Assembly (NCBI RefSeq): GCF_004118975.1
Contig: NZ_CP035376.1
Location: 3,152,430 to 3,216,429 of the forward strand
Direction: 5' to 3'
Origin: Luteimonas sp. YGD11-2
GTDB taxonomy: Bacteria > Pseudomonadota > Gammaproteobacteria > Xanthomonadales > Xanthomonadaceae
DNA: 64,000 bases
In this document: positions 1-64,000 of the stretch, in pieces
Position numbering within the stretch: position 1 is the stretch's first letter
Layout of the letters: each line of letters opens with the position of its first letter
Translations under genes and position numbers: made by a program
Notes under the pieces: generated by a model
What the model was told of the DNA's origin: nothing
What the model saw: the letters and a program-made list of their open reading frames with translations, nothing else
The model's database searches: none

Positions 1-609
1 CTCGACCACCGGGTTGCGGAAGCCGGCCTGCATCAGCGCATCGCCGAACTGGGCGATGGTGACGAACGGACTGACGTGCGGCTCGTCATCGGCCTGCGCG
101 AACGCGTGGCGCAGCTCGTGCAGGGTGTCGTGGCCGAAGGTCGACACCAGCAGCAGCCCGCCCGGTCGCAGCACCCGGCGGAAGCCTGCGAACACCGCGG
201 CGAGGTCGCCGGTCCACTGCAGGCAGAGGTTGGAGAACAGCACGTCGACGCTGTCGTCGGCGAGCGGCAATGCCGCGGCATCGGCACACACGCGGTCGAC
301 ATCGCGCCCCAGCCCCAGCCCTGCCAGCAGGCCGCGCCCACGCGCCGGCGCCTGCGCGCGCAGCATCGGCAGCGCGGCGTCCAGGGCGACGATGCGCGCC
401 TTCGGCCAGCGTTCGCGCATCGTGCGGGCCGCGCCGCCCAGCCCGCTGCCGACGTCGAGCACGGTATCGGGGACCCTGTCGTCGAGATACATCAGCGATT
501 CCAGCAGCCAGCCTTCCACCTCGCGCTGCAGTGCGGAGGCATCGGCATAGCTGCGCGCGGCGCGGCCGAAGGCGTGGCGGACGTGGCGGCGGTCGAAGGG
601 GTCGTTCAT
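1..609 (-). CDS. bioC: malonyl-[acyl-carrier protein] O-methyltransferase BioC (partial, C-terminus outside window)
   Basis: BioC methylates malonyl-ACP with SAM so that it can enter fatty-acid synthesis and become the pimeloyl chain of biotin. Reading down from the ATG at 609 gives a class I SAM methyltransferase: an N-terminal FDRRHVRHAFGRAARSYADA segment typical of BioC, motif I DVGSGLGGAAR near residue 52, and the post-motif LRPGGLLLVSTFG. About 203 residues are visible; the frame stays open to base 1, so the end of the gene lies beyond the window. The start overlaps the bioH stop as ATGA, which implies translational coupling. The gene is the last visible member of the biotin operon. Confidence 0.93.
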   Translation of the reverse strand, partial: MNDPFDRRHVRHAFGRAARSYADASALQREVEGWLLESLMYLDDRVPDTVLDVGSGLGGAARTMRERWPKARIVALDAALPMLRAQAPARGRGLLAGLGLGRDVDRVCADAAALPLADDSVDVLFSNLCLQWTGDLAAVFAGFRRVLRPGGLLLVSTFGHDTLHELRHAFAQADDEPHVSPFVTIAQFGDALMQAGFRNPVVE

Positions 610-1409
610 GGCAGGTCCTGGGCGCCCGCGCCGGCAGCGAATGCGCGTACGGCTTCGGCGACGGCGTCGGGATGGGTGAGGAACGGCGCGTGCCCGGCGC
701 TGGCGAACACCTGCGCCCGTGCATCCGGCGCCAGCGCCGCGGCGGCCTCCATCGCGCGTGGGCTGACCAGGCGGTCGCGGCGGCCGGCCAGCCACAGGCC
801 GGGCATGCGCAGCATCGGCAGCGCATCGCGCAGGTCGCTGCGCTCGAGCAGCCCGAGCCCGTCGGCCAGCACCTGCGCGGCCGGCTCGCCTCGTGCGAAC
901 ACTTCGTCGCGCAATGCACGGATCTCGCCGCGGGCATCGTCGGAACCGAATGCCTCCAGCGCGATGAAGCGGTCCAGCGTGGCGCGATAGTCGTGGCGCA
1001 GGCCGTGGGCGAAGCCCTGGAAGATCTCCGCGGACATGCCATGCGGCCAGTCGTCACCGCGAACGAAGCGCGGACTGGACGCGAGCATCACCAGCGCGCG
1101 CACCTGCTGCGGATGGCGACGCGCGGCCTCGAGCGCGAACAGCCCGCCCAGCGACCAGCCCAGCCACGCCGCACGCGGCAGCCGGGCGGCCAGTGCATCG
1201 GCGACGGGTTCCAGCGCCAGCGGGAGGGTGGAGCCGCGGCTGTGGCCATGGCCGGGCAGGTCGACGACATGCACGGTGAAGTCGGCGCGCAGCGCGTCGA
1301 CCAGTGGCGCGAACACGCCGCCGTGCATGGCCCAGCCGTGCAGCAGCACGAGGTCGGGGCCGGAGCCGGTGGTGTGGATGTACAGGTCGTCCATCGGTTC
1401 CGGATTCAT
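606..1409 (-). CDS. bioH: pimeloyl-ACP methyl ester carboxylesterase BioH
   Basis: BioH removes the methyl group from pimeloyl-ACP methyl ester and so ends BioC/BioH chain building. The 267-residue product is an alpha/beta hydrolase: oxyanion region LLHGWAMHG near residue 25, nucleophile elbow GWSLGG with Ser86, a late acidic segment AGRRDRLVSP and the catalytic His in SAGHAPF. The chosen start at 1409 gives MNPEPMDDLYIHTTGSG; an internal Met at residue 6 is possible. The downstream bioC start overlaps the stop. A 143-base gap with REP-like sequence separates it from the upstream transporter gene, so coupling is broken there. Length and motifs fit BioH well. Confidence 0.93.
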   Translation of the reverse strand: MNPEPMDDLYIHTTGSGPDLVLLHGWAMHGGVFAPLVDALRADFTVHVVDLPGHGHSRGSTLPLALEPVADALAARLPRAAWLGWSLGGLFALEAARRHPQQVRALVMLASSPRFVRGDDWPHGMSAEIFQGFAHGLRHDYRATLDRFIALEAFGSDDARGEIRALRDEVFARGEPAAQVLADGLGLLERSDLRDALPMLRMPGLWLAGRRDRLVSPRAMEAAAALAPDARAQVFASAGHAPFLTHPDAVAEAVRAFAAGAGAQDLP

Positions 1410-1487
1410 TGAAGGCTGGCGGCGACGGCCGGTTCCGGCGCGCCCGCTTGTGCGCGATGTGTGCGCGCGCTGCGCTGCGAGATGCGA

Positions 1488-1528
1488 TCGCGGCCGAGGC
1501 CACTCCCACAGGACAGGTCGCTCCCACC
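1488..1528 (-). repeat. REP-like sequence between bioH and the DMT transporter gene
   Basis: On the minus strand, 1509-1488 reads GTGGGAGTGGCCTCGGCCGC, a GTGGGAG head followed by a short GC stem-loop (TGGCC/GGCCGCGA). A second GGTGGGAGCGACC head lies at 1528-1516. A related GGGAGCGCGC element occurs at 21237-21312. The pattern resembles REP elements of pseudomonads and xanthomonads, which sit in transcribed gaps. Assignment to a named family is inference. Confidence 0.45.
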
Positions 1529-1552
1529 GGGTGGTGCATAGCGCGGCATCGC

Positions 1553-2557
1553 TCAGGTGCCCCTGTCGGTACGCAGGATGCGCGTCCTGCGGGTGTCGCC
1601 GGCGGCCGGCCGCGCGACCACCCAGGCGAAGCCGAGGATGCCCGCAAGCACCACCGCGGCACCCGCCAGCGAGGTGCCGCTGGGCGCGGCCTCGCCGAGC
1701 AGCAGCATGCCCAGCAGCACCGCGAACACAACCTCCGCGCCCTGCATCGCTTCGGCGGCGCCCAGCGCCAGCGGCTGGTCGCGCACCATGCCGGTGGCCT
1801 GGAAGAACAGGATCATCGCGATCACGCCCGCGGACAGCGCCACCCCTGCCGCCAGCCACACCTGCGCCAGCGTCGGCGCACCCGCGGTGCTGCCGGCGTA
1901 CACCGCCACCACGAGCCATATGGGCTGGCTGGCAAGCGTCATGCCGAACACCCGCTGGGTGGCATTGAGGGCTTCGCCGCTGCGCTCCAGGTGCAGCAGC
2001 AGCATGCGGTTGCCGAGCGGGAAGGCGAACGCCGCCACCAGCAGGCACACCAGCGCGATCCAGCCGGCGCGGTCCAGCGCACCGCTGGCGTAACCGAACT
2101 GCATCAGCAGCACGCCGGCAAAGATCACCGCCGCCACCGCCAGTCCCGCGGGCGGGATGCGCCGGCGTGCATCGCGATAGAGCAGCGGCGCGCACAGCAT
2201 GCCGGCGATCACGGTGAACTGGAACGTCCCGGCCACCAGCCAGGACGGCCCGCTGGAAGCGGCAAAGCTGAGCATGCAATAGAACAGCACGAAGCCCACG
2301 GCCCCGCTGCGCAGCCATGGCCAGGGCTGCGCGGCGATCGCGCGCAGCACCGGGCCTGCGCCACCCTGGAACGGCATCAGCACCAGCATCAGCGGCAGGG
2401 TGATCAGGTAGCGCAGCGCGGCCGTCCACGCCCAGTGCCCGCCATCGACCGCGCTGGCACGGTTGAGCACATAGGTCATGGAGAAGAACAGTGCCGACAT
2501 CAGCGCCAGCGCCATCGCCGTCAGGGCGAGGCGCGCACCTGTCACCGGAGGACTCAT
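1553..2557 (-). CDS. DMT/EamA-type multidrug efflux transporter inside the biotin operon
   Basis: The 334-residue product is almost wholly hydrophobic with about ten predicted membrane helices, beginning [20 protein letters not shown] and including repeated Gly/Ala-rich helices, as in the drug/metabolite transporter superfamily (multidrug resistance efflux branch, COG-type EamA relatives). It presumably sits in the inner membrane. The start at 2557 overlaps the bioF stop (ATGA), so it is translated with bioF and lies between bioF and bioH. That context suggests a link to biotin or a precursor, but nothing in the sequence shows the substrate. General drug or metabolite export is equally possible. 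Confidence 0.8.
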
Positions 2558-3771
2558 GCCGCGCGCCCGTCATCCTGGCCGATGGCAACGGCGCCGAAGC
2601 GGTCGCGCACCCTCGCCAGCGCATCCAGCAGCATGTCCACCTGCGCCGGGTCATGCGCGGCGGTGAGGGTGATGCGCAGGCGCGCACGACCTTCGGGCAC
2701 CGTCGGCGGACGGATCGCCGCGACCAGGAAGCCGGCCTGTTCGAGTGCCGCCGACCACGCCAGCGCGGTGGCATCGTCGCTGCACATCAGCGGCTGGATC
2801 GGCGTGTCCGACGGCAGCAGTTCGAAGCCGTGGCGCTGTGCGCGCACGCGCAGGTGCCGCACCAGTTCCTGCAGGCGCTCGCGACGCCAGTGCTCGCGGC
2901 GCGCGAGCTTCACCGCCGCCAGCGACGCGGCGGCCAGCGCCGGTGGCAGCGCAGTGGTGTAGATGTAGGGGCGCGCGAACGCGGCGAGATGGTCGACCAG
3001 GTCGGCATCGCCGACCACCAGCGCGCCGTAGCTGCCGAGCGCCTTGCCCAGGGTCACCAGCTGCAGTGGCTGCACCGACCGGTCGATGCGCGCGGCGGCC
3101 ACGCTGCCACGCCCGTCTGGGCCGAGCACGCCGATGCCATGGGCATCGTCGACGTACAGCAGCGCGCGCTGCGCATGCGCCGCCAGCGCGAGCGCACGCA
3201 GCGGGGCGACGTCGCCGTCCATGCTGAAGACGCCGTCGGTGGCGAGCATCGCCGCACCGTCGGGCGATGCACGCAGCTGGCGCACGGCGCCTTCGGGATC
3301 GGCATGCGGGTAGCGGCGCAGTCTGCAGCCGGCCAGCCGCGCGGCATCGATCAGGCTTGCGTGGTTGAGGCGGTCCTGCACGCAGACATCGCCTTCGCCC
3401 AGCAGCGCCTGCAGCACCGCGAGATTGGCCATGTAGCCACTGGAGAACAGCAGTGCACGTGGCGCCTGCAGCCAGTCGGCGAGTTCGCGCTCGAGCGCAT
3501 CGTGGTGGGCGTGGTGCCCGCACACCAGGTGCGAGGCCACGCCGCCGGCGCCTTCGCGGGCCGCCGCATCCTGCAGCGCGCCCGCCACCTGGAAGTGCTG
3601 GGCGAGGCCGAGGTAGTCGTTACCGCAGAAATTCAGCAGCCGGCGGCCGTCCACGTCGACATGCACGCCATCGCGATGGGTGACCGTGCGCCGGCTGCGC
3701 AGCCGTTGCCGTGCACGCGCCTCCTCGCGGCGCGCGATCGCACGCGCAACCAGGCTTTCGCGCTCAGGCAT
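2554..3771 (-). CDS. bioF: 8-amino-7-oxononanoate synthase BioF
   Basis: BioF condenses pimeloyl-ACP with L-alanine to 8-amino-7-oxononanoate, using PLP. The 405-residue protein has the hallmarks of the alpha-oxoamine synthase family: [11 protein letters not shown] near residue 47, [12 protein letters not shown] near 107, [13 protein letters not shown] near 208, and the Schiff-base lysine K243 in [11 protein letters not shown]. Length is usual. It overlaps the preceding small membrane gene by 8 bases and the following transporter gene by 4, so at least three genes appear translationally coupled. Confidence 0.96.
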
Positions 3772-4129
3772 GTTGCTGCACCCACACCGCCAGCGCGCCC
3801 CAGGCGATGCCCGGCAGCACCACCAGGCGTGTCAGGCCCAGCCATGGCGGCGGTGCGGTGGTGCCATCGGCGCGACCGGCCCGCGCGGCCTGCGCATCCG
3901 CCACCGACTTGCGCGAGATCAGCAGGGCGGCGGCGAACAGCATGAGCATGTAGAGCACGCCGGCGCCGCCGCGATAGAACAGCACCACGCCGGCGCCGAT
4001 CACGCCGACCGCGGCGAAACGCAGCAGCGCGCGCACCACGTCGACGCGCGTGCGCAGCTCGATGACGAGATGCAGGACGCCGACCGCCGCCAGCAGCAGC
4101 AGGTACAGCCAGGCGCCCCAGGGCATCAC
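3764..4129 (-). CDS. small membrane protein between bioB and bioF
   Basis: The 121-residue product has three or four hydrophobic segments: residues about 5-22 ([20 protein letters not shown]), 35-52, 57-72 and 98-116. A basic/polar stretch [15 protein letters not shown] separates the last two. I do not recognise a family. The start overlaps the bioB stop (ATGA at 4126-4129) and its end overlaps bioF by 8 bases, so its expression is tied to biotin synthesis. No catalytic motif is visible. It may be a lineage-specific inner-membrane accessory protein; the role is unknown. Confidence 0.8.
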
Positions 4130-5208
4130 GCCGCGCAGCCCTGCCTGCAGTCGTGGACGATGTCGGCGTGCACGGTGCCGCCGTGGTCATGGCCCTCGGC
4201 ATCCAGGGTGACCTGCATCGGCCGCAGGCCCAGGCGCTCGAACAGCGCGAGGTCGCGTTCGGTATCCGGGTTGCCGGTGGTCAGGAGCTTCTCGCCGTAG
4301 AAGATCGAGTTGGCACCGGCGCAGAAGCACAGGGCCTGCAGCTCGTCCGACATCTGTTCGCGGCCGGCCGACAGCCGCACCATCGACTTCGGCATCAGGA
4401 TCCGCGCCACGGCAATCGTGCGCACGAACTCGAACGGATCCAGCTCGGCCACGGTGTTCTGGTCGGCCAGCGGGGTGCCGGCCACCTGCACCAGGCGGTT
4501 GATCGGCACCGAATCCGGATGCGCCGGCAGCGTGGCCAGCGTATGCAGCAGGCCCGCACGCTGCGCACGCGACTCGCCCATGCCGACGATACCGCCGCAG
4601 CAGGTCTTCATGCCGGCGTCGCGTACATGCGACAGCGTGTCGAGGCGATCCTGGATCTCGCGGGTGCGGATGATCGAGTCGTAGTACTCGGGATCGGTAT
4701 CGATGTTGTGGTTGTAGTAGTCGAGCCCGGCGGCCTTGAGCGCCTGCGCCTGGCTGCCGCTGAGCATGCCCAGGGTCGCGCAGGTCTCCAGGCCCAGGGC
4801 CTTCACCTCGCGGATCATCTCCGCGACCTTGGGGATGTCGCGGTCCTTCGGCGAGCGCCATGCCGCGCCCATGCAGAAACGCGAGGCGCCGGCGGCACGG
4901 GCCTGGCGCGCCTTCGCCAGCACGTCCTCGGTGGACATCAGCTTGGTGGCATCCACCCCCGTGTTGTAGCGCTGCGCCTGCGGGCAGTAGGCGCAATCCT
5001 CCGGACAGCCGCCGGTCTTCACCGACAGCAGCGTGCTGACCTGCACCTCGGCCGGATCGAAATTCTCACGATGCACGCTGGCCGCCCGGTGCAGCAGTTC
5101 CGGGAACGGCAGCGCGAACAGCGCCTCCACCTCGCGGCGCGACCAGTCGTGGCGAAGGGCTACGGGCTGCGGGCCGACTTGCGGCCGGGCGGGACTGACA
5201 GCGGACAT
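4126..5208 (-). CDS. bioB: biotin synthase BioB
   Basis: BioB is the radical-SAM enzyme that inserts sulfur into dethiobiotin. The radical-SAM cysteines are C68, C72 and C75 in [25 protein letters not shown] and the [2Fe-2S] region ([25 protein letters not shown]) follow in the expected order. The ATG at 5208 gives 360 residues starting [10 protein letters not shown]; the frame is open further upstream but would run into the divergent comF. No clear Shine-Dalgarno is seen before it. It is the first gene of the minus-strand biotin operon. Confidence 0.96.
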
Positions 5209-5257
5209 GGAGGTTTTCCGACAGACGCACGGCGGCGGACCGGGCAGTCTGGAAACC

Positions 5258-5992
5258 ATGCCAGAGCCTGTCAACCGGATCGCCACCCCGAAGGTTGACG
5301 GCTGGGGCGCCCGCCTCGGCCGCCTGCTGTATCCCGCCCGCTGCCCGATCTGCCGGGAGGTGGCGGACGAGGCGTCCGGGTTGTGCACTGCCTGTGCCGC
5401 GCGCCTGCCGTGGCTGGGAGCAGCCTGCGAGCGTTGCGCGCTGCCGCTGATGGAGATGCAGCTGGCTGATGGCGCATGCGGGCACTGCCTGCAGCGCGCG
5501 CCGCCGTTGCGGTTCGTGCAGGCGAGCTTCCTTTACGGGTTTCCGCTCGACCGCCTGCTGCCGCGCTTCAAGTTCCATCGTGACCTGGCCTGTGGCCGAC
5601 TGCTGTCGCAGTGGATGCTGCCTGCCTGCGCCGCGGCCCCGCGCCCGCATGCGCTGCTGCCGGTGCCGCTGCATGCCGCGCGCCTGCGCGAGCGCGGCTA
5701 CGACCAGGCGCTGGAGCTGGCGCGGCCGCTGGCGCGCGCGCTGGACCTTCCGTTGCGGGCCGACCTGGTGCGGATGCGCGCCACCGCGGCGCAATCCAGC
5801 CTCGATGCCGGGGCGCGTAGGCGCAACCTGCGCGGCGCCTTCGCGGTGGATGCGCGCCGGCCATTGCCGGAACACGTGGCGCTCGTCGACGACGTCATGA
5901 CCACCGGCGCCACCCTGCACGCGGCGGCGCGTGCGTTGCACGGAGCAGGCGTGGCACGGGTCGATGCCTGGGTCTGCGCGCGGGTGCCGTAA
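5258..5992 (+). CDS. comF: ComF family protein (phosphoribosyltransferase-like, competence)
   Basis: ComF-type proteins are needed for handling of incoming single-stranded DNA during natural transformation. The 244-residue product starts [12 protein letters not shown], carries an N-terminal cysteine cluster ([25 protein letters not shown]) that looks like a zinc ribbon, and ends in a type I phosphoribosyltransferase domain with the PRPP loop [17 protein letters not shown]. The [16 protein letters not shown] segment is typical of the family. It is divergent from bioB with only 49 bases between the two start codons, so their promoters must overlap. An upstream in-frame extension exists but would overlap bioB. 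Confidence 0.9.
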
Positions 5993-6073
5993 GGAGGCGC
6001 CGCGGGCCAGCATATTTCCCTCGAAGGCTGCGGCGGTGGCCGCTGTCTCCGCCGGGGCCTCGCCCCCACGTCC

Positions 6074-6982
6074 TCAGCGCAGGGCGAGGTCGATCGCGAT
6101 GCCGGCGAAGATCGCGGTCCCCACCCAGTGGTTGTGCAGGAAGGCGCGGAAGCAGGCGTCGCGGTCACGATGACGCACGAGCATGAACTCCCAGATCACC
6201 AGCAGCGCCGCCACGCCGAGGCCGGCCCAGTACCACATGCCCAGTTCCGCCCGCCGGCCAACCAGCACCATGCCGAGGAAGAACAGCGTGTACAGCACGC
6301 CCTGGATCACCAGGTCGAGTTCGCCGAACAGGATCGCGGTGGACTTCGAGCCGACGCGGATGTCGTCGTCGCGGTCGACCATCGCGTACCAGGTGTCGTA
6401 GGCGGTGGTCCACAGGATGTTGGCGGCGTAGAGCACCCACGCCACCGCCGGCACCGTGCCCTGCACCGCGGCGAACGCCATCGGGATGCCCCAGCCGAAC
6501 GACAGCCCCAGGTACACCTGCGGCAGGTGGGTATGGCGCTTCAGGTACGGATACGTGGCCGCCAGCAGCAGGCCGATGAAGCTCAGCGCGATGGTCAGGA
6601 CGTTGAGCGTGAGCACCAGCGCGAAAGCCACCAGCATCAGCCCGGCAAACAGCAGCTTCGCCTCGCGGCCGGAGACGCGGCCGGTGGCCAGCGGCCGCTC
6701 GCGGGTGCGCTTCACATGCGGGTCGAGCCAGCGGTCGGCGTAGTCGTTGACCACGCAGCCGGCGCCGCGGGTCAGCCACACCCCGGCGGTGAACACGAAC
6801 AGGATCCACAGCGGCGGCAGCCCGTCCGCCGCCAGCCACAGCGCCCACCACGTGGGCCACAGCAGCAGCAGCCAGCCGATCGGGCGGTCGGCGCGCATCA
6901 GGATCAGGTACTGGCCCAACCGCTCGCGCCAGCGCGGGACGACGGGCGGGGTGTGGCGTTCATGGTCGTGCATTGCCGGCAT
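6074..6982 (-). CDS. ubiA: 4-hydroxybenzoate polyprenyltransferase UbiA
   Basis: UbiA joins the polyprenyl tail to 4-hydroxybenzoate in ubiquinone synthesis at the inner membrane. The 302-residue protein has about eight membrane helices and both Asp-rich motifs of the family: NDYADRWLD near residue 78 and [12 protein letters not shown] near 196, which bind the Mg-diphosphate. The ATG at 6982 is used; a second in-frame Met at 6973 (MHDHERH) would also work. It stands alone, convergent with comF. Confidence 0.95.
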
Positions 6983-7438
6983 TATCGGCCACTACGCCGG
7001 GCGTGGCCCGGAGAGGGAAGGAGCCTCGCCCGGGCTGGACGGGCGGGCCTTCTCCCGCTGTCGGGAGAACGTGGGACGCTGGGGTCAGCGCGTGGCATAA
7101 GGCAGCCCTCACCCGCCCCTTCGAGGCACCCTTTCCCGCAGCCGGGAGAGGGGTCTTGCGATGCTCCGGGGTCGGCGGTCACCAACCGTGTCTCCCGCGC
7201 GCGGGAGACAACACGGCCTGCCGTGTTGCACGGCGAAGGCGTCCGGAGGCAAGCGCCATGGATGGCGCGACTGCAGGTGGCGCGTAGCGCCGGACGAGGC
7301 GGCAGCGCACGCTCACACCCGCCCGCCGGAGCACGGCGGCATAATCCGGCGCCCCGCACCTGCGCCAAGGAATGCCTCGATGCCGCATCCGTCGACCGGC
7401 CTTGCGACCAGCTCCCGCCTGACCCGGAGCACTGCGCC
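6983..7438. repeat. 456-base intergenic region with short palindromic repeats
   Basis: No gene is visible here. The stretch holds several inverted repeats: TTCTCCCGctgtCGGGAGAA near 7050, CCCTTTCCCGcagCCGGGAGAGGGG-like sequence near 7130-7155, GTCTCCCGcgCGGGAGAC near 7190-7208, and CAACACGGcctgCCGTGTTG near 7209-7228. A CGCCATGGATGGCG core sits at 7254-7267 inside CGTCCGG/CCGGACG arms. The CTCCCG...CGGGAG units resemble the palindrome embedded in zapE at 12221-12245. The galE promoter probably lies near the right end, but I could not assign one confidently. Confidence 0.6.
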
Positions 7439-8419
7439 GTGACCCGCCGCGTGCTGGTCTGCGGCGGCGCCGGCTATATCGGCAGCCATATGGCGAAGTG
7501 GCTGGCCGCGCACGGCGTGGAGCCGGTGGTGCTCGACAACCTGTCCACCGGCCACCGCGAGGCGGTGCGCTTCGGGCCGCTGGTCGAGGCCGACCTGCTG
7601 GATCCGGCGTCGCTCGACGCCGCGTTCGCCGCCGGGCCGTTCGAGGCGGTGATGCACTTCTGCGCGCGCTCGCTGGTCAGCGAATCGGTGCAGCAGCCGC
7701 TGGCCTACTACGAAAACAACGTCGCCGGCACGCTCAACCTGCTGCAGGCCATGCGGCGCCATGGCGTCGACCGCATCGTGTTCTCGTCGACCGCAGCCGT
7801 GTTCGGCGAACCGGTGGCCGCGACCATCGACGAGGACCACCCGAAGACGCCGATCAACCCATACGGCGCCAGCAAGCTGATGGTCGAGCGCATGCTGGCC
7901 GATGCCGCGCAGGCCTACGGGCTGCGCTCGGTGACGCTGCGCTACTTCAATGCCGCCGGCGCCAGTGCCGATGGCGACATCGGCGAGGCGCACACGCCCG
8001 AGACCCACCTCATCCCCAACGTGCTGCGCGCGGCACTCGGCGACGGCAGCCGGCTCAAGGTGTTCGGCGACGACTGGCCCACGCCCGACGGCACCTGCGT
8101 GCGCGACTACATCCACGTCGACGACCTCGCCCAGGCGCACTGGCTGGCGCTCGACCATATGGCTGCCCACGGCGGCGCGCATGCGTTCAACCTCGGCAAT
8201 GGCCGCGGCTTCTCGGTGCGCGAGGTGATCGCCGCGGCGGAAGCGGCGAGCGGGCGCACGGTGGCGTTCGACATCGCGCCGCGCCGTGCCGGCGACCCGG
8301 CGGTGCTGGTGGCGGCCAGCGATCGCGCCCGCGAAGTGCTGGGCTGGTCACCGCGGCACGCCGATCTTGCGGAGATCATCGACAGCGCCTGGCGCTGGCA
8401 TTGCCGTCCCGCGTTCTGA
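7439..8419 (+). CDS. galE: UDP-glucose 4-epimerase GalE
   Basis: GalE interconverts UDP-glucose and UDP-galactose and feeds envelope polysaccharides. The product is an extended short-chain dehydrogenase: Rossmann motif GGAGYIGSHM at residues 9-18, the Ser of FSSTAAVFGEP, the catalytic pair in NPYGASK (YxxxK), and TCVRDYIHVDDLA typical of GalE. The GTG start at 7439 is preceded by GGAG about nine bases upstream and gives 326 residues, the usual length; no in-frame ATG is closer. It is followed by a tRNA gene. Confidence 0.93.
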   Translation: MTRRVLVCGGAGYIGSHMAKWLAAHGVEPVVLDNLSTGHREAVRFGPLVEADLLDPASLDAAFAAGPFEAVMHFCARSLVSESVQQPLAYYENNVAGTLNLLQAMRRHGVDRIVFSSTAAVFGEPVAATIDEDHPKTPINPYGASKLMVERMLADAAQAYGLRSVTLRYFNAAGASADGDIGEAHTPETHLIPNVLRAALGDGSRLKVFGDDWPTPDGTCVRDYIHVDDLAQAHWLALDHMAAHGGAHAFNLGNGRGFSVREVIAAAEAASGRTVAFDIAPRRAGDPAVLVAASDRAREVLGWSPRHADLAEIIDSAWRWHCRPAF

Positions 8420-8486
8420 GCCGCCGCGGCACGCGAACGCGATCGGGCTCGCACGAATGATGATTCTCGTGGAGAATACCGACGAC

Positions 8487-8563
8487 GCGCCTGTAGCTCA
8501 GCCGGATAGAGTAGTGGCTTCCGAAGCCATTGGTCGGGGGTTCGAATCCCTCCAGGCGCGCCA
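8487..8563 (+). tRNA. tRNA-Arg (anticodon CCG)
   Basis: A 77-base cloverleaf is readable. The acceptor stem GCGCCTG pairs with CAGGCGC, G is the discriminator base and CCA is encoded. The D arm is GCTC...GAGT, the anticodon arm GTGGC-TTCCGAA-GCCAT shows anticodon CCG, and the T arm carries GTTCGAATC. It would read CGG, an arginine codon that fits the high-GC genome. Confidence 0.96.
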
Positions 8564-8682
8564 GTTCCATGGGGGCCGTGCGCCGTGATCACCGGGGTTG
8601 CCTGCGGGCGGCTGCCACGTCGGGGCTTGGCCTATACTCCGCCGCTAGCTGTGGCCGCGGCCACGCGCCAAGGGATGTCTGC

Positions 8683-9198
8683 GTGCGCAATTACGATCTC
8701 GATTTCCTGAAGAAATTCTCTCTGGTGATCCTGTTCCTGATCGTGGTCACCGGCGGCCTGATCGGGCTGGCCTGGTCGCTGCACGGCACCATCGCACCCG
8801 AGGAACCGCAAGCCGTGACGCTGCAGCGCCTCGACCGCATCGCGCCGGTCGGCGACGTCTATGCCGGCTCGACCGGTGCGGCCGCCCAGGCGGCGGCGGC
8901 GTCCGCGGCAGCCGCGCAGGCGGCGTCGCAGGTCGCCTACGGCGGCACGCTCGACGGCTCGGTCATCTACAACAACCTCTGCGCGGGCTGCCACACCAGC
9001 GGCGCCGGCGGCGCGCCGACCCTGGCGCGGGCGCAGTGGACCGCGCGCCTGGCGCAGGGCACCGAAACCCTGCACCGCCATGCGATCGAGGGCTTCACCG
9101 GCGCGGCCGGCGTGATGCCCGCGCGCGGCGGCAACCCGGCGCTGAGCGACGAGCAGGTGATCGCCTCGGTCGACTGGATGATCGAAAACCTGCAGTAA
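8683..9198 (+). CDS. cytochrome c5-type membrane-anchored c-type cytochrome
   Basis: The protein is a periplasmic electron carrier held by an N-terminal membrane anchor. From the GTG at 8683 (preceded by AAGGGA) it reads 171 residues. Residues about 10-33 (KKFSLVILFLIVVTGGLIGL) form one membrane helix, then an Ala-rich linker follows, then one haem-binding CAGCH near residue 103 and a distal Met, probably in GVMPARGG. The class I cytochrome fold and the single CxxCH match the cytochrome c5 family. It lies alone downstream of the tRNA and ends before a hairpin terminator. A TATACT -10-like hexamer is at 8633-8638. Confidence 0.9.
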   Translation: MRNYDLDFLKKFSLVILFLIVVTGGLIGLAWSLHGTIAPEEPQAVTLQRLDRIAPVGDVYAGSTGAAAQAAAASAAAAQAASQVAYGGTLDGSVIYNNLCAGCHTSGAGGAPTLARAQWTARLAQGTETLHRHAIEGFTGAAGVMPARGGNPALSDEQVIASVDWMIENLQ

Positions 9199-9219
9199 GC
9201 CGCACCCTGCGCACGACCG

Positions 9220-9247
9220 ACGCCGCCGCAAGGCGGCGTTCGCGTTT
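9220..9247 (+). terminator. hairpin terminator after the cytochrome c5 gene
   Basis: The stem ACGCCGCC/GGCGGCGT with loop GCAA lies at 9220-9239, followed by TCGCGTTTC. The T tract is short, so strength is uncertain. Confidence 0.6.
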
Positions 9248-9272
9248 CTGGTCCGCTGTCGGAGCCACCCGG

Positions 9273-11027
9273 ATGCCCTACCGTTCCTCCCCCTTCCGCC
9301 ATGCCGTGCCGGCGGCAGTGGCGCTTGCGCTGTCCGCCTGTGCCGGCGTGACGACGCAGCCCCCGTCGTCCGCCGACACCCTCGCCATCGGCCAGGTGCA
9401 GGGCAGCGCGGCACGCAGCCCGCTGGAGGGCACGGCGGTGACGGTCGAGGGCGTGGTCACCGGCGCGTTCTCCGCCGGGCTCGGCGGCTGGTTCGTGCAG
9501 GACACGGGCGACGGCGATCCGCGTACCGCCGATGGCCTGTTCGTGCTCGATGGCGCGGACGTGGACGGCCTGCGCGCCGGTACACGGGTGCGCATCCATG
9601 GCGAGGTGGTGGAACACGGCGACGACGGCGGGCCGACGCTCACCGCACTCGCCCCGCGCGCGGTGGAACTGCTGGGCGAAGCGCCGCTGCCGCCGGCGTT
9701 GCGGCTGCAGGCACCACCAGCCGACTGGTCGCGGTACGAGGGCATGCGTGTACACATCGAGGTGCCGCTGACGGTCAGCGGCCACCACGACCTCGAGCGC
9801 CGCGGTGTGCTGCAGGCCGCCTTCGATGGCCGCCTGTATACGCCCACGGAAGTGGTCGCGCCGGGCGAGGCCGCGCGTGCGATGGCGGCCGACAACGCGC
9901 GCCGCGGCCTGCTGCTCGACGATGCCAGCGCCGAACGGCCGGCGAGCGTGTGGTACCTGCCCGCGCAGGCACAGGCGCCGCGCAGCGGCAGCCGGATCCA
10001 CGCCGGCGCCGAGGGCATCGTCGACATGCGCTGGGGCGAGCCGCGGCTGCAGCTGACCGCACCGCTGCAGCTCGACCCGGCACCACGCCCGCAGCCGCCG
10101 CGCGTGGCCGGCGACCTGCGCCTGGCCGCGCTCAACCTCGAGAACCTGTTCAACGGCGATGGTGACGGCGGTGGCTTCCCCACCCCGCGCGGCGCGCGCA
10201 CCCGGGCCGAATTCGAGGTGCAACTGGCGCGGCACGTCGCCACCATCCACGCGCTCGATGCCGACATCGTCGCGCTGATGGAACTGGAGAACGATGACGA
10301 CGGCGCGCATTCCGCGGTCGCCGCGCTGGTGTCCGCACTCAATGCCGGGGGTGGCGCGTGGCGCTTTGTCGCCAACGCCGCGATCGCCGGCGGCGATGCC
10401 ATCCGGGTCGGCATGCTCTACCGCGACGACCGCGTGCGCACGCATGGCGGTCCGGCAGCGCTCACCGACGGCCCGTTCGCCTATGGCAGCCGTCCGCCGC
10501 TGGCGCAGGCCTTCGTGCCGGCCACGGGCGGGCCGGTGCTGGTGGTGGTGGCCAACCACTTCAAGTCCAAGGGCTGCGGCAATGCCAGCGGTGCCGACGC
10601 CGACCACGGCGATGGGCAGTCGTGCTGGAACGCCACCCGGGGGGCGGCCGCGCGCGCCCTGCACGACTGGCTCGCCACCGACCCCACCGGCGCCGGCAGC
10701 GCGCTCACCGCGATCGTCGGCGATCTGAACGCCTATGCGCAGGAGGATCCGCTGCGGGTGCTGCATGAGGCTGGCTGGCAGGACGCCTTCGCGGTCGCCG
10801 GGGTCGAACGCCCCTACAGCTATGTGTACAACGGCCAGGCCGGGCGTCTCGACCACGCGCTGCTGAGCCCGGCCCTGGCCGCACGCCTGGCGGGTGCCGC
10901 CCACTGGCACGCCAACGCCGACGAGCCCGCCGCGCTCGGTTACCGCCACGATCCCGCCCGCACGCCATGGCGCAGTTCCGACCACGACCCGCTGCTGCTG
11001 GGCTTTCATCTGTCGCGACCCCACTAG
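9273..11027 (+). CDS. secreted endonuclease/exonuclease/phosphatase (EEP) family lipoprotein
   Basis: The 584-residue protein looks like an extracellular nuclease. A signal peptide ends in the lipobox LSAC (Cys23). Residues about 35-170 form an OB-fold-like region (VTVEGVVTGAF, WFVQDTGDGD, RVRIHGEVVE) as in ExeM/NucH-type nucleases. From about residue 285 an EEP domain begins (LRLAALNLENLFN). Catalytic features are visible: VALMELEND (metal Glu), VVANHFKSKGC, IVGDLNAYAQEDP, GRLDHALLS and the terminal RSSDHDPLL His/Asp pair. The start at 9273 follows GGAG. Nucleotide scavenging or biofilm DNA turnover is a plausible role by analogy. Confidence 0.85.
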   Translation: MPYRSSPFRHAVPAAVALALSACAGVTTQPPSSADTLAIGQVQGSAARSPLEGTAVTVEGVVTGAFSAGLGGWFVQDTGDGDPRTADGLFVLDGADVDGLRAGTRVRIHGEVVEHGDDGGPTLTALAPRAVELLGEAPLPPALRLQAPPADWSRYEGMRVHIEVPLTVSGHHDLERRGVLQAAFDGRLYTPTEVVAPGEAARAMAADNARRGLLLDDASAERPASVWYLPAQAQAPRSGSRIHAGAEGIVDMRWGEPRLQLTAPLQLDPAPRPQPPRVAGDLRLAALNLENLFNGDGDGGGFPTPRGARTRAEFEVQLARHVATIHALDADIVALMELENDDDGAHSAVAALVSALNAGGGAWRFVANAAIAGGDAIRVGMLYRDDRVRTHGGPAALTDGPFAYGSRPPLAQAFVPATGGPVLVVVANHFKSKGCGNASGADADHGDGQSCWNATRGAAARALHDWLATDPTGAGSALTAIVGDLNAYAQEDPLRVLHEAGWQDAFAVAGVERPYSYVYNGQAGRLDHALLSPALAARLAGAAHWHANADEPAALGYRHDPARTPWRSSDHDPLLLGFHLSRPH

Positions 11028-11182
11028 CGTCGGCAACCCCCGCTGCGCCCTGCTGCCCGGTCCGGGTGGGCGCTGGCATGCATGCCATCGCCCGGCGCAG
11101 CACCGCGGCGCCGGTGGAATCGCACGGACGCAACGCCCCGCACCCACGGGATGCCAACGTCCACGCCGGTAAGATGCACGCC

Positions 11183-11857
11183 ATGCAGACGCCAGAATTC
11201 CCCCACGATTCCGCCACCATCACCCTGCCAGGGCCCGCCGGCGCGCTCGAAGTGGCGGTCGACCCACCCGATGCCGACGCGCCCGCCCGCCCCCTGGTGG
11301 CAGTGGTCTGCCACCCGCTGCCCACGGAGGGCGGCACCATGCACAACAAGGTGGTCACGATCGCCGCGCGTGCGCTGCGCGAGCTCGGCGCGACCACGGT
11401 GCGCTTCAACTTCCGCGGCACCGGCGCGTCCGAAGGCGAGTTCGACCAGGGCACCGGCGAGCAGGACGACCTGCGTGCGGTGGTGGCCTGGGTGCGGGCG
11501 CAGCGCCCGGATGCGCAGCTGTGGCTGGCGGGTTTCAGCTTCGGCGCCTATGTGAGCCTGGCGATGGCCGCCGAGCTGCAGCCGGGGATGCTGGTCTCGA
11601 TCGCGCCGCCGGCGGGGCGCTGGGATTTCGACTCGATCGAGCTGCCCAACTGCCCGTGGCTGGTAGTGCAGGGCGAGGCCGACGAGGTCGTCGATCCGCA
11701 GGCGGTGTACGACTGGCTGGAGAACTCCGGCGCCGAGGCCGAACTGGTGCGCATGCCCGACACCAGCCACTTCTTCCACCGCAAGCTGATGGACCTGCGC
11801 GGCGCGATCAAGCACGGGGTGCGCACGCACCTGCCCGATCCGGTTCCCGGCGCATGA
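11183..11857 (+). CDS. alpha/beta hydrolase (COG2945-type)
   Basis: A compact 224-residue hydrolase with CHPLPTEGGTMHNKV near residue 46, TTVRFNFRGTGASEG, the nucleophile elbow AGFSFGAYVS, an acidic GEADEVVDP and a late DTSHFFHRKL with the likely catalytic His. This matches the small alpha/beta hydrolases of the COG2945 group, whose substrates are mostly unknown. The ATG at 11183 is chosen: a TAAGAT -10-like hexamer at 11170-11175 ends seven bases before it and no Shine-Dalgarno is present, which suggests a leaderless message. An in-frame ATG at 11174 is the alternative. The gene stands just ahead of zapE. Confidence 0.85.
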   Translation: MQTPEFPHDSATITLPGPAGALEVAVDPPDADAPARPLVAVVCHPLPTEGGTMHNKVVTIAARALRELGATTVRFNFRGTGASEGEFDQGTGEQDDLRAVVAWVRAQRPDAQLWLAGFSFGAYVSLAMAAELQPGMLVSIAPPAGRWDFDSIELPNCPWLVVQGEADEVVDPQAVYDWLENSGAEAELVRMPDTSHFFHRKLMDLRGAIKHGVRTHLPDPVPGA

Positions 11858-11906
11858 GGCCGGCGACGGTCCGGCCGGTGCCCCGTGGGCCCGGCCATGC
11901 CACGCC

Positions 11907-13094
11907 ATGCACGTGCCGGCACTGATGGAGACCGCGACACCCTCGCAGCGCTACGCCGCCGGCATCGCCCGCGGTGACTGGCAGGATGACCCCGCACAGC
12001 GCGCGGTGCTGGCGGAACTCGACCGCCTGCATGCGGCACTGTCGCAGCCGCCGGCGCGCACCGGCGCGCTGCGCCGGCTGTTCGGGGGCGGGGGCGACAC
12101 GGCCACCGTGCCCGGACTGTACCTGTGGGGCGGGGTCGGCCGCGGCAAGACATTCCTGATCGACCTGTTCGCCGATGGCCTGCCCCTGGAAAACTTCCGG
12201 GCTGAAGGCCCGGCCGACATCCCTCTCCCGCCGGGCGGGAGAGGGCGGGACCGTTTGCAAACCAAGCGCCGCACCCACTTCCACCGTTTCATGCGCAGCG
12301 TGCACGACGAACTGCGCGAACAGAACGGCGAGCGCGATCCACTTGCGGCCATCGTGCGCGGCTGGCGCGCGCGCGGCCTGCGGGTGCTGGTGCTCGACGA
12401 GTTCTTCGTCACCGACATCGGCGATGCGATGGTGCTGGCGCGGCTGCTGGACCGCATGTTCGCCGAGGGCATCGTGCTGGTGACGACCTCCAACATCGAG
12501 CCCGCCGGGCTGTACCGCGACGGCCTGCAGCGCGTGCGCTTCCTGCCGGCGATCGCGCTGATCGAACAGCACTGCCACGTGCGCGAGATGGTCAGCGACA
12601 CCGATTACCGCCTGCGCGCGCTGACCCGCTCGCCCGTCTACCGCGCGCCGCTCGACGCCGGTACGGACGGGTGGCTGGCCGGACGCTGGCACGCGCTCGG
12701 TGGCAGCGATCGCCATCGCGATTGCGGCATCGTCATCGACGGCCGCCGCATCGCCGTGCGCGGGCGTGACCCGGGCATGGTGTGGTTCGACTTCGAGGCG
12801 ATTTGCGAAGGCCCGCGCGGCGCCAGCGACTACATCGAGATCGCGCGCGAATTCCACACCGTGCTGGTCGGCGACGTGCCGCTGTTCGACGGCAGCCGCG
12901 ACGATGCCGCGCGCCGCTTCGTGACCATGGTCGACGAGCTCTACGACCGCCACGTCAACCTGGTCTGCACCGCGGCCGCGGAACCGCCGCTGCTCTACAC
13001 CGGCGAACGCCTGGCCGCGACCTTCGAGCGCACCGCCTCGCGGCTGATCGAGATGCGCAGCGCCGAATACCTCGCCCGCGAGCACCGGGGCTGA
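11907..13094 (+). CDS. zapE: cell division ATPase ZapE/AFG1 family, with in-frame repeat insertion
   Basis: ZapE is an AAA-type ATPase linked to Z-ring constriction under stress. Visible motifs are Walker A GGVGRGKTFL near residue 74, KRRTHFHRFM, Walker B VLVLDEFF, and sensor-like VTTSNIEPAGLYRDGLQ. The 395-residue product carries an unusual stretch between the Walker A helix and KRRTHFHRFM (about residues 92-118). It is encoded by a palindrome (CCCTCTCCCGCC/GGGCGGGAGAGGG at 12221-12245) plus flanking GC hairpin sequence, kept in frame. Homologues known to me run directly from the helix into KRRTHFHRFM. The start at 11907 or the in-frame ATG at 11925 (METATPSQRY) are both possible. Confidence 0.92.
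   Translation: MHVPALMETATPSQRYAAGIARGDWQDDPAQRAVLAELDRLHAALSQPPARTGALRRLFGGGGDTATVPGLYLWGGVGRGKTFLIDLFADGLPLENFRAEGPADIPLPPGGRGRDRLQTKRRTHFHRFMRSVHDELREQNGERDPLAAIVRGWRARGLRVLVLDEFFVTDIGDAMVLARLLDRMFAEGIVLVTTSNIEPAGLYRDGLQRVRFLPAIALIEQHCHVREMVSDTDYRLRALTRSPVYRAPLDAGTDGWLAGRWHALGGSDRHRDCGIVIDGRRIAVRGRDPGMVWFDFEAICEGPRGASDYIEIAREFHTVLVGDVPLFDGSRDDAARRFVTMVDELYDRHVNLVCTAAAEPPLLYTGERLAATFERTASRLIEMRSAEYLAREHRG
12194..12258 (+). repeat. palindromic repeat inserted in the zapE coding frame
   Basis: CCGGGC-tgaaG-GCCCGG (12198-12214) and the longer CCCTCTCCCGCC/GGGCGGGAGAGGG hairpin (12221-12245) lie inside zapE and encode a low-complexity Gly/Pro/Arg segment. The boundaries are judged from where the ZapE-like sequence stops and resumes. 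Related CTCCCG...CGGGAG palindromes occur at 7050-7208, outside genes. Confidence 0.65.
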
Positions 13095-13096
13095 GC

Positions 13097-13378
13097 GTGC
13101 TCGACGCCCTGTCGTCTCTGCTGGGGCTGGCGGTGTTCGCCTGGGGGCTGGCCACATTTCTCACCCGTGCCCGCCCGGCCACATCGGTACCGGCGTGGCT
13201 GCGCCCGCGCCACCACGCCTGGCGCAGCGGGAACGACCGCGCGCGGCTGTCGGTGGGGGTGCTGCTGTGCGGGGTGCTGCTGATGGCCGCCTCGCCGGTG
13301 CTGCTGCAGCTGGCCGCGGTCGCCGGCGTGATCGTGCTGCTGTTTTCCGCTGGCCCGCCCGGACGCGGTGACGCCTGA
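13097..13378 (+). CDS. small two-helix membrane protein
   Basis: From a GTG three bases after the zapE stop the frame reads 93 residues: a first hydrophobic helix (LSSLLGLAVFAWGLATFL), a basic middle with RPRHHAWRSGNDRARL, then a strongly hydrophobic stretch (VGVLLCGVLLMAASPVLLQL and beyond). I do not recognise the family. Close spacing to zapE suggests co-transcription. It could also start later, or be spurious, but the hydrophobic-loop-hydrophobic pattern and codon use look real. Confidence 0.6.
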   Translation: MLDALSSLLGLAVFAWGLATFLTRARPATSVPAWLRPRHHAWRSGNDRARLSVGVLLCGVLLMAASPVLLQLAAVAGVIVLLFSAGPPGRGDA

Positions 13379-13421
13379 GCCGGCAAAGCCGGCGCCATGC
13401 CCGGCGGCTAACATGGCCGGG

Positions 13422-13430
13422 TTATCCACA
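13422..13430 (+). promoter_or_regulatory. isolated DnaA-box match
   Basis: TTATCCACA is an exact match to the strong E. coli DnaA box. It lies between a TAACAT -10-like hexamer near 13409 and the start of the CoA-transferase family gene. A single nonamer can occur by chance, so a regulatory role is only a possibility. Confidence 0.25.
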
Positions 13431-13445
13431 GCCACGAGGACCGCC

Positions 13446-14960
13446 ATGACCAGCCCCCGCATCGCCCACCCCGGACTCGCCGCACGCCGGACGGATGCAG
13501 CGCAGGCGGCGGAATGGATCCAGCCGGGCATGGCGGTCGGGATGAGCGGCTTCACCGGCGCCGGTTACCCGAAGGCGGTGCCGCAGGCGCTGGCCGCACG
13601 CATGGAGGCGGCACGCGAGCGTGGCGAGGCCTTCGCGCTGCGCGTCCTCACCGGTGCATCCACCGCGCCCGAACTCGATGGCGCGCTGGCGCGTGCCGGT
13701 GGCATCGATTTCCGCCTGCCTTACCAGTCCGACCCCGAACTGCGCGCGCGCATCAACCGCGGCGAGATCGAGTACATGGACATCCACCTCGGCCACGTCG
13801 CCCAGTACGCCTGGTTCGGCTTCCTCGGGAAGATCGACGTCGCGGTCATCGAGGTCGCCGGCATCCTGCCGGACGGCCGGCTGATCCCGTCGACCTCGGT
13901 GGGCAACAACAAGACCTGGCTGGACCTCGCCGACAAGGTCATCGTCGAGGTCAACCACCGCCAGCCGATCGGCCTCGATGGCATGCACGACATCTACTAC
14001 GGCACCGCGCTGCCGCCGGCGCGCAGGCCGATCCCGCTGCTGCAGCCCGGCGACCGCATCGGCGAGCCCTACCTGCGCGTGGACCCGGAGAAGATCATCG
14101 CGGTGGTGGAGACCGACGCGCCGGACCGCCTCGGAAGCTTCGCCCCGCCGGATGCCACCTCCAAGGCGATCGCCGCCAACCTGGTGGAGTTCTTCCGCCA
14201 CGAGATCCGCGCCGGGCGGCTTTCGGACCGGCTGCTGCCGCTGCAGTCGGGCGTGGGCAACATCGCCAACGCGGTGCTGGCGGGCCTGCAGGACGGCGGC
14301 TTCACCGGGCTCACCGCGTTCACCGAGGTCATCCAGGACGGCATGCTCGACCTGATCGAGGCCGGGGTGATCACCATGGCTTCGGCCACCGCGCTGTCGC
14401 TGAGCCCGGAGGCGGTGGAACGCTTCGCCGCCAATATCGGGCTGTTCCGCGAACGCATTGTGCTGCGCCCGCAGGAGATGTCCAACCACGCCGAGCTGGT
14501 GCGCCGCCTGGGCTGCATCGCGATGAACGGCATGGTCGAGGCCGACATCTACGGCAACGTCAATTCCACCCATGTCGCCGGCTCGACGATCATCAACGGT
14601 ATCGGCGGCTCCGGCGACTTCGCCCGCAACGGCTTCCTGTCGTGCTTCGTCACCCCGAGTACCGCCAAGGGCGGGGCGATCTCGGCGATCGTGCCGATGG
14701 TCAGCCACGTCGACCACAACGAGCACGATGTCGATGTCATTGTCACCGAGCAGGGCCTGGCCGACCTGCGCGGGCTCTCGCCCAAGCAGCGCGCGCGCGC
14801 GGTGATCGCCAACTGCGCGCACCCGGACTACCGCGACTTGCTGCAGGACTACTTCGACCGTGCGCTCGCCGGCAGCAGCGGACGCCATACCCCGCACCTG
14901 CTGGGCGAGGCGCTGTCCTGGCACCAGCGCTACCTCGACACCGGCAGCATGCGCGGCTGA
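13446..14960 (+). CDS. acetyl-CoA hydrolase/transferase family protein (acetate:succinate CoA-transferase-like)
   Basis: The 504-residue enzyme belongs to the family that moves CoA between succinyl-CoA, acetyl-CoA and free acids through a glutamyl-CoA thioester. Visible features are MSGFTGAGYPKAVP near residue 35, GVGNIANAVLAGL, the candidate catalytic Glu in TAFTEVIQDGM, and MNGMVEADIYGNVNSTH. These match SucC/AarC-like transferases rather than thioesterases, but the substrate is not fixed by sequence reading. GAGGA lies seven bases before the ATG at 13446. A TTATCCACA sequence (a DnaA-box match) sits 16 bases upstream of the start. Confidence 0.88.
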   Translation: MTSPRIAHPGLAARRTDAAQAAEWIQPGMAVGMSGFTGAGYPKAVPQALAARMEAARERGEAFALRVLTGASTAPELDGALARAGGIDFRLPYQSDPELRARINRGEIEYMDIHLGHVAQYAWFGFLGKIDVAVIEVAGILPDGRLIPSTSVGNNKTWLDLADKVIVEVNHRQPIGLDGMHDIYYGTALPPARRPIPLLQPGDRIGEPYLRVDPEKIIAVVETDAPDRLGSFAPPDATSKAIAANLVEFFRHEIRAGRLSDRLLPLQSGVGNIANAVLAGLQDGGFTGLTAFTEVIQDGMLDLIEAGVITMASATALSLSPEAVERFAANIGLFRERIVLRPQEMSNHAELVRRLGCIAMNGMVEADIYGNVNSTHVAGSTIINGIGGSGDFARNGFLSCFVTPSTAKGGAISAIVPMVSHVDHNEHDVDVIVTEQGLADLRGLSPKQRARAVIANCAHPDYRDLLQDYFDRALAGSSGRHTPHLLGEALSWHQRYLDTGSMRG

Positions 14961-15024
14961 CACCCCCGGGCGGGCGCGCCGCGCTGGTCGTATGCTCGCG
15001 ATTCCACTCCCGGGGAATCGCCAC

Positions 15025-17097
15025 ATGCACCGCATCCTGCTCGCGTCCGCCATCACGCTTGCGCTGACCGCCTGCGCGGCCGCCACCGATACGCCTCGCG
15101 CCGGTGCGTTCGCCGCGCCGGCCACGATCGACGAGGTCCCGCTGATCCCGCGCGATGCGCTGTTCGGCAATCCCGAGCGTGCCAACGTGCAGCTGAGCCC
15201 CGACGGTCGCACCCTGAGCTGGGTGGCACCGGTGGACGGCACCCTCAACGTCTGGGTCGCCCCGGTGGACAACCCGGCCGATGCGCGCCCGGTGACGAAG
15301 GACACCGCGCGCGGCATCCGCAACTACTTCTGGACCTACCGCCCCGGCGTGCTCCTGTACCTGCGCGATGCCGGTGGCGACGAGGACTTCCACCTCTACG
15401 CGGTGGACGTGGCCAGTGGCGAGAGTCGCGACCTGACCCCGTTCGAGAAGACCACCGCGCAGGTAGTGGGGGTGAGCGATCGCCACCCGGACACCATCCT
15501 GGTCGGCATGAACGACCGCGACCCGGCCTGGCACGACCTGTACCGGGTCGACCTCGCCACCGGCGAGCGCACGCTGGTGGAGCGCAACGACGCCTCGATC
15601 GGCGAATACGTCGCCGATGCCGACTACAACCTGCGCTTCGCCTCGCGCTCGCGGCCCGACGGCGGCGTCGACGTGCTGCGCCGTGACGGCGACGGCTGGC
15701 AGGAGCACGACGCGATCCCGTTCGAGGACGGCATGACGACGGGACTCGCGGGGCTGACCAAGGACGGCCGTACCCTGTACATGCGCGATTCGCGCGAGCG
15801 CGACACCTCGGCACTGTTCGCGATCGACGCTGCCAGCGGAGAGCGCACCCTGCTGCACGCCGACCCGCGTGCCGACTTCGGCGGTGGCCTGATGGACCCG
15901 CGCACCGGAGAGGTGCAGGCGGTGTCGGTGAACTACCTGCGCGAGGAATGGGCGGTGCTCGACGACAGCATCCGCGCCGACCTCGACCGGCTGGCGGCGA
16001 TCGGCCCCGGCGAGGCTTCGATCAACACCCGCACGCTCGACGACAGCAAGTGGATCGTGGCCTATTCGGCCGCGGAGTCGCCGCTGGAGTACTACCTCTA
16101 CGACCGCGCCGACGGCGGCACGCTGACCCACCTGTTCTCCGGCCGCCCGGCACTGGCCGGGCAGCCGCTGGTGCCGATGTGGCCGCAGGAACTGACCTCG
16201 CGCGACGGCAAGACGCTGGTGAGCTACCTGACGCTGCCCGCGCATGCGGATCCGGATGGCGACGGCAAGGCGGACCAGCCGGTGCCGATGGTGCTGCTGG
16301 TGCATGGTGGCCCGTGGGCGCGCGACGTCTACGGCTACAGCAGTTATGACCAGTGGCTGGCCAACCGCGGCTATGCGGTGCTCAGCGTGAACTTCCGCGG
16401 CTCCACCGGCTTCGGCAAGGCGTTCACCAACGCCGGCGACGGCGAGTGGGCGGCGAAGATGCACGACGACCTCATCGACGCCGTGCAGTGGGCGGTCGGC
16501 GAGGGCGTCACCACCCAGGACAGGGTCGCGATCATGGGCGGCAGCTACGGTGGCTATGCAACGCTGGTGGGCCTGACCTTCACCCCGGACACCTTTGCCT
16601 GTGGCGTCGACATCGTCGGCCCCGCCAACCTCAACACCCTCCTGTCGACGGTGCCGCCGTACTGGGCGAGCTTCTACCAGCAGCTGGTGCGGCGCATGGG
16701 CGACCCGGAGACCGAGGAAGGCAAGGCCTGGTTGACCGAGCGTTCGCCGTTGTCGCGGGTGGATGCGATCCGCAAGCCGCTGCTGATCGGCCAGGGCGCC
16801 AACGATCCGCGGGTGAAGCAGGACGAGAGCGACCAGATCGTCAACGCGATGACCGAGAAGAACATCCCGGTCACGTACGTGCTGTTCCCCGACGAGGGCC
16901 ACGGGTTCGCCCGCCCGGAGAACAACAAGGCCTTCAATGCGGTGGCGGAAGGTTTCCTGTCGCAGTGCCTGGGCGGCCGCGCGCAACCGATCGGCAACGA
17001 CTTCGCCGGCTCCAGCATCACCGTGCCCACCGGGGCCGACGGTGTGCCGGGCCTGGCGGAGGCGATGCAGTCGCACACCCAGGACGTGCGCCGGTGA
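15025..17097 (+). CDS. S9 family (prolyl oligopeptidase-type) peptidase, lipoprotein
   Basis: A secreted serine peptidase that probably trims peptides. From the ATG at 15025 (after CGGGGAA) it reads 690 residues: a signal peptide with lipobox LTAC (Cys17), a beta-propeller-like N-terminal half with repeated DGRTL and DxxSG segments, and a C-terminal alpha/beta hydrolase. The latter shows LLVHGGPWARD, the nucleophile in GGSYGGYAT, the Asp in GANDPRVKQ and the His in DEGHGFARPEN. The family is common in xanthomonads. It ends about 470 bases before nrdA, with its own leader. Confidence 0.92.
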   Translation: MHRILLASAITLALTACAAATDTPRAGAFAAPATIDEVPLIPRDALFGNPERANVQLSPDGRTLSWVAPVDGTLNVWVAPVDNPADARPVTKDTARGIRNYFWTYRPGVLLYLRDAGGDEDFHLYAVDVASGESRDLTPFEKTTAQVVGVSDRHPDTILVGMNDRDPAWHDLYRVDLATGERTLVERNDASIGEYVADADYNLRFASRSRPDGGVDVLRRDGDGWQEHDAIPFEDGMTTGLAGLTKDGRTLYMRDSRERDTSALFAIDAASGERTLLHADPRADFGGGLMDPRTGEVQAVSVNYLREEWAVLDDSIRADLDRLAAIGPGEASINTRTLDDSKWIVAYSAAESPLEYYLYDRADGGTLTHLFSGRPALAGQPLVPMWPQELTSRDGKTLVSYLTLPAHADPDGDGKADQPVPMVLLVHGGPWARDVYGYSSYDQWLANRGYAVLSVNFRGSTGFGKAFTNAGDGEWAAKMHDDLIDAVQWAVGEGVTTQDRVAIMGGSYGGYATLVGLTFTPDTFACGVDIVGPANLNTLLSTVPPYWASFYQQLVRRMGDPETEEGKAWLTERSPLSRVDAIRKPLLIGQGANDPRVKQDESDQIVNAMTEKNIPVTYVLFPDEGHGFARPENNKAFNAVAEGFLSQCLGGRAQPIGNDFAGSSITVPTGADGVPGLAEAMQSHTQDVRR

Positions 17098-17157
17098 TGG
17101 TCGGGGCGCGGAGCGGCATGCTCCGCGCCCCGACTCCGGATCCTTCGACATTTTGTA

Positions 17158-17186
17158 TTGACCGGCGTTGCCGACCCCCATATCTT
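17158..17186 (+). promoter_or_regulatory. sigma-70-type promoter of the nrdA leader, with NrdR-like box
   Basis: TTGACC (17158-17163) and TATCTT (17181-17186) are spaced by 17 bases and would start RNA near 17193, exactly at the 5' end of the cobalamin riboswitch. The 16 bases 17175-17190 match 11 of 16 positions of the NrdR consensus as I recall it, with an intact TTGTG half-site over the -10. A second box 31-33 bases upstream is not evident, so NrdR control is tentative. Confidence 0.65.
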
Positions 17187-17192
17187 GTGCCG

Positions 17193-17382
17193 GGTCGGTT
17201 CCGCACGCTTTGCGTCGCGGATGAAAAGGGAAGCCCGGTGACGCCTCACGGCCACTCCGGCACTGCCCCGCAGCGGTAATCGGGAACGAACCCGCCACCA
17301 GCACTGGAGCACGGCTCCGGGAAGCGGCGGGCCAGGTGGAAGCCAGGCTTCCGTGCCCGTGAGTCCGAAGACCTGCCGACAG
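17193..17382 (+). promoter_or_regulatory. cobalamin (AdoCbl) riboswitch upstream of nrdA
   Basis: The leader carries the conserved blocks of the B12 riboswitch in order: GTCGGTTCC at 17194, GATGAAAAGGGAAGCCCGGT near 17220-17239, GCCACTCCGGCACTGCCCCG, CAGCGGTAATCGGGAACGA, the CCAGCACTGG stem, and GAGTCCGAAGACCTGCC at 17361-17377. CCGAC at 17376-17380 can pair with GTCGG at 17194-17198 to close the element. It precedes a B12-independent class I ribonucleotide reductase, so the known logic would be repression when cobalamin is plentiful. The expression platform lies in the 180 bases before the nrdA start. Confidence 0.93.
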
Positions 17383-17564
17383 CCGCGCGCCTGCACGCCG
17401 CGCGGTGCCGGCCGCGGAATCTCCGGGGGGAGATGGCTGGTGGAGCAGGGTCCGGGCGCCGCCGCGCGTCCCCGGATCTGCGACGCCGCTCGTCCACCCT
17501 CCGCCTCCAACGCCACGCCCGCCTGCGAGGGACAGGCCGGCCGTGCGCCACCTCTGGAGGACGC

Positions 17565-20003
17565 ATGCACCACGACGACACCCACCTGGCCGAGCCCGCG
17601 ACGCCGGCCGGCGCGCCATCCGTCGCCCACCCCGATGACAACGTGCCGCTGCCGCCGGCCGCGCATTCCGCACCGGCGATATCCGCACCGCCCGCTGCGA
17701 CCTGGATCACCAAGGACGCCGGCAACCGCCGCACCCCGTACGACCGCGCGCGCCTGGAACGCGGCATCGACCGCGTGCACGCCGAGTTCCCGCAGCTCGA
17801 CATCGCCGACTACAAGCGCAGCGTGTTCGGCTTCGTCGAGCGCAAGGAAGCGGTCAACGCCGACGACCTCACCGACCATCTGATCCGCGAGGCCGAGGCC
17901 CGCGTCGATGTCACCGCGCCGGAGTGGGAATTCTTCGCCGCCCGCCTGTACCTGCATCGCCTGTACAAGCGCGCCAGCCGCAACCGCTTCTACGATGCCG
18001 GTGAGAAGTACGGCTCCTACGTCGGCCTGCAGGAGTCGCTGGCCGACCGCAACATCTATTCCAACGACATCCTGCGCGCCTACTCCAAGGAAGAGCTGCA
18101 GGAAGCCGGCCGCATGATCGAGCCCGAGCGCGACAAGCTGTTCGCCTACAACGGCCTGTACCTGCTGGCCACGCGGTATCTGGCCACCGACACGTCGCGC
18201 GCCGTGTTCGAACTGCCGCAGGAGCGCTGGCTGACCATCGCCCTGTACCTGATGCAGAACGAGACCCGCGGCGGCCGCGAGCGCCGCATGCAGCTGGTCG
18301 GCGAGGCCTACTGGGCGCTGTCGAACCTGTACATGACCGTGGCGACGCCGACGCTGCAGAACGCCGGCAAGGTCGGCGGCCAGCTGTCGTCGTGCTTCAT
18401 CGACACCGTCGACGACAGCTTGCAGGGCATCTACGACTCCAACACCGACATCGCCCGCGTCTCCAAGGGCGGCGGCGGCGTGGGCGCGTACATGGGCTAT
18501 GTGCGTTCCAGCGGTTCGGCGATCCGCGGCGTGCCCAACTCCTCGGGCGGCGTGGTGCCGTGGATCAAGCAGCTCAACAACACCGCCGTGTCGGTGGACC
18601 AGCTGGGCCAGCGCAAGGGCGCGGTGGCGGTGTATCTGGACGTGTGGCACCGCGACATCGAGAACTTCCTCGACCTGCGGCTCAACAACGGCGACCAGCG
18701 CCTGCGCGCGCACGACGTGTTCACCTCGATCTGCATCCCCGACCTCTTCATGGAAGCGGTCGAGCGCCGCGGCGACTGGTACCTGTTCGACCCGCACGAA
18801 GTCCACAAGATCAAGGGCTTCTACCTGCAGGATTTCTTCGACGAAACGCGCGGCGATCCGAACGGAAGCTTCCGCCGTCGTTACGAGGAAGTCGTCGCCG
18901 ACGAGCGCATCAGCCGCAAGACCGTCAAGGCGATCGACATCTTCAAGCGGATCATGGTCTCGCAGCTCGAGACCGGGAATCCCTTCATGTTCTACCGCGA
19001 CGAAGTGAACCGGAAGAACCCGAACAAGCACGTCGGCCGCGTGTACTCGTCGAACCTCTGCACCGAGATCCTGCAGAACATGAGCCCGACGAAGATGATG
19101 CAGGAGATCATCTCCGGCAATCAGATCGTCACCACCAGGCAGGCCGGCGACTTCGTCGTGTGCAACCTGTCGTCGGTGAACCTGGGCCGCGCGGTCGTGC
19201 CGCAGCAGGGCCAGGGCGACCTGATCACCGACGTGCTCGAACGCCTGATCCCGATCCAGGTGCGCATGCTCGACAACGTGATCGATCTCAACCAGCTCCC
19301 GGTGCCGCAGGCCACGATCACCAACCAGAAGTACCGCGCGATCGGCCTCGGCACGTTCGGCTGGCATCACCTGCTGGCGCAGAAGGGCATCCAGTGGAAC
19401 GAGCAGGCAGCCGAGGATTTCAGCGATTCGCTCTATGAGCGCATCAACTACCTGACCGTGCAGGCGAGCATGGAACTCGCCAAGGAAAAGGGTGCCTACC
19501 CGGTGTTCGCCGGCAGCGACTGGCACACCGGCGCCTACTTCCGCGACCGCGAGTACAACTCGCCGCAGTGGCTGGATCTGGCCGCGCAGGTCGGCGTCAA
19601 CGGCATGCGCAACGGCTGGCTGATGGCGGTCGCCCCGAACATGTCCACCGCGCAGATCGCAGGCAGCACCGCGTCGATCGACCCGATCTACTCCGCGTTC
19701 TACTACGAGGAGAAGAAGGACTACCGCCGCCCGGTCGCCGCCCCCGGCCTGTCGCTGGACACCTGGCCCTACTACGAGAAGGGCGCCTGGAAGGTCGACC
19801 AGTTCGCGTCCGTGCGCCAGAACGCGCGTCGCCAGCGCCACGTCGACCAGGCGATCAGCTTCAACCTCTACGTGCCCAGTACCATTCGCGCGAGCACGCT
19901 GCTGGAGCTGCACATGACCGCATGGCGCGAGGGCATCAAGACCACGTATTACGTGCGCTCCAACGACATCGATATCGCCGAGTGCGAGTGGTGTTCGAGC
20001 TAA
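17565..20003 (+). CDS. nrdA: class I ribonucleoside-diphosphate reductase alpha subunit NrdA
   Basis: NrdA reduces ribonucleoside diphosphates to the deoxy forms with the radical supplied by NrdB. The 812-residue protein has an N-terminal low-complexity segment, an ATP-cone-like start (WITKDAGNRRTPYDRARLER near residue 46), and the catalytic residues: Cys in GGQLSSCFID, Asn/Cys/Glu in SSNLCTEI, Cys in DFVVCNLSSVNLGR, and the redox-shuttle pair in the terminal CEWCSS. GGAGG lies seven bases before the ATG. A cobalamin riboswitch precedes it, and nrdB follows after 175 bases containing two hairpins. Confidence 0.96.
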   Translation: MHHDDTHLAEPATPAGAPSVAHPDDNVPLPPAAHSAPAISAPPAATWITKDAGNRRTPYDRARLERGIDRVHAEFPQLDIADYKRSVFGFVERKEAVNADDLTDHLIREAEARVDVTAPEWEFFAARLYLHRLYKRASRNRFYDAGEKYGSYVGLQESLADRNIYSNDILRAYSKEELQEAGRMIEPERDKLFAYNGLYLLATRYLATDTSRAVFELPQERWLTIALYLMQNETRGGRERRMQLVGEAYWALSNLYMTVATPTLQNAGKVGGQLSSCFIDTVDDSLQGIYDSNTDIARVSKGGGGVGAYMGYVRSSGSAIRGVPNSSGGVVPWIKQLNNTAVSVDQLGQRKGAVAVYLDVWHRDIENFLDLRLNNGDQRLRAHDVFTSICIPDLFMEAVERRGDWYLFDPHEVHKIKGFYLQDFFDETRGDPNGSFRRRYEEVVADERISRKTVKAIDIFKRIMVSQLETGNPFMFYRDEVNRKNPNKHVGRVYSSNLCTEILQNMSPTKMMQEIISGNQIVTTRQAGDFVVCNLSSVNLGRAVVPQQGQGDLITDVLERLIPIQVRMLDNVIDLNQLPVPQATITNQKYRAIGLGTFGWHHLLAQKGIQWNEQAAEDFSDSLYERINYLTVQASMELAKEKGAYPVFAGSDWHTGAYFRDREYNSPQWLDLAAQVGVNGMRNGWLMAVAPNMSTAQIAGSTASIDPIYSAFYYEEKKDYRRPVAAPGLSLDTWPYYEKGAWKVDQFASVRQNARRQRHVDQAISFNLYVPSTIRASTLLELHMTAWREGIKTTYYVRSNDIDIAECEWCSS

Positions 20004-20022
20004 GCGCATTCGCGCTTCGCTC

Positions 20023-20049
20023 CCCACGGTTTGCATTGCAAACCGTGGG
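20023..20049 (+). terminator. perfect 12-bp hairpin in the nrdA-nrdB gap
   Basis: CCCACGGTTTGC, loop ATT, GCAAACCGTGGG: a perfect stem starting 20 bases after the nrdA stop. No T tract follows, so it may protect the nrdA message or act as an RNA-processing site rather than terminate. Confidence 0.5.
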
Positions 20050-20088
20050 CCCCGTCTCATCAGCATCCACACCCCGCACCTTCGGCGC

Positions 20089-20113
20089 GCCCCCCTGACT
20101 CAGGGGGGCTTTC
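20089..20113 (+). terminator. GC-rich hairpin with short T run before nrdB
   Basis: GCCCCCCTG, loop ACT, CAGGGGGGC, then TTTCC. It looks like an intrinsic terminator or attenuator between nrdA and nrdB. Confidence 0.6.
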
Positions 20114-20178
20114 CTCCAGATTGAATCGCCGCGTCGAATCGTGATTCGGGGCGCGGCACCGGAATACGAGAAGCAACC

Positions 20179-21228
20179 ATGGCCGTTACGTCCACCCCGC
20201 TCGACCGCATCAAGATCCTCGAGCCGCGTTATCCCAACCGCTCCACCGGCATCATCAACGGCCAGACCAGCGGCATCCTCAACTGGAACGACATTCCGTA
20301 TCCGTCGTTCTATCGCGCCTACAAGGAACTCTCGACCAACTTCTGGATTCCGGACGAGGTCGACATGAAGGGCGACGCCAAGCAGTACGGCGAGCTCTCG
20401 GCGCGCGAGAAGAACGCCTACGACTCGATCATCGGCCTGCTGGCCACGCTGGATTCGCCGCAGACGCGCTTCATCTACAACGTCGCCGAATACATCACCG
20501 ACCCGGCCGCGCACGCCAACGCCGCGATCATCGGCCAGCAGGAAGTGATCCACAACGAGAGCTACAGCTACGTGCTGGCCTCGATCACCGGCCTCGCCGA
20601 CCAGAACCGCGTGTTCGAACTCGCGCGCACGCATCCCACGATCATCGCGCGCAACCAGCCGATCATGGATTCGTACAACGACTTCATGCGCGAGCGCTCG
20701 GCCGAAACGCTGATCCGCTCGCTGGTGCAGTCGTCGATCCTCGAAGGCATCAACTTCTATTCCGGCTTCGCGTACTTCTACAACCTGGTCCGCCAGAACC
20801 GGATGACCGGCACCGGCAAGATCATCAGCTTCATCAACCGCGACGAACTCGCGCACAGCAAGTTCATCAGTGAACTCATCCGCGCCATCGTCGGCGAGAA
20901 CCAGTCGCTGCAGGGCGACCAGCTCACCCAGTACGTGCACGACGCGTTCGAACACGCGATTCAGCTCGAGACGCGCTGGACGAGTGAGGTGCTCGACGGC
21001 ATCGACGGCATCGACGTCGACGAGATGGTCCGCTACGTCAAGTACCGCGCCAACAAGATGGCCGGCATGCTCGGCATCGAGAAGCTGTACGAAGGCGCGA
21101 ACGACAACGTGATGCCGTGGATCAAGGCCTACGCCGACAACTTCACCGAGACCAAGACCGACTTCTTCGAGATGCGCAACGCGTCCTACAAGAAGACGAA
21201 TTCGGATAACGGCTTCGACGACCTGTGA
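20179..21228 (+). CDS. nrdB: class I ribonucleoside-diphosphate reductase beta subunit NrdB
   Basis: NrdB houses the diiron-tyrosyl radical cofactor. The 349-residue protein shows the ferritin-like ligand set: Asp in LLATLDSPQTR, ExxH in QQEVIHNESYSY (the radical Tyr is expected in this segment), Glu in SILEGINFYSGF and ExxH in RDELAHSKF. The C-terminal tail ends NGFDDL, which should dock on NrdA. It follows nrdA after 175 bases with two hairpins, so part of its transcription may start or be attenuated there. A weak AAGCAACC precedes the ATG. Confidence 0.96.
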   Translation: MAVTSTPLDRIKILEPRYPNRSTGIINGQTSGILNWNDIPYPSFYRAYKELSTNFWIPDEVDMKGDAKQYGELSAREKNAYDSIIGLLATLDSPQTRFIYNVAEYITDPAAHANAAIIGQQEVIHNESYSYVLASITGLADQNRVFELARTHPTIIARNQPIMDSYNDFMRERSAETLIRSLVQSSILEGINFYSGFAYFYNLVRQNRMTGTGKIISFINRDELAHSKFISELIRAIVGENQSLQGDQLTQYVHDAFEHAIQLETRWTSEVLDGIDGIDVDEMVRYVKYRANKMAGMLGIEKLYEGANDNVMPWIKAYADNFTETKTDFFEMRNASYKKTNSDNGFDDL

Positions 21229-21236
21229 AGCCTTGG

Positions 21237-21312
21237 GGGAGCGCGCTCGCGCGCGAACGCATTCGTGAACGCACGCAGTGACGCAGCGTGAACCGCGCGC
21301 AGGCGCGCTCCC
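21237..21312. repeat. REP-like imperfect palindrome after nrdB
   Basis: GGGAGCGCGCTCGCGCGCG at 21237-21255 pairs with CGCGCGCAGGCGCGCTCCC ending at 21312, forming a long imperfect hairpin over about 76 bases. The GGGAG head resembles the elements between the DMT transporter gene and bioH. It lies between nrdB and the flavodoxin start and may lower downstream expression. Confidence 0.6.
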
Positions 21313-21328
21313 ACCGGACCTGGGCGCG

Positions 21329-21811
21329 ATGAAGATCCTGATCGCCTACAGCTCGCTCAGCGGCAATACGCGCGATGTCGCGCGTGCGATCCGCGCGCGG
21401 TGCGAGGAGAAGGACCATGCCGTCACCTGGATCGACGCCGACATCCAGACGCTTGCCCAGGCCTGTCCCGGCGGCGCCGGACACGATCTGTACCTGCTCG
21501 GCAGCTGGAGCATCAACGCCGGGCGCACGCCTCCGGAGATGAAGCGCTTCATCGAAGAACTCATCGCCGCGGTCGGCAGGCCCGAGCGCGTCGCGGTGTT
21601 CGGCACCGGCGAGACACAGTGGGGCGAGGAGTACTACTGCGGCGCGGCGCGGCGGATCGCCGCGTTCTTCGGCACCGGTTATCCGCGGCTGGAGATCGAA
21701 CAGATGCCGCATGGCGAACATGACGCCGTGAAGATCCAGCGCTGGACCGACACCATTCTTGCCTGTACCGGAACCCTGACCCATGCAGACGCTGCACGCC
21801 TCCACCCCTGA
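21329..21811 (+). CDS. flavodoxin-like FMN protein
   Basis: A 160-residue flavodoxin-like protein. The N-terminal phosphate loop IAYSSLSGNTRDVARAI (about residues 4-20) is the FMN-binding signature; YLLGSWSINAGRTPPEMKRF and VFGTGETQWGEEYYCGA supply the later FMN loops. Such proteins carry electrons at low potential. Its position directly after nrdAB and its 29-base overlap with a thioredoxin-like gene suggest a reductant or cofactor-maintenance role for ribonucleotide reductase, but this is inference. The start at 21329 is the first ATG giving the canonical N-terminus; no strong Shine-Dalgarno is seen. Confidence 0.88.
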   Translation: MKILIAYSSLSGNTRDVARAIRARCEEKDHAVTWIDADIQTLAQACPGGAGHDLYLLGSWSINAGRTPPEMKRFIEELIAAVGRPERVAVFGTGETQWGEEYYCGAARRIAAFFGTGYPRLEIEQMPHGEHDAVKIQRWTDTILACTGTLTHADAARLHP

Positions 21812-22130
21812 CGACTACGACACCGCACTCGCATCGCATCCACGCGTGCTGGTGGACTATCACAAGGACGATTGTCCGGCCTGCCGGATGCTCGACATGT
21901 CGCTGGCGAAGTTCGCCGACACGGCTGACGCCGCCGGCCTGGTGCTGCTGAAGGTGAAGCTGGAGGCGATCGGCGAAGCATTCTTCCGCGGCCTGGACCT
22001 GCGGCAGACGCCTACGCTTTCGGTGTTCAATGCCGGAATCGAGGTGGTACGGCTTCCCGGCTTCCGCACGCCGGCGCAGATCGCGCAGGCCGTCGCCCTG
22101 CACCTTCCCTCAGCCGGAGACCTGGCATGA
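21783..22130 (+). CDS. thioredoxin-fold protein (CPAC motif)
   Basis: A 115-residue thioredoxin-fold protein with the redox motif CPAC in DYHKDDCPACRMLD (about residues 27-40) and the cis-proline segment RQTPTLSVFNAG. There is no signal peptide, so it is cytoplasmic. It overlaps the flavodoxin gene by 29 bases and the following thioesterase by 4, so the three are translated as a unit. A role in re-reducing NrdA or other cytosolic disulfides fits the neighbourhood, but the partner is not known. Confidence 0.88.
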   Translation: MQTLHASTPDDYDTALASHPRVLVDYHKDDCPACRMLDMSLAKFADTADAAGLVLLKVKLEAIGEAFFRGLDLRQTPTLSVFNAGIEVVRLPGFRTPAQIAQAVALHLPSAGDLA

Positions 22131-22519
22131 ACGATGTGGCCCACACCCCACGCACCGAAGCCCGGCTGCTGGAGATCGTGTTCCCGGACCACACCAACCA
22201 CATGGGCACATTGTTCGGCGGCACTGCGCTTGCGTGGATGGACAAGGCCGCGTTCATCGCCGCCTCGCGCTATGCACGCCGCACGGTGGTCACCGCGCGT
22301 TCCGACCAGGTCGACTTCAAGCTGCCGATCCGCCAGGGCCAGCTGGTGGAGACGATCGCCCGCGTGGTGGAGGTCGGCCGCACCTCGATGAAGGTGGAAG
22401 TGAAGCTGGTGGCCGAGGACCTGCTGACCGGCGAGCGCGAACTGTGCACCTGCGGGCACTTCGTGATGATCGCGCTGGATGCGCGCGGCCGCCCGGTGCA
22501 GGTGCCGGCGCTGGGTTGA
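22127..22519 (+). CDS. acyl-CoA thioesterase (hotdog fold, YciA-like)
   Basis: The 130-residue product matches small hotdog thioesterases: PDHTNHMGTLFGGTALAWMD carries the catalytic Asp/Asn-type region, followed by VDFKLPIRQGQLVE and the VEVKLVAEDLLTGE strand. These enzymes hydrolyse short to long acyl-CoA in the cytoplasm. The start overlaps the thioredoxin-like gene by four bases. Why it sits in the nrd neighbourhood is not evident; it may simply be co-transcribed. Confidence 0.88.
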   Translation: MNDVAHTPRTEARLLEIVFPDHTNHMGTLFGGTALAWMDKAAFIAASRYARRTVVTARSDQVDFKLPIRQGQLVETIARVVEVGRTSMKVEVKLVAEDLLTGERELCTCGHFVMIALDARGRPVQVPALG

Positions 22520-22570
22520 CCTTCCCGTCAGCACAGGCAGAAGAAGCGTCGCCAGTGAATCCACCAGGCG

Positions 22571-22678
22571 GCATCCCGTTCGGGGTTTGCGGATAGCGGC
22601 CCAGGGATGGGCCGCGGCGGCGAGTCAGACATGGATGTCTGACCGAGCCGGGGAGCAAGACCCCGGATGGGATGACGC
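22571..22678. repeat. nested-hairpin intergenic repeat with CATGGATG core
   Basis: Outer arms GCATCCCgttCGGGGT (22571-22586) pair with ACCCCGgatGGGATG (22660-22674). Inside are two perfect hairpins: GCGGCCC-agggat-GGGCCGC (22596-22615) and GTCAGACATGGATGTCTGAC (22624-22643). The second has the CATGGATG core seen at 7254, 28450, 44525, 58525 and 58720. The rest of the 320-base gap to the aldolase end holds no gene I can support. Confidence 0.7.
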
Positions 22679-22790
22679 CCGGCCGGAGCTGGGCATGCAT
22701 GGCCACCGGATACCCGACCTTCGGGTTCTCAAAGACGCCACCACATCGCCACGGCGGACACGACGTATGCGCGGTCGACACGACGGTTAC

Positions 22791-22820
22791 AAAAAAAGGC
22801 CGGCATCGCTGCCGGCCTTT
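22791..22820 (-). terminator. terminator of the aldolase gene
   Basis: On the minus strand GGCCGGC, loop AGCGAT, GCCGGCC is followed by seven T residues (A run 22791-22797 on the plus strand). This is a classic intrinsic terminator just past the fructose-bisphosphate aldolase stop. Confidence 0.88.
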
Positions 22821-22842
22821 CCGTATCGCGTGATACGGGAAA

Positions 22843-23736
22843 TCAGGCGATCGATGCCTGGTAGATCGACTCGATGGCCACGTCCAGCGACTGGTTGAAC
22901 GCCTCGTCGGTCTGCTGCGCGCTCAGGCCTTCGGTCAGCGCGCGGCTGAAGCTCGCCACCACGCCCGGGTTCTTTGCCAGCTTCGCGTTGGCGTCGTCGC
23001 GGCTGTAGCCGCCCGACAGCGCCACCACCTTCAGCACCGCCGGATGGTCGACAAGCTCCTGGAACCAGCCGTCCACGCTCGGCAGGGTGAGCTTGAGGAT
23101 CACCGGGGTATTGGCATCGATACGATCCAGCCGCTCGATCAGGCCCTTCTTCAGCTCGACCTCGATGGCTTCCTTGTCGGCGGCCTTGATGTCGACTTCC
23201 GGCTCGATGATCGGCACCAGCCCGGCATCGAGCACCTGCTGGCCGAGCTCGAACTGCTGGTCGAGCACGGCAGCGATGCCGCCTGCATTGTTGGCCTTGA
23301 TGACCGAGCGCTCCTTGGTGCCGAACACGCCCTTGGACTTCGCCTTGGCCAGCAGCTCGGCGAGGCCCGGGATCGGCTTCATCAGCTGCACGCCATCGGC
23401 CTCGTCCTCGAGGCCCTTGTCGATCTTCAGGAACGGCACGACCTGCTTCTCGTTCCACAGGTAGCTGGCGGCGTCCTGGCCGGCGAAGCTGGCATCGAGC
23501 GTGCGCTCGAACAGGATGGCGCCGAGGACGCGCTCGCCGGTGAACGCCGGGCTGGTGACGATGCGGGTGCGCATCTGGTGCACCAGGTCGTACATGCCCG
23601 CCTCGTCGGACCACGCCGACTCGTCGATGCCGTACAGCTTCAGCGCCTTCGGCGTGCTGCCGCCGCTCTGGTCGAGTGCGGCGATGAAGCCCTTGCCCGA
23701 GGCGATCCTGTCGAGTTGCTGCTGATTCACTGCCAC
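22843..23736 (-). CDS. class I fructose-bisphosphate aldolase
   Basis: A 297-residue class I (Schiff-base) aldolase that splits fructose-1,6-bisphosphate in glycolysis or makes it in gluconeogenesis. Visible features are FIAALDQSGGSTPKAL near residue 17, ILFERTLDA, VPFLKIDKGLEDE, VPIIEPEVDI and a central ILKLTLPS strand with the likely Schiff-base Lys, then VVALSGGYSRDDA. It ends at a strong intrinsic terminator and is divergent from the DUF3348 operon. No metal-ligand motifs of class II enzymes are present. Confidence 0.93.
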   Translation of the reverse strand: MAVNQQQLDRIASGKGFIAALDQSGGSTPKALKLYGIDESAWSDEAGMYDLVHQMRTRIVTSPAFTGERVLGAILFERTLDASFAGQDAASYLWNEKQVVPFLKIDKGLEDEADGVQLMKPIPGLAELLAKAKSKGVFGTKERSVIKANNAGGIAAVLDQQFELGQQVLDAGLVPIIEPEVDIKAADKEAIEVELKKGLIERLDRIDANTPVILKLTLPSVDGWFQELVDHPAVLKVVALSGGYSRDDANAKLAKNPGVVASFSRALTEGLSAQQTDEAFNQSLDVAIESIYQASIA

Positions 23737-23842
23737 GTCGATGTCCTGTCCTGTCGTGAAGGGGGGTCCTGCGGCCGGCCATGATACCCCGCGGGCATCG
23801 GCGCTTCAGGTGAGCGGAGCCCGGCGCGCGGCCTGCGCACTG

Positions 23843-23848
23843 TAAAAT
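23843..23848 (+). promoter_or_regulatory. -10-like hexamer of the DUF3348-DUF802 operon
   Basis: TAAAAT lies 21 bases before the first start codon of the four-gene operon. No good -35 is visible at the usual spacing. Confidence 0.4.
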
Positions 23849-23869
23849 GGCCGTCTTTTGGCCAGCCGC

Positions 23870-24541
23870 ATGCACGACGCCCAGCCCGGGGCAGCCGTTC
23901 CAGCCTCCACCCTGCCCCGCCTGCTGGCGCGGATCGCGGGAGCGGCGCCGATGCCGCCCGTGCAGGCGCCGGCGGCGCGGCTGGGCGAATGGCTGGACTG
24001 GCCACGCGCGGTGGCGCTGTCGCGTGCGCTCGACGGCCCCGCGGCGGCAGACGACGACACCGGACCGGATGCGGATGCGGATGCCGACGACTGCACGCGC
24101 GTGCGCGAGGACCTCGCCCAGGCCATCGCCGCCGACCGCGGCTGGCCTGCGGTGGATGCGGACAGTGATGCCGCCGCCGCCGCGGTGCTGCGCCACTGCC
24201 AGTCCCTGCAGCGCGCGATGCAGGCGGCCACCGGCCGCCTGCGTGGCCAGCTGCGTGACCGGCTGGCCCGGCAAACGCCGCGGCAGGCACGCCTGGCCGC
24301 GGTCGATGCCGTGCTCGAAGCGGTGCTGAGCCCGCGCGAGCATGCGCTGCTGGCCCCGGTACCGGCGCTGCTGGCCGCGCATTGCGGGCGCCTGCAGCGC
24401 GGCACCGGCGGCGACGGCCACGGCTGGTATCGCCCGTTCCGCGAGGACGCCCGGCAGGTGCTGCTGGCCGAATTCGACCTCCGTTTCCAACCCGTCGACG
24501 CGCTGCTTGCCGCGCTTCGGCCCTCCCCCGTGGACGCATGA
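23870..24541 (+). CDS. DUF3348 family protein, first gene of ZorAB-like motor operon
   Basis: The 223-residue product is hydrophilic and Ala/Arg rich with no signal peptide. An Asp-rich stretch (DDDTGPDADADADD near residue 62) follows an N-terminal helix; the rest is predicted helical with CQSLQRAMQAATGRLRGQL and a conserved-looking C-terminal FREDARQVLLAEFDLRFQPV. It resembles DUF3348 proteins as I remember them, which accompany DUF802 and DUF2894 genes in beta- and gammaproteobacteria. The stop overlaps the next start (ATGA). Function is unknown; a cytosolic partner of the tail of the next protein is one possibility. Confidence 0.75.
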   Translation: MHDAQPGAAVPASTLPRLLARIAGAAPMPPVQAPAARLGEWLDWPRAVALSRALDGPAAADDDTGPDADADADDCTRVREDLAQAIAADRGWPAVDADSDAAAAAVLRHCQSLQRAMQAATGRLRGQLRDRLARQTPRQARLAAVDAVLEAVLSPREHALLAPVPALLAAHCGRLQRGTGGDGHGWYRPFREDARQVLLAEFDLRFQPVDALLAALRPSPVDA

Positions 24542-26625
24542 ACAGACAACTCCTCCATTGGCCGGTGTTCGCCACCGGCCTGCTGGCGATCGGCTGGATC
24601 GGCGCCGGCTACATCGGCAGCCACACGCTGGCACTGGCCGTCACCCTGCTGATCGCTGCGCTGTACCTGGTCGGTGCGCTGGAACTGCATCGCTACCGAC
24701 AGGCCACCGCCGGCCTCGGTCGCGCCCTCGATGGGCTCGCGGCGCCACCGGCGACGCTCGCGGAATGGCTGGACCCGCTCGATACCTCGTTGCGCGGCGC
24801 GGTACGCCTGCGCGTGGAGGAAGGTCGTGCGCCACTGCCGGTGCCGTCGCTGACGCCCTATCTGGTCGGGATGCTGGTGCTGCTGGGCATGCTCGGCACC
24901 CTGCTCGGCATGCTGCTGACCCTGCGCGGCACCGGCATGGCGCTGCAGACCGCGAGTGACCTGCAGGCGGTACGCGACTCGCTGGCCGCGCCGGTCGAAG
25001 GCCTTGGAATCGCGTTCGGCACCTCGATCGCCGGCATCGCGGCCTCGGCGATGCTGGGCCTGCTGGCAGCAATGTGCCGCGGCGAGCGCGCCGCGGTGGT
25101 GCGGCGCCTGGATGCCGCGATCGCCACCACGCTGCATACGCATTCGCGCGCCCGCCAGCGCGACGAGGCGCTGCAGCTGATGCGCGCGCAGTCCGCCGCC
25201 ATGCCGGCGCTGGTGGACCGCCTGCAGGAGATGATGGCCGCGCTGGAGCGCCAGGCGCAGGCCGCGCAGGCACAGCAGGCCGAGCGGCAGCAGCACTTCC
25301 ACGCTGGCACCGCGGCCGCCTATGAACGTCTCGCCGCATCGGTGGAGCAGTCGCTGCAGCGCAGTGCCGTCGACAGCGCGCGTGCATTCGGCGATGCCCT
25401 GCAGCCCGTGGTGGCCACCACGATGGAGGCGGTGACCCGTGACACCGCACGCCTGCACGAGTCGGTGACCGCCGCCGTCGAGCGCCAGCTGCAGGCATTG
25501 GCCACGAGCAGCGAAACCAGCACCGATGCGATGACCACGCTGTGGCAACAGGCGCTGGACCAGCAGCGTGAGGCACAGGCCGCGCTGGCCGACACCACCC
25601 GTGAGCGCCTGGACGGGGTTGGTACGCGTTTCACGGAACACGCCGCGACGCTGGCCGATGCGGTCGCCACCCAGCTCGACGGCAGCGCCACCCGCCTCGC
25701 CGGCGCGTGGGACGCGGCGCTCGAGCGCCAACAGGCGCAGCACGCGGCGCTGGTCGAACAGCAGCAGGCCGCACTGGTGGCCGCGGGCGACCAGCTCGCC
25801 GCCAGGGCGCAGACGTTGCTGGACGACGTCGCGGCCTCGCATACGCGCCTGCAGGACGCACTGGCCAGCGGCGACGGCGAACGCCTCGCGGCATGGAACC
25901 GCGAACTCGGTGCGATCGGTGCTGCGCTGCGCGAGGACTGGGCACGCATCGGCGATGACGCCGCGCAACGCCAGCAGGCGATCTGCGATGCACTCGCACG
26001 CACCGCGCAGCAGATCGGCGAGCAGTCGCAGGCGCATACCAGCGCCACCATCGCCGAGATCGCCACGCTGGTGCAGGCGGCATCGGAAGCGCCACGTGCG
26101 GCTGCCGAGGTGGTGGCCGAGCTGCGCCAGAAGCTGTCCGACAGCATGGTGCGCGATACCGCAATGCTGGCCGAGCGTAGCCAGCTGATGGACACGCTGG
26201 CCACCCTGCTCGACGCGGTGAACCACGCCTCGGTGCAGCAGCGCGAGGCGATCGATGCGCTGGTGTCGACCAGCGCCGGGCTGCTGGAGCGGGTTGGCGA
26301 CCGCTTCCTTGCGCAGGTCGAGCAGGAAACCGGCAGGCTCGACGCCGCCGCCACCCGCATCGGCGCCGGCGCCGCGGATGTCGCCAGCCTCGGCGAGGCC
26401 TTTGCCGGCGCGGTGGAGCTGTTCGGCGCCAGCAACGAGCGCCTGCTGGAGCGACTCGACGGCATCGGCGCCACGCTCGACGCCACCGCCACCCGCAGCG
26501 ACGAGCAGCTCGCCTACTACGTCGCGCAGGCGCGCGAGGTGGTCGACCTCAGCGTGCTGGCGCAAAAGCAGATCATCGAGGAACTGCGGCAGCTGCCCGG
26601 CGTGCGCGACAGGGCCGGCGCATGA
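24538..26625 (+). CDS. DUF802 family membrane protein; MotA/ZorA-like channel with long coiled-coil tail
   Basis: The 695-residue protein has two N-terminal membrane helices (about residues 10-27 and 31-50). After a short cytosolic loop a second pair follows at 107-129 and 155-179. That second pair reads LLGMLGTLLGMLL and IAFGTSIAGIAASAMLGL, the GTxxG and AFxTSxxG patterns of the MotA/TolQ/ExbB/ZorA proton-channel superfamily. The remaining 500 residues are a long, largely helical, Gln/Ala-rich tail with repeats such as WQQALDQQREAQAAL (near 335) and WDAALERQQAQHAAL (near 390), as in DUF802 repeats. A long cytoplasmic tail is characteristic of ZorA. It overlaps both neighbours by four bases. 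The motor assignment is inference from fold-level patterns. Confidence 0.82.
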   Translation: MNRQLLHWPVFATGLLAIGWIGAGYIGSHTLALAVTLLIAALYLVGALELHRYRQATAGLGRALDGLAAPPATLAEWLDPLDTSLRGAVRLRVEEGRAPLPVPSLTPYLVGMLVLLGMLGTLLGMLLTLRGTGMALQTASDLQAVRDSLAAPVEGLGIAFGTSIAGIAASAMLGLLAAMCRGERAAVVRRLDAAIATTLHTHSRARQRDEALQLMRAQSAAMPALVDRLQEMMAALERQAQAAQAQQAERQQHFHAGTAAAYERLAASVEQSLQRSAVDSARAFGDALQPVVATTMEAVTRDTARLHESVTAAVERQLQALATSSETSTDAMTTLWQQALDQQREAQAALADTTRERLDGVGTRFTEHAATLADAVATQLDGSATRLAGAWDAALERQQAQHAALVEQQQAALVAAGDQLAARAQTLLDDVAASHTRLQDALASGDGERLAAWNRELGAIGAALREDWARIGDDAAQRQQAICDALARTAQQIGEQSQAHTSATIAEIATLVQAASEAPRAAAEVVAELRQKLSDSMVRDTAMLAERSQLMDTLATLLDAVNHASVQQREAIDALVSTSAGLLERVGDRFLAQVEQETGRLDAAATRIGAGAADVASLGEAFAGAVELFGASNERLLERLDGIGATLDATATRSDEQLAYYVAQAREVVDLSVLAQKQIIEELRQLPGVRDRAGA

Positions 26626-27263
26626 GCCTGGAAATCGACGTCGACGACGGTGCCGGCGCACCGGTGTGGGCGGCCTTCGGCGACCTGATGTCGGTGCTGC
26701 TGGGCGTGTTCGTGCTGATCCTGGTCGGCGTGATCGGCGTGCAGCTGCACCTGGAAGTGCAGCTGCAGGAGGAGATCGCCCAGCGCCGGGCCGAGGAGCA
26801 GCGTCGGCAGGCCCTGGAGGACGCGCTGGCCGTGCCGCTGGCCGCCGGCCGCATCACCCTGGTCGACGGCCGCATCGGCATCCGCGGCAGCGTGCTGTTC
26901 GCCCTCAATTCCGACCGCCTGCAGCCCGAAGGCGTGGAACTGCTGGAAACGCTGGCGGGGCCGCTGGCCGGCTACCTCGGCACCCGCGACGAGATCCTGA
27001 TGGTCAGCGGCTTCACCGACGACCGCCAGATCCGCGGCGACAACCGCCGCTTCGCCGACAACTGGGAACTGTCGGCGCAGCGCGCGCTCACCGTGACCCG
27101 CGCGCTGGTCGAGCACGGGGTGCCGGCGTCGTCCGTGTTCGCCGCCGCGTTCGGTGCCGAACAGCCGGTGGCGCCGAACACGGACGAGGCGGGACGTGCG
27201 CGCAACCGCCGCGTCGAGATGGCGCCGGTCCCGCGCCAGCAGCCGGCCGCCCATGGCGGCTGA
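26622..27263 (+). CDS. OmpA-domain MotB/ZorB-like protein with transmembrane Asp
   Basis: The 213-residue protein has a single N-terminal membrane helix, FGDLMSVLLGVFVLILVGVI (residues 19-38), with Asp21 at its cytoplasmic end. That is where MotB and ZorB carry the proton-accepting Asp. A coiled linker follows (EIAQRRAEEQRRQALED), then a peptidoglycan-binding OmpA domain: GSVLFALNSDRLQPEG, VSGFTDDRQIRG, LSAQRALTVTRALVEHG and NRRVEM. It lacks a cleavable signal, as expected for a stator-type anchor. It overlaps the DUF802 gene by 4 bases and the DUF2894 gene by 11. With the upstream protein it would form an ion-driven rotor/stator-like complex. Confidence 0.86.
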   Translation: MSLEIDVDDGAGAPVWAAFGDLMSVLLGVFVLILVGVIGVQLHLEVQLQEEIAQRRAEEQRRQALEDALAVPLAAGRITLVDGRIGIRGSVLFALNSDRLQPEGVELLETLAGPLAGYLGTRDEILMVSGFTDDRQIRGDNRRFADNWELSAQRALTVTRALVEHGVPASSVFAAAFGAEQPVAPNTDEAGRARNRRVEMAPVPRQQPAAHGG

Positions 27264-27909
27264 CGCAGCCACCCGCGTGGCGCCGACGCCCTCCGTTGCG
27301 CAGGCACTGCGCAGCGGACGCATCGCCGCGCTGCGCCGGCGCATGGACGCTGTGGACGACGCCGTGCGCGCGGCGCTCGAGCAGCGGATCGCCGCACTCG
27401 AAGCATCGCCCGCCGGAGAGCCGAGGCATTGCATGCGGCGTGGCGCGATCGGCGACGACCGCGCGACCGGCCAGCCAGCCCCGGGGCATGTTCCAGCGCC
27501 CGGTGCGCGAACGTCGCTGTTCGCCCCGCTGTTGGCCACGCTCGAACAGGAGGCCGGCTGGCGCGATGCACATGCGGTCGACGGCCTGCCGACGCGTGCC
27601 GCCTATCCCGCGCTGCCTGCACTGCAACCACTGCGCGCGCTGTGGGCGCGGTTGCGCATCGAAGGCCAGACCCGCGAGGCGCTCGCCCCGGCGGCCACCG
27701 ATGCCGGCCCGCTGAACTCCGCCAACCTGGTGCAGCGCGCGCTGCGGCTCATGCGCGATGAATCACCCGATTACCTGCACCATCTGATGGCCTACCTCGA
27801 CGTGCTGGCCACCCTGGAACGACTGCCGGCGACCGGCAGCCAGCAACCGGGCGATGCCGCGGCGCCGGCGAAGAAGCGCGCCCGGGCGTCACGCGCGAAA
27901 CGCAGGTAA
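27253..27909 (+). CDS. DUF2894 family protein, last gene of ZorAB-like motor operon
   Basis: A 218-residue soluble protein starting MAADAATRVAPTPSVAQALR, with helical N- and C-terminal parts and a Pro/Gly-rich middle (ATGQPAPGHVPAPGART). The C-terminal region LVQRALRLMRDESPDYLHHL is followed by a strongly basic tail (KKRARASRAKRR). It matches DUF2894 as I recall it, a family always seen next to DUF802/OmpA genes. It overlaps the OmpA gene by 11 bases. The basic tail could bind nucleic acid or acidic partners, but no catalytic motif is visible. Confidence 0.75.
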   Translation: MAADAATRVAPTPSVAQALRSGRIAALRRRMDAVDDAVRAALEQRIAALEASPAGEPRHCMRRGAIGDDRATGQPAPGHVPAPGARTSLFAPLLATLEQEAGWRDAHAVDGLPTRAAYPALPALQPLRALWARLRIEGQTREALAPAATDAGPLNSANLVQRALRLMRDESPDYLHHLMAYLDVLATLERLPATGSQQPGDAAAPAKKRARASRAKRR

Positions 27910-28107
27910 CGCTGTCCCCGGGCGGGCGTCCACCGTGGCCGGTCCATGGGTGCGACTTGTCGTCGCGGCCGTGGAAAGGGCGACGCGGGCTCGATGCGGC
28001 ACCCGGCCGGGCTGTAAGACGGGCGAGCAGGGTTTCTCCAACTCCCGGGGCAGGGCTGCAGCGGAAGGGTATTCGCGTTTGCGAGTTGCTTCGTTGCGAT
28101 CCGCGCT

Positions 28108-28226
28108 GCCCGTCGCGCGCACCGCGGGGTGTGCTCCCCCGGCCGGAGTCCGCGTCCAGCTACCACGGCCGGCCGCCGGCCATCCATGGCCGGCTGGGCG
28201 CACACCCCGCGGTGCACGCGACGGGC
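28108..28226. repeat. type-A long-hairpin element, copy 1
   Basis: The 119-base element has arms GCCCGTCGCG...CACCGCGGGGTGTGC pairing with GCACACCCCGCGGTG...CGCGACGGGC, and an inner hairpin with CGGCCATCCATGGCCG. It differs from the 58-kb copy at 4 of 119 positions by my count. Two of these differences form a compensatory C-G to G-C exchange in the stem. Confidence 0.85.
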
Positions 28227-28414
28227 TCAGTCGTTCGCCGGCTCCGGCACGGAAAGCAGGAGCGGTTACCGCGGAGTCGTCCGCAACGGACCACGCTCGT
28301 GCGCTCGTGTGGTCTGGCATGGAGATCAACAGCGGCTCAGCCGAAATCGTTGATTGCCACAGCGGCCGACGTTCCTCGCGGTTGAACTTTTCCCAGACGC
28401 CACGGCAGCTTGGG

Positions 28415-28528
28415 GCCCGCCGCGGCCGCGGGGGGATGTCCAGAGCCGGCCATGGATGGCCGGCGGCCGGATGTGGGAGCAGGACGCGGAGATATCCGGC
28501 TGGGCATCCCCCCGTGGCCGCGGCGGGC
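28415..28528. repeat. type-B long-hairpin element, copy 1
   Basis: A 114-base element with 24-base arms (28415-28438 and 28505-28528) that pair throughout with one G-T wobble. Inside lies the AGCCGGCCATGGATGGCCGG hairpin and a GGATGTGGGAGC...GATATCC segment. The 58-kb copy has the same length. Confidence 0.85.
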
Positions 28529-28576
28529 TGCCCGGAACCCCGGACTCGCACCGCGTCCCTCCGGGGTAGAGAGCCT

Positions 28577-28689
28577 TCCTGGCGGGCCCGCTGAGCGCCA
28601 GGCAATGGATGGCCGGCGGCCGGATGTGGCAGCAGGACGCGGAGATATCCCGCTGGGTATCCCCCTGCGGTCGCGGCGGCCCGCCAGGA
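28577..28689. repeat. type-B-like element, degenerate copy
   Basis: Outer arms TCCTGGCGGGCC and GGCCCGCCAGGA pair, and the core CAATGGATGGCCGGCGGCCGG plus GATGTGGCAGCAGGACGC match type B. The inner 5' GGGGGATG arm is missing although its 3' partner (TATCCCCC) remains. Confidence 0.7.
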
Positions 28690-28798
28690 CCCCTTTGAGC
28701 TCGCCCCGTTGGGCAGAACGGGCCCCGAGGGCAGCACAAAAAACAGCGCGGGAGGCCATGCCTTCCGCGCTGCGATTCTGCCGCCATCGGGCGAACGG

Positions 28799-30211
28799 TT
28801 ACTGCGTGCGGGTCTCCGCTGCCGCCGGATCGGTGGCGGGCGCGGTGCCGTCGTCCGTCGCGGCATCGGCCGCTGCCGGTGCCGGTGCTGCCGGCTGCGG
28901 CGCGACGGCCGGGCCACCCACGCGCGACACCCGCCAGACGATGTTGGCCAGGTCGTCGGCAATGATCACCGCGCCGCGCGGGTCCACGGTCACGCCCACC
29001 GGGCGGCCGCGGGTGGTGCCGTCGTCGTCGCGGAAGTTGGTGGCGAAGTCGATCGGCTGACCGGCCGGGCGGCCGTTGCGGAATGGCACGAACACCACCT
29101 TGTAGCCGACCGGCTCCGAGCGGTTCCAGCTGCCGTGCATGCCGACGAAGGCACCCTCGGCGAACTCCGGCCCCATCACCGGCGAGGAGAAATCCACGCC
29201 CAGCGAGGCGACGTGCGCGCCCAGGCTGTAGTCCGGGGTGATCGTCGCGGCGACCTTTTCCGGGTTCTCCGGGCGCACGCGGTCATCGACCTGGCCGTCC
29301 CAGTAGGCCCACGGCCAGCCGTAGAAACCGCCGTCCTGCACCGAGGTCAGATAATCGGGCACCAGGTCGGGGCCGATCTCGTCACGCTCGTTGACCACCG
29401 CCCACAGCTGGCTGGTGGTTGGCTCGATCGCCAGCGCGGTCGGATTGCGCAGGCCGGTGGCGTACTGGCGATGCATGCCGGTTTCCGCGTCGATCTCCCA
29501 GACCATCGCGCGGTTTTCCTCGGCGGTCATGCCACGCTCGGTGATGTTGGAGTTCGAGCCGATGCCGACATACAGGAAGCGCCCGTCGGCGCTGGCGGTC
29601 ATCGCCTTGGTCCAGTGGTGATTGATGTCGGACGGCAGGAGCGTCAGCAGCTCCGGCTCGCCATTGGCCTGGGTCTGCCCGGGCTGGTAGTCGAAGCGCA
29701 CCACCGCGTCCTGGTTGGCGACGAACAGGCTGTTGCCGACCAGCGCCAGGCCGTACGGCGCATTGAGGTTGTCGGCGAACACCGTCTGCAGCTCGTACTC
29801 GCCGTCACCATCGGCATCGCGCAGCAGGGTCAGGCGGTTGCCGCTCTGGACCTGGGTGGTGCCCTTGGCCTTGATCGGCCCGGCGATGATGTCCTTGGGC
29901 TTGAGCGCCGGCGCGTTGCCGCCGCGACCCTCGGCCACCAGGATGTCGCCGTTGGGCAGCACCAGGGTCTGGCGCGGGATGCCCAGGCCGGTGGCGATCG
30001 CGCGGACCTCGAAGCCGGCCGGGACCGCCGGCAGCTGGTCGCCCCAGGGCGACGGGTCGGCGATCACCATCTGCGGCATCAGCCCGCGCTTGGGCTCGGG
30101 GAGGTCGACTTCGGTGCCGTACTGCAGTTCCGGCTCCGGTGCCGGGTTGCATGCGGCCAGGGTCATCGTCATCGCCAGCGCGACGGCGGCGGTCAATCCG
30201 GAGCGATTCAT
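28799..30211 (-). CDS. PQQ-dependent sugar dehydrogenase-like lipoprotein (sorbosone dehydrogenase family)
   Basis: The 470-residue periplasmic protein has a signal peptide with lipobox LAAC (Cys21). It then shows six-bladed-propeller features of soluble PQQ sugar dehydrogenases: IPRQTLVLPNGDILVAEGRG, NAPYGLALVGNSLFVAN, GRFLYVGIGSNSNITERG, GLRNPTALAIEP, NERDEIGPDLVPDYL and FVGMHGSWNRSEPVGY. These match the L-sorbosone dehydrogenase group, which oxidises sugars or related aldehydes. The Ala/Pro-rich tail after residue 445 is unusual low complexity. The stop of the upstream DUF2231 gene overlaps its start (ATGA), so the two are coupled. Confidence 0.85.
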   Translation of the reverse strand: MNRSGLTAAVALAMTMTLAACNPAPEPELQYGTEVDLPEPKRGLMPQMVIADPSPWGDQLPAVPAGFEVRAIATGLGIPRQTLVLPNGDILVAEGRGGNAPALKPKDIIAGPIKAKGTTQVQSGNRLTLLRDADGDGEYELQTVFADNLNAPYGLALVGNSLFVANQDAVVRFDYQPGQTQANGEPELLTLLPSDINHHWTKAMTASADGRFLYVGIGSNSNITERGMTAEENRAMVWEIDAETGMHRQYATGLRNPTALAIEPTTSQLWAVVNERDEIGPDLVPDYLTSVQDGGFYGWPWAYWDGQVDDRVRPENPEKVAATITPDYSLGAHVASLGVDFSSPVMGPEFAEGAFVGMHGSWNRSEPVGYKVVFVPFRNGRPAGQPIDFATNFRDDDGTTRGRPVGVTVDPRGAVIIADDLANIVWRVSRVGGPAVAPQPAAPAPAAADAATDDGTAPATDPAAAETRTQ

Positions 30212-30630
30212 TGCAGTTCTCCCGTACGGACACGGCGGAAGGCCATGACGGTGGCGACAAGGCCGAGCACCACGGTGATCACCGACAGCACCAGACCGCC
30301 CGGCATGCTGGCCCAGGCATCGCGTGCGTGCATCAGCGCGTTGAAGAACCCCACGATCCACATCGCGATCACCAGCAGCGCGTAGATCACCGCGGCGCGG
30401 GTGCGGCGCGCCGCGCGCAGGTCGAACAGCGAGAACAGCACCGCGAACGCCGACAGCACCAGCCCGCCCACGATCAGCCAGGAGGCGAAGTTCTGCCACT
30501 GGATGTGGTAACTGCGGAAATAGGTGATGTCGCTCAGCAGCGCTCCCAGGAGCATGAAGAACGAACCCGCCAGCATCGCTGCGGGGAACGGATGGACCGC
30601 GATCGGGCGGTCGACACGGGTTGGACGCAT
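30208..30630 (-). CDS. DUF2231 family membrane protein
   Basis: The 140-residue product has four hydrophobic helices and the N-terminal HPFPAAMLAGSFFMLLG pattern typical of DUF2231 proteins, with DITYFRSYHIQWQNFASWLI after it. The second half carries RRTRAAVIYALLVIAMWIV and GLVLSVITVVLGLVATVMA. DUF2231 proteins often sit beside periplasmic dehydrogenases or cytochromes and may take electrons or anchor partners. Here the stop overlaps the start of the PQQ-type dehydrogenase gene, which supports a joint role. Confidence 0.85.
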   Translation of the reverse strand: MRPTRVDRPIAVHPFPAAMLAGSFFMLLGALLSDITYFRSYHIQWQNFASWLIVGGLVLSAFAVLFSLFDLRAARRTRAAVIYALLVIAMWIVGFFNALMHARDAWASMPGGLVLSVITVVLGLVATVMAFRRVRTGELQ

Positions 30631-30846
30631 GGCCACTTCTCCGGACGGCGCGACGCACGGAAGCGATCCGTGCAGGACGTTCAGGCTACCCGCAGGGTCC
30701 TGAGCGCGGTGTGCAGACCACGGAACGTTGCGTTGCCCGGTGTGCCGGGGCATCCGGCGCCGCTCCGTGCGCCGGTCCGCGGCCGGACGCACCGGAGGCT
30801 GGCGTATCCTCGCTCGGCGCCCTCGCACCGGCGCCCGGGAGGCCGC

Positions 30847-30939
30847 ATGACACTGCTGCAATGGATCGGACTGGGGCTCGGTATCGGCGTGCTCTACGCG
30901 CTGGACCGTGTGCTGCTGGATCGCAGGGGTCCGCCGTAA
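30847..30939 (+). CDS. putative 30-residue single-helix membrane protein
   Basis: An ATG with a strong GGGAGG eight bases upstream opens a 30-residue frame, MTLLQWIGLGLGIGVLYALD then a short basic tail (RVLLDRRGPP). One hydrophobic helix with a positive C-terminus is plausible for a small membrane protein. It lies in a 378-base gap that otherwise holds nothing I can name. Length alone makes it uncertain. Confidence 0.4.
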   Translation: MTLLQWIGLGLGIGVLYALDRVLLDRRGPP

Positions 30940-31009
30940 CCGCTGGCCGCGCGCTGCCCCGCGCACCCGGCGGCAGGCTAGGATCGACGGTGTCCACCGG
31001 GAGCCCGCC

Positions 31010-32320
31010 ATGTCACGTCGCGCCGCGCTGTTGCTTGCCTGCTGTGCCGCCCTGCCCGCAACCGCCACCGGCGCCCAGCGCCCGGAGGTGACCGCCGCCG
31101 CCGACGCACTGCAGGCGCGGGTGGTGGAGTGGCGCCGCGACATCCATCAGCACCCCGAACTCTCCAACCGCGAGGAGCGCACCGCGGCGAAAGTCGCCGA
31201 ACACCTGCGCAGCCTCGGTCTCGAGCCGCGCACCGGCATCGCCCATCACGGCGTGACCGCGGTGCTCAGGGGCGGGCGACCCGGCCCGCGCCTGGCGCTG
31301 CGCGCCGACATGGACGCGCTGCCGGTGACCGAGGAGACCGGCCTGCCGTTCGCCTCGACCGCCACCGGTACCTACCGCGGCCAGACCACGGGCGTGATGC
31401 ATGCCTGCGGCCACGACGCCCACACCGCGATCCTGATGGGCGTGGCCGAGGCGCTGGCGGGCATGCGCGAGCAGCTGGCGGGCGAGGTGCTGTTCGTGTT
31501 CCAGCCGGCCGAGGAGGGCGCGCCCGAGGGCGAGGAAGGCGGCGCCGGGCTGATGCTCGAGGAAGGCGTGTTCGCCGACTTCAAGCCCGGGGCGGTGTTC
31601 GGCCTGCATGTCTTCAGCACCCTCAACGCCAACCAGATCGGCGTGCGCGCCGGTCCGACCATGGCGGCGTCGGACCGCTTCGGCATGAAGGTGATCGGGC
31701 GCCAGACCCATGGCTCGCGGCCGTGGGGCGGGGTGGATCCGATCATCGCCGCGGCGCAGATCGTCAACCAGTCGCAGGCGATCGTCAGCCGGCAGATGGA
31801 CATCAGCGCGCAGCCGGTGGTGCTGAGCTTCGGCGCGATCAACGGCGGCATCCGCTACAACATCATTCCCGACTCGGTGGAGCTGGTCGGCACCATCCGC
31901 ACCTTCGACGAGGACATGCGCGCGGATGTCTTCAGGCGCCTGACCTCGGTCGCCGAACACGTCGCCGCCGCCAATGGCGCGACGGTGGAGACGCAGATCC
32001 CCGCCGACGAGGGCAATCCGGTCACCTTCAACAACGAGGCCCTGACCGCGCGCATGCGCCCGAGCCTGGACGCCGCCGCCGGCGCGGGCAACGTGGTCGA
32101 CATGCCGCTGGTGATGGGCGCGGAGGATTTCTCGCTGTACGCGCGCGAGGTGCCGGGGCTGTTCTTCTTCGTCGGCGCGACGCCCGCCGGCACCGATCCG
32201 GCCACCGCGCCGAGCAACCATTCGCCGAAGTTCGACGTCGACGAGTCCGCGCTCGACCTCGGCCTGCGCGCGATGCTGCAGGCCAGCCTCGACTACCTCG
32301 CGGGCGACACCGGCGGCTGA
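31010..32320 (+). CDS. M20 family amidohydrolase/peptidase, secreted
   Basis: The 436-residue protein starts with a signal peptide (LLLACCAALPATATGA, likely cleaved near residue 22). It then shows the M20/amidohydrolase metal motifs: RRDIHQHPELS, LALRADMDALPV, MHACGHDAHTAILMG, FQPAEEGAPEG, and the late GAEDFSLYAREVPG with NHSPKFDVDE. This pattern matches bacterial IAA-amino-acid/hippurate hydrolase-like enzymes that free amino acids from N-acyl conjugates, here in the periplasm. GGGAGC precedes the ATG and TAGGAT upstream is a -10-like hexamer. Confidence 0.9.
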   Translation: MSRRAALLLACCAALPATATGAQRPEVTAAADALQARVVEWRRDIHQHPELSNREERTAAKVAEHLRSLGLEPRTGIAHHGVTAVLRGGRPGPRLALRADMDALPVTEETGLPFASTATGTYRGQTTGVMHACGHDAHTAILMGVAEALAGMREQLAGEVLFVFQPAEEGAPEGEEGGAGLMLEEGVFADFKPGAVFGLHVFSTLNANQIGVRAGPTMAASDRFGMKVIGRQTHGSRPWGGVDPIIAAAQIVNQSQAIVSRQMDISAQPVVLSFGAINGGIRYNIIPDSVELVGTIRTFDEDMRADVFRRLTSVAEHVAAANGATVETQIPADEGNPVTFNNEALTARMRPSLDAAAGAGNVVDMPLVMGAEDFSLYAREVPGLFFFVGATPAGTDPATAPSNHSPKFDVDESALDLGLRAMLQASLDYLAGDTGG

Positions 32321-32387
32321 CCGCGCACGGACGCACGGACGCACGGCGTTTGGCGGGCGTGCGGCCGGCGCCGCCTAGAATGCGCGC

Positions 32388-33206
32388 ATGACATCCCCGC
32401 ACGATTCCAGCCTCGGGCGCAGCGTCGCCTATCCCGCGCACTACGACCCGTCACTGCTGTTCGCCATTCCGCGTGCACCCGCGCGCGCCGCGCTTGGCCT
32501 GGCAGGCGACGCGGCCCTTCCCTTCACCGGCATCGACCGCTGGCACGCCTACGAGCTGGGTTGGCTGGACCGCCGCGGCAAGCCGGTGGTCGCCACCGCC
32601 ACGCTGTCGGTGCCGGCGGATTCGCCCAATCTGGTCGAATCGAAGTCGCTCAAGCTCTATCTGAACTCGCTCAACAGCACCCGCTTCGACAGCGCGGACG
32701 CGGTGCGGGCGCGCATTGCCGGGGACCTGGCGGCGGTGGCCGGCGCGCCGGTCGAAGTCACCTTCGGGCTGCCGCCGTTCGATGGCGCGGCCGGCGTGGT
32801 CACCGACCTGGACCGGCTCGAGGTCGACATCGACGACTACGGCCCGCCCAACCCCGCACACCTCGCCATCGCCGATCCGGCGCCGGTGCGCGAGGTACTG
32901 GTGTCCGACCTGCTGAAGTCCAACTGCCCGGTCACCGGCCAGCCGGACTGGGCCAGCGTGCGCATCGACTGGCACGGACCGCGGCTCGACCCGGCCGGGC
33001 TGCTGCGCTACCTCGTCTCCTACCGCGAGCACGCCGGTTTCCACGAGCAGTGCGTGGAAGGCATCTTCCTGGACCTCCTGCGGCTCGACCCCGTGGCCCT
33101 GTCGGTGGAGGCGCGTTACACCCGCCGCGGCGGGCTCGACATCAATCCATGGCGGGCGAGCCCCGGGCACCCGCCGCCGCCCGTCCGACGCGAGCTGCGC
33201 CAGTAA
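32388..33206 (+). CDS. queF: NADPH-dependent 7-cyano-7-deazaguanine reductase QueF
   Basis: QueF reduces preQ0 to preQ1 in queuosine synthesis. The 272-residue protein is the long (YqcD/E. coli-like) type: substrate motif [11 protein letters not shown] near residue 84 and the catalytic Cys180 in [14 protein letters not shown], with [11 protein letters not shown] later. A TAGAAT hexamer at 32376-32381 ends six bases before the ATG and there is no Shine-Dalgarno, suggesting a leaderless message. It stands alone. Confidence 0.95.
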
Positions 33207-33283
33207 CGCCCATTCACGCAGGCGCGATCCGGTCTTAACCAGCGCCGTGGGAGGCTGCGGTTCCCCGCGCTGGAGCGACCCCC

Positions 33284-33661
33284 ATGAGTGACACCCGCAA
33301 GACCCCCGATCCGGCCTCGCTGTCGCTGAAAGGTGCCGGCACCGGGTCCGGCGCCGCCCCGGCCGGCAAGGCGGATTTCTCCGGCGTCCGCGGCAGCGTC
33401 GACAGCACCGAGGACCCGGTGCGTGGCGCCGACTTCGGCAAGGTCAGCTCCTCGATCGAATCCACCGAGGACGTGCTCGACGAGCGTTCGCACACGGTCG
33501 CCCGGGGCGACACCCTGTCGCGCATTTCGAACCGGTACTACGGCTCGGCCAACCACTGGAAGGACATCTTCGAGGCCAATCGCGACCTGCTCGACGATCC
33601 CGACCTCATCCAGCCGGGCCAGGTGCTGCGCATCCCCGCACGCCCGCGCGACGACGGCTGA
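33284..33661 (+). CDS. LysM-domain protein
   Basis: A 125-residue protein with no signal peptide. The first 65 residues are low complexity and include two similar segments ([15 protein letters not shown] and [15 protein letters not shown]), a short internal repeat. Residues about 69-118 form one LysM domain: [20 protein letters not shown], then [20 protein letters not shown]. It resembles cytosolic YgaU/Kbp-type LysM proteins, though the BON domain is absent. GGAG precedes the start. Confidence 0.85.
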
Positions 33662-33700
33662 AGCATCCGCCTTCCGGACCCACCCGCAGAGGACACCCTG

Positions 33701-34213
33701 ATGACCCAGACCCGTTCCCACCGCCTGCTGGCACTGACTGCCGCCATCGCCTGTGCAGTAGCGCTCGGTGCCTGCAACCGCGACCAGCCCGCCGCCGACA
33801 CGCCGCCGGTGGGCGCGCCGATGCCGGCCGATCCGGTCGCCCAGCCGGCGAACCCGGCCACGACCCCGTCGGCAACGCAGTCCGCCACGGTCAGCGAGGT
33901 GCTGCTGGGCACCGAGGCCAGCGGTAACGAACGCGTTGCCGAGCCGAAGACGACCTTCGCCCGCAGCGACCGCACCATCGTCGCCTCGGTGGTCACGCGT
34001 GCCGACAGCCCGGCGGAGACCGAAGTTCGCGCACGCTGGACGTTCCAGGATGGCCAGCTGGTCGACGAGACCAGCCAGCGCCTCAACCTGAGCGGTCCGG
34101 GCGTGACCAATTTCCGTGTCAACAACCAGGAAGACTGGCCGGCCGGCAGCTACACCGTCGAGATCTCGCTGGACGGCAACGTGGTGCAGACCCAGCAGTT
34201 CACCGTGCAGTAA
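33701..34213 (+). CDS. putative lipoprotein of unknown function
   Basis: The 170-residue product has a signal peptide (LLALTAAIACAVALGAC) with lipobox Cys near residue 24, then a Pro/Ala-rich linker (about residues 30-65) and a C-terminal beta-rich domain: TIVASVVTRADSPAETEVRA, WTFQDGQLVDET and SYTVEISLDGNVVQTQQF. That last segment looks like a small Ig-like or periplasmic domain. I do not recognise the family. It is followed by a strong terminator and preceded by the LysM gene with 39 bases between. Confidence 0.75.
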   Translation: MTQTRSHRLLALTAAIACAVALGACNRDQPAADTPPVGAPMPADPVAQPANPATTPSATQSATVSEVLLGTEASGNERVAEPKTTFARSDRTIVASVVTRADSPAETEVRARWTFQDGQLVDETSQRLNLSGPGVTNFRVNNQEDWPAGSYTVEISLDGNVVQTQQFTVQ

Positions 34214-34237
34214 CGACGCCTCCCCCGCGGTGTCCGG

Positions 34238-34273
34238 ACGGGCGTGGTCGTTGCGGCCACGCCCGTTCTTTTT
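34238..34273 (+). terminator. intrinsic terminator after the lipoprotein gene
   Basis: ACGGGCGTGG at 34238-34247 pairs with CCACGCCCGT at 34257-34266, followed by TCTTTTT. Confidence 0.9.
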
Positions 34274-34323
34274 GCGCACGGCGCGCGGCTACCATGGCAT
34301 CCCCTGGACCTCGGGACCATGGC

Positions 34324-35259
34324 ATGCGCATCCTGGTACTTGGCGCCGGCGGCACCGGCGGATATTTCGGCGGGCGGCTCGCCCAGGCGGGCGTCGACGT
34401 AACCTTCCTGGTGCGCCCGGCGCGCGCGGCCGAACTCGCCACAAACGGCCTGCGCCTGCGCAGCCCGCTGGGCGATGCCAGCGTGCCGGTGCGCTGCCTC
34501 ACCGCCGACGCCCTGGCCGCCGACGCGGCGCAGGCGCCATACGACCTTGTGGTGCTGAGCTGCAAGGCCTACGACCTCGACAGCGCCATCGCGGCGATCG
34601 CACCGGCCGTGGGCGCGGAGACGGCGGTGCTACCGATCCTCAACGGCCTGCGTCACTACCCGCTGCTGGATCAGCACTTCGGTGCCGGGCGGGTGATCGG
34701 CGGCCTGTGCTTCATCAGCGTCAGCAAGGCCGAAGACGGCGGCATCGCCCATCACAGCCAGGCGGCCTCGATCACCTTCGGCGAACGCGACGGCACCCGC
34801 AGCGCCCGTTGCACAGCGTTCGCAGACGCGTGCCGCCGGGCCGGCATCGACCACCTGCATGCCGACGACATCGCCCGCGAGCAGTGGATCAAGTTCACCT
34901 TCCTGGCAACCCTTGCCGGCGCGACCTGCCTGATGCGTGCGGCGATCGGCGATATCGTGGCCGGCGAGGACGGCCGCGGATTCATCACCGCGCTGTATGC
35001 GGAAACCCTGGTCGCGGCGGCGGCCGCCGGCCACCCGGTGCCCGAACGCGCGCGCGCCACCGCGCTCGCCCAGCTGACCCGCGCGGATTCACCGCTCAGG
35101 GCCTCGATGCTGCATGACCTGGAAGCCGGCAACCGGGTGGAAGCGGCGCATATCGTCGGCGACATGCGCGACCGCGTGCGCGCAGCCGGCGCGCCGGCAC
35201 CGCTGCTGGCGGCCGCGTACTGCCACCTGCAGGCCTACGAGCGACTGCGCAGGGGCTGA
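34324..35259 (+). CDS. 2-dehydropantoate 2-reductase family protein (PanE-like)
   Basis: The 311-residue protein has the Rossmann start MRILVLGAGGTGGYFGGRLA (residues 1-20) and ketopantoate-reductase features: VVLSCKAYDLDSA with the likely catalytic Lys region, LPILNGLRHYPLLD and the QWIKFTFLATLAGATCLM helix. It could supply pantoate for coenzyme A, or act on another 2-keto acid; paralogues of this family are common. The start at 34324 matches the family N-terminus; an upstream ATG at 34294 would add ten residues. Confidence 0.85.
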   Translation: MRILVLGAGGTGGYFGGRLAQAGVDVTFLVRPARAAELATNGLRLRSPLGDASVPVRCLTADALAADAAQAPYDLVVLSCKAYDLDSAIAAIAPAVGAETAVLPILNGLRHYPLLDQHFGAGRVIGGLCFISVSKAEDGGIAHHSQAASITFGERDGTRSARCTAFADACRRAGIDHLHADDIAREQWIKFTFLATLAGATCLMRAAIGDIVAGEDGRGFITALYAETLVAAAAAGHPVPERARATALAQLTRADSPLRASMLHDLEAGNRVEAAHIVGDMRDRVRAAGAPAPLLAAAYCHLQAYERLRRG

Positions 35260-38088
<2,829 letters not shown>

Positions 38089-38113
38089 CGTCCGCAGCGG
38101 AGTCGTCGAAACG

Positions 38114-38137
38114 AACCCCGCCACGGCGGGGTTCTTT
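38114..38137 (+). terminator. intrinsic terminator after icd
   Basis: AACCCCGCC, loop AC, GGCGGGGTT, then CTTTCG. Confidence 0.8.
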
Positions 38138-38394
38138 CGTTCACGGGCGCAGGCTCCGGCCACCCGCGCCGAGCTGCTGCTGGATGCCCGCCAGATGGTG
38201 GCGCCGTCACCGCATCGCCTGCAGCCGCCACGGTGGCGTTACCCGGCGTATCCGCCGCGGACCGCGAAGCTTCCGGGCGTTCCCGCCTTGCGCGGATGGA
38301 TCCACGCGCAGACCACCGGCACGCCCGCCAGACCCCGCCCGACGCAGCCGCACCCCGTTGGTGGAGCAGGGCCAAGAAGGCTGAAACCTGCTGT
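38138..38394. other. non-coding gap between icd and a convergent small gene
   Basis: With the terminator this gap spans about 300 bases between convergent genes. I see no gene, repeat or RNA motif in the remaining part. Confidence 0.5.
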
Positions 38395-38748
38395 CTACGC
38401 CCGGCCCCAGTCGATCTCGCGCACCACCGGGCGCTCGGCCTCGCGCGCCACGGTGACCGTCATGCCCTCGGTTTCGCCGCCGTGCAGCAGCAGGTAGACG
38501 GCACCGAGATCGCCGTCCTCGCGCAATTCCCAGTCGCGCACGGTACGCGCGACCTCGATGCGGTCCGGCGCCGGGCCCACCCAGTCGACGAGGTCCTGGT
38601 AGGCCTCGCGCAGCGCTGACGGCGGCCAGTCGTCGCGGGCATCGGAAGACAGCAGCAGGTGCGCGCCGGCGTACTTGCCGTGGATCAGCTTGGTCGCGAA
38701 TTCCACGGCGACGCGGGTGCACGCATCGAGGTCGGCGGTCGGGCTCAT
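38395..38748 (-). CDS. small conserved-looking hypothetical protein
   Basis: The 117-residue acidic protein lacks a signal peptide. It opens MSPTADLDACTRVAVEFATK, continues LIHGKYAGAHLLLSSDARDD and later has a strand-rich half (RIEVARTVRDWELREDGDLG, AVYLLLHGGETEGMTVTVAR, VVREIDWGRA). The helix-then-sheet order and the length resemble NTF2-like or SnoaL-like small domains, but I cannot name a family. It is the last gene before a 110-base gap to the MDR-type oxidoreductase gene, on the same strand. Confidence 0.7.
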   Translation of the reverse strand: MSPTADLDACTRVAVEFATKLIHGKYAGAHLLLSSDARDDWPPSALREAYQDLVDWVGPAPDRIEVARTVRDWELREDGDLGAVYLLLHGGETEGMTVTVAREAERPVVREIDWGRA

Positions 38749-38857
38749 CGGGGTGGCAGGCGCTGCACGGGGGAGGTGCTGACGGCGAAACGCTACGTCG
38801 GCGGCGGCCGCCGGGCAAGAACCGGCGTCACCACCGCGACGGCCGGCGCCGTCGCGG

Positions 38858-39886
38858 TCACGGCACGATCCGTACCAGCCGCTTGCCGAAGTTGTCCCCG
38901 CGCAGCAGGCCGATCAGGCCCTGCGGCGCGTGTTCCAGTCCGTCGACCACGTCCTCGCGGTAGGCGATGCGGTCCTCGCGCAGCCACGCCCCCATCTCGC
39001 GCAGGAACTCCGGATACAACGCGGCGAAATCACTCTGGATGAAACCGCGTACGGTCAGGTGCCGCGACAGGATCAGCCCCATCGCCTGCGGCAGGCGGTC
39101 CGGGCCCGGCGGCGGCGCGGTGTCGTTGTAGTGCGCCACCAGCCCGCACACCGGGATGCGCGCGAAGTCGTTGAGCAGCGGCATGACCGCCTCGAGCACC
39201 TTGCCGCCGACGTTCTCGAAATAGACGTCGATGCCGTCGGGCACCGCCGCCGCCAGCTGCTCCGCGAAGTCCGGTGCGCGGTGGTCGAGGGCGACGTCGA
39301 AGCCGAGTTCGTCGCGCACATGCGCCACCTTGCGCTCGCCGCCGGCGATGCCGACCACGCGCGCGCCGCGCAGTTTCGCGATCTGGCCGACGGTGGCGCC
39401 CACCGGGCCGCTGGCCGCGGCAACCACCAGCGTCTCGCCGGGTTTCGGCCGGCCGATCTCCTGCAGCCCGGCATACGCGGTGAAGCCGGGCATGCCGTAG
39501 ACGCCCAGCGCGGTGGTCAGCGGCAGCGCGGTGGGATCCAGCTTGCGGCTGAGGCTGCCGCCATCGGCGACCGCGTAGTCCTGCCAGCCGCCATAGGCCA
39601 GTACCCAGTCGCCCGGGTTCCATTCCGGGTGCATCGACTCGACCACCTGCGCCACGGTGGCGCCGCCGAGGGTTTCGCCGATCTCCAGCCCCCGCGCGTA
39701 GGAGCGGCCGGCATTCATGCGGCCGCGCATGTACGGATCCAAGGACAGCCAGTGGTTGCGCAGCAGCACCTGGCCCTTGCGCGGCAGCGGCAGCACCTCG
39801 TCGACGAGGCGGAAGTCGCCGTCGACGGGTTCACCCTTCGGGCGTGCGGCGAGCACGATGCGGCGGTTGTGCACGGCATGGCTCAT
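38858..39886 (-). CDS. NADP-dependent MDR oxidoreductase (CurA/leukotriene B4 dehydrogenase-like)
   Basis: The 342-residue protein is a zinc-independent medium-chain reductase: NHWLSLDPYMRGRM near residue 45, GMPGFTAYAGLQEIG, the cofactor loop VAAASGPVGATVGQIAK, GIAGGERKV for NADP, VDVYFENVGG-type segment (IDVYFENVGGKVLE) and RGFIQSDF. These match 2-alkenal/curcumin reductases that saturate enones in the cytoplasm. It lies four bases downstream of the aldo/keto reductase gene stop, so both are one transcription unit. Confidence 0.9.
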   Translation of the reverse strand: MSHAVHNRRIVLAARPKGEPVDGDFRLVDEVLPLPRKGQVLLRNHWLSLDPYMRGRMNAGRSYARGLEIGETLGGATVAQVVESMHPEWNPGDWVLAYGGWQDYAVADGGSLSRKLDPTALPLTTALGVYGMPGFTAYAGLQEIGRPKPGETLVVAAASGPVGATVGQIAKLRGARVVGIAGGERKVAHVRDELGFDVALDHRAPDFAEQLAAAVPDGIDVYFENVGGKVLEAVMPLLNDFARIPVCGLVAHYNDTAPPPGPDRLPQAMGLILSRHLTVRGFIQSDFAALYPEFLREMGAWLREDRIAYREDVVDGLEHAPQGLIGLLRGDNFGKRLVRIVP

Positions 39887-39890
39887 GGCG

Positions 39891-40856
39891 TCACTCGCTC
39901 GAGCTGGCCGCATCGAGCGCGGCGATGTCGGCGGGCGACAGCGGCAACGTCGCGGCACCGAGCAGTTCGTCGAGCTGCGCGGTGGTGGTGGCGCTGGCGA
40001 TCGGCGCGGTGATCGAGGGCCGCGCGGTCAGCCAGGCCAGCGCGACCTGCGCGGCGGTGGCGCGATGGGTGGCGGCGATGCTGTCGAGCGTCGAGAGGAT
40101 GCGTTCGCCGCGCGGGTTGAGGTACTTCCCCACCACCGTGCTGCCGCGCGCGCTGCTGCGCACGGCGTCCGCCGCGCTGCGGTACTTGCCGCTCAGAAAG
40201 CCGCTGGCCAGCGAGTAGTAGCTCACCACGCCCAGCCCGCGCTCGAGCGCCATCGGTTCCAGTTCCGCCTCGTAGCCGATGCGGTCGTAGAGGTTGTATT
40301 CCGGCTGCAGCACCTCGTAGCGCGGCAGCCCATGGCGCTCGGCGATGTCGAGCGCCTCGCCCAGGCGCACGGCGCTGAAGTTGGACGCACCGATGGTGCG
40401 CACCTTGCCCTGTTCGATCAGCCGCGAGAACGCGCCCAGCACATCCTCGATCGGCACGCCCGGATCATCCTCGTGGGCGAAGTAGACGTCGATGGTGTCG
40501 ATGCCCAGCCGCCGCAGCGAGTCGTCGGCGGCGCGCGCGATGTTGTCGGGCGACAGTCCCGGCCGTTCGCTCCACTTCGCGACCTTGGTGGCGATGACCA
40601 CGTCGTCGCGGCGACCGCTGCGCGCCAGCCAGCGGCCGATCAGGGTCTCGGACTCGCCGCCGCGGTTGCCGGGTACCCAGGCCGGGTAGGCATCGGCGGT
40701 GTCGATGAAGCCGAAGCCGCTGGCGGTGAATGCGTCGAGCAGGGCGAACGTGGTGGCTTCATCCGCGCTCCAGCCGAACACGTTGCCGCCGAACGCGAAC
40801 GGGCGGATGTGCAGGCCGGAACGGCCCAGCGGGCGCAGGTCACGGGGTGCGGTCAT
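39891..40856 (-). CDS. aldo/keto reductase
   Basis: The 321-residue NADPH-dependent reductase shows the AKR signature: catalytic Asp/Tyr in FIDTADAYPAWVPG (residues about 50-63), the Lys in VVIATKVAKW, the His in DVYFAHEDDP, and GASNFSAVRLGEAL. The cofactor-binding C-terminal part contains ITAPIASATTTAQLDELL. It probably detoxifies aldehydes or ketones, in line with the enone reductase encoded downstream. It starts 137 bases from the divergent lipoprotein methyltransferase gene. Confidence 0.92.
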   Translation of the reverse strand: MTAPRDLRPLGRSGLHIRPFAFGGNVFGWSADEATTFALLDAFTASGFGFIDTADAYPAWVPGNRGGESETLIGRWLARSGRRDDVVIATKVAKWSERPGLSPDNIARAADDSLRRLGIDTIDVYFAHEDDPGVPIEDVLGAFSRLIEQGKVRTIGASNFSAVRLGEALDIAERHGLPRYEVLQPEYNLYDRIGYEAELEPMALERGLGVVSYYSLASGFLSGKYRSAADAVRSSARGSTVVGKYLNPRGERILSTLDSIAATHRATAAQVALAWLTARPSITAPIASATTTAQLDELLGAATLPLSPADIAALDAASSSE

Positions 40857-40993
40857 GCGCAGGCTCCTTGCGGTCGAAAACCCGGACCCTAGCGCGGAAC
40901 CGGTTGCCGGGTCGCGAAGGCGCGCGGCCGCAGCGTGTGGCCCGGCGCGTGCGCGGGTAACCTCTGCGGCCTGTCCCCGATCCGGAAACGCCG

Positions 40994-41845
40994 ATGAAGC
41001 CGATGCTCTCCGCCGCGCTGTTGCCCGCACTGCTCGCCGCCTGTGGCACGGGCGCCGCCGTCACCGCCGACCCGGCGACCACGCCGGCCACCACCGCGCG
41101 TGCCGACAGCGCAGCCGCGCTCGAGCGGGTGATCGCCGGCAACTGGCGCACCCCGGAATTCGCCGCCCGCGACAGCGCGCGCCACCCGAAGGAAACGCTG
41201 GCGTTCTTCGGCATCCGCCCGGACATGACCGTGGTGGAGATCGCGCCCGGCGGCGGCTGGTACATGGAACTGCTGGCGCCCTACCTGCGTGACCAGGGCC
41301 GCTACGTGGGCGCGATCGTCGACCCGGCCACGGTGGCGCCCGAGCGCCGCGAGGCCGCCGAGCGCGCCCGCCGCGCGCTGGCCGAACGCCAGCCGGCCAC
41401 GGTCTTCGACCGCGCGACCATCCACGGCTACGACCCGAAGGCGCCGCGCTTCGGCCCGGATGCCTCGGCCGACGCGGTGCTGACGTTCCGCAACGTCCAC
41501 AACTGGCTGTCGGCGGGCAACGCCCAGGCGATGTTCGAGGGCTTCCACAGGGTCCTGAAGGACGGTGGCGTGCTCGGCGTGGTCGAGCACCGTGCCGGGC
41601 GCGAACTGCCGGCCGACGACCGTTCCGGCTATGTCGCCGAGCAGACGGTGATCGCACTGGCCGAGGCCGCGGGCTTCCGCCTCGATGCCCGCAGCGACAT
41701 CAACGCCAATCCCGCCGACACCCGGGACCACCCCAACGGCGTGTGGACGCTGCCGCCGACCAACCGCCACGAGGATGCCGACGCCGCGAAGTACCGCGCG
41801 ATCGGCGAGAGCGACCGGATGACGCTGCGCTTCATCAAGGACTGA
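40994..41845 (+). CDS. class I SAM methyltransferase-fold lipoprotein
   Basis: The 283-residue protein combines a lipoprotein signal (LLPALLAACGTG, Cys17) with a class I methyltransferase fold. Visible motifs are motif I TVVEIAPGGGWYMELLAPYL near residue 79, FRNVHNWL, FHRVLKDGGVLGVVEHRAG and a final SDRMTLRFIKD. SAM is not known to be present in the periplasm, so a secreted methyltransferase is odd. Either export is real and the fold has another use, or the N-terminus is misjudged; however, no good internal start is visible before motif I. COG4798-type proteins share this layout. Confidence 0.82.
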   Translation: MKPMLSAALLPALLAACGTGAAVTADPATTPATTARADSAAALERVIAGNWRTPEFAARDSARHPKETLAFFGIRPDMTVVEIAPGGGWYMELLAPYLRDQGRYVGAIVDPATVAPERREAAERARRALAERQPATVFDRATIHGYDPKAPRFGPDASADAVLTFRNVHNWLSAGNAQAMFEGFHRVLKDGGVLGVVEHRAGRELPADDRSGYVAEQTVIALAEAAGFRLDARSDINANPADTRDHPNGVWTLPPTNRHEDADAAKYRAIGESDRMTLRFIKD

Positions 41846-41898
41846 GCCGCCGCCCCGGCGGCCGAGACGCGGCCACCGGGGCCCGGCAGTCACACCAC

Positions 41899-42507
41899 AT
41901 GCTCGTTGCTTTCAACAAGCCATACGGCGTGCTGTGCCAGTTCACCGACCGCAGCATGCCGCCGCGGCCGACGCTGGCCGGCTTCGGACTGCCGGCCGGC
42001 GTGTACCCGGCCGGCCGTCTCGACCACGACAGCGAAGGCCTGCTGCTGCTCACCGACGATGGCGCCCTCGTGCATCGCATCAGCGACCCGCGCCACAAGC
42101 TGCCGAAGGTGTACCAGGTGCAGGTCGAGGGTGAAGCCGACGAGGCGCGGCTGGATGCACTGCGTGCCGGGCCGCTGCTCAACGATGGTCCGACCCGGCC
42201 GCCGCAGGTACGCCGGCTGCCGGAACCGCCGTCGCTATGGCCGCGCGACCCGCCGGTGCGTTTCCGCAAATCGGTTCCCGACAGCTGGATCGAGGTGATC
42301 CTGCGCGAGGGCCGCAACCGCCAGGTGCGGCGGATGACCGCCGCCGTGGGCCTGCCGACGCTGCGGCTGGTCCGCGTGGCGATCGGGCCATGGAGCCTCG
42401 GGGATCTCGCACCCGGGCAGTGGCGCGAGCTGCCGGTCGCCGATGATCCCGCTGAACGCTTCAGACAACCACGCGGCCGGAGCACGCGACCGCACCGCGC
42501 CACGTAG
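41899..42507 (+). CDS. 23S rRNA pseudouridine synthase, RluE-like
   Basis: A 202-residue synthase of the RsuA/RluE group without an S4 domain: FNKPYGVLCQFTD at the start, the catalytic Asp in PAGRLDHDSEGLLLLTDDG, KVYQVQVEGEADEARL and the C-terminal EVILREGRNRQVRRMTAAVG. E. coli RluE modifies U2457 of 23S rRNA; that this protein does the same is inference from the close motif match. The start at 41899 gives the family N-terminus MLVAFNKPYG. It lies 53 bases after the methyltransferase gene. Confidence 0.88.
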   Translation: MLVAFNKPYGVLCQFTDRSMPPRPTLAGFGLPAGVYPAGRLDHDSEGLLLLTDDGALVHRISDPRHKLPKVYQVQVEGEADEARLDALRAGPLLNDGPTRPPQVRRLPEPPSLWPRDPPVRFRKSVPDSWIEVILREGRNRQVRRMTAAVGLPTLRLVRVAIGPWSLGDLAPGQWRELPVADDPAERFRQPRGRSTRPHRAT

Positions 42508-42552
42508 TCCGTTCCACCGGGTTCTGCTACCTTCGCAGCTTCCTATTCAGGC

Positions 42553-43665
42553 TTGTCGGACGTGAAGAAGGTCGTTGCCGGGCGCATCCTCGTGGTCGAT
42601 GACCAGCCTGCGAACCTGCGGGTGGTGGGCGCGTTGCTGTCGCGCAACGGCTACGAGGTGCTCAGCGCCGCCAACGGCGAGCAGGCCCTGGCGATCGCCA
42701 GCGAGACCCTGCCCGACCTGATCCTGCTCGACGTGCTGATGCCCGGCATGGACGGCTTCGCGGTGCTGGCCGAGATCAAGCTGCGCGAACCGCTGATGCG
42801 CCTGCCGGTGGTGTGCCTGACGGCCGCGCGCGACCGCGAGCAGCTGCTGCGCGCCTTCGATGCCGGCGCGGTGGACTACGTGACCAAGCCGTTCCTGCCC
42901 GAGGAGCTGCTGGCCCGGGTGAGCGCGCACGTGGGCCTCAAGCTCACCCGCGACCGTCTGGAGCGGGTGGCGCGCGAGCGTCAGGAGCTGGTGAACCTGG
43001 TCGCCCACGACCTCAAGAACCCGCTGAGCTCGGTGCTGTTCGCCAGCGACATCCTGCGCAACAACGGTGTCGGCCCGGAGCGGGTGCCGCGCTACCTCGA
43101 GACCATCTACGAGAGCGCCAGCGATGCGCTGGGTTATATCAAGCGCTACCTGGAAACCCAGCGCAGCCGCCGCGAGGACACCGAGCGCAACGCCAGCGCC
43201 TCGCTCAACGAGACCATCGACTGGCTGCAGAACCGCTACGGCCTGCAGTTCGAGGCGCGGTCGCGCTGCATGCGCATCACCAGCCTCGGCACCCAGGACG
43301 ACGCGACGGTGGCGATCGACCCGCTGGTGCTGCGCCAGGTGGCCGAGAACCTGGTCACCAACGCGATGAAGTACGCGCCCGAAAGCGACCTCGACATCAC
43401 CTGCCGCCCGGGCGCACCGGGTTACTGGCAGCTGGTGCTCGAGGACCGCGGGCCCGGCATTCCGCCGTCGCGCCAGCGCGAACTGTTCAAGCCGTTCGTG
43501 CGCATGCACGAGGGCGGCAACCCCGAGATCGACAGCAACTCCACCGGCCTGGGCCTGTCGCTGGCCAAGCAGATCATCGCCAATGCCGGTGGCCAGCTCT
43601 GGTACGAGGACCGTGAGGGCGGCGGCAGCCGGTTCGTGCTGGAACTGGCCGAACGCAAGCTCTGA
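42553..43665 (+). CDS. receiver-histidine kinase hybrid without sensor domain
   Basis: The protein starts with a response-regulator receiver domain: RILVVDDQPANLRVVGALL, phosphoacceptor Asp in ILLDVLMPGMDGF, and CLTAARD and YVTKPFLPEELL. A kinase core follows: H-box LVAHDLKNPLSS near residue 153, N-box NLVTNAMKYAPE, G1 EDRGPGIPPS, G2 GLGLSLAKQII. There is no membrane helix, PAS or GAF domain, so it likely takes input through its receiver from another kinase. The start is TTG at 42553 (370 residues) or GTG at 42562; both follow AGG. It ends before a hairpin shared with the next, convergent gene. Confidence 0.9.
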   Translation: MSDVKKVVAGRILVVDDQPANLRVVGALLSRNGYEVLSAANGEQALAIASETLPDLILLDVLMPGMDGFAVLAEIKLREPLMRLPVVCLTAARDREQLLRAFDAGAVDYVTKPFLPEELLARVSAHVGLKLTRDRLERVARERQELVNLVAHDLKNPLSSVLFASDILRNNGVGPERVPRYLETIYESASDALGYIKRYLETQRSRREDTERNASASLNETIDWLQNRYGLQFEARSRCMRITSLGTQDDATVAIDPLVLRQVAENLVTNAMKYAPESDLDITCRPGAPGYWQLVLEDRGPGIPPSRQRELFKPFVRMHEGGNPEIDSNSTGLGLSLAKQIIANAGGQLWYEDREGGGSRFVLELAERKL

Positions 43666-43688
43666 TCCGCGCCGCGGACCAGCCAGAC

Positions 43689-43718
43689 GAAGACGCCGGC
43701 ACAGTGGCCGGCGTCTTC
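43689..43718. terminator. bidirectional hairpin between convergent genes
   Basis: GAAGACGCCGGC, loop ACAGTG, GCCGGCGTCTTC: a perfect 12-bp stem between the kinase gene and the small minus-strand gene. The flanking T tracts are short. Confidence 0.75.
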
Positions 43719-43734
43719 GCATCAGGCGTGGGCT

Positions 43735-44139
43735 TCAGTTCGCAGAGGAACCGGACGACGTCGACGACGCATTGTGGTCCTTGCGCGACTGCTGGTTGCC
43801 CGTGCCGCTGTGCTCTGCGCTGATGCGGCTCGAAGAGCCCTGGATCGAGCGCTGGGTGCGGCGGCGGGTTTCCTCCTGCTCCTTGCGGCGCTTGCTGGCC
43901 CACCACAGCAGGCCTGCGCCGGCGACCACGGCCACCACCACCGAGCTGGAAATGGCCGGATGGCGGCGGATCGAACGGCCGGCTGTGCGCGTGGCCATGC
44001 GCGCGGCGCCGAGCGCCGCGCCGGTCTGCAGCCAGGTGGAGGCGGAATGGCGCTGGTGGGGGAGGGCGTGACGGAGGCTGTCGCTGACGTGGCCTGCCAG
44101 TTCCATCGCCCGATGCTGGATCAGATCGAATTTGCTCAT
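43735..44139 (-). CDS. small membrane-anchored protein of unknown function
   Basis: The 134-residue product has an amphipathic N-terminal half (DLIQHRAMELAGHVSDSLRH), then a basic stretch (RMATRTAGRSIRRHP). One membrane helix follows (AISSSVVVAVVAGAGLLWWA), then a basic KRRKEQEETRRRTQR, and it ends in a Ser/Asn/Gln-rich tail. I do not recognise a family; the layout recalls small stress-membrane proteins such as those of the ElaB/YqjD type. GAGGA precedes the start at 44139. It is followed by a bidirectional hairpin. Confidence 0.75.
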   Translation of the reverse strand: MSKFDLIQHRAMELAGHVSDSLRHALPHQRHSASTWLQTGAALGAARMATRTAGRSIRRHPAISSSVVVAVVAGAGLLWWASKRRKEQEETRRRTQRSIQGSSSRISAEHSGTGNQQSRKDHNASSTSSGSSAN

Positions 44140-44743
44140 GGGGTGTCCTCGCATTGATTGAAACGGGGCGAACGTACGCGGGCACTGTCGCGTGGGCGCC
44201 GTCGCAATGACGTGATCGGTGGCTGACGCAAGGGTCGGGCCGCCTTCTCCGTTCAGAGAAGCATCGCGCCGGTGCCGGATGACCGGGGACCCGCGCGCTT
44301 GTGGAGACCGGACGCGCCGCTGCGGTGGGCGGTCGTCTGCTTCGGTTGGCCTGCTGGAGGATGCGTGGTTGGCTGTCCGGATGAGGGTGCGTGCCTGACG
44401 GACGGCACGGCATGCTGCGGTGGCGAATGCGTGCGGAGCCCGCGCATCAGGTGAGCGCGCGGGGCCGATGCGGCACGCCCTGGCGGGACACGCCGTGAAT
44501 CCGTCCGTGGAGGCTTGTCGGCGCCATCCATGGCGCCGACAGTCCCGCGCGGGCATGCCGCACCGGCCCTCCAGGGTTTCGCCTCGACGGTTGGGGAAAA
44601 AAGCGCCCGCGTGGTGGGACGTTCCGGAACACGCTCGCGACGCTACGTCCCGGCGGCCTGCGTGAGGGGTTGCTGCAGGAAGCGTCCGGTCGCGGCAGTC
44701 GTGGCCACAGTCGACGTCGCCTCGTGCCACGGGACCGCGCGCG
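44140..44743. other. 604-base gap between the small membrane gene and hrpB, with one hairpin repeat
   Basis: No gene is supported. The main structure is the long hairpin at 44461-44569. The promoter of the small membrane gene should lie near 44140-44230. Nothing else was recognised. Confidence 0.5.
44461..44569. repeat. long-hairpin repeat with CATCCATG core
   Basis: GGGGCCG-a-TGCGGCA-c-GCCC-tg-GCGGGAC at the left pairs with GTCCCGC-gc-GGGC-a-TGCCGCA-c-CGGCCC at the right. Inside are GTGAATCCGTCCGTGGAGGC and the perfect palindrome TGTCGGCGCCATCC/ATGGCGCCGACA (44516-44541). Similar GTGAATCC...GGAGGCT...CATCCATG units are, to my memory, scattered through many Xanthomonadaceae genomes. Confidence 0.75.
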
Positions 44744-47251
44744 TCACGTCCCGCGCGGCTTTGCCCGATGGGTTGCGGTGGCATTCCAGGGATCATCCGG
44801 CCACGGATGTCGGGGATAGCGGCCCTTCATCTCCTTGCGCACCTCGGGGTAGGTGCGGTCCCAGAAGCTGCGCAGGTCGGCGGTGACCTGCAGCGGCTTG
44901 CCGCCCGGCGAGAGCAGGTGCAGCAGCAGCGGCACGCGGCCGTCGGCGATGCGCGGGGTGTCGGACAGTCCGAACAGCTCCTGCAGCTTGACCGCGAGCA
45001 CCGGCGGCTGCGGCATGCCCTCGTGATCCAGCGCGTACGCGACCGCGCGCTGCATGCCGGATGGCACCTCGATGCGCGACGGCGCCAGCCGATCGAGCTG
45101 CTGGCGCTGGTTCCAGTCCAGCCGTGCGCGCAGCGCCTCGCCCAGTTCCGCCTCCGACAGCGCGTCCAGCCGGGTCTTGCCGGCGAATGCGGGCCTGAGC
45201 CAGTCATCGAGCCCGGCCAGCAACGCCGTATCGGTCACGTCCGGCAGCCCCAGCGACGGCACCCAGGCACGCAGCGAGGCCACGCGCGCCTGCCACTGCC
45301 GCAGGCCGGGCGTCCACGGCAGCACTTCGAGGCCGAGCGTGCGCACCGCGTCCGCCAGTGCCTGCGCGGCCTGCGCCGGATCCACGCGGCCGGCGGGGCG
45401 ACTGTCGAGCACGATGCGGTCGAAGCGCGATTCGCGCCGCGCCACCAGCGCGCGCCGGTCCGCGTCCCACACCGCGCCCTCGTGTTCGACGAAGCGCGCG
45501 GCGAAGTCGCGCCGCAGGCGTGCTTCGTCGACCGGGGCGGCGCGCAACAGCCAGGCATCGCCGCGTGGCTCATGGCGCAGTTCGTTGATCACCAGCCACG
45601 GCTCGCCGCGCAGGACGCTGTCATCGAACAGCATCGCGGTGCGCCCGTTGGCCAGCTGGTAACGGCGCGCGTCCGTGGGGTGCTGCGCGGCGATGCGATC
45701 CGGAAACGCGTGCGCGAGCAGGTCGCCGAGTTCATGCGCCTCGATGCGATCGGGCGGGGCGACGTCGCAACGCAGGCGTCGGCGCCATTGCCGGGTGGCG
45801 GCATCGATCGCGGCCAGCGCCGAGCGGCTGGCATCGGCCGGCATCCGTCCGCTGCGGAATGCGGCCAGTGCACGCCAGCGCTCGGCCAGCGCATCGCTGC
45901 GGCTGCGCAGCGGATCGCGCGCTTCCAGCAACGCCGCGAGATCCGCCGCCAGCGCCTGTTCGCGCGGCGTGCGCGCGGCCACCAGCATCGCCGCCAGCCG
46001 CGGATGCGTGCCCAGCGCGAGCATGCGCCGGCCGGTGTCGGTCACCCCGCCGGTGGCGCTCAGCGCACCCAGCCGCTGCAGCAGTTCGCGCGCGGCCGCC
46101 AGTGCGCCGGGCGGTGGCGGGTCCGGGAAGCGCAGCTGGTCGCTGCCCCAGGCCGCGAGTTCCAGCGCAAGCCCCGCCAGCTCGACCATGGCGATCTCCG
46201 GCCGCCGCTGCGGTTCCAGCCGCTGCGATTCCGGCCACAGCCGGTACGCCCAGCCGGATGCCACGCGACCGGCACGCCCGGCGCGCTGGTCGGCCGACGC
46301 CTGCGCGATCGCGACCACGTCCAGCCGCGAGAACCCGCTGTTGGGATCGAAGCGTGGCTCGCGTGCGAGCCCGCTGTCGATCACCACCCGCACGCCGGGA
46401 AGGGTGACCGACGATTCCGCGACATTGGTCGCCAGCACCACGCGGCGGGCGCCATCGGATGCCGGCTGCAGCACGCGTGCCTGCTGTTCCACCGGCAGTT
46501 CGCCATGCAGGGCCAGCACCTCGGTCCCCGCCGGCAGTGCCGCGGTTGCCAAGCCCGCGCCGACCCGTGCGATCTCGCGCTGCCCCGGCAGGAACACCAG
46601 CACGTCGCCGGGGTGCCTTGCCAGCGCGTGCTCGACCGCACGTCGCGCCTGCACCTCCAGCGACTCCTCGCGTCGCGCCGGCAGGTGGGCGACCTCGACC
46701 GCATGGCTGCGGCCCTCGCCCGACAGCCGCGGTGCATCGAGGAAGCGCGCCAGGCGCTCGCCGTCGAGCGTCGCCGACATCACCACGATGCGCAGGTCCT
46801 CGCGCAGCTGCGACTGCACGTCGAGCGACAGCGCAAGCCCGAGGTCGGCGGACAGGTGCCGCTCGTGGAATTCGTCGAACAGCAGCGCACCGACGCCGTC
46901 GAGCAGCGGGTCGTCCTGCAGCATGCGGGTGAGGATGCCCTCGGTGACCACTTCGATGCGGGTGCGCGCGGACACCCGGTTGTCGAAGCGGATGCGGTAG
47001 CCGACGGTGGCACCGACGTCTTCGCCCAGCTGCCGGGCCATGAACTGCGCGGCGCTGCGCGCGGCCACCCGGCGTGGCTCCAGCATCACGATGCGCCTGC
47101 CGGAAAGCCACGGCGCGTCGAGCAGCGCCAGCGGTACGCGGGTGGTCTTGCCGGCGCCGGGCGGGGCTTCCAGCACCAGGCGCGTGTGGGCGTGCAGCGT
47201 GGCACCGATGTCCGGCAGCAGGCTGTCGATGGGAAATGTCGGGTCCGTCAC
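44744..47251 (-). CDS. hrpB: ATP-dependent helicase HrpB
   Basis: HrpB is a DEAH-family RNA-helicase-like ATPase of uncertain biological role. The 835-residue length and motifs agree: Walker A LEAPPGAGKTTRVPLALLD near residue 30, EPRRVAARSAA, DEFHERHLSADLGLA (DEFH box), VVMSATLDGERLA, LVFLPGQREIARV, TNVAESSVTLPGVRVVIDSG and QRAGRAGRV. The GTG at 47251 starts VTDPTFPIDSLL; no better ATG is in frame nearby. The gene is divergent from tatD, with 84 bases between the two starts. Confidence 0.95.
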   Translation of the reverse strand: MTDPTFPIDSLLPDIGATLHAHTRLVLEAPPGAGKTTRVPLALLDAPWLSGRRIVMLEPRRVAARSAAQFMARQLGEDVGATVGYRIRFDNRVSARTRIEVVTEGILTRMLQDDPLLDGVGALLFDEFHERHLSADLGLALSLDVQSQLREDLRIVVMSATLDGERLARFLDAPRLSGEGRSHAVEVAHLPARREESLEVQARRAVEHALARHPGDVLVFLPGQREIARVGAGLATAALPAGTEVLALHGELPVEQQARVLQPASDGARRVVLATNVAESSVTLPGVRVVIDSGLAREPRFDPNSGFSRLDVVAIAQASADQRAGRAGRVASGWAYRLWPESQRLEPQRRPEIAMVELAGLALELAAWGSDQLRFPDPPPPGALAAARELLQRLGALSATGGVTDTGRRMLALGTHPRLAAMLVAARTPREQALAADLAALLEARDPLRSRSDALAERWRALAAFRSGRMPADASRSALAAIDAATRQWRRRLRCDVAPPDRIEAHELGDLLAHAFPDRIAAQHPTDARRYQLANGRTAMLFDDSVLRGEPWLVINELRHEPRGDAWLLRAAPVDEARLRRDFAARFVEHEGAVWDADRRALVARRESRFDRIVLDSRPAGRVDPAQAAQALADAVRTLGLEVLPWTPGLRQWQARVASLRAWVPSLGLPDVTDTALLAGLDDWLRPAFAGKTRLDALSEAELGEALRARLDWNQRQQLDRLAPSRIEVPSGMQRAVAYALDHEGMPQPPVLAVKLQELFGLSDTPRIADGRVPLLLHLLSPGGKPLQVTADLRSFWDRTYPEVRKEMKGRYPRHPWPDDPWNATATHRAKPRGT

Positions 47252-47335
47252 CCGCAAAGGATAGGGCCTCGCCACACGAGCGATCGCGGGGTGCGGTGGC
47301 GCGGGTCGCCATGGCGCGCACCTACAATAGGCACC

Positions 47336-48148
47336 ATGCAACTCATCGATATCGGCCTCAACCTCAGCCACGACAGTTTCGACCGCGACCGCGACGAGGT
47401 CTGGCAACGCGCACGCGACGCGGGCGTGGTGCAGGCGGTCCTCACCGGCGCCAGCCGCGAACACTCGCCCAAGGCGCTCGCACTGGCGCGCACGCGGCCG
47501 GGCGAATGGTTCGCCACCGCCGGCGTGCATCCGCACCATGCGGTCGAATACACCGGGGAATGCGATGCCGAGATGCGCGCGCTGCATGCGCACCCGGAGG
47601 TGGTGGCGGTCGGCGAATGCGGGCTCGACTACTTCCGCGACTTCTCGCCGCGCCCGGCGCAACGCCGCGCCTTCGAGCGCCAGCTGCAGATCGCGGTGGA
47701 CCTTGCCGTCGACGGCGTGGGCAAGCCGCTGTTCCTGCACCAGCGCGATGCCCATGCCGATTTCATGGCGATCATGAAGCAGTTCGACGGCCGGCTCGGC
47801 CCGGCGGTGGTGCACTGCTTCACCGGCACCCGCGAGGAACTGTTCGACTACCTCGACCAGGACTGGCACATCGGCATCACCGGCTGGCTGTGCGACGAAC
47901 GCCGCGGCCAGCACCTGCGCGACATCGTGAAGAACATCCCCGCCAACCGGCTGATGGTGGAAACCGACGCGCCCTACCTGCTGCCGCGCACCCTGAAGCC
48001 GATGCCGAAGGACCGCCGCAACGAGCCGGGGTTTCTGCCGCATATCGTCGAGGAACTCGCGCGCGACCGCGGCGAGGACGTCGCGGTGACCGCGGCGAAT
48101 GCCACAGCCACGGCAAGGGCGTTCTTCGGCCTGCCCGGTATCGGCTGA
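47336..48148 (+). CDS. tatD: TatD family metal-dependent hydrolase
   Basis: TatD enzymes are amidohydrolase-fold DNases acting in DNA repair or RNA/DNA trimming. The 270-residue protein begins MQLIDIGLNLSHDSFD; further motifs are TAGVHPHHAVEY, VAVGECGLDYFRDF (metal Glu), KPLFLHQRDAHADF, VVHCFTGTREEL and VETDAPYLLPR (metal Asp). A TACAAT hexamer at 47323-47328 ends seven bases before the ATG and there is no Shine-Dalgarno, suggesting a leaderless message. Confidence 0.94.
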   Translation: MQLIDIGLNLSHDSFDRDRDEVWQRARDAGVVQAVLTGASREHSPKALALARTRPGEWFATAGVHPHHAVEYTGECDAEMRALHAHPEVVAVGECGLDYFRDFSPRPAQRRAFERQLQIAVDLAVDGVGKPLFLHQRDAHADFMAIMKQFDGRLGPAVVHCFTGTREELFDYLDQDWHIGITGWLCDERRGQHLRDIVKNIPANRLMVETDAPYLLPRTLKPMPKDRRNEPGFLPHIVEELARDRGEDVAVTAANATATARAFFGLPGIG

Positions 48149-48215
48149 CGCGGGCGGCGTTCGCGCCCGCACTGCCATACGGCCCGCCGGCGGCAGTGCG
48201 CCGACGGGCGTGCGC

Positions 48216-49766
48216 TCAAAGCCTCACGAGCTCCACCCGCCGGTTTCTGGCGCGCCCTTCGTCGCTGTCGTTGTCGGCCACCGGCGTCGACTGCCCATGG
48301 CCCCGGGCCTGGAGTCGCGAGGCGTCGATGCCCTCGCCTGTCAGTGCCGCGACCACGGCCTGCGCGCGCGCTTCGGACAGGCGCTGGTTGTGCGTGGCCT
48401 CGCCGGTGGCATCGGTGTGGCCATCGATCGACAGGCGCAGCGAAGGATCGTCCTGCAACAGCGCCAGCACCTGCGCGATCTGCGGCTGCGAATCCGGGAG
48501 GATGTCCGCCCTGTCGACGGCGAAATTGACCTCGATCGCCACGCGCCCATCGGCGTCGAGCTGCTGCTTCAGCTGCGACGCCGGCAGCAGGGCCGCGGTC
48601 TGCACGAAGCCTTCCCGCTCGGCGACCACCCAGCCGGCGTTGAGGTATTCCAGTCGCGCATGCACCCACACTTCGCGCCCGTCGGGCCGGTCCACCCGGT
48701 AGACCAGCGAATCGTAGTCGTCCCAGCTGAAGCCGGTGCCACGGCTGTAGTAGCCCTTCAGATCACGGTCGTAACGCTCCGATGCCTCTGCCGGGATACG
48801 GCCCTCGAACACCCGGGTGCCGCCGGCCTCGGCCATCATCGCCTCGATGTTCCGGCGCACCTCGTACATCGAATAGCTGCGCTCCTCCCCGCGCACGGCG
48901 GTGGTGAAGGTCCTGCCTTCCACTTCCTCGAAGTCACCGCCGGTCCAGAACGGGTACATGTCGAAGTCGCGCTGCTTGCCGCTGCCGTTGTCATCGTAGG
49001 CCGCGGGCAAGGTCAGATACGGGAACCCGTCAGTCCAGCGGGCGGTAGCCGTGAACGGGCGCTCCTCCACCACCACCAGCGCTGCACCATGCGAATGCGT
49101 GGACAGCTGCAGCCAGATGCTGCGGTCGGCCTGGCGGATGACGTGCACCGTCGTCGGCGTGCCGGCATCGAGGTTCACGCCCTCGTGAAAGCTGCCGGCG
49201 ATCTCGTCTTCCAGTTGCGGGCCGTAATACAGGTCGCGCATGAACGGACCCTCGAACACCTTCCTCGCGCCTGCCTGCTCGAACACGGCCTCGAGGTTGC
49301 GGCGCAACTCGCGCGGCGAGAACTCCTTGTCGCCTCGCGCCTCGCGGGCGACGCCGATCAGGCTGTTCCAGCTTGCGCCTTCCACCCAGTGCAGGCCGTC
49401 GCCAAGCCGGAACGGAAAGCGTGCGAAGGCCCGCTGTCGGGGGCGATTGACCGGGCCGTAGCCGTCGGGCATCGAGAAGAACGGCAGCTCGCCAAGCGCA
49501 GCGGAGGACACGGGCACGCTGTCGATGTCGAACGGCACCAGCGTAATCGGGTTGCCTTCCTTGTCGACGAGCGCGGATGCCGGCGCATCGGGCGCAGCCG
49601 CCGCGGTCATGGTGGTGTCCGGCGACGGCGGAGGCGTGGTATCGCCCGCAGCCACAACGTCCTGCGTGCTGGCGGTATCGACCGTGTTGCCGGCATCGGA
49701 TGCGCCGCCGCAGGCTGCGAGCAGCAGCGCAGCCGCGCAGGCGGCCGCGAGAGTTGCCTTGTGCAT
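48216..49766 (-). CDS. OmpA-domain lipoprotein with N-terminal repeats
   Basis: The 516-residue protein has a lipobox LAAC (Cys19), an Asp/Thr/Pro-rich linker, and a long middle region with two related units. Each has a F.F...DG/F-type segment followed by RRN(L/I)E..F/M..AG: ELRRNLEAVFEQAGARKVFE and EVRRNIEAMMAEAGGTRVFE. The C-terminal OmpA domain (about residues 400-516) carries VNFAVDRADILPDSQPQIA, SIDGHTDATGEATHNQRLS and NRRVELVRL and should bind peptidoglycan. Strong GGGAGGAAGGGG precedes the ATG. It resembles outer-membrane-peptidoglycan tethers; the duplicated middle domain is unnamed to me. Confidence 0.85.
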   Translation of the reverse strand: MHKATLAAACAAALLLAACGGASDAGNTVDTASTQDVVAAGDTTPPPSPDTTMTAAAAPDAPASALVDKEGNPITLVPFDIDSVPVSSAALGELPFFSMPDGYGPVNRPRQRAFARFPFRLGDGLHWVEGASWNSLIGVAREARGDKEFSPRELRRNLEAVFEQAGARKVFEGPFMRDLYYGPQLEDEIAGSFHEGVNLDAGTPTTVHVIRQADRSIWLQLSTHSHGAALVVVEERPFTATARWTDGFPYLTLPAAYDDNGSGKQRDFDMYPFWTGGDFEEVEGRTFTTAVRGEERSYSMYEVRRNIEAMMAEAGGTRVFEGRIPAEASERYDRDLKGYYSRGTGFSWDDYDSLVYRVDRPDGREVWVHARLEYLNAGWVVAEREGFVQTAALLPASQLKQQLDADGRVAIEVNFAVDRADILPDSQPQIAQVLALLQDDPSLRLSIDGHTDATGEATHNQRLSEARAQAVVAALTGEGIDASRLQARGHGQSTPVADNDSDEGRARNRRVELVRL

Positions 49767-49907
49767 TCCCCTTCCTCCCTGAGATGGAAGGCGGAAGGCT
49801 ACACGATCAAAGGCCCGGGATTCCCGGCCGGCTCGCGCACGGCTGCACACGACCGATCATGCCCACGCGCGCCCGCATGTACGACGCACACGACGCGTGA
49901 GCGCGTC

Positions 49908-50710
49908 TCAGCTGCGCAGCCCGACCCCACGTTTCAGCAGCCACAGCCCGAGGGCGCCCAGCACCACCACGAAGCCCAGCATCAGCACGTAGGCGATCCA
50001 CAGCGGCACGTCCGACTGACCGAGCAGGCCGTAGCGGAAGGCGTTGACCATGTAGAAGATCGGGTTGGCGTGGGTGGCCGCTTCCGCCCAGCCAGGCAGC
50101 AGCTTGACCGAATAGAACACGCCCCCGAGGTAGGTCAGCGGGGTCAGGATGAAGATGGGCACGATGGCGACGTCGTCGAACTTCTTCGCGAACACCGCGT
50201 TGACGAAACCGGCGAGCGAGAAGATCGTCGCGCCCAGCAGCACCGTCGACAGCGTCACCCACGGATGCGGGATGCGCACGGTGGTGAACAGCATCGCGAT
50301 GCCGAGCACGATCACGCCCACCATCAGCCCGCGCAGCACCGCGCCGGCCACATAGCCACCGAGGATCACCCACGGCGGCATCGGGCTGACCAGCAGTTCC
50401 TCGACATGACGCCCGAACTTGGCGCCGAAGAAGCTCGACGAGATGTTGCCGTAGCTGTTCTGGATCACGCTCATCATCACCAGGCCGGGGACGATGAAGT
50501 CCATGTAGCCGATGCCGTCCATGGTCCCGATGCGGCTGCCGATGAGGCCACCGAAGATCAGGAAGTACAGCGTCATGGTGATCGCCGGCGGCACCAGCGT
50601 CTGGCTCCAGATGCGCAGGATGCGCATCACCTCGCGGCGGGCGACGGTGCCCAGCGCGACCAGGTTGCTGCGCAGCACGGTGGGTTCGGCGGCGTGTGTC
50701 GTGGTGGTGC

Positions 50711-50714
<4 letters not shown>
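49908..50714 (-). CDS. ABC-2 type exporter permease (YadH-like)
   Basis: The 268-residue protein has six predicted helices of the ABC-2 permease family, including MTLYFLIFGGLIGSRIG, MDFIVPGLVMMSVIQNSYGN and GGYVAGAVLRGLMVGVIVL. Further along lie LTPLTYLGGVFYSVKLLP and PIFYMVNAFRYGLLG. It pairs with the ATPase gene upstream, whose stop overlaps its start (ATGA). YadGH-type exporters have poorly known substrates; lipid-linked or small hydrophobic molecules are typical guesses. Confidence 0.9.
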
Positions 50715-51691
<977 letters not shown>

Positions 51692-51849
51692 ATGAACGTC
51701 CAGGCCGCGAGGCAGGCGGCGAATCCCGCTAGTATATGCGGCTGCCCGGTGCCCGCCGGCGCGACGCTGCGTTGCGGGACCAGGCGATGCGACGGGCGCG
51801 GCCCGCCCGCATCTACCGGGCTGTTCCCGCGGCCGCGCCGCGCCTGCAG

Positions 51850-52623
51850 ATGCACGTCTTGGCCATCCAGCATTTCCCCCTCACGCTTCGTGGACGCCGG
51901 ATGCTGGCGCCCAGCATCGCCCACCTCACCTTCGAGCGCAGCGATGGACAGCCGGTGCTGTTCGCACCAGGCCAGTTCATCCAGATCCATTTCAGCTACG
52001 CCGACGGCACCGCCACCAAGCGCAGCTATTCGCTGGCGACCATCCCCGATGCCGGCGCCACCCCCGGCCCGCAGGTGGAGATCGCGGTGAGCTACGTGCC
52101 CGGCGGCGCAGCCACCGCGCTGTTCGAAGGCCTGGAGCCGGGCGATACCGTGGATGCCAGCGGGCCGTTCGGCCGCTTCTGCCTGATGCCCAACGACAGC
52201 AACCGCCGCTATCTGCTGATCGCCACCGGCACCGGCGTCACCCCGTACCGCTCGATGCTGCCGCTGCTCGAACAGCAGATGGCGCTGCGTGGCATCGAGG
52301 TGGTGCTGCTGTTCGGCGCGCGCAACCCCGATGAGCTGTTGTACGGCGACGAGTTCCGCGCCTTCGCCGACGCACATCCCGGGTTCCGGTTCGTGCCCTG
52401 CTTCTCGCGCGAACTGCCGCCGTCGGGCTCGCCGCACGACCATGCCGACGTGCGCCATGGTTACGTGCAGCAGTTCATCGACGAATTCGCGCCGGACCCG
52501 ATCGGCGACATCGCCTACCTGTGCGGCAACCCGAACATGGTCGATGCCTGCTTCGAGGCTCTGAAGACGCGCGGGCTCGGTGTGTCGCAGATACGCCGCG
52601 AGAAGTACGTCAGCTCGAAATAG
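51850..52623 (+). CDS. fpr: ferredoxin--NADP reductase
   Basis: The 257-residue FAD enzyme moves electrons between NADPH and ferredoxin or flavodoxin. Motifs are FAPGQFIQIHF, the FAD loop KRSYSLATIP, VSYVPGGAATALFEGLEPGD, the NADP loop LIATGTGVTPYRSML, AYLCGNPNMVDACFE and the family C-terminus REKYVSSK. The ATG at 51850 gives MHVLAIQHFPL; the frame is open 114 bases further upstream but without family-like sequence. TAGTATAT near 51730 may serve as -10. It could reduce the flavodoxin-like protein encoded at 21.3 kb. Confidence 0.92.
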   Translation: MHVLAIQHFPLTLRGRRMLAPSIAHLTFERSDGQPVLFAPGQFIQIHFSYADGTATKRSYSLATIPDAGATPGPQVEIAVSYVPGGAATALFEGLEPGDTVDASGPFGRFCLMPNDSNRRYLLIATGTGVTPYRSMLPLLEQQMALRGIEVVLLFGARNPDELLYGDEFRAFADAHPGFRFVPCFSRELPPSGSPHDHADVRHGYVQQFIDEFAPDPIGDIAYLCGNPNMVDACFEALKTRGLGVSQIRREKYVSSK

Positions 52624-52847
52624 CGGTTCCGCGGCGGATGCCCGGCCGCGCGCACCCTTGCGAGCCCCGGCAATGCACCCGGCAGTGGCGGCAGGCGCGA
52701 CGTCGCCCACCGTGGATCAGCACCGGGCTCCGGAGCGCCACGCTGCCGGGGCGCATGACCGTTCGCGCCCGCTGGCATGACCAGATGCACGCGTGTGTCG
52801 TCCGCGCCCGGGCCTAGACTGGCCGCCTGTTGCGGCAGGAGGGGGCC

Positions 52848-54092
52848 ATGGAATCGCATCCGGCACAACGTGCGCTGTATCCCGCATTCATCGACCCGCC
52901 ACCGCGCCCGTGGTGGCGTCGCGCGCTCGCGCCGGCGGCGGGATTCGTTGCGGGCGTGGGCGGCGGCATGCTGATCGCCCATCTCGCGTTCGCACCGGCC
53001 GGGCCGCTGCACGGGCTCGGTAGCAGCGGCCTGATCGCCACCCTCGCCACCCTGGCAGTGGGCCTGTGGCTGCATGTGATCCTGCACGAGGCCGGGCATG
53101 CGCTGGCCGGGCTGGCGGTGGGGATGCGGATCGTCGCGCTCGGAATCGGCCGCTGGCGCTTCGAGCGCGGCGGCGATGGCTGGCGTGCCTGGCGCGGGCC
53201 CAGCCTGGCCGGAGTGGGTGGATTCGCCGCCCTGGTGCCCGGCCCCGGGCGCGGCGGTGGTGCACCTGCGCAGGCGGTCTACCTGCTGGGCGGGCCGCTG
53301 GCCAACCTCGTCGCTGGCGCTGGCGCCTGCGTGCTTGCCATCGCCCTTGCCTCCACGGCGCCGGCCTGGGTCGCGGGCGCGATACTCGGTCTCGGCATCA
53401 GTGGCGTGCTGATGGGTGCGATCAACCTGGTGCCATTCCGCACCCATGGCTGGCGCAGCGACGGCATGGGCCTGGCCGACCTGCTGCTGGGCCGCCCGGA
53501 TGCGCGGCTGCTGCAGCGTGCACAGGCAGCGATGGCGCTGTCGGCCGCCGGCACGCGTGCGCGTGACTGGCCTGCCGACGTGGTTCCCGCCGAATCCGGA
53601 CTGGCCGCGGCCAGCGTGGGTGCGGCAACGATGGTGCGGCAGCTCCGGCTGGCGCGGGCGGTCGACGCCGGCGACCACATGGCTGCGTCGGAAGCGGCTC
53701 ACGCGCTTGTGGCCGGTGCGGGCACGCTGCCTGCGACGTTCCGCGGCCAGGTGGCGTTGTCGATGGCGGCGTGGGCGGCGCGCTGCAGCGCCGACACCGC
53801 GCTGCTCGAGGCCTGGCGCGCGCACTGCAGCGGCGCGATCCTGGATGCCACGCCAGTGTTGCACTGGCTCGATGGCGAACTCGCACGTCGCCATGGCGAC
53901 CACGCGGCGGCGCGACGCGAGCTCGCAGCCGCACGCCGGACCCTCGGGCGCCTGCCCGATGCCGGCGGGGCGAAGGCGCTTTCCGATTCCCTGGACCGGC
54001 TGGAGCAGGCGCTGCAGGACGCGCCGCCGGGCGGGGCCACCGCCTGCCGGCCCGCGGGCACGGCGGCAGCCGCCACCACATCGGCGATGTAA
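52848..54092 (+). CDS. M50-family membrane metallopeptidase-like protein
   Basis: The 414-residue protein has several membrane helices in its first half and the zinc motif HEAGH (residues 80-84) within LHVILHEAGHALAGLAVG. The second active-site segment is AINLVPFRTHGWRSDG (N193, P196, D205, G206), a longer variant of the NxxPxxxxDG pattern. These point to intramembrane zinc proteases (S2P/M50). The C-terminal half is soluble and helical, with RAVDAGDHMAASEAAHALV and RRHGDHAAARRELAAARRTL, which could form a TPR-like substrate-gating domain. GGAGGGGG lies just before the ATG. Substrate unknown. Confidence 0.82.
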   Translation: MESHPAQRALYPAFIDPPPRPWWRRALAPAAGFVAGVGGGMLIAHLAFAPAGPLHGLGSSGLIATLATLAVGLWLHVILHEAGHALAGLAVGMRIVALGIGRWRFERGGDGWRAWRGPSLAGVGGFAALVPGPGRGGGAPAQAVYLLGGPLANLVAGAGACVLAIALASTAPAWVAGAILGLGISGVLMGAINLVPFRTHGWRSDGMGLADLLLGRPDARLLQRAQAAMALSAAGTRARDWPADVVPAESGLAAASVGAATMVRQLRLARAVDAGDHMAASEAAHALVAGAGTLPATFRGQVALSMAAWAARCSADTALLEAWRAHCSGAILDATPVLHWLDGELARRHGDHAAARRELAAARRTLGRLPDAGGAKALSDSLDRLEQALQDAPPGGATACRPAGTAAAATTSAM

Positions 54093-54097
54093 AGGAC

Positions 54098-54150
54098 GCT
54101 TGACACGAACCACATGCGGGGCACATGCTCGATGTCAAGCACACTTGACA
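54098..54150. promoter_or_regulatory. putative operator/promoter of the XRE operon
   Basis: TGTCAAG-CACA-CTTGACA (54133-54150) is a perfect 7-4-7 inverted repeat ending seven bases before the start of the first gene. Another copy of the half-site, GCTTGACA, lies at 54098-54105 and contains a consensus-like -35 (TTGACA at 54100-54105). The likely ligand is the HTH protein encoded two genes down, giving autoregulation. Confidence 0.6.
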
Positions 54151-54157
54151 CACGCCA

Positions 54158-54556
54158 ATGACGATGACGCCTGCCGCACGCCGCTACGGCCGCGAATTCC
54201 TCCCGGCCATGGCCGCCTATGCCGTGATGCTGCTGGCATCGACATGGCTGCTGCGCTCGATCGACTCCACCCCGCTGCGCGCATTGCTGGCACTGCTGCC
54301 GTTCGTGCCGGTGGTGTATGCCGCCGGCGCCCTGCTCCGCTTCCTGCAGGCGATCGACGAGTTCCAGCGCAAGCTGCAGCTGGAGGCGTTCGCGCTTGCG
54401 GCCCTGGCGTTGACGCTGGGCAGCTTCGCGCTCGGCCTGCTGACCGCCGGCGACGTCATCGTGCTTCCCGCCGACCTCGTGCTGCTGCTGGTGCTGCCCG
54501 CGTTCTGTGTGCTGCACGGCCTGTTTGCCTGCCTGGCGGCGCGGCGCTACCGGTGA
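54158..54556 (+). CDS. small four-helix membrane protein of the XRE operon
   Basis: The 132-residue product has about four hydrophobic helices: EFLPAMAAYAVMLLASTWLL, LRALLALLPFVPVVYAAGALL, LEAFALAALALTLGSFALGLL and LPADLVLLLVLPAFCVLHGLF. The middle EFQRKLQLEAFALA segment recalls small proteins that often precede YozG-type regulators. The stop overlaps the GTG start of the HTH gene. Function unknown; the pairing of such a membrane protein with a small XRE repressor recurs in many bacteria. Confidence 0.82.
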   Translation: MTMTPAARRYGREFLPAMAAYAVMLLASTWLLRSIDSTPLRALLALLPFVPVVYAAGALLRFLQAIDEFQRKLQLEAFALAALALTLGSFALGLLTAGDVIVLPADLVLLLVLPAFCVLHGLFACLAARRYR

Positions 54557-54753
54557 GAAGCCGCATCCGCGAACTGCGCGAGGCGCAGGACTGGTCACAG
54601 TCGGACCTCGCCGAACGTCTGCAGGTGTCGCGACAGACGGTCAATGCCATCGAGACCGGCAAGTACGACCCGAGCCTGCCGCTGGCATTCCGCATCGCGC
54701 GGCTGTTCGGCAAGCGCATCGAAACCATCTTCCAGTACGAGGACGACGCATGA
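54553..54753 (+). CDS. XRE-family HTH regulator (YozG-like)
   Basis: The 66-residue DNA-binding protein, from the GTG at 54553, is a single HTH_3 domain: RSRIRELREAQDWSQSDLAE with the recognition part LQVSRQTVNAIETGKYDPSL, then LAFRIARLFGKRIETIF. It overlaps both neighbours (GTGA and ATGA). It likely represses its own operon through the palindrome at 54133-54150; that is inference. Confidence 0.9.
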   Translation: MRSRIRELREAQDWSQSDLAERLQVSRQTVNAIETGKYDPSLPLAFRIARLFGKRIETIFQYEDDA

Positions 54754-56252
54754 GATCTCCAGTTCCATGGACCGCCACGCTGGCCTTTGCCACCGTGCTG
54801 CTGGCCGGCTGTGACAGCGCGCCGGAGACATCCGCCAGCGGCGGCCGCTTCGGCAGCCTGGCGCTCGAGGCCTGTTCCACCGGCGAGGGGGCGATGCGCG
54901 CCGAGGCGATGTGCGGGACCCTCGAAGTGCCCGAGGACCGCAATGCACCCGATGGCCGCAAGATCGCGCTCAATATCGCGGTACTGCCGGCGCGCAACGA
55001 CAGTGGGCTGGAGCCGGTGTTCTTCCTCGCCGGCGGCCCGGGCCAGGCGGCCACCACGCTCGCCGGCCATATCGGCAACGCTTTGCGCGATGTGCGCCGT
55101 TCGCGCGACGTGGTGCTGGTCGACCAGCGCGGCACCGGCAGGTCCAACCCGCTCGATTGCGTGGATGCCAGCGGCGAGCCGATGGACACGGACCTCTCGC
55201 AGGTGACCGATGCCGACGGCATCGCGCGCTATGCGGCGGCCTGCGCGCAGGGCCTGGCCGGCCGTGCAGATCCGCGCTTCTACACCACCGCCGAGGCCAT
55301 CGCCGACCTCGATGCGGTCCGCGAAGCGCTCGGCGCCGACACCATCAACCTGGTCGGTGGTTCCTACGGCACCCGTGTCGCCCAGCAGTACGCGATGCGC
55401 TACCCGGACCACGTGCGCACGATGGTGCTCGACGGCGTGGCACCCAACGACCTCGTCGTGGGTGGCGAATTCGCCCGCACCTTCGAGGATGCCCTCGCGC
55501 TGCAGGCGGCACAGTGCAATGCCGACGCCGCCTGCCGCGCGCGCTTCCCGGTGGATGCGCCCACGCGGCTTCGCGAAGTGATCGCGCAACTCCAGGCGCA
55601 GCCGGTCGAGGTGGAGTACCGCAACGCCACCACCGGCGCGATCGCCCGCGACACCGTCACCGCCGACACCGTGACCGGGCTGGCATTCCTGTTCTCGTAT
55701 GCGCCGGAAACCGCCTCGCTGCTGCCGCTGATGCTCGAGGAGGCATCTGAAGGCCGCTACGGCGCGCTGCTCGCACTGACGCGCATGACCGGGCAGCAGT
55801 TCGCCGGCGGAATGAACCGCGGCATGCAGTGGTCGGTGCTGTGCGCCGAGGACGCGCCGCGCTGGAATGCCGACAGCGGCAGTGCCGACGGCACCATCCT
55901 CGGCGCCGAGGTCGCGCGGATGTTCTTCGCAGCGTGCCCGGCGTGGCCGCACGGCGCGGCCGATCCGGCGCAGGCGCAGCCGCTCGAAAGCGACATTCCC
56001 ACGCTGCTGCTGTCGGGCGAGCTCGACCCGGTGACCCCGCCCGCCTATGGCGAGCGCGTGGCTGCAGGCCTCGCCAACGGTCGCCACCTGGTGCTGCGCG
56101 GCCAGGGCCACGGCACCCTGCATCTGGGCTGCACGCCGAAGCTGGTGGCGGGCTTCATCGAGGATGCCGACACCGCGTCGCCCGATCCCGCCTGCCTCGA
56201 CAGCCTCGAGGGCGTGCCGCCGTTCACCAGCTTCAACGGGTGGGATCCGTGA
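54750..56252 (+). CDS. secreted alpha/beta hydrolase, tripeptidyl aminopeptidase-like lipoprotein
   Basis: The 500-residue product has a lipobox LAGC (Cys21) followed by an alpha/beta hydrolase of the TAP/SCO7095 type. Motifs are EPVFFLAGGPGQAATT, VLVDQRGTGRSNPLDC, the nucleophile in NLVGGSYGTRVAQQYA, the Asp in LSGELDPVTPP and the His in RGQGHGTLHLGC. Such enzymes release N-terminal tripeptides or proline in the periplasm. It overlaps the XRE gene by four bases, so it is under the same control. Confidence 0.9.
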   Translation: MRSPVPWTATLAFATVLLAGCDSAPETSASGGRFGSLALEACSTGEGAMRAEAMCGTLEVPEDRNAPDGRKIALNIAVLPARNDSGLEPVFFLAGGPGQAATTLAGHIGNALRDVRRSRDVVLVDQRGTGRSNPLDCVDASGEPMDTDLSQVTDADGIARYAAACAQGLAGRADPRFYTTAEAIADLDAVREALGADTINLVGGSYGTRVAQQYAMRYPDHVRTMVLDGVAPNDLVVGGEFARTFEDALALQAAQCNADAACRARFPVDAPTRLREVIAQLQAQPVEVEYRNATTGAIARDTVTADTVTGLAFLFSYAPETASLLPLMLEEASEGRYGALLALTRMTGQQFAGGMNRGMQWSVLCAEDAPRWNADSGSADGTILGAEVARMFFAACPAWPHGAADPAQAQPLESDIPTLLLSGELDPVTPPAYGERVAAGLANGRHLVLRGQGHGTLHLGCTPKLVAGFIEDADTASPDPACLDSLEGVPPFTSFNGWDP

Positions 56253-56421
56253 TGGCCGCGTGCCTGCACCGCTCGTCGCTCCGGTTGGCGACGTTCCATT
56301 CGACCCGATCCGCTTCGTCATGTCGCGCAGTGCTTCGCGCGGCACACCGCCCCGCTTATTCCCGTCGATGCGGCACCCGCGACGCGGCGTGCGCACCCGG
56401 CCCATACCAGCGAGCCCAGTG

Positions 56422-57168
56422 ATGATCACAGCACAGCATCTGCACAAGGCGTTCAAGACCCGCACCGGCACGGTGAAGGCGGTCGATGGCGTCGACTTCA
56501 CCGCCGAGGACGGCCGCATCACCGGCCTGCTCGGTCCCAACGGCGCCGGCAAGACCACCACCCTGCGCATGCTCTACACGCTGATGCGCCCGGACAGCGG
56601 CAGCGTGCGCGTGGATGGCATCGATGCCGGCGAGGACCCGGCCGCGGTGCGCCGCATCCTCGGCGTGCTGCCGGACGCGCGCGGCATCTACAAGCGGCTG
56701 ACCGCGCGCGAGAACATCCGCTACTTCGGCGAGCTGCACGGCCTGCCGCGTGCACTGGTGGACGAGCGGATCGACGCGCTGTCGGCGCGGCTGGACATGG
56801 CCGACATCCTCGACCGCCGCACCGAAGGCTTCAGCCAGGGCCAGCGCACCAAGACCGCGATCGCGCGTGCCCTGGTGCACGACCCGCGCAACGTGATCCT
56901 CGACGAGCCCACCAATGGCCTCGACGTGATGACCACCCGCGCGATGCGCGAGTTCCTCTTCAGCCTGCGCGACGAGGGGCGCTGCGTGGTGTTCTCCAGC
57001 CACATCATGCAGGAGGTCGCCGCCCTGTGTGACCGCATCGTCATCATCGCCAAGGGCCAGGTGATGGCCGCCGGCACCGCCGACGAACTGCGCGAACGCT
57101 TCGACGAGCCCAACCTCGAGGACGCTTTCGTCAAAGCCATCGGTTCCCAGGAGGGCCTGTTCGCATGA
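56422..57168 (+). CDS. ABC-2 exporter ATPase (NatA-like)
   Basis: A 248-residue ATPase: Walker A LLGPNGAGKTTTLRM near residue 38, LPDARGIYKRLTARENI, signature FSQGQRTKTAIARALV, Walker B VILDEPTNGLDVMTTRA and H-loop SSHIMQEVAALCDR. The FSQGQ variant of the signature and LEDAFVKA near the end are typical of NatA proteins that act with NatB in Na+ or toxic-compound export. Its stop overlaps the permease start. The ATG at 56422 follows a GTG; either could start. Confidence 0.9.
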   Translation: MITAQHLHKAFKTRTGTVKAVDGVDFTAEDGRITGLLGPNGAGKTTTLRMLYTLMRPDSGSVRVDGIDAGEDPAAVRRILGVLPDARGIYKRLTARENIRYFGELHGLPRALVDERIDALSARLDMADILDRRTEGFSQGQRTKTAIARALVHDPRNVILDEPTNGLDVMTTRAMREFLFSLRDEGRCVVFSSHIMQEVAALCDRIVIIAKGQVMAAGTADELRERFDEPNLEDAFVKAIGSQEGLFA

Positions 57169-58358
57169 ATGCTCCGCGCTCGAACGTGTTCGCCCCGCTG
57201 TGGGCGGTGATGCGCAAGGAACTCGTCGACATCGGCCGCGACCGCCGCACGCTGGCGCTGATGCTGCTGCTCACCCCGTTGCTGACGCCCTTGCTGCTGA
57301 TCGGTATGTCGTCGCTGGCCGAGAAGCGCATCCGCACCCAGACCGAACAGACCCTGGAGGTCCCGGTCGCCGGTGCAGAGCGCGCGCCCAACCTGGTCGC
57401 ATTCCTCGCCAGCCGCGGCATCACCGCGGTGGAGCCGCCGGCCGATCTCGACGCCGCGATCGCCGACCAGTCGGTGGACGTGGCGCTGGAGATCGCCCCC
57501 GACTTCGCCGAGGCCTGGCATGGCGGGCGCGCGGCGGGTGTCGATGTCGTCACCGACAGTACCCAGCGCAATGCCGAAGTGCCGGTCGCACGCGTGCGCG
57601 GGGCGCTGGAGGCCTACAGCCAGCAGGTCGGCGCGCTGCGCCTGGTCGCACGCGGCATCGATCCCGGGGTGGTGCGGCCGGTCGGTGTCGGTACCCGTGA
57701 CCTCGCCAGTGACGCGGCGAAGCAGAGCATGGTGCTGGCGGTGTTCCTGCCCTACCTGCTGCTGCTGTCGGGGTTCCTCGGCGGCATCTACCTGATCGTG
57801 GATGCGACCGCTGGCGAGCGCGAGCGGCAGTCGCTCGAGCCGTTGCTGGCCACGCCGGCGGCACGGGGCGCGATCGTCAGCGGGAAGATGGCCGCGGGCT
57901 GCGTGATCGGCATCACCTCGCTGCTGCTCACGCTGCTCGCGCTCAAGGGCAGCAGCATGATGGGCGACACCGCCCGCATGCTCGACGTGCGCTGGCTGGC
58001 GATCGGAAAACTGCTGCTGATCCTGCTGCCGATGGTGGTGATCGGCACGGCGCTGTTCACCTTCCTCGCCGCCGCGGCCAAGAGCGTCAAGGAAGCCCAG
58101 AGCCACATGAGCTGGCTGATGCTGCTGCCGATGGTGCCGTCGTTCGTGCTGATGGTGAACCCGATCAAGACCGAGGGCTGGCAGTTCGCGGTGCCGTTCC
58201 TGGCGCAGAACCAGATGATCCTGAAGGTGATCCGCGCCGAGCCCATCGACGCCGCGACCTGGGGCATGTACCTCGCCGCGGCGCTCGCGCTGGCCGCGGT
58301 GCTGTGGCTCGCCGCGGTGCACCGCTACGGGCAGGAACGGCTGGCGGTTTCCGGCTGA
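57165..58358 (+). CDS. ABC-2 exporter permease (NatB-like)
   Basis: The 397-residue protein has one N-terminal membrane helix, a large extracytoplasmic domain (about residues 45-185) and five or six C-terminal helices, as in the NatB/ABC2_membrane_3 family. Visible segments are MRKELVDIGRDRRTLALMLL, MVLAVFLPYLLLLSGFLGGI, ATAGERERQSLEPLLATPAA and the late MLLPMVPSFVLMVNPIK. GGAGG before the overlapping start fits. It ends at a 520-base repeat-rich gap. Confidence 0.9.
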   Translation: MNAPRSNVFAPLWAVMRKELVDIGRDRRTLALMLLLTPLLTPLLLIGMSSLAEKRIRTQTEQTLEVPVAGAERAPNLVAFLASRGITAVEPPADLDAAIADQSVDVALEIAPDFAEAWHGGRAAGVDVVTDSTQRNAEVPVARVRGALEAYSQQVGALRLVARGIDPGVVRPVGVGTRDLASDAAKQSMVLAVFLPYLLLLSGFLGGIYLIVDATAGERERQSLEPLLATPAARGAIVSGKMAAGCVIGITSLLLTLLALKGSSMMGDTARMLDVRWLAIGKLLLILLPMVVIGTALFTFLAAAAKSVKEAQSHMSWLMLLPMVPSFVLMVNPIKTEGWQFAVPFLAQNQMILKVIRAEPIDAATWGMYLAAALALAAVLWLAAVHRYGQERLAVSG

Positions 58359-58454
58359 CGGTTGCGGCGACCTGGAGGAACGTCTGCAGGTTCCGGCACG
58401 ATGGCGCACAGCTGGAGTGTCGTGCGCGTGGTTGCTCCGTTTGAGACCCGCGCT

Positions 58455-58573
58455 GCCCGTCGCGCGCACCGGGGGGTGTGCTCCCCCGGCCGGAGTCCGC
58501 GTCCGGCTACCACGGCCGGCCGCCGGCCATCCATGGCCGGCTGGGAGCACACCCCCCGGTGCACGCGACGGGC
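58455..58573. repeat. type-A long-hairpin element, copy 2
   Basis: The element has the same 119-base length as the copy at 28108. CACCGGGGGGTGTGC pairs with GCACACCCCCCGGTG, so the change relative to copy 1 keeps pairing. GTGTGCTCCC also pairs fully with GGGAGCACAC here, whereas copy 1 has one mismatch. Confidence 0.85.
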
Positions 58574-58684
58574 TCAGGCAAATCGTGGGCTTCGGCACGG
58601 AGATCCACAGCGGCTGCGGCGGCAGCCACGAAGCCCTGACCGCTTTCGTCGCTGACCTTCGTTCCGACGCGGCGGCAGGTTGGG

Positions 58685-58798
58685 GCCCGCCGCGGACGCA
58701 GGGGGATGTCCAGAGCCGGCCATGGATGGCCGGCGGCCGGATGTGGGAGCAGGACACGGAGATATCCGGCTGGGCATCCCCCTGTGGCCGTGGCGGGC
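58685..58798. repeat. type-B long-hairpin element, copy 2
   Basis: A 114-base element with 24-base arms. CAGGGGGATG pairs with CATCCCCCTG, where copy 1 has CGGGGGGATG with CATCCCCCCG. One A-G mismatch and two wobbles occur in the outer arms. The inner AGCCGGCCATGGATGGCCGG hairpin is identical. Confidence 0.85.
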
Positions 58799-58831
58799 CG
58801 CCGGGCATTCCCTTCACGGAGAAGATCCACG

Positions 58832-58861
58832 AAAAAGGCCCGGTCAATGCCGGGCCTTTTT
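58832..58861. terminator. strong bidirectional terminator
   Basis: AAAAAGGCCCGG, loop TCAATG, CCGGGCCTTTTT: perfect symmetry with T tracts in both directions, between the natB-like gene and the TonB-domain gene. Confidence 0.92.
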
Positions 58862-58879
58862 CGTTCCCGCGCGGCGCGA

Positions 58880-59899
58880 TCAGCCGCCGCCGGGGGTGAA
58901 GCCGATCGTGCGCCGCGTGGTGATCGGTGCATCCATCGGCTCGAAGCGCCAGCGGCGCACCGCGGTCAGTGCTTCGCGGTCGAACACCCGCGGCGGGTCG
59001 GCGCGCACGACGCGTGCATTGGAGACCGAGCCGTCGGCGGCCACGGTGAACTCCACCAGCACCTCGCCGGACTGCCCGCCGCGCAGCGCCTCGGGCGGAT
59101 AACGCGGGGCCGGCGTGCTGATCGCGCGCAGGTCGGCCGCCGACGGCGCCACGAATGCCGGTGCCGCGGAAGCCGCCCGCTGCTGCGCGGCGCGCTCCTC
59201 GTTGGCGCGCTGCTCGGCGGCACGTCGTTCCGCCGCCTGGCGCTCCGCCGTCTCGCGGGCCTCCGCGTCGCGCGCCGCCTGCTGTTCGGCTTCACGGCTG
59301 GCTTCCTGCTGTGCCGCCAGTTCACGTGCGGCCTGTGCCTGCTGTTCCTGCTGCTGCTTCGCGCGCTCGGCCTCGAGCTGCTTGCGGCGCTCGGCTTCCT
59401 GCTCCGAGCTCAGCGCCTGCTGGGCGATGCGCTGCTCGCTCGCGGCCTGTGCATTGTCGATGCTGGTGCCCAGCCGGCCGACCGCCGGGTGGCTGCCGTC
59501 AGTGCGCTGGATCAGCGCCTGCAGGCGGCGCGCCTCCTCGAAGTCCTCGCGGTCGCGCGCCTGCTCGGTGGCGATCACCGCCATCGGCAGCAGGTCGATC
59601 AGCGCGCTCGAGGCCCCGGCGTCGCCGGGCTCGCGCTCGCGCAGCGCGAGGTAGTACTCCATCGCGTTGTCGCCGGCCGGCGCGTACAGCCGGCTCTCCT
59701 GGTAGGCCCTGGACGCCGCCGCGCGCAGTTCGTCGACGCTGAGCGTGGCCACCGCGTCCGATGCCGGCGCGTCCTGGCTGACTGCGGCGGCCGGCTCCCC
59801 GGGCGCGGTCCCCACCGCGCTGTCGGCGGGGGCCGGATCCCCCGAACACGCGGCCAGCGCGCAGGCCAAGGCCATCGCGATCAGGCGCCGGTTCCACAT
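58880..59899 (-). CDS. TonB C-terminal domain lipoprotein
   Basis: The 339-residue protein has a lipobox LAAC (Cys18), a helical region (about residues 50-150) and a very charged coiled coil of EAERRKQLEAERAKQQQEQQ type (about 165-245). The C-terminal TonB domain carries PRYPPEALRGGQSGEVLVEF and VADGSVSNARVVRADPPRVF with RRWRFEPM. It resembles energy transducers but is a lipoprotein lacking the usual N-terminal inner-membrane helix and proline-rich linker. Two near-identical starts exist: GGGGAACACC precedes both the ATG at 59899 and an in-frame ATG at 59926. Confidence 0.85.
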   Translation of the reverse strand: MWNRRLIAMALACALAACSGDPAPADSAVGTAPGEPAAAVSQDAPASDAVATLSVDELRAAASRAYQESRLYAPAGDNAMEYYLALREREPGDAGASSALIDLLPMAVIATEQARDREDFEEARRLQALIQRTDGSHPAVGRLGTSIDNAQAASEQRIAQQALSSEQEAERRKQLEAERAKQQQEQQAQAARELAAQQEASREAEQQAARDAEARETAERQAAERRAAEQRANEERAAQQRAASAAPAFVAPSAADLRAISTPAPRYPPEALRGGQSGEVLVEFTVAADGSVSNARVVRADPPRVFDREALTAVRRWRFEPMDAPITTRRTIGFTPGGG

Positions 59900-60060
59900 G
59901 GTGTTCCCCTTCGGTGTCGCCAACATCTGGTGTTCCCCCCTGGTAGTGCGTCACGCACCGTCGCGTAGGACGCGATAGCCGCGACGATTTGTCAACCGTC
60001 GATGTCGCGGAAACCGCGCCGCCAGCCCTTCCCCGGCCGGCGTTTCGCGCACGCTCCGCA

Positions 60061-61398
60061 TTATTTGCCGATGCAGAATGTCGAGAAGATATGCCCGAGG
60101 AGATCGTCGGGCGTCACCCGCCCGGTGATCTCGCCCAGGGCGTCGTGGGCCACGCGCAGGGCCTCCGCCGCCAGCTCCAGCCGCTCGGCGTCGAGCTCCG
60201 CGGCCGCCTGCGCCAGGTCCGCCTGCACCCGCAGCAGCGCATCGACATGCCGCGCGCGCGCCGTGAAGGCATCTTCGCCCGTTGCCCCGTCCGCCTCCAG
60301 CAGCGTGGCCAGGTGGCTTTCCAGCGCCGCCAGACCGTCACCGGTGCGCGCGGAGATCCGCAGGCCCTCGACTGCGGCCGTGCTGTCCGGGCCGACAAGG
60401 TCGGTCTTGTTGAGCAGCACCACTTGGCGCGGCACGCCTGCCACTGATGCGGCGACCGCGGCCAGTCCACCGGCGGGATCGCGCGCATCGACCACCACCA
60501 GCGCGAGGTCGGCACGCTGCAGCTCGTCATGGGCGCGACGCATGCCCTCGCGTTCGATGGCATCGCCGCCCTCGCGCAGGCCGGCCGTGTCGACCAGGGT
60601 GAGTTCGATGCCGCCCACGCGCACGGTCTCGCGCAACAGGTCGCGGGTGGTGCCGGCGATATCGGTGACGATCGCGCGCTCGTTGCCGGCCAGCGCGTTC
60701 AGCAGCGAACTCTTGCCCGCATTGGGCGGACCGACGATCACCGCATGCCAGCCTTCGCGCAGTTTCCGGCCGCGCTGCGCGGCGGCGAGCAGCGCCTGGA
60801 GGGTGTCACGTGCGGCGGCAAGGTCGCGCCGCAACCCGGCACCGCCGAGGGTGTCGATGGGTTCGTCGGCGAAGTCGATCGCCGCTTCCACCTGCACGCG
60901 CAGTGCCAGCAGCGCGTCGGCCAGCGCATCGACCCGCTGCGAGAACACGCCGTCGAGCGAGCGCCGCGCGGCGCGGGCCGCACGCACGTCGGCGGCGGCG
61001 ATGAGGTCGGCGACCGCCTCGGCCTGGGCGAGGTCCAGCCGGCCATTGAGGTAGGCGCGCTCGGAGAATTCGCCGGCACGCGCGGGCCGCGCCCCGAGCT
61101 CCAGTGCGCGCCCGACCAGCGCCTGCAGCACCGGCCGGCTGCCATGCGCCTGCAGTTCCACCACGTCCTCGCCGGTGTAGCTGGCCGGCGCGCGGAACCA
61201 CAGCGCCAGGCCGTCGTCGATCACGCCGCCGTCGGCGGCATGGAAGCGCACGTGGTGGGCGTGGCGCGGGCGCAGCGTGCGTGCACAGATCGCCTCGGCG
61301 ATGCCGCGCGCCTGCGGGCCGGACAGCCGCACCACGCCGATGCCACCCGCGCCGGGCGCGGTGGCGATGGCGACGATCGTGGCGTGGCGGGAAGTCAT
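60061..61398 (-). CDS. mnmE: tRNA uridine-5-carboxymethylaminomethyl modification GTPase MnmE
   Basis: MnmE, with MnmG, modifies the wobble uridine of several tRNAs. The 445-residue protein has the N-terminal folate-binding part ([20 protein letters not shown]), the GTPase motifs G1 [14 protein letters not shown]2 [12 protein letters not shown]3 VDTAGLREG and G4 LLNKTDLVG, and the conserved C-terminal FCIGK. The start at 61398 gives [12 protein letters not shown]; an upstream Met at 61419 is possible. It lies downstream of yidC in the usual near-oriC cluster, with a hairpin between. Confidence 0.96.
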
Positions 61399-61439
61399 CG
61401 GCACAGGGTTCGCGGGCATCGTCCGGCCAGCCAACGCAC

Positions 61440-61463
61440 GGAACCCGCCATCAGGCGGGTTCC
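61440..61463. terminator. hairpin between yidC and mnmE
   Basis: GGAACCCGCC, loop ATCA, GGCGGGTTCC. The stem is perfect, but no T tract follows on the minus strand, so it may only reduce or process the read-through message. Confidence 0.5.
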
Positions 61464-61471
61464 GTGGGGCG

Positions 61472-63196
61472 TCAGGCCTTGGCCGGCTTGCCACCGGAGG
61501 GCTTGTCGTCGGCGTACTTGCGGATCAGCAGCCACTGCTGCAGCAGGCCCAGCGCACCGTTGGTCACCCAGTACAGCACCAGGCCGGCCGGGAAGAAGAT
61601 CATGATCACGCCGAACACCAGTGGCATGAAGGTCATGATCCGCTGCTGCATCGGGTCCATACCGGTCATCGGCGACAGGCGCTGGGTGGCCCACATCACC
61701 GCCATGTTGAGCACTGGCAGGATGAAGTACGGATCGCGCGCGGTGAGGTCCTGGATCCACAGCATCCACGGCGCATGGCGCAGTTCCACCGACTCCAGCA
61801 GCACCCAGTACAGGGCGAAGAAGATCGGCATCTGCAGCAGGATCGGCAGGCAGCCGCCGATCGGGTTGATCTTCTCCTTCTTGTACAGCTCCATCATCGC
61901 CATCTGCAGTTTCTGGCGGTCGTCGCCATAGCGCTCCTTGAGCTGCTGCATGCGCGGCTGGAACTTGCGCATCTTGGCCATCGACTTGTACTGCGCCTGC
62001 GACAGCGGGAACAGCGCAAGCTTCACCAGCACCACCAGGCCGACGATCGCCCAGCCCCAGTTGTTGAACAGGCCGTGCAGCAGGTCGAGCAGGCGGAACA
62101 GCCACTCGCCGAGCACCGCCATGACCGTGAAGCGCGAATAGTCGACGGCGCGATCGAGCCCGCGCACGTCCTCGGCGCGGATCAGGCCCACCAGCTTCGG
62201 CCCCACCCACAGCCGCGCACTGGTGGTGACCGCCTGGCCCGGGCCGACGGCAACGCCGGGGCCGAGTTCACGGATGAGATGCGGGCTGCGCGCGCCAGCG
62301 CCATCGACATGCAGCGAGACGGTGGTCTCGTCCTGGCCGTCGGGAATCCATGCGCTGAAGAAATGATGCTGCAGCAGCGCGATCCAGCTGCCGGTGCCGC
62401 GCTGGTTGACGGTGCCGTCGTCGATGAAGTCGGCGAACTTGCGACGGCCGAAGCCATCCTGCGCGGTATGCCAGACGCCGCCGTTGAGGCTGAAGGACTC
62501 CGGATCCGGATTCATCCAGTTGCCGGCGGTGACCGGCGGCACCTTGGCCAGCTGGCGGTAGATGAAGCCCTGCCACGGCTGCGCGCCGCGGTTGATCACC
62601 TCGTCGCGTACTTCGATGGCATAGGTGCCGCGGCGCACGGTGTAGGTACGGCGCACGGTGACGCCGTCGGGCCCGGTCCACACGAACGGCACGCTGACGC
62701 TCTCGCCGTCGGCGTCGAGCACGTAGTCGTTGCGCCCGCCTTCGGGAACGAACTCGGCCTCATGGGTTGGCGCGGTGCTGGTGCTGCTGACCCAGCCGAC
62801 CTGGGCGGCGTAGAAGCGCGAGGGATCCGGGTCGAGCAGGGTGACCGGCGGGCTGCCGGCCTCGCGGGTCTGCGGGTACTGCAGCAGCTCCGCCGACACC
62901 ACGTTGCCGCGCTCCAGGGTCATGCGCAGGACATCGCTGGTGATGGTGACCGGGGCCACCGTGCCGGCCGTGGCGGGGGCAGCGGCGCCGACCACTCCGG
63001 GTGCAGCGGGCGCCGACGGGGTCGCCACGCTGGGCGCCTGCGGGATCGAGCCGGGAGCGGCACCGGGAACGGCGGCGGTGGTCTGGCTGGGCGTGGCGCC
63101 GGCCACGGGCGCGACCTGTTCCCGGTTCCATGCCATCCACAAAAGCGTCGCCACCATCAGCCAGGCGAGGATCAGGAAGGTACGGGTCTGGTTCAT
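61472..63196 (-). CDS. yidC: membrane protein insertase YidC
   Basis: YidC inserts and folds inner-membrane proteins with or without SecYEG. The 574-residue Gram-negative type starts [20 protein letters not shown] (first helix). A Pro/Ala-rich linker follows, then the large periplasmic beta domain (about residues 80-340), and it ends with the five conserved helices: [20 protein letters not shown], the cytoplasmic [40 protein letters not shown] and [20 protein letters not shown]. It lies 13 bases after the rnpA stop; no yidD gene is present between. Confidence 0.97.
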
Positions 63197-63209
63197 CAGG
63201 CAGGCACGC

Positions 63210-63635
63210 TCACGGGCCGGTGGAAGCCGGCGCGTCCGGAGGAAGGGGAGACGGATCGTCGGCGGGCATTGTGCCGGCCGGGGTGGCGACGGGCAACGCG
63301 CCGGCACGCTGCAGCAGGCGCAGGAAACCGTCGCGCAGTGCGCTGTTGTCGGCCTGGCGGGCAGACGGTCGCGCCACCAGCACGTAGGCGCCCGGGGCGA
63401 GTGTGCCCTGCAGGCGGCGGAACTGGTCGCGGATCACCCGCTTGATGCGGTTGCGACCCACCGCGGTCGGATCCACCTTGCGCGAGACCGCCAGCCCGAG
63501 ACGCACCGGGCCGTCATCGGCGAGCCGGTGCAGGGCCATCATCGGAGAGGCCGTTCGCCGCCCGTGCTGGAAGACGCGGTCGAATTCCGCGCGCGCACGA
63601 ACGCGCGCCTGCTTGGGGAAGCGGGCGGCTGTCAT
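63210..63635 (-). CDS. rnpA: ribonuclease P protein component RnpA
   Basis: RnpA helps the RNase P RNA mature tRNA 5' ends. The 141-residue protein shows RFPKQARVRARAEFDRVFQH, then RLGLAVSRKVDPTAVGRNRI and the RNR-type motif GRNRIKRVIRDQFRR. A Pro/Ala-rich tail of about 30 residues (GALPVATPAGTMPADDPSPL and beyond) extends past the usual end. It starts 53 bases after rpmH, as in nearly all bacteria. Confidence 0.95.
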   Translation of the reverse strand: MTAARFPKQARVRARAEFDRVFQHGRRTASPMMALHRLADDGPVRLGLAVSRKVDPTAVGRNRIKRVIRDQFRRLQGTLAPGAYVLVARPSARQADNSALRDGFLRLLQRAGALPVATPAGTMPADDPSPLPPDAPASTGP

Positions 63636-63688
63636 CGGAACGACTGCGGCGCGACCGGCACCTCGAGGGTGCGCGGCCGCGGCCGGCA

Positions 63689-63829
63689 TCAGGCGCTGAG
63701 GCGCTTGCGGCCCTTGGCGCGGCGACGGGCGAGGATCTTGCGGCCGTCGGCGGTCGCCATGCGGGCACGGAAACCGTGGTCGCGCTTGCGCTTGAGGTTG
63801 CTGGGCTGGTAGGTGCGCTTGGTGGCCAT
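63689..63829 (-). CDS. rpmH: 50S ribosomal protein L34
   Basis: The 46-residue protein begins [20 protein letters not shown], continues with [20 protein letters not shown] and ends RKRLSA, the standard L34 sequence. GGTTGCTC-type leader sequence precedes the ATG at 63829 without a strong Shine-Dalgarno. It is the first gene of the rpmH-rnpA-yidC-mnmE cluster next to oriC. Confidence 0.97.
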
Positions 63830-63880
63830 GGGGTTGCTCGTGCATGTGGTCGCGAATGCTCGCGACGGAAAGAACCGGCG

Positions 63881-63910
63881 ATTCTAGCGGGCGCCCGGGT
63901 CGCACGTCAA
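63881..63910 (-). promoter_or_regulatory. rpmH promoter
   Basis: On the minus strand TTGACG (63910-63905) and TAGAAT (63886-63881) are spaced by 18 bases and point at rpmH, with a leader of about 45 bases. Both hexamers match five of six consensus positions. Confidence 0.75.
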
Positions 63911-64000
63911 CGCAACAGGGCGCGCGGACCGTCGGCGCGGATGCTTCCGGGGGGGGCGCGGTGGTAGTCTGCCGGCCCACTCCCGCGCATCGTGCGCGCT

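Follow-up and report, generated by a model that had tools for sequence, protein, structure and literature searches.

Four genes on the + strand of the window, as we call the whole stretch of 64,000 nucleotides of Luteimonas sp. YGD11-2 DNA that was analysed, almost certainly make up a complete Zorya type III anti-phage system (positions 23870–27909). The explanation of this locus that we favour, with a probability of about 0.62, is a type III defence that would consist of a motor, a rod and a distal tail with docked accessory proteins.

Identity of the four-gene locus

The four ORFs encode a DUF3348 protein (23870–24541, 223 aa), ZorA (24538–26625, 695 aa), ZorB (26622–27263, 213 aa) and a DUF2894 protein (27253–27909, 218 aa), and adjacent ORFs overlap by 4, 4 and 11 bases. 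All four were matched by PADLOC models, with E values from 4.6e-298 to 7.7e-41. Zorya type III was named by Payne et al. in 2021 (PMC8565338); 6,401 instances were reported in that study, from a group that includes Stenotrophomonas and Xanthomonas, and the system was described as an ion-driven membrane motor coupled to two helper proteins. The window locus has the same four protein kinds, with the motor pair set between the DUF3348 and DUF2894 genes, and no system-level difference from the published type III was found in it; it is an ordinary example of that system. Thus the original prediction, which had read four overlapping genes with DUF3348 and DUF2894 proteins in the places of other Zorya accessories, was sound in these respects and wrong in calling the motor undescribed. 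The type III system of Stenotrophomonas nitritireducens, when cloned, protected E. coli against phage (PMC8565338), and by analogy with this relative phage protection would be expected of the window locus. Accessory names are reversed between sources: in the papers the DUF3348 protein is ZorF and the DUF2894 protein ZorG, and in PADLOC-DB the DUF3348 protein is ZorG and the DUF2894 protein ZorF.

ZorA belongs to the MotA/ZorA kind of motor protein. By conservation and hydropathy its motor part comprises residues 1–225 (24538–25212, + strand), with four hydrophobic segments (residues 5–23, 30–48, 109–127 and 158–176), which correspond to the two membrane-helix pairs read earlier, and with the motifs GTLLG (residues 120–124) and AFGTSIAG (residues 159–166); T121, P152, T162 and S163 were each present in 47/47 sequences (window and 46 relatives). 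ZorA matched PADLOC models PDLC00650 (4.6e-298) and PDLC00649 (ZorA3; 5.8e-283), the latter end to end over 1–695 of 698. The only solved protein matched in a sequence search up to E 1 was itself a ZorA, 8vvn_C from the Shewanella type I ZorAB complex, with an E of 1.9e-6 for the single sequence and of 3.1e-7 by profile over residues 108–195. Together with the PADLOC Zor models this upholds the ZorA/ZorB motor core of the original prediction, and it supplies the similarity to the MotA/TolQ superfamily on which that reading depended. NCBIfam ZorA models reached only 19.2 bits on the window ZorA against a cut-off of 250 bits, and Pfam DUF802 matched two stretches within the tail (7.3e-12).

ZorB matched PADLOC PDLC00651 (2.4e-111), the PADLOC ZorB3 model fitted it end to end (1–209 of 215), and NCBIfam PRK09040, a model named only ‘hypothetical protein’, matched at 4.1e-110. 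The single helix, Asp21 and OmpA domain expected from the first reading were all found: one hydrophobic segment (residues 22–40) is followed by an OmpA-type peptidoglycan-binding domain (residues 92–196, 26895–27209, + strand; PF00691, 2.2e-18), and Asp21 (codon 26682–26684, + strand) is conserved in 47/47 sequences (window and 46 relatives). By analogy with solved relatives, Asp21 is the putative ion-carrying position.

Zorya types I (ZorABCD) and II (ZorABE) are reported likewise to combine a ZorA motor that has a long cytoplasmic tail with a ZorB that requires an Asp and binds peptidoglycan through a domain of its own (PMC11890865), and their 5:2 ZorA:ZorB assembly has been solved. Beside ZorA and ZorB, type I requires ZorC and ZorD and type II requires the HNH nickase ZorE, whereas none of ZorC, ZorD and ZorE was matched when the operon was searched to E 1 and ten neighbouring proteins to E 1e-5.

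The ZorA rod and the conserved distal tail

Downstream of the motor part, ZorA continues into a rod and then into a distal part without large insertions or deletions. The proximal rod (residues 226–500, 25213–26037, + strand) shows hendecad-type periodicity, with hydrophobic periods of 3.69 in residues 226–320 and 3.67 in residues 300–500, both above the 99% shuffle level, and it is length-variable, measuring 198–637 residues between anchors in relatives. These lengths do not vary freely: the differences between rods cluster around whole helical turns, with a mean cosine of 0.776 at a best period of 3.635 residues, a value matched by 0/5000 jittered sets (first set of loci). With the period fixed at 3.635, 17 new differences gave an out-of-sample mean cosine of 0.84, against a null of −0.01 (sd 0.17) in which 0/20000 reached 0.84. 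Two of the 33 distinct differences (172 and 348) are more than 0.2 turn off, and with the hydrophobic period of 3.667 the mean cosine of the first set drops to 0.51. Three variable accessory loops gave −0.05, 0.02 and 0.05, and are weak controls because their lengths are near-consecutive. Among the first-set differences, 171 and 172 were contributed by sister sequences, and 102, shared by three loci, was entered a single time; for the out-of-sample test 11 of the 98 second-set ZorA were dropped as near-repeats, leaving 87. Hence ZorA rod lengths differ by near-whole helical turns of 3.635 residues, which is new here; whole-turn length changes are expected of any uninterrupted coiled coil, and are no proof of torque transmission.

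The conserved distal tail (residues 501–695, 26038–26622, + strand) behaves differently from the rod, since L511–Q676 shows no length change of at least 7 residues in 145 sequences. A profile of this part gave 246, 245 and 134 bits in three held-out ZorA from four-gene loci, and only 5.9 and −0.9 bits in the ZorA of two accessory-less two-gene loci (family f27, L059 and L060), whose motor parts still scored 120 and 121 bits with the profile of the type III motor and whose ZorB is 45–52% identical to type III ZorB. No DUF3348 was found in either of these genomes (93% and 90% complete), and no DUF2894 on the stretches fetched around the pair. Because similarity in the tail is seen with the accessory genes and is unrecognisable without them, residues 501–695 are the likely candidate docking part for the DUF3348 and DUF2894 proteins, although overall divergence is also greater in the two accessory-less ZorA and could by itself account for the lost similarity. 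Near-whole-turn tail lengths and a conserved tail end thus hint at a way for the motor to make contact with its helpers.

Accessory proteins, distribution and rival explanations

The DUF3348 protein matched Pfam PF11828 (7.5e-51) and PADLOC PDLC00658 (1.9e-64), and is predicted to be all-helical in an AF2 model (pLDDT 87.1, pTM 0.81, helices only). The DUF2894 protein matched PF11445 (1.1e-30) and PDLC00652 (7.7e-41), and its structure was predicted with low confidence (pTM 0.35). Its last 20 residues (27847–27906, + strand) form a basic C-terminal tail: among the matches listed, net charge is at least +4 in 93/103 aligned proteins, compared with 8.5% after shuffling, and the same holds for 44/47 locus DUF2894 ORFs against 30/348 flanking gene calls, and for 0/47 DUF3348, 6/47 ZorB and 0/47 ZorA proteins. 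The alignments comprised the window and 104 of 120 DUF3348 proteins listed (318 found), and the window and 102 of 120 DUF2894 proteins listed (134 found), some of which may be fragments. The basic composition hints at a nucleic-acid target, or the tail could instead bind membrane or RNA. Neither window accessory has a family match at E ≤ 0.001 beyond its own DUF and the PADLOC Zor models, and neither profile matched a solved nuclease, helicase or ATPase; the earlier remark that no nuclease or helicase domain is visible holds for the four-gene operon.

The four genes stood together in one order in 46/46 uncut loci of a first set and 98/98 of a second, in answer to whether they always co-occur. 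The first set left out L057 (contig end) and L001–L011 (short stretches); the second came from 100 fetched stretches (92 from 105 family matches, the others from further searches) less L102 (cut by the chosen coordinates) and L157 (contig end), and 11 of its 98 ZorA share 90% identity or more with the first set. One ZorB frame among the family matches (G555) contains a stop and was left unrepaired. All 34 genomes of the source genus with ZorB3 also have DUF3348, and DUF3348 by itself was seen in two more genomes, which are incomplete (89% and 73%). The locus is patchy in that genus (34/47 good genomes) and occurs in 105/246 good genomes and 17/46 genera of the source family; the counts for single genera in that survey carry no denominators and support no claim of a core locus in any genus. 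DUF3348 occurs in 8/364 good genomes of the source class. Among the matches listed the locus is single-copy. ZorA was found in 0/50,697 phage records and in 27/72,556 plasmid records, all at least 366 kb. No gene beyond the four was common to more than 9/47 loci, and thus the position of the locus varies. The ten neighbouring proteins of the window locus look like housekeeping proteins and gave no PADLOC match.

How the motor would stop phages can be explained in another way, in which the role of the accessories is confined to gating the motor, and ion flow depolarises the infected cell (abortive infection). Accessories that match nothing but their own families and no solved enzyme suit this explanation, as would, for a population-level effect, the reported type III protection at MOI < 0.1 (PMC8565338), and Payne et al. 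propose both accessories as ZorAB regulators (PMC8565338). Against it, the type II effector is a nickase, type I ZorD is reported to target DNA (PMC11890865), and DUF2894 has a basic tail suggestive of a nucleic-acid target; we regard a pure ion leak as a minority possibility, though one of some weight.

The option raised in the original prediction, a housekeeping envelope machine rather than phage defence, which would hinder phages only by chance when over-expressed, retains some ground in the single copy (among the matches listed), the breadth within the family, the housekeeping-like neighbours, the rarity on mobile records and a paper that counts type III among the highly conserved systems of R. 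solanacearum (PMC13064858). However, patchiness in the source genus, scarcity of DUF3348 in the class, varying position and the phage protection published for type III in E. coli (PMC8565338) make it improbable. Scarcely credible is a flagellar or TolQR/ExbBD-type motor unrelated to Zorya. The MotAB flagellar stator is also an ion motor, with a MotA-like A subunit and a peptidoglycan-anchored B subunit; the MotA/TolQ/ExbB design is common to all, and the OmpA domain resembles MotB in sequence. This reading is contradicted by the end-to-end PADLOC fits of ZorA3 and ZorB3 and by the 8vvn match, by sequence and by profile. Moreover, Pfam and NCBIfam matches of ZorA up to E 1 include no MotA family, and the long rod tail and the DUF3348 and DUF2894 partners set the window system apart from the stator.

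A possible mechanism of type III defence

For the favoured defence reading, we propose, at somewhat better than even odds, a mechanism in which the rod leads to a docking cap. Solved complexes of types I and II suggest an arrangement of five ZorA around two ZorB; on disturbance of the envelope by a phage, ZorB may grip or sense peptidoglycan and so open the ion path. The five ZorA tails would be bundled into a single unbroken coiled coil of hendecad type. This rod would keep the conserved distal part in helical register with the motor and could thereby pass rotation or twist on to it; at the distal part the DUF3348 and DUF2894 proteins would dock, and the basic DUF2894 tail may then bind nucleic acid or another anionic surface. 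Because no nuclease is recognisable, the outcome would be phage DNA that is held or blocked, or an ion leak gated by both accessories.

More tentatively, and as an idea that we think rather doubtful in its full form, type III might be an enzyme-free defence machine, in which an ion motor drives a phase-locked coiled-coil shaft, about threefold variable in length by near-whole turns only. The conserved cap at its end would then move two helical adaptors mechanically; neither would be a catalyst, and one would hold nucleic acid by its basic tail. In the accessory-less two-gene relatives, which would have lost the cap or never had it, the motor would serve another purpose. Rod lengths in near-whole turns, a distal part that is conserved and a basic DUF2894 tail thus give three concrete handles on how type III stops phages.

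Identity of the operon

Four plus-strand ORFs overlapping by 4, 4 and 11 bases encode a DUF3348 protein (23870-24541), ZorA (24538-26625, 695 aa), ZorB (26622-27263) and a DUF2894 protein (27253-27909), which confirms the gene order of the original prediction, and their Pfam families are, in the same order, DUF3348, DUF802-containing, OmpA and DUF2894. All four genes are matched in PADLOC-DB by models of Zorya type III: ZorG3 (1.9e-64), ZorA3 (4.6e-298), ZorB3 (2.4e-111) and ZorF3 (7.7e-41). NCBIfam gives no ZorA call for ZorA (19.2 bits against a 250-bit cut-off), and its family for ZorB is PRK09040, titled ‘hypothetical protein’. As a single sequence, residues 109-286 of ZorA matched the solved chain 8vvn_C with an E-value of 1.9e-6, and a profile of 26 sequences of the motor part (residues 1-225) matched it at 3.1e-7 over 108-195; the other five matches of this profile were calcium release-activated channel chains with E-values of 0.086 or worse. 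The 8VVN structure shows a type I ZorAB, from Shewanella sp. ANA-3. The motor core had been predicted correctly, and the reported absence of a nuclease was also correct. The system had been called undescribed, and this is wrong: the locus is an ordinary, complete Zorya type III of a known kind.

Payne et al. 2021 (PMC8565338) name Zorya type III with 6,401 instances, and report that a system from Stenotrophomonas nitritireducens lowers the plaquing on E. coli BL21-AI of one phage or more and gives protection from PVP-SE1 at an MOI below 0.1. PMC13064858 counts type III Zorya of Ralstonia solanacearum among examples of highly conserved systems, and PMC12505986 treats Zorya as related more distantly to the MotAB group. 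In the first set of loci, comprising the window and 46 relatives, Asp21 of ZorB was conserved in 47 of 47, as were ZorA T121, P152, T162 and S163 and ZorB D146, N147, L150, R154, N195, R196 and R197. These residues fit ion conduction at Asp21 and peptidoglycan binding, both of them functions made probable by analogy with solved relatives.

Distribution and surroundings

Although the first-set loci were found through the ZorA N-terminus alone, all four genes stood in one order and on one strand in 46/46 uncut loci, and the same arrangement was present in 98/98 uncut loci of a second set located by ZorB. To judge by the names attached to its closest named proteins and loci, the host is a Luteimonas-like bacterium of the Lysobacteraceae. 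In the host genus, DUF3348 occurred in 34 of 47 good genomes and ZorB3 in the same 34, with one copy each; among 5 other genomes of the genus, two (completeness 89% and 73%) had DUF3348 without ZorB3. The family scan found ZorB3 in 105 of 246 good genomes (17 of 46 genera), and the class scan found ZorB3-like proteins in 10 of 364, with DUF3348 in 8 of those 10. By tblastn, ZorA was present in 27 of 72,556 plasmid records and in none of 50,697 phage records; among the 27 plasmids, one measures 366 kb and the other 26 are 588 kb or longer.

Beyond the four genes, no gene in our own clustering occurred in more than 9 of the 47 loci; that clustering detected the four known genes themselves in 47, 40, 37 and 34 of them. 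The type III system is a single-copy module with varying surroundings. The ten neighbouring proteins in the window are two ribonucleotide reductase subunits, flavodoxin, thioredoxin, a thioesterase, an aldolase, a glucose/sorbosone dehydrogenase-like protein, an M20 peptidase, QueF and a LysM protein; none of the ten had a PADLOC match, and this near neighbourhood is not a defence island. The class I fructose-bisphosphate aldolase (22843-23736) lies head to head with the operon, and of the 52 genomes of the genus compared by coordinates, 6 have it next to the operon; clustering of gene calls placed an aldolase homologue on the fetched DNA of 8 further loci, Dyella and Burkholderia included. 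A GC-rich near-palindrome, GCCGGCCATNCATGGCCGGC, forms an inverted pair directly downstream of the operon (28175-28194 and 28445-28464) and another at 58.5 kb (58522-58541 and 58715-58734). Genome-wide, with at most one mismatch, it had 71 forward and 65 reverse matches, counts that overlap in that the same sites were often matched on both strands, and its backward control had 0. Many of the listed cases are opposite-facing pairs ∼190-335 bases apart, and the element looks like a REP/BIME-type family.

Length of the ZorA rod

Mean conservation of ZorA, per 25 residues, was 0.70-0.95 in residues 1-225, 0.52-0.74 in the rod (226-500), and in the distal part 0.81-0.88 in 501-600, 0.70-0.73 in 601-650 and 0.91 in 651-675. 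A span of 289 residues between the invariant anchors P223 and L511 was seen in 29 of the 47 sequences of the first set and in 34 of the 87 new ones, and over 145 ZorA the span ranged from 198 to 637; the longest, from Cupriavidus necator UYPR2.512 (locus L023, 8001-11135; 1045 aa), has a rod more than twice the usual length. The 16 distinct length differences of the first set clustered at whole helical turns; the strongest clustering, a mean cosine of 0.776 that none of 5000 jittered sets reached, was at a period of 3.635 residues, and the value was 0.51 at 3.667 and -0.10 at 3.5. With the period fixed at 3.635, the mean cosine of 17 previously unseen differences was 0.84, compared with -0.01 for the null (sd 0.17; 0/20000). 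Of the 33 distinct differences pooled, 23 lay within 0.1 turn and 31 within 0.2 turn of a whole number, the exceptions being 172 and 348. At the fixed period, the values for variable loops in DUF2894 and DUF3348 were -0.05, 0.02 and 0.05, but these loops are weak controls because their lengths take near-consecutive values.

Hydrophobicity had a period of 3.69 in 226-320, 3.67 in 300-500, 3.56 in 500-600 and 3.57 in 600-695, and length changes of 7 or more residues between L511 and Q676 were absent in the 145 ZorA. A continuous in-register coiled-coil rod joining the motor and distal parts would explain these observations, and torque may be transmitted through such a rod. Our literature search, with subscription journals mostly outside it, found no paper that combines three or more of the topics Zorya, ZorA, hendecad and coiled coil.

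Accessory proteins and the distal part

The DUF3348 protein has a confident all-helical prediction (pLDDT 87.1), and no clear relative was found among solved structures. The DUF2894 protein is predicted to be helical with low overall confidence, and carries a strongly conserved stretch, AGPLNS...SPxYL...L. Its last 20 residues have a net charge of at least +4 in 93 of 103 aligned proteins against 8.5% in shuffles; within the loci this holds for 44/47 DUF2894, 0/47 DUF3348, 6/47 ZorB and 0/47 ZorA proteins, and for 30/348 flanking gene calls (our own GC3-heuristic calling). A plain guess would be that the basic tail binds nucleic acid. Payne et al. (PMC8565338) suggest that ZorAB is regulated by these two DUF proteins instead of by ZorC, D and E.

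Two genomes of one family in the class scan have a ZorB3-like protein without DUF3348. Both loci are two-gene ZorA/ZorB-like pairs, L059 (1549-3390 and 3409-4062, plus strand) and L060 (4213-6069 and 3560-4216, minus strand), and the fetched DNA around them carries neither accessory. Relatives of their ZorB bear the names of Beggiatoa (MAG), Sorangium, Minicystis and Chondromyces. Their ZorA scored 121 and 120 bits with the motor profile and -0.9 and 5.9 bits with the distal profile, whereas three divergent four-gene ZorA outside the profiles (L014, L050 and L061) scored 346, 303 and 214 bits with the former and 245, 246 and 134 bits with the latter. The distal part was hence recognised in 3/3 four-gene and 0/2 accessory-less ZorA; because these cases are few and divergent, this supports, and does not prove, that the distal part goes with the accessories.

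Annotation of the operon at 23870-27909 can be misled by an exchange of the names ZorF and ZorG between sources: ZorF is DUF3348 in papers and DUF2894 in PADLOC-DB. To this known system the present analysis adds an architectural rule that can be tested and a putative docking part.
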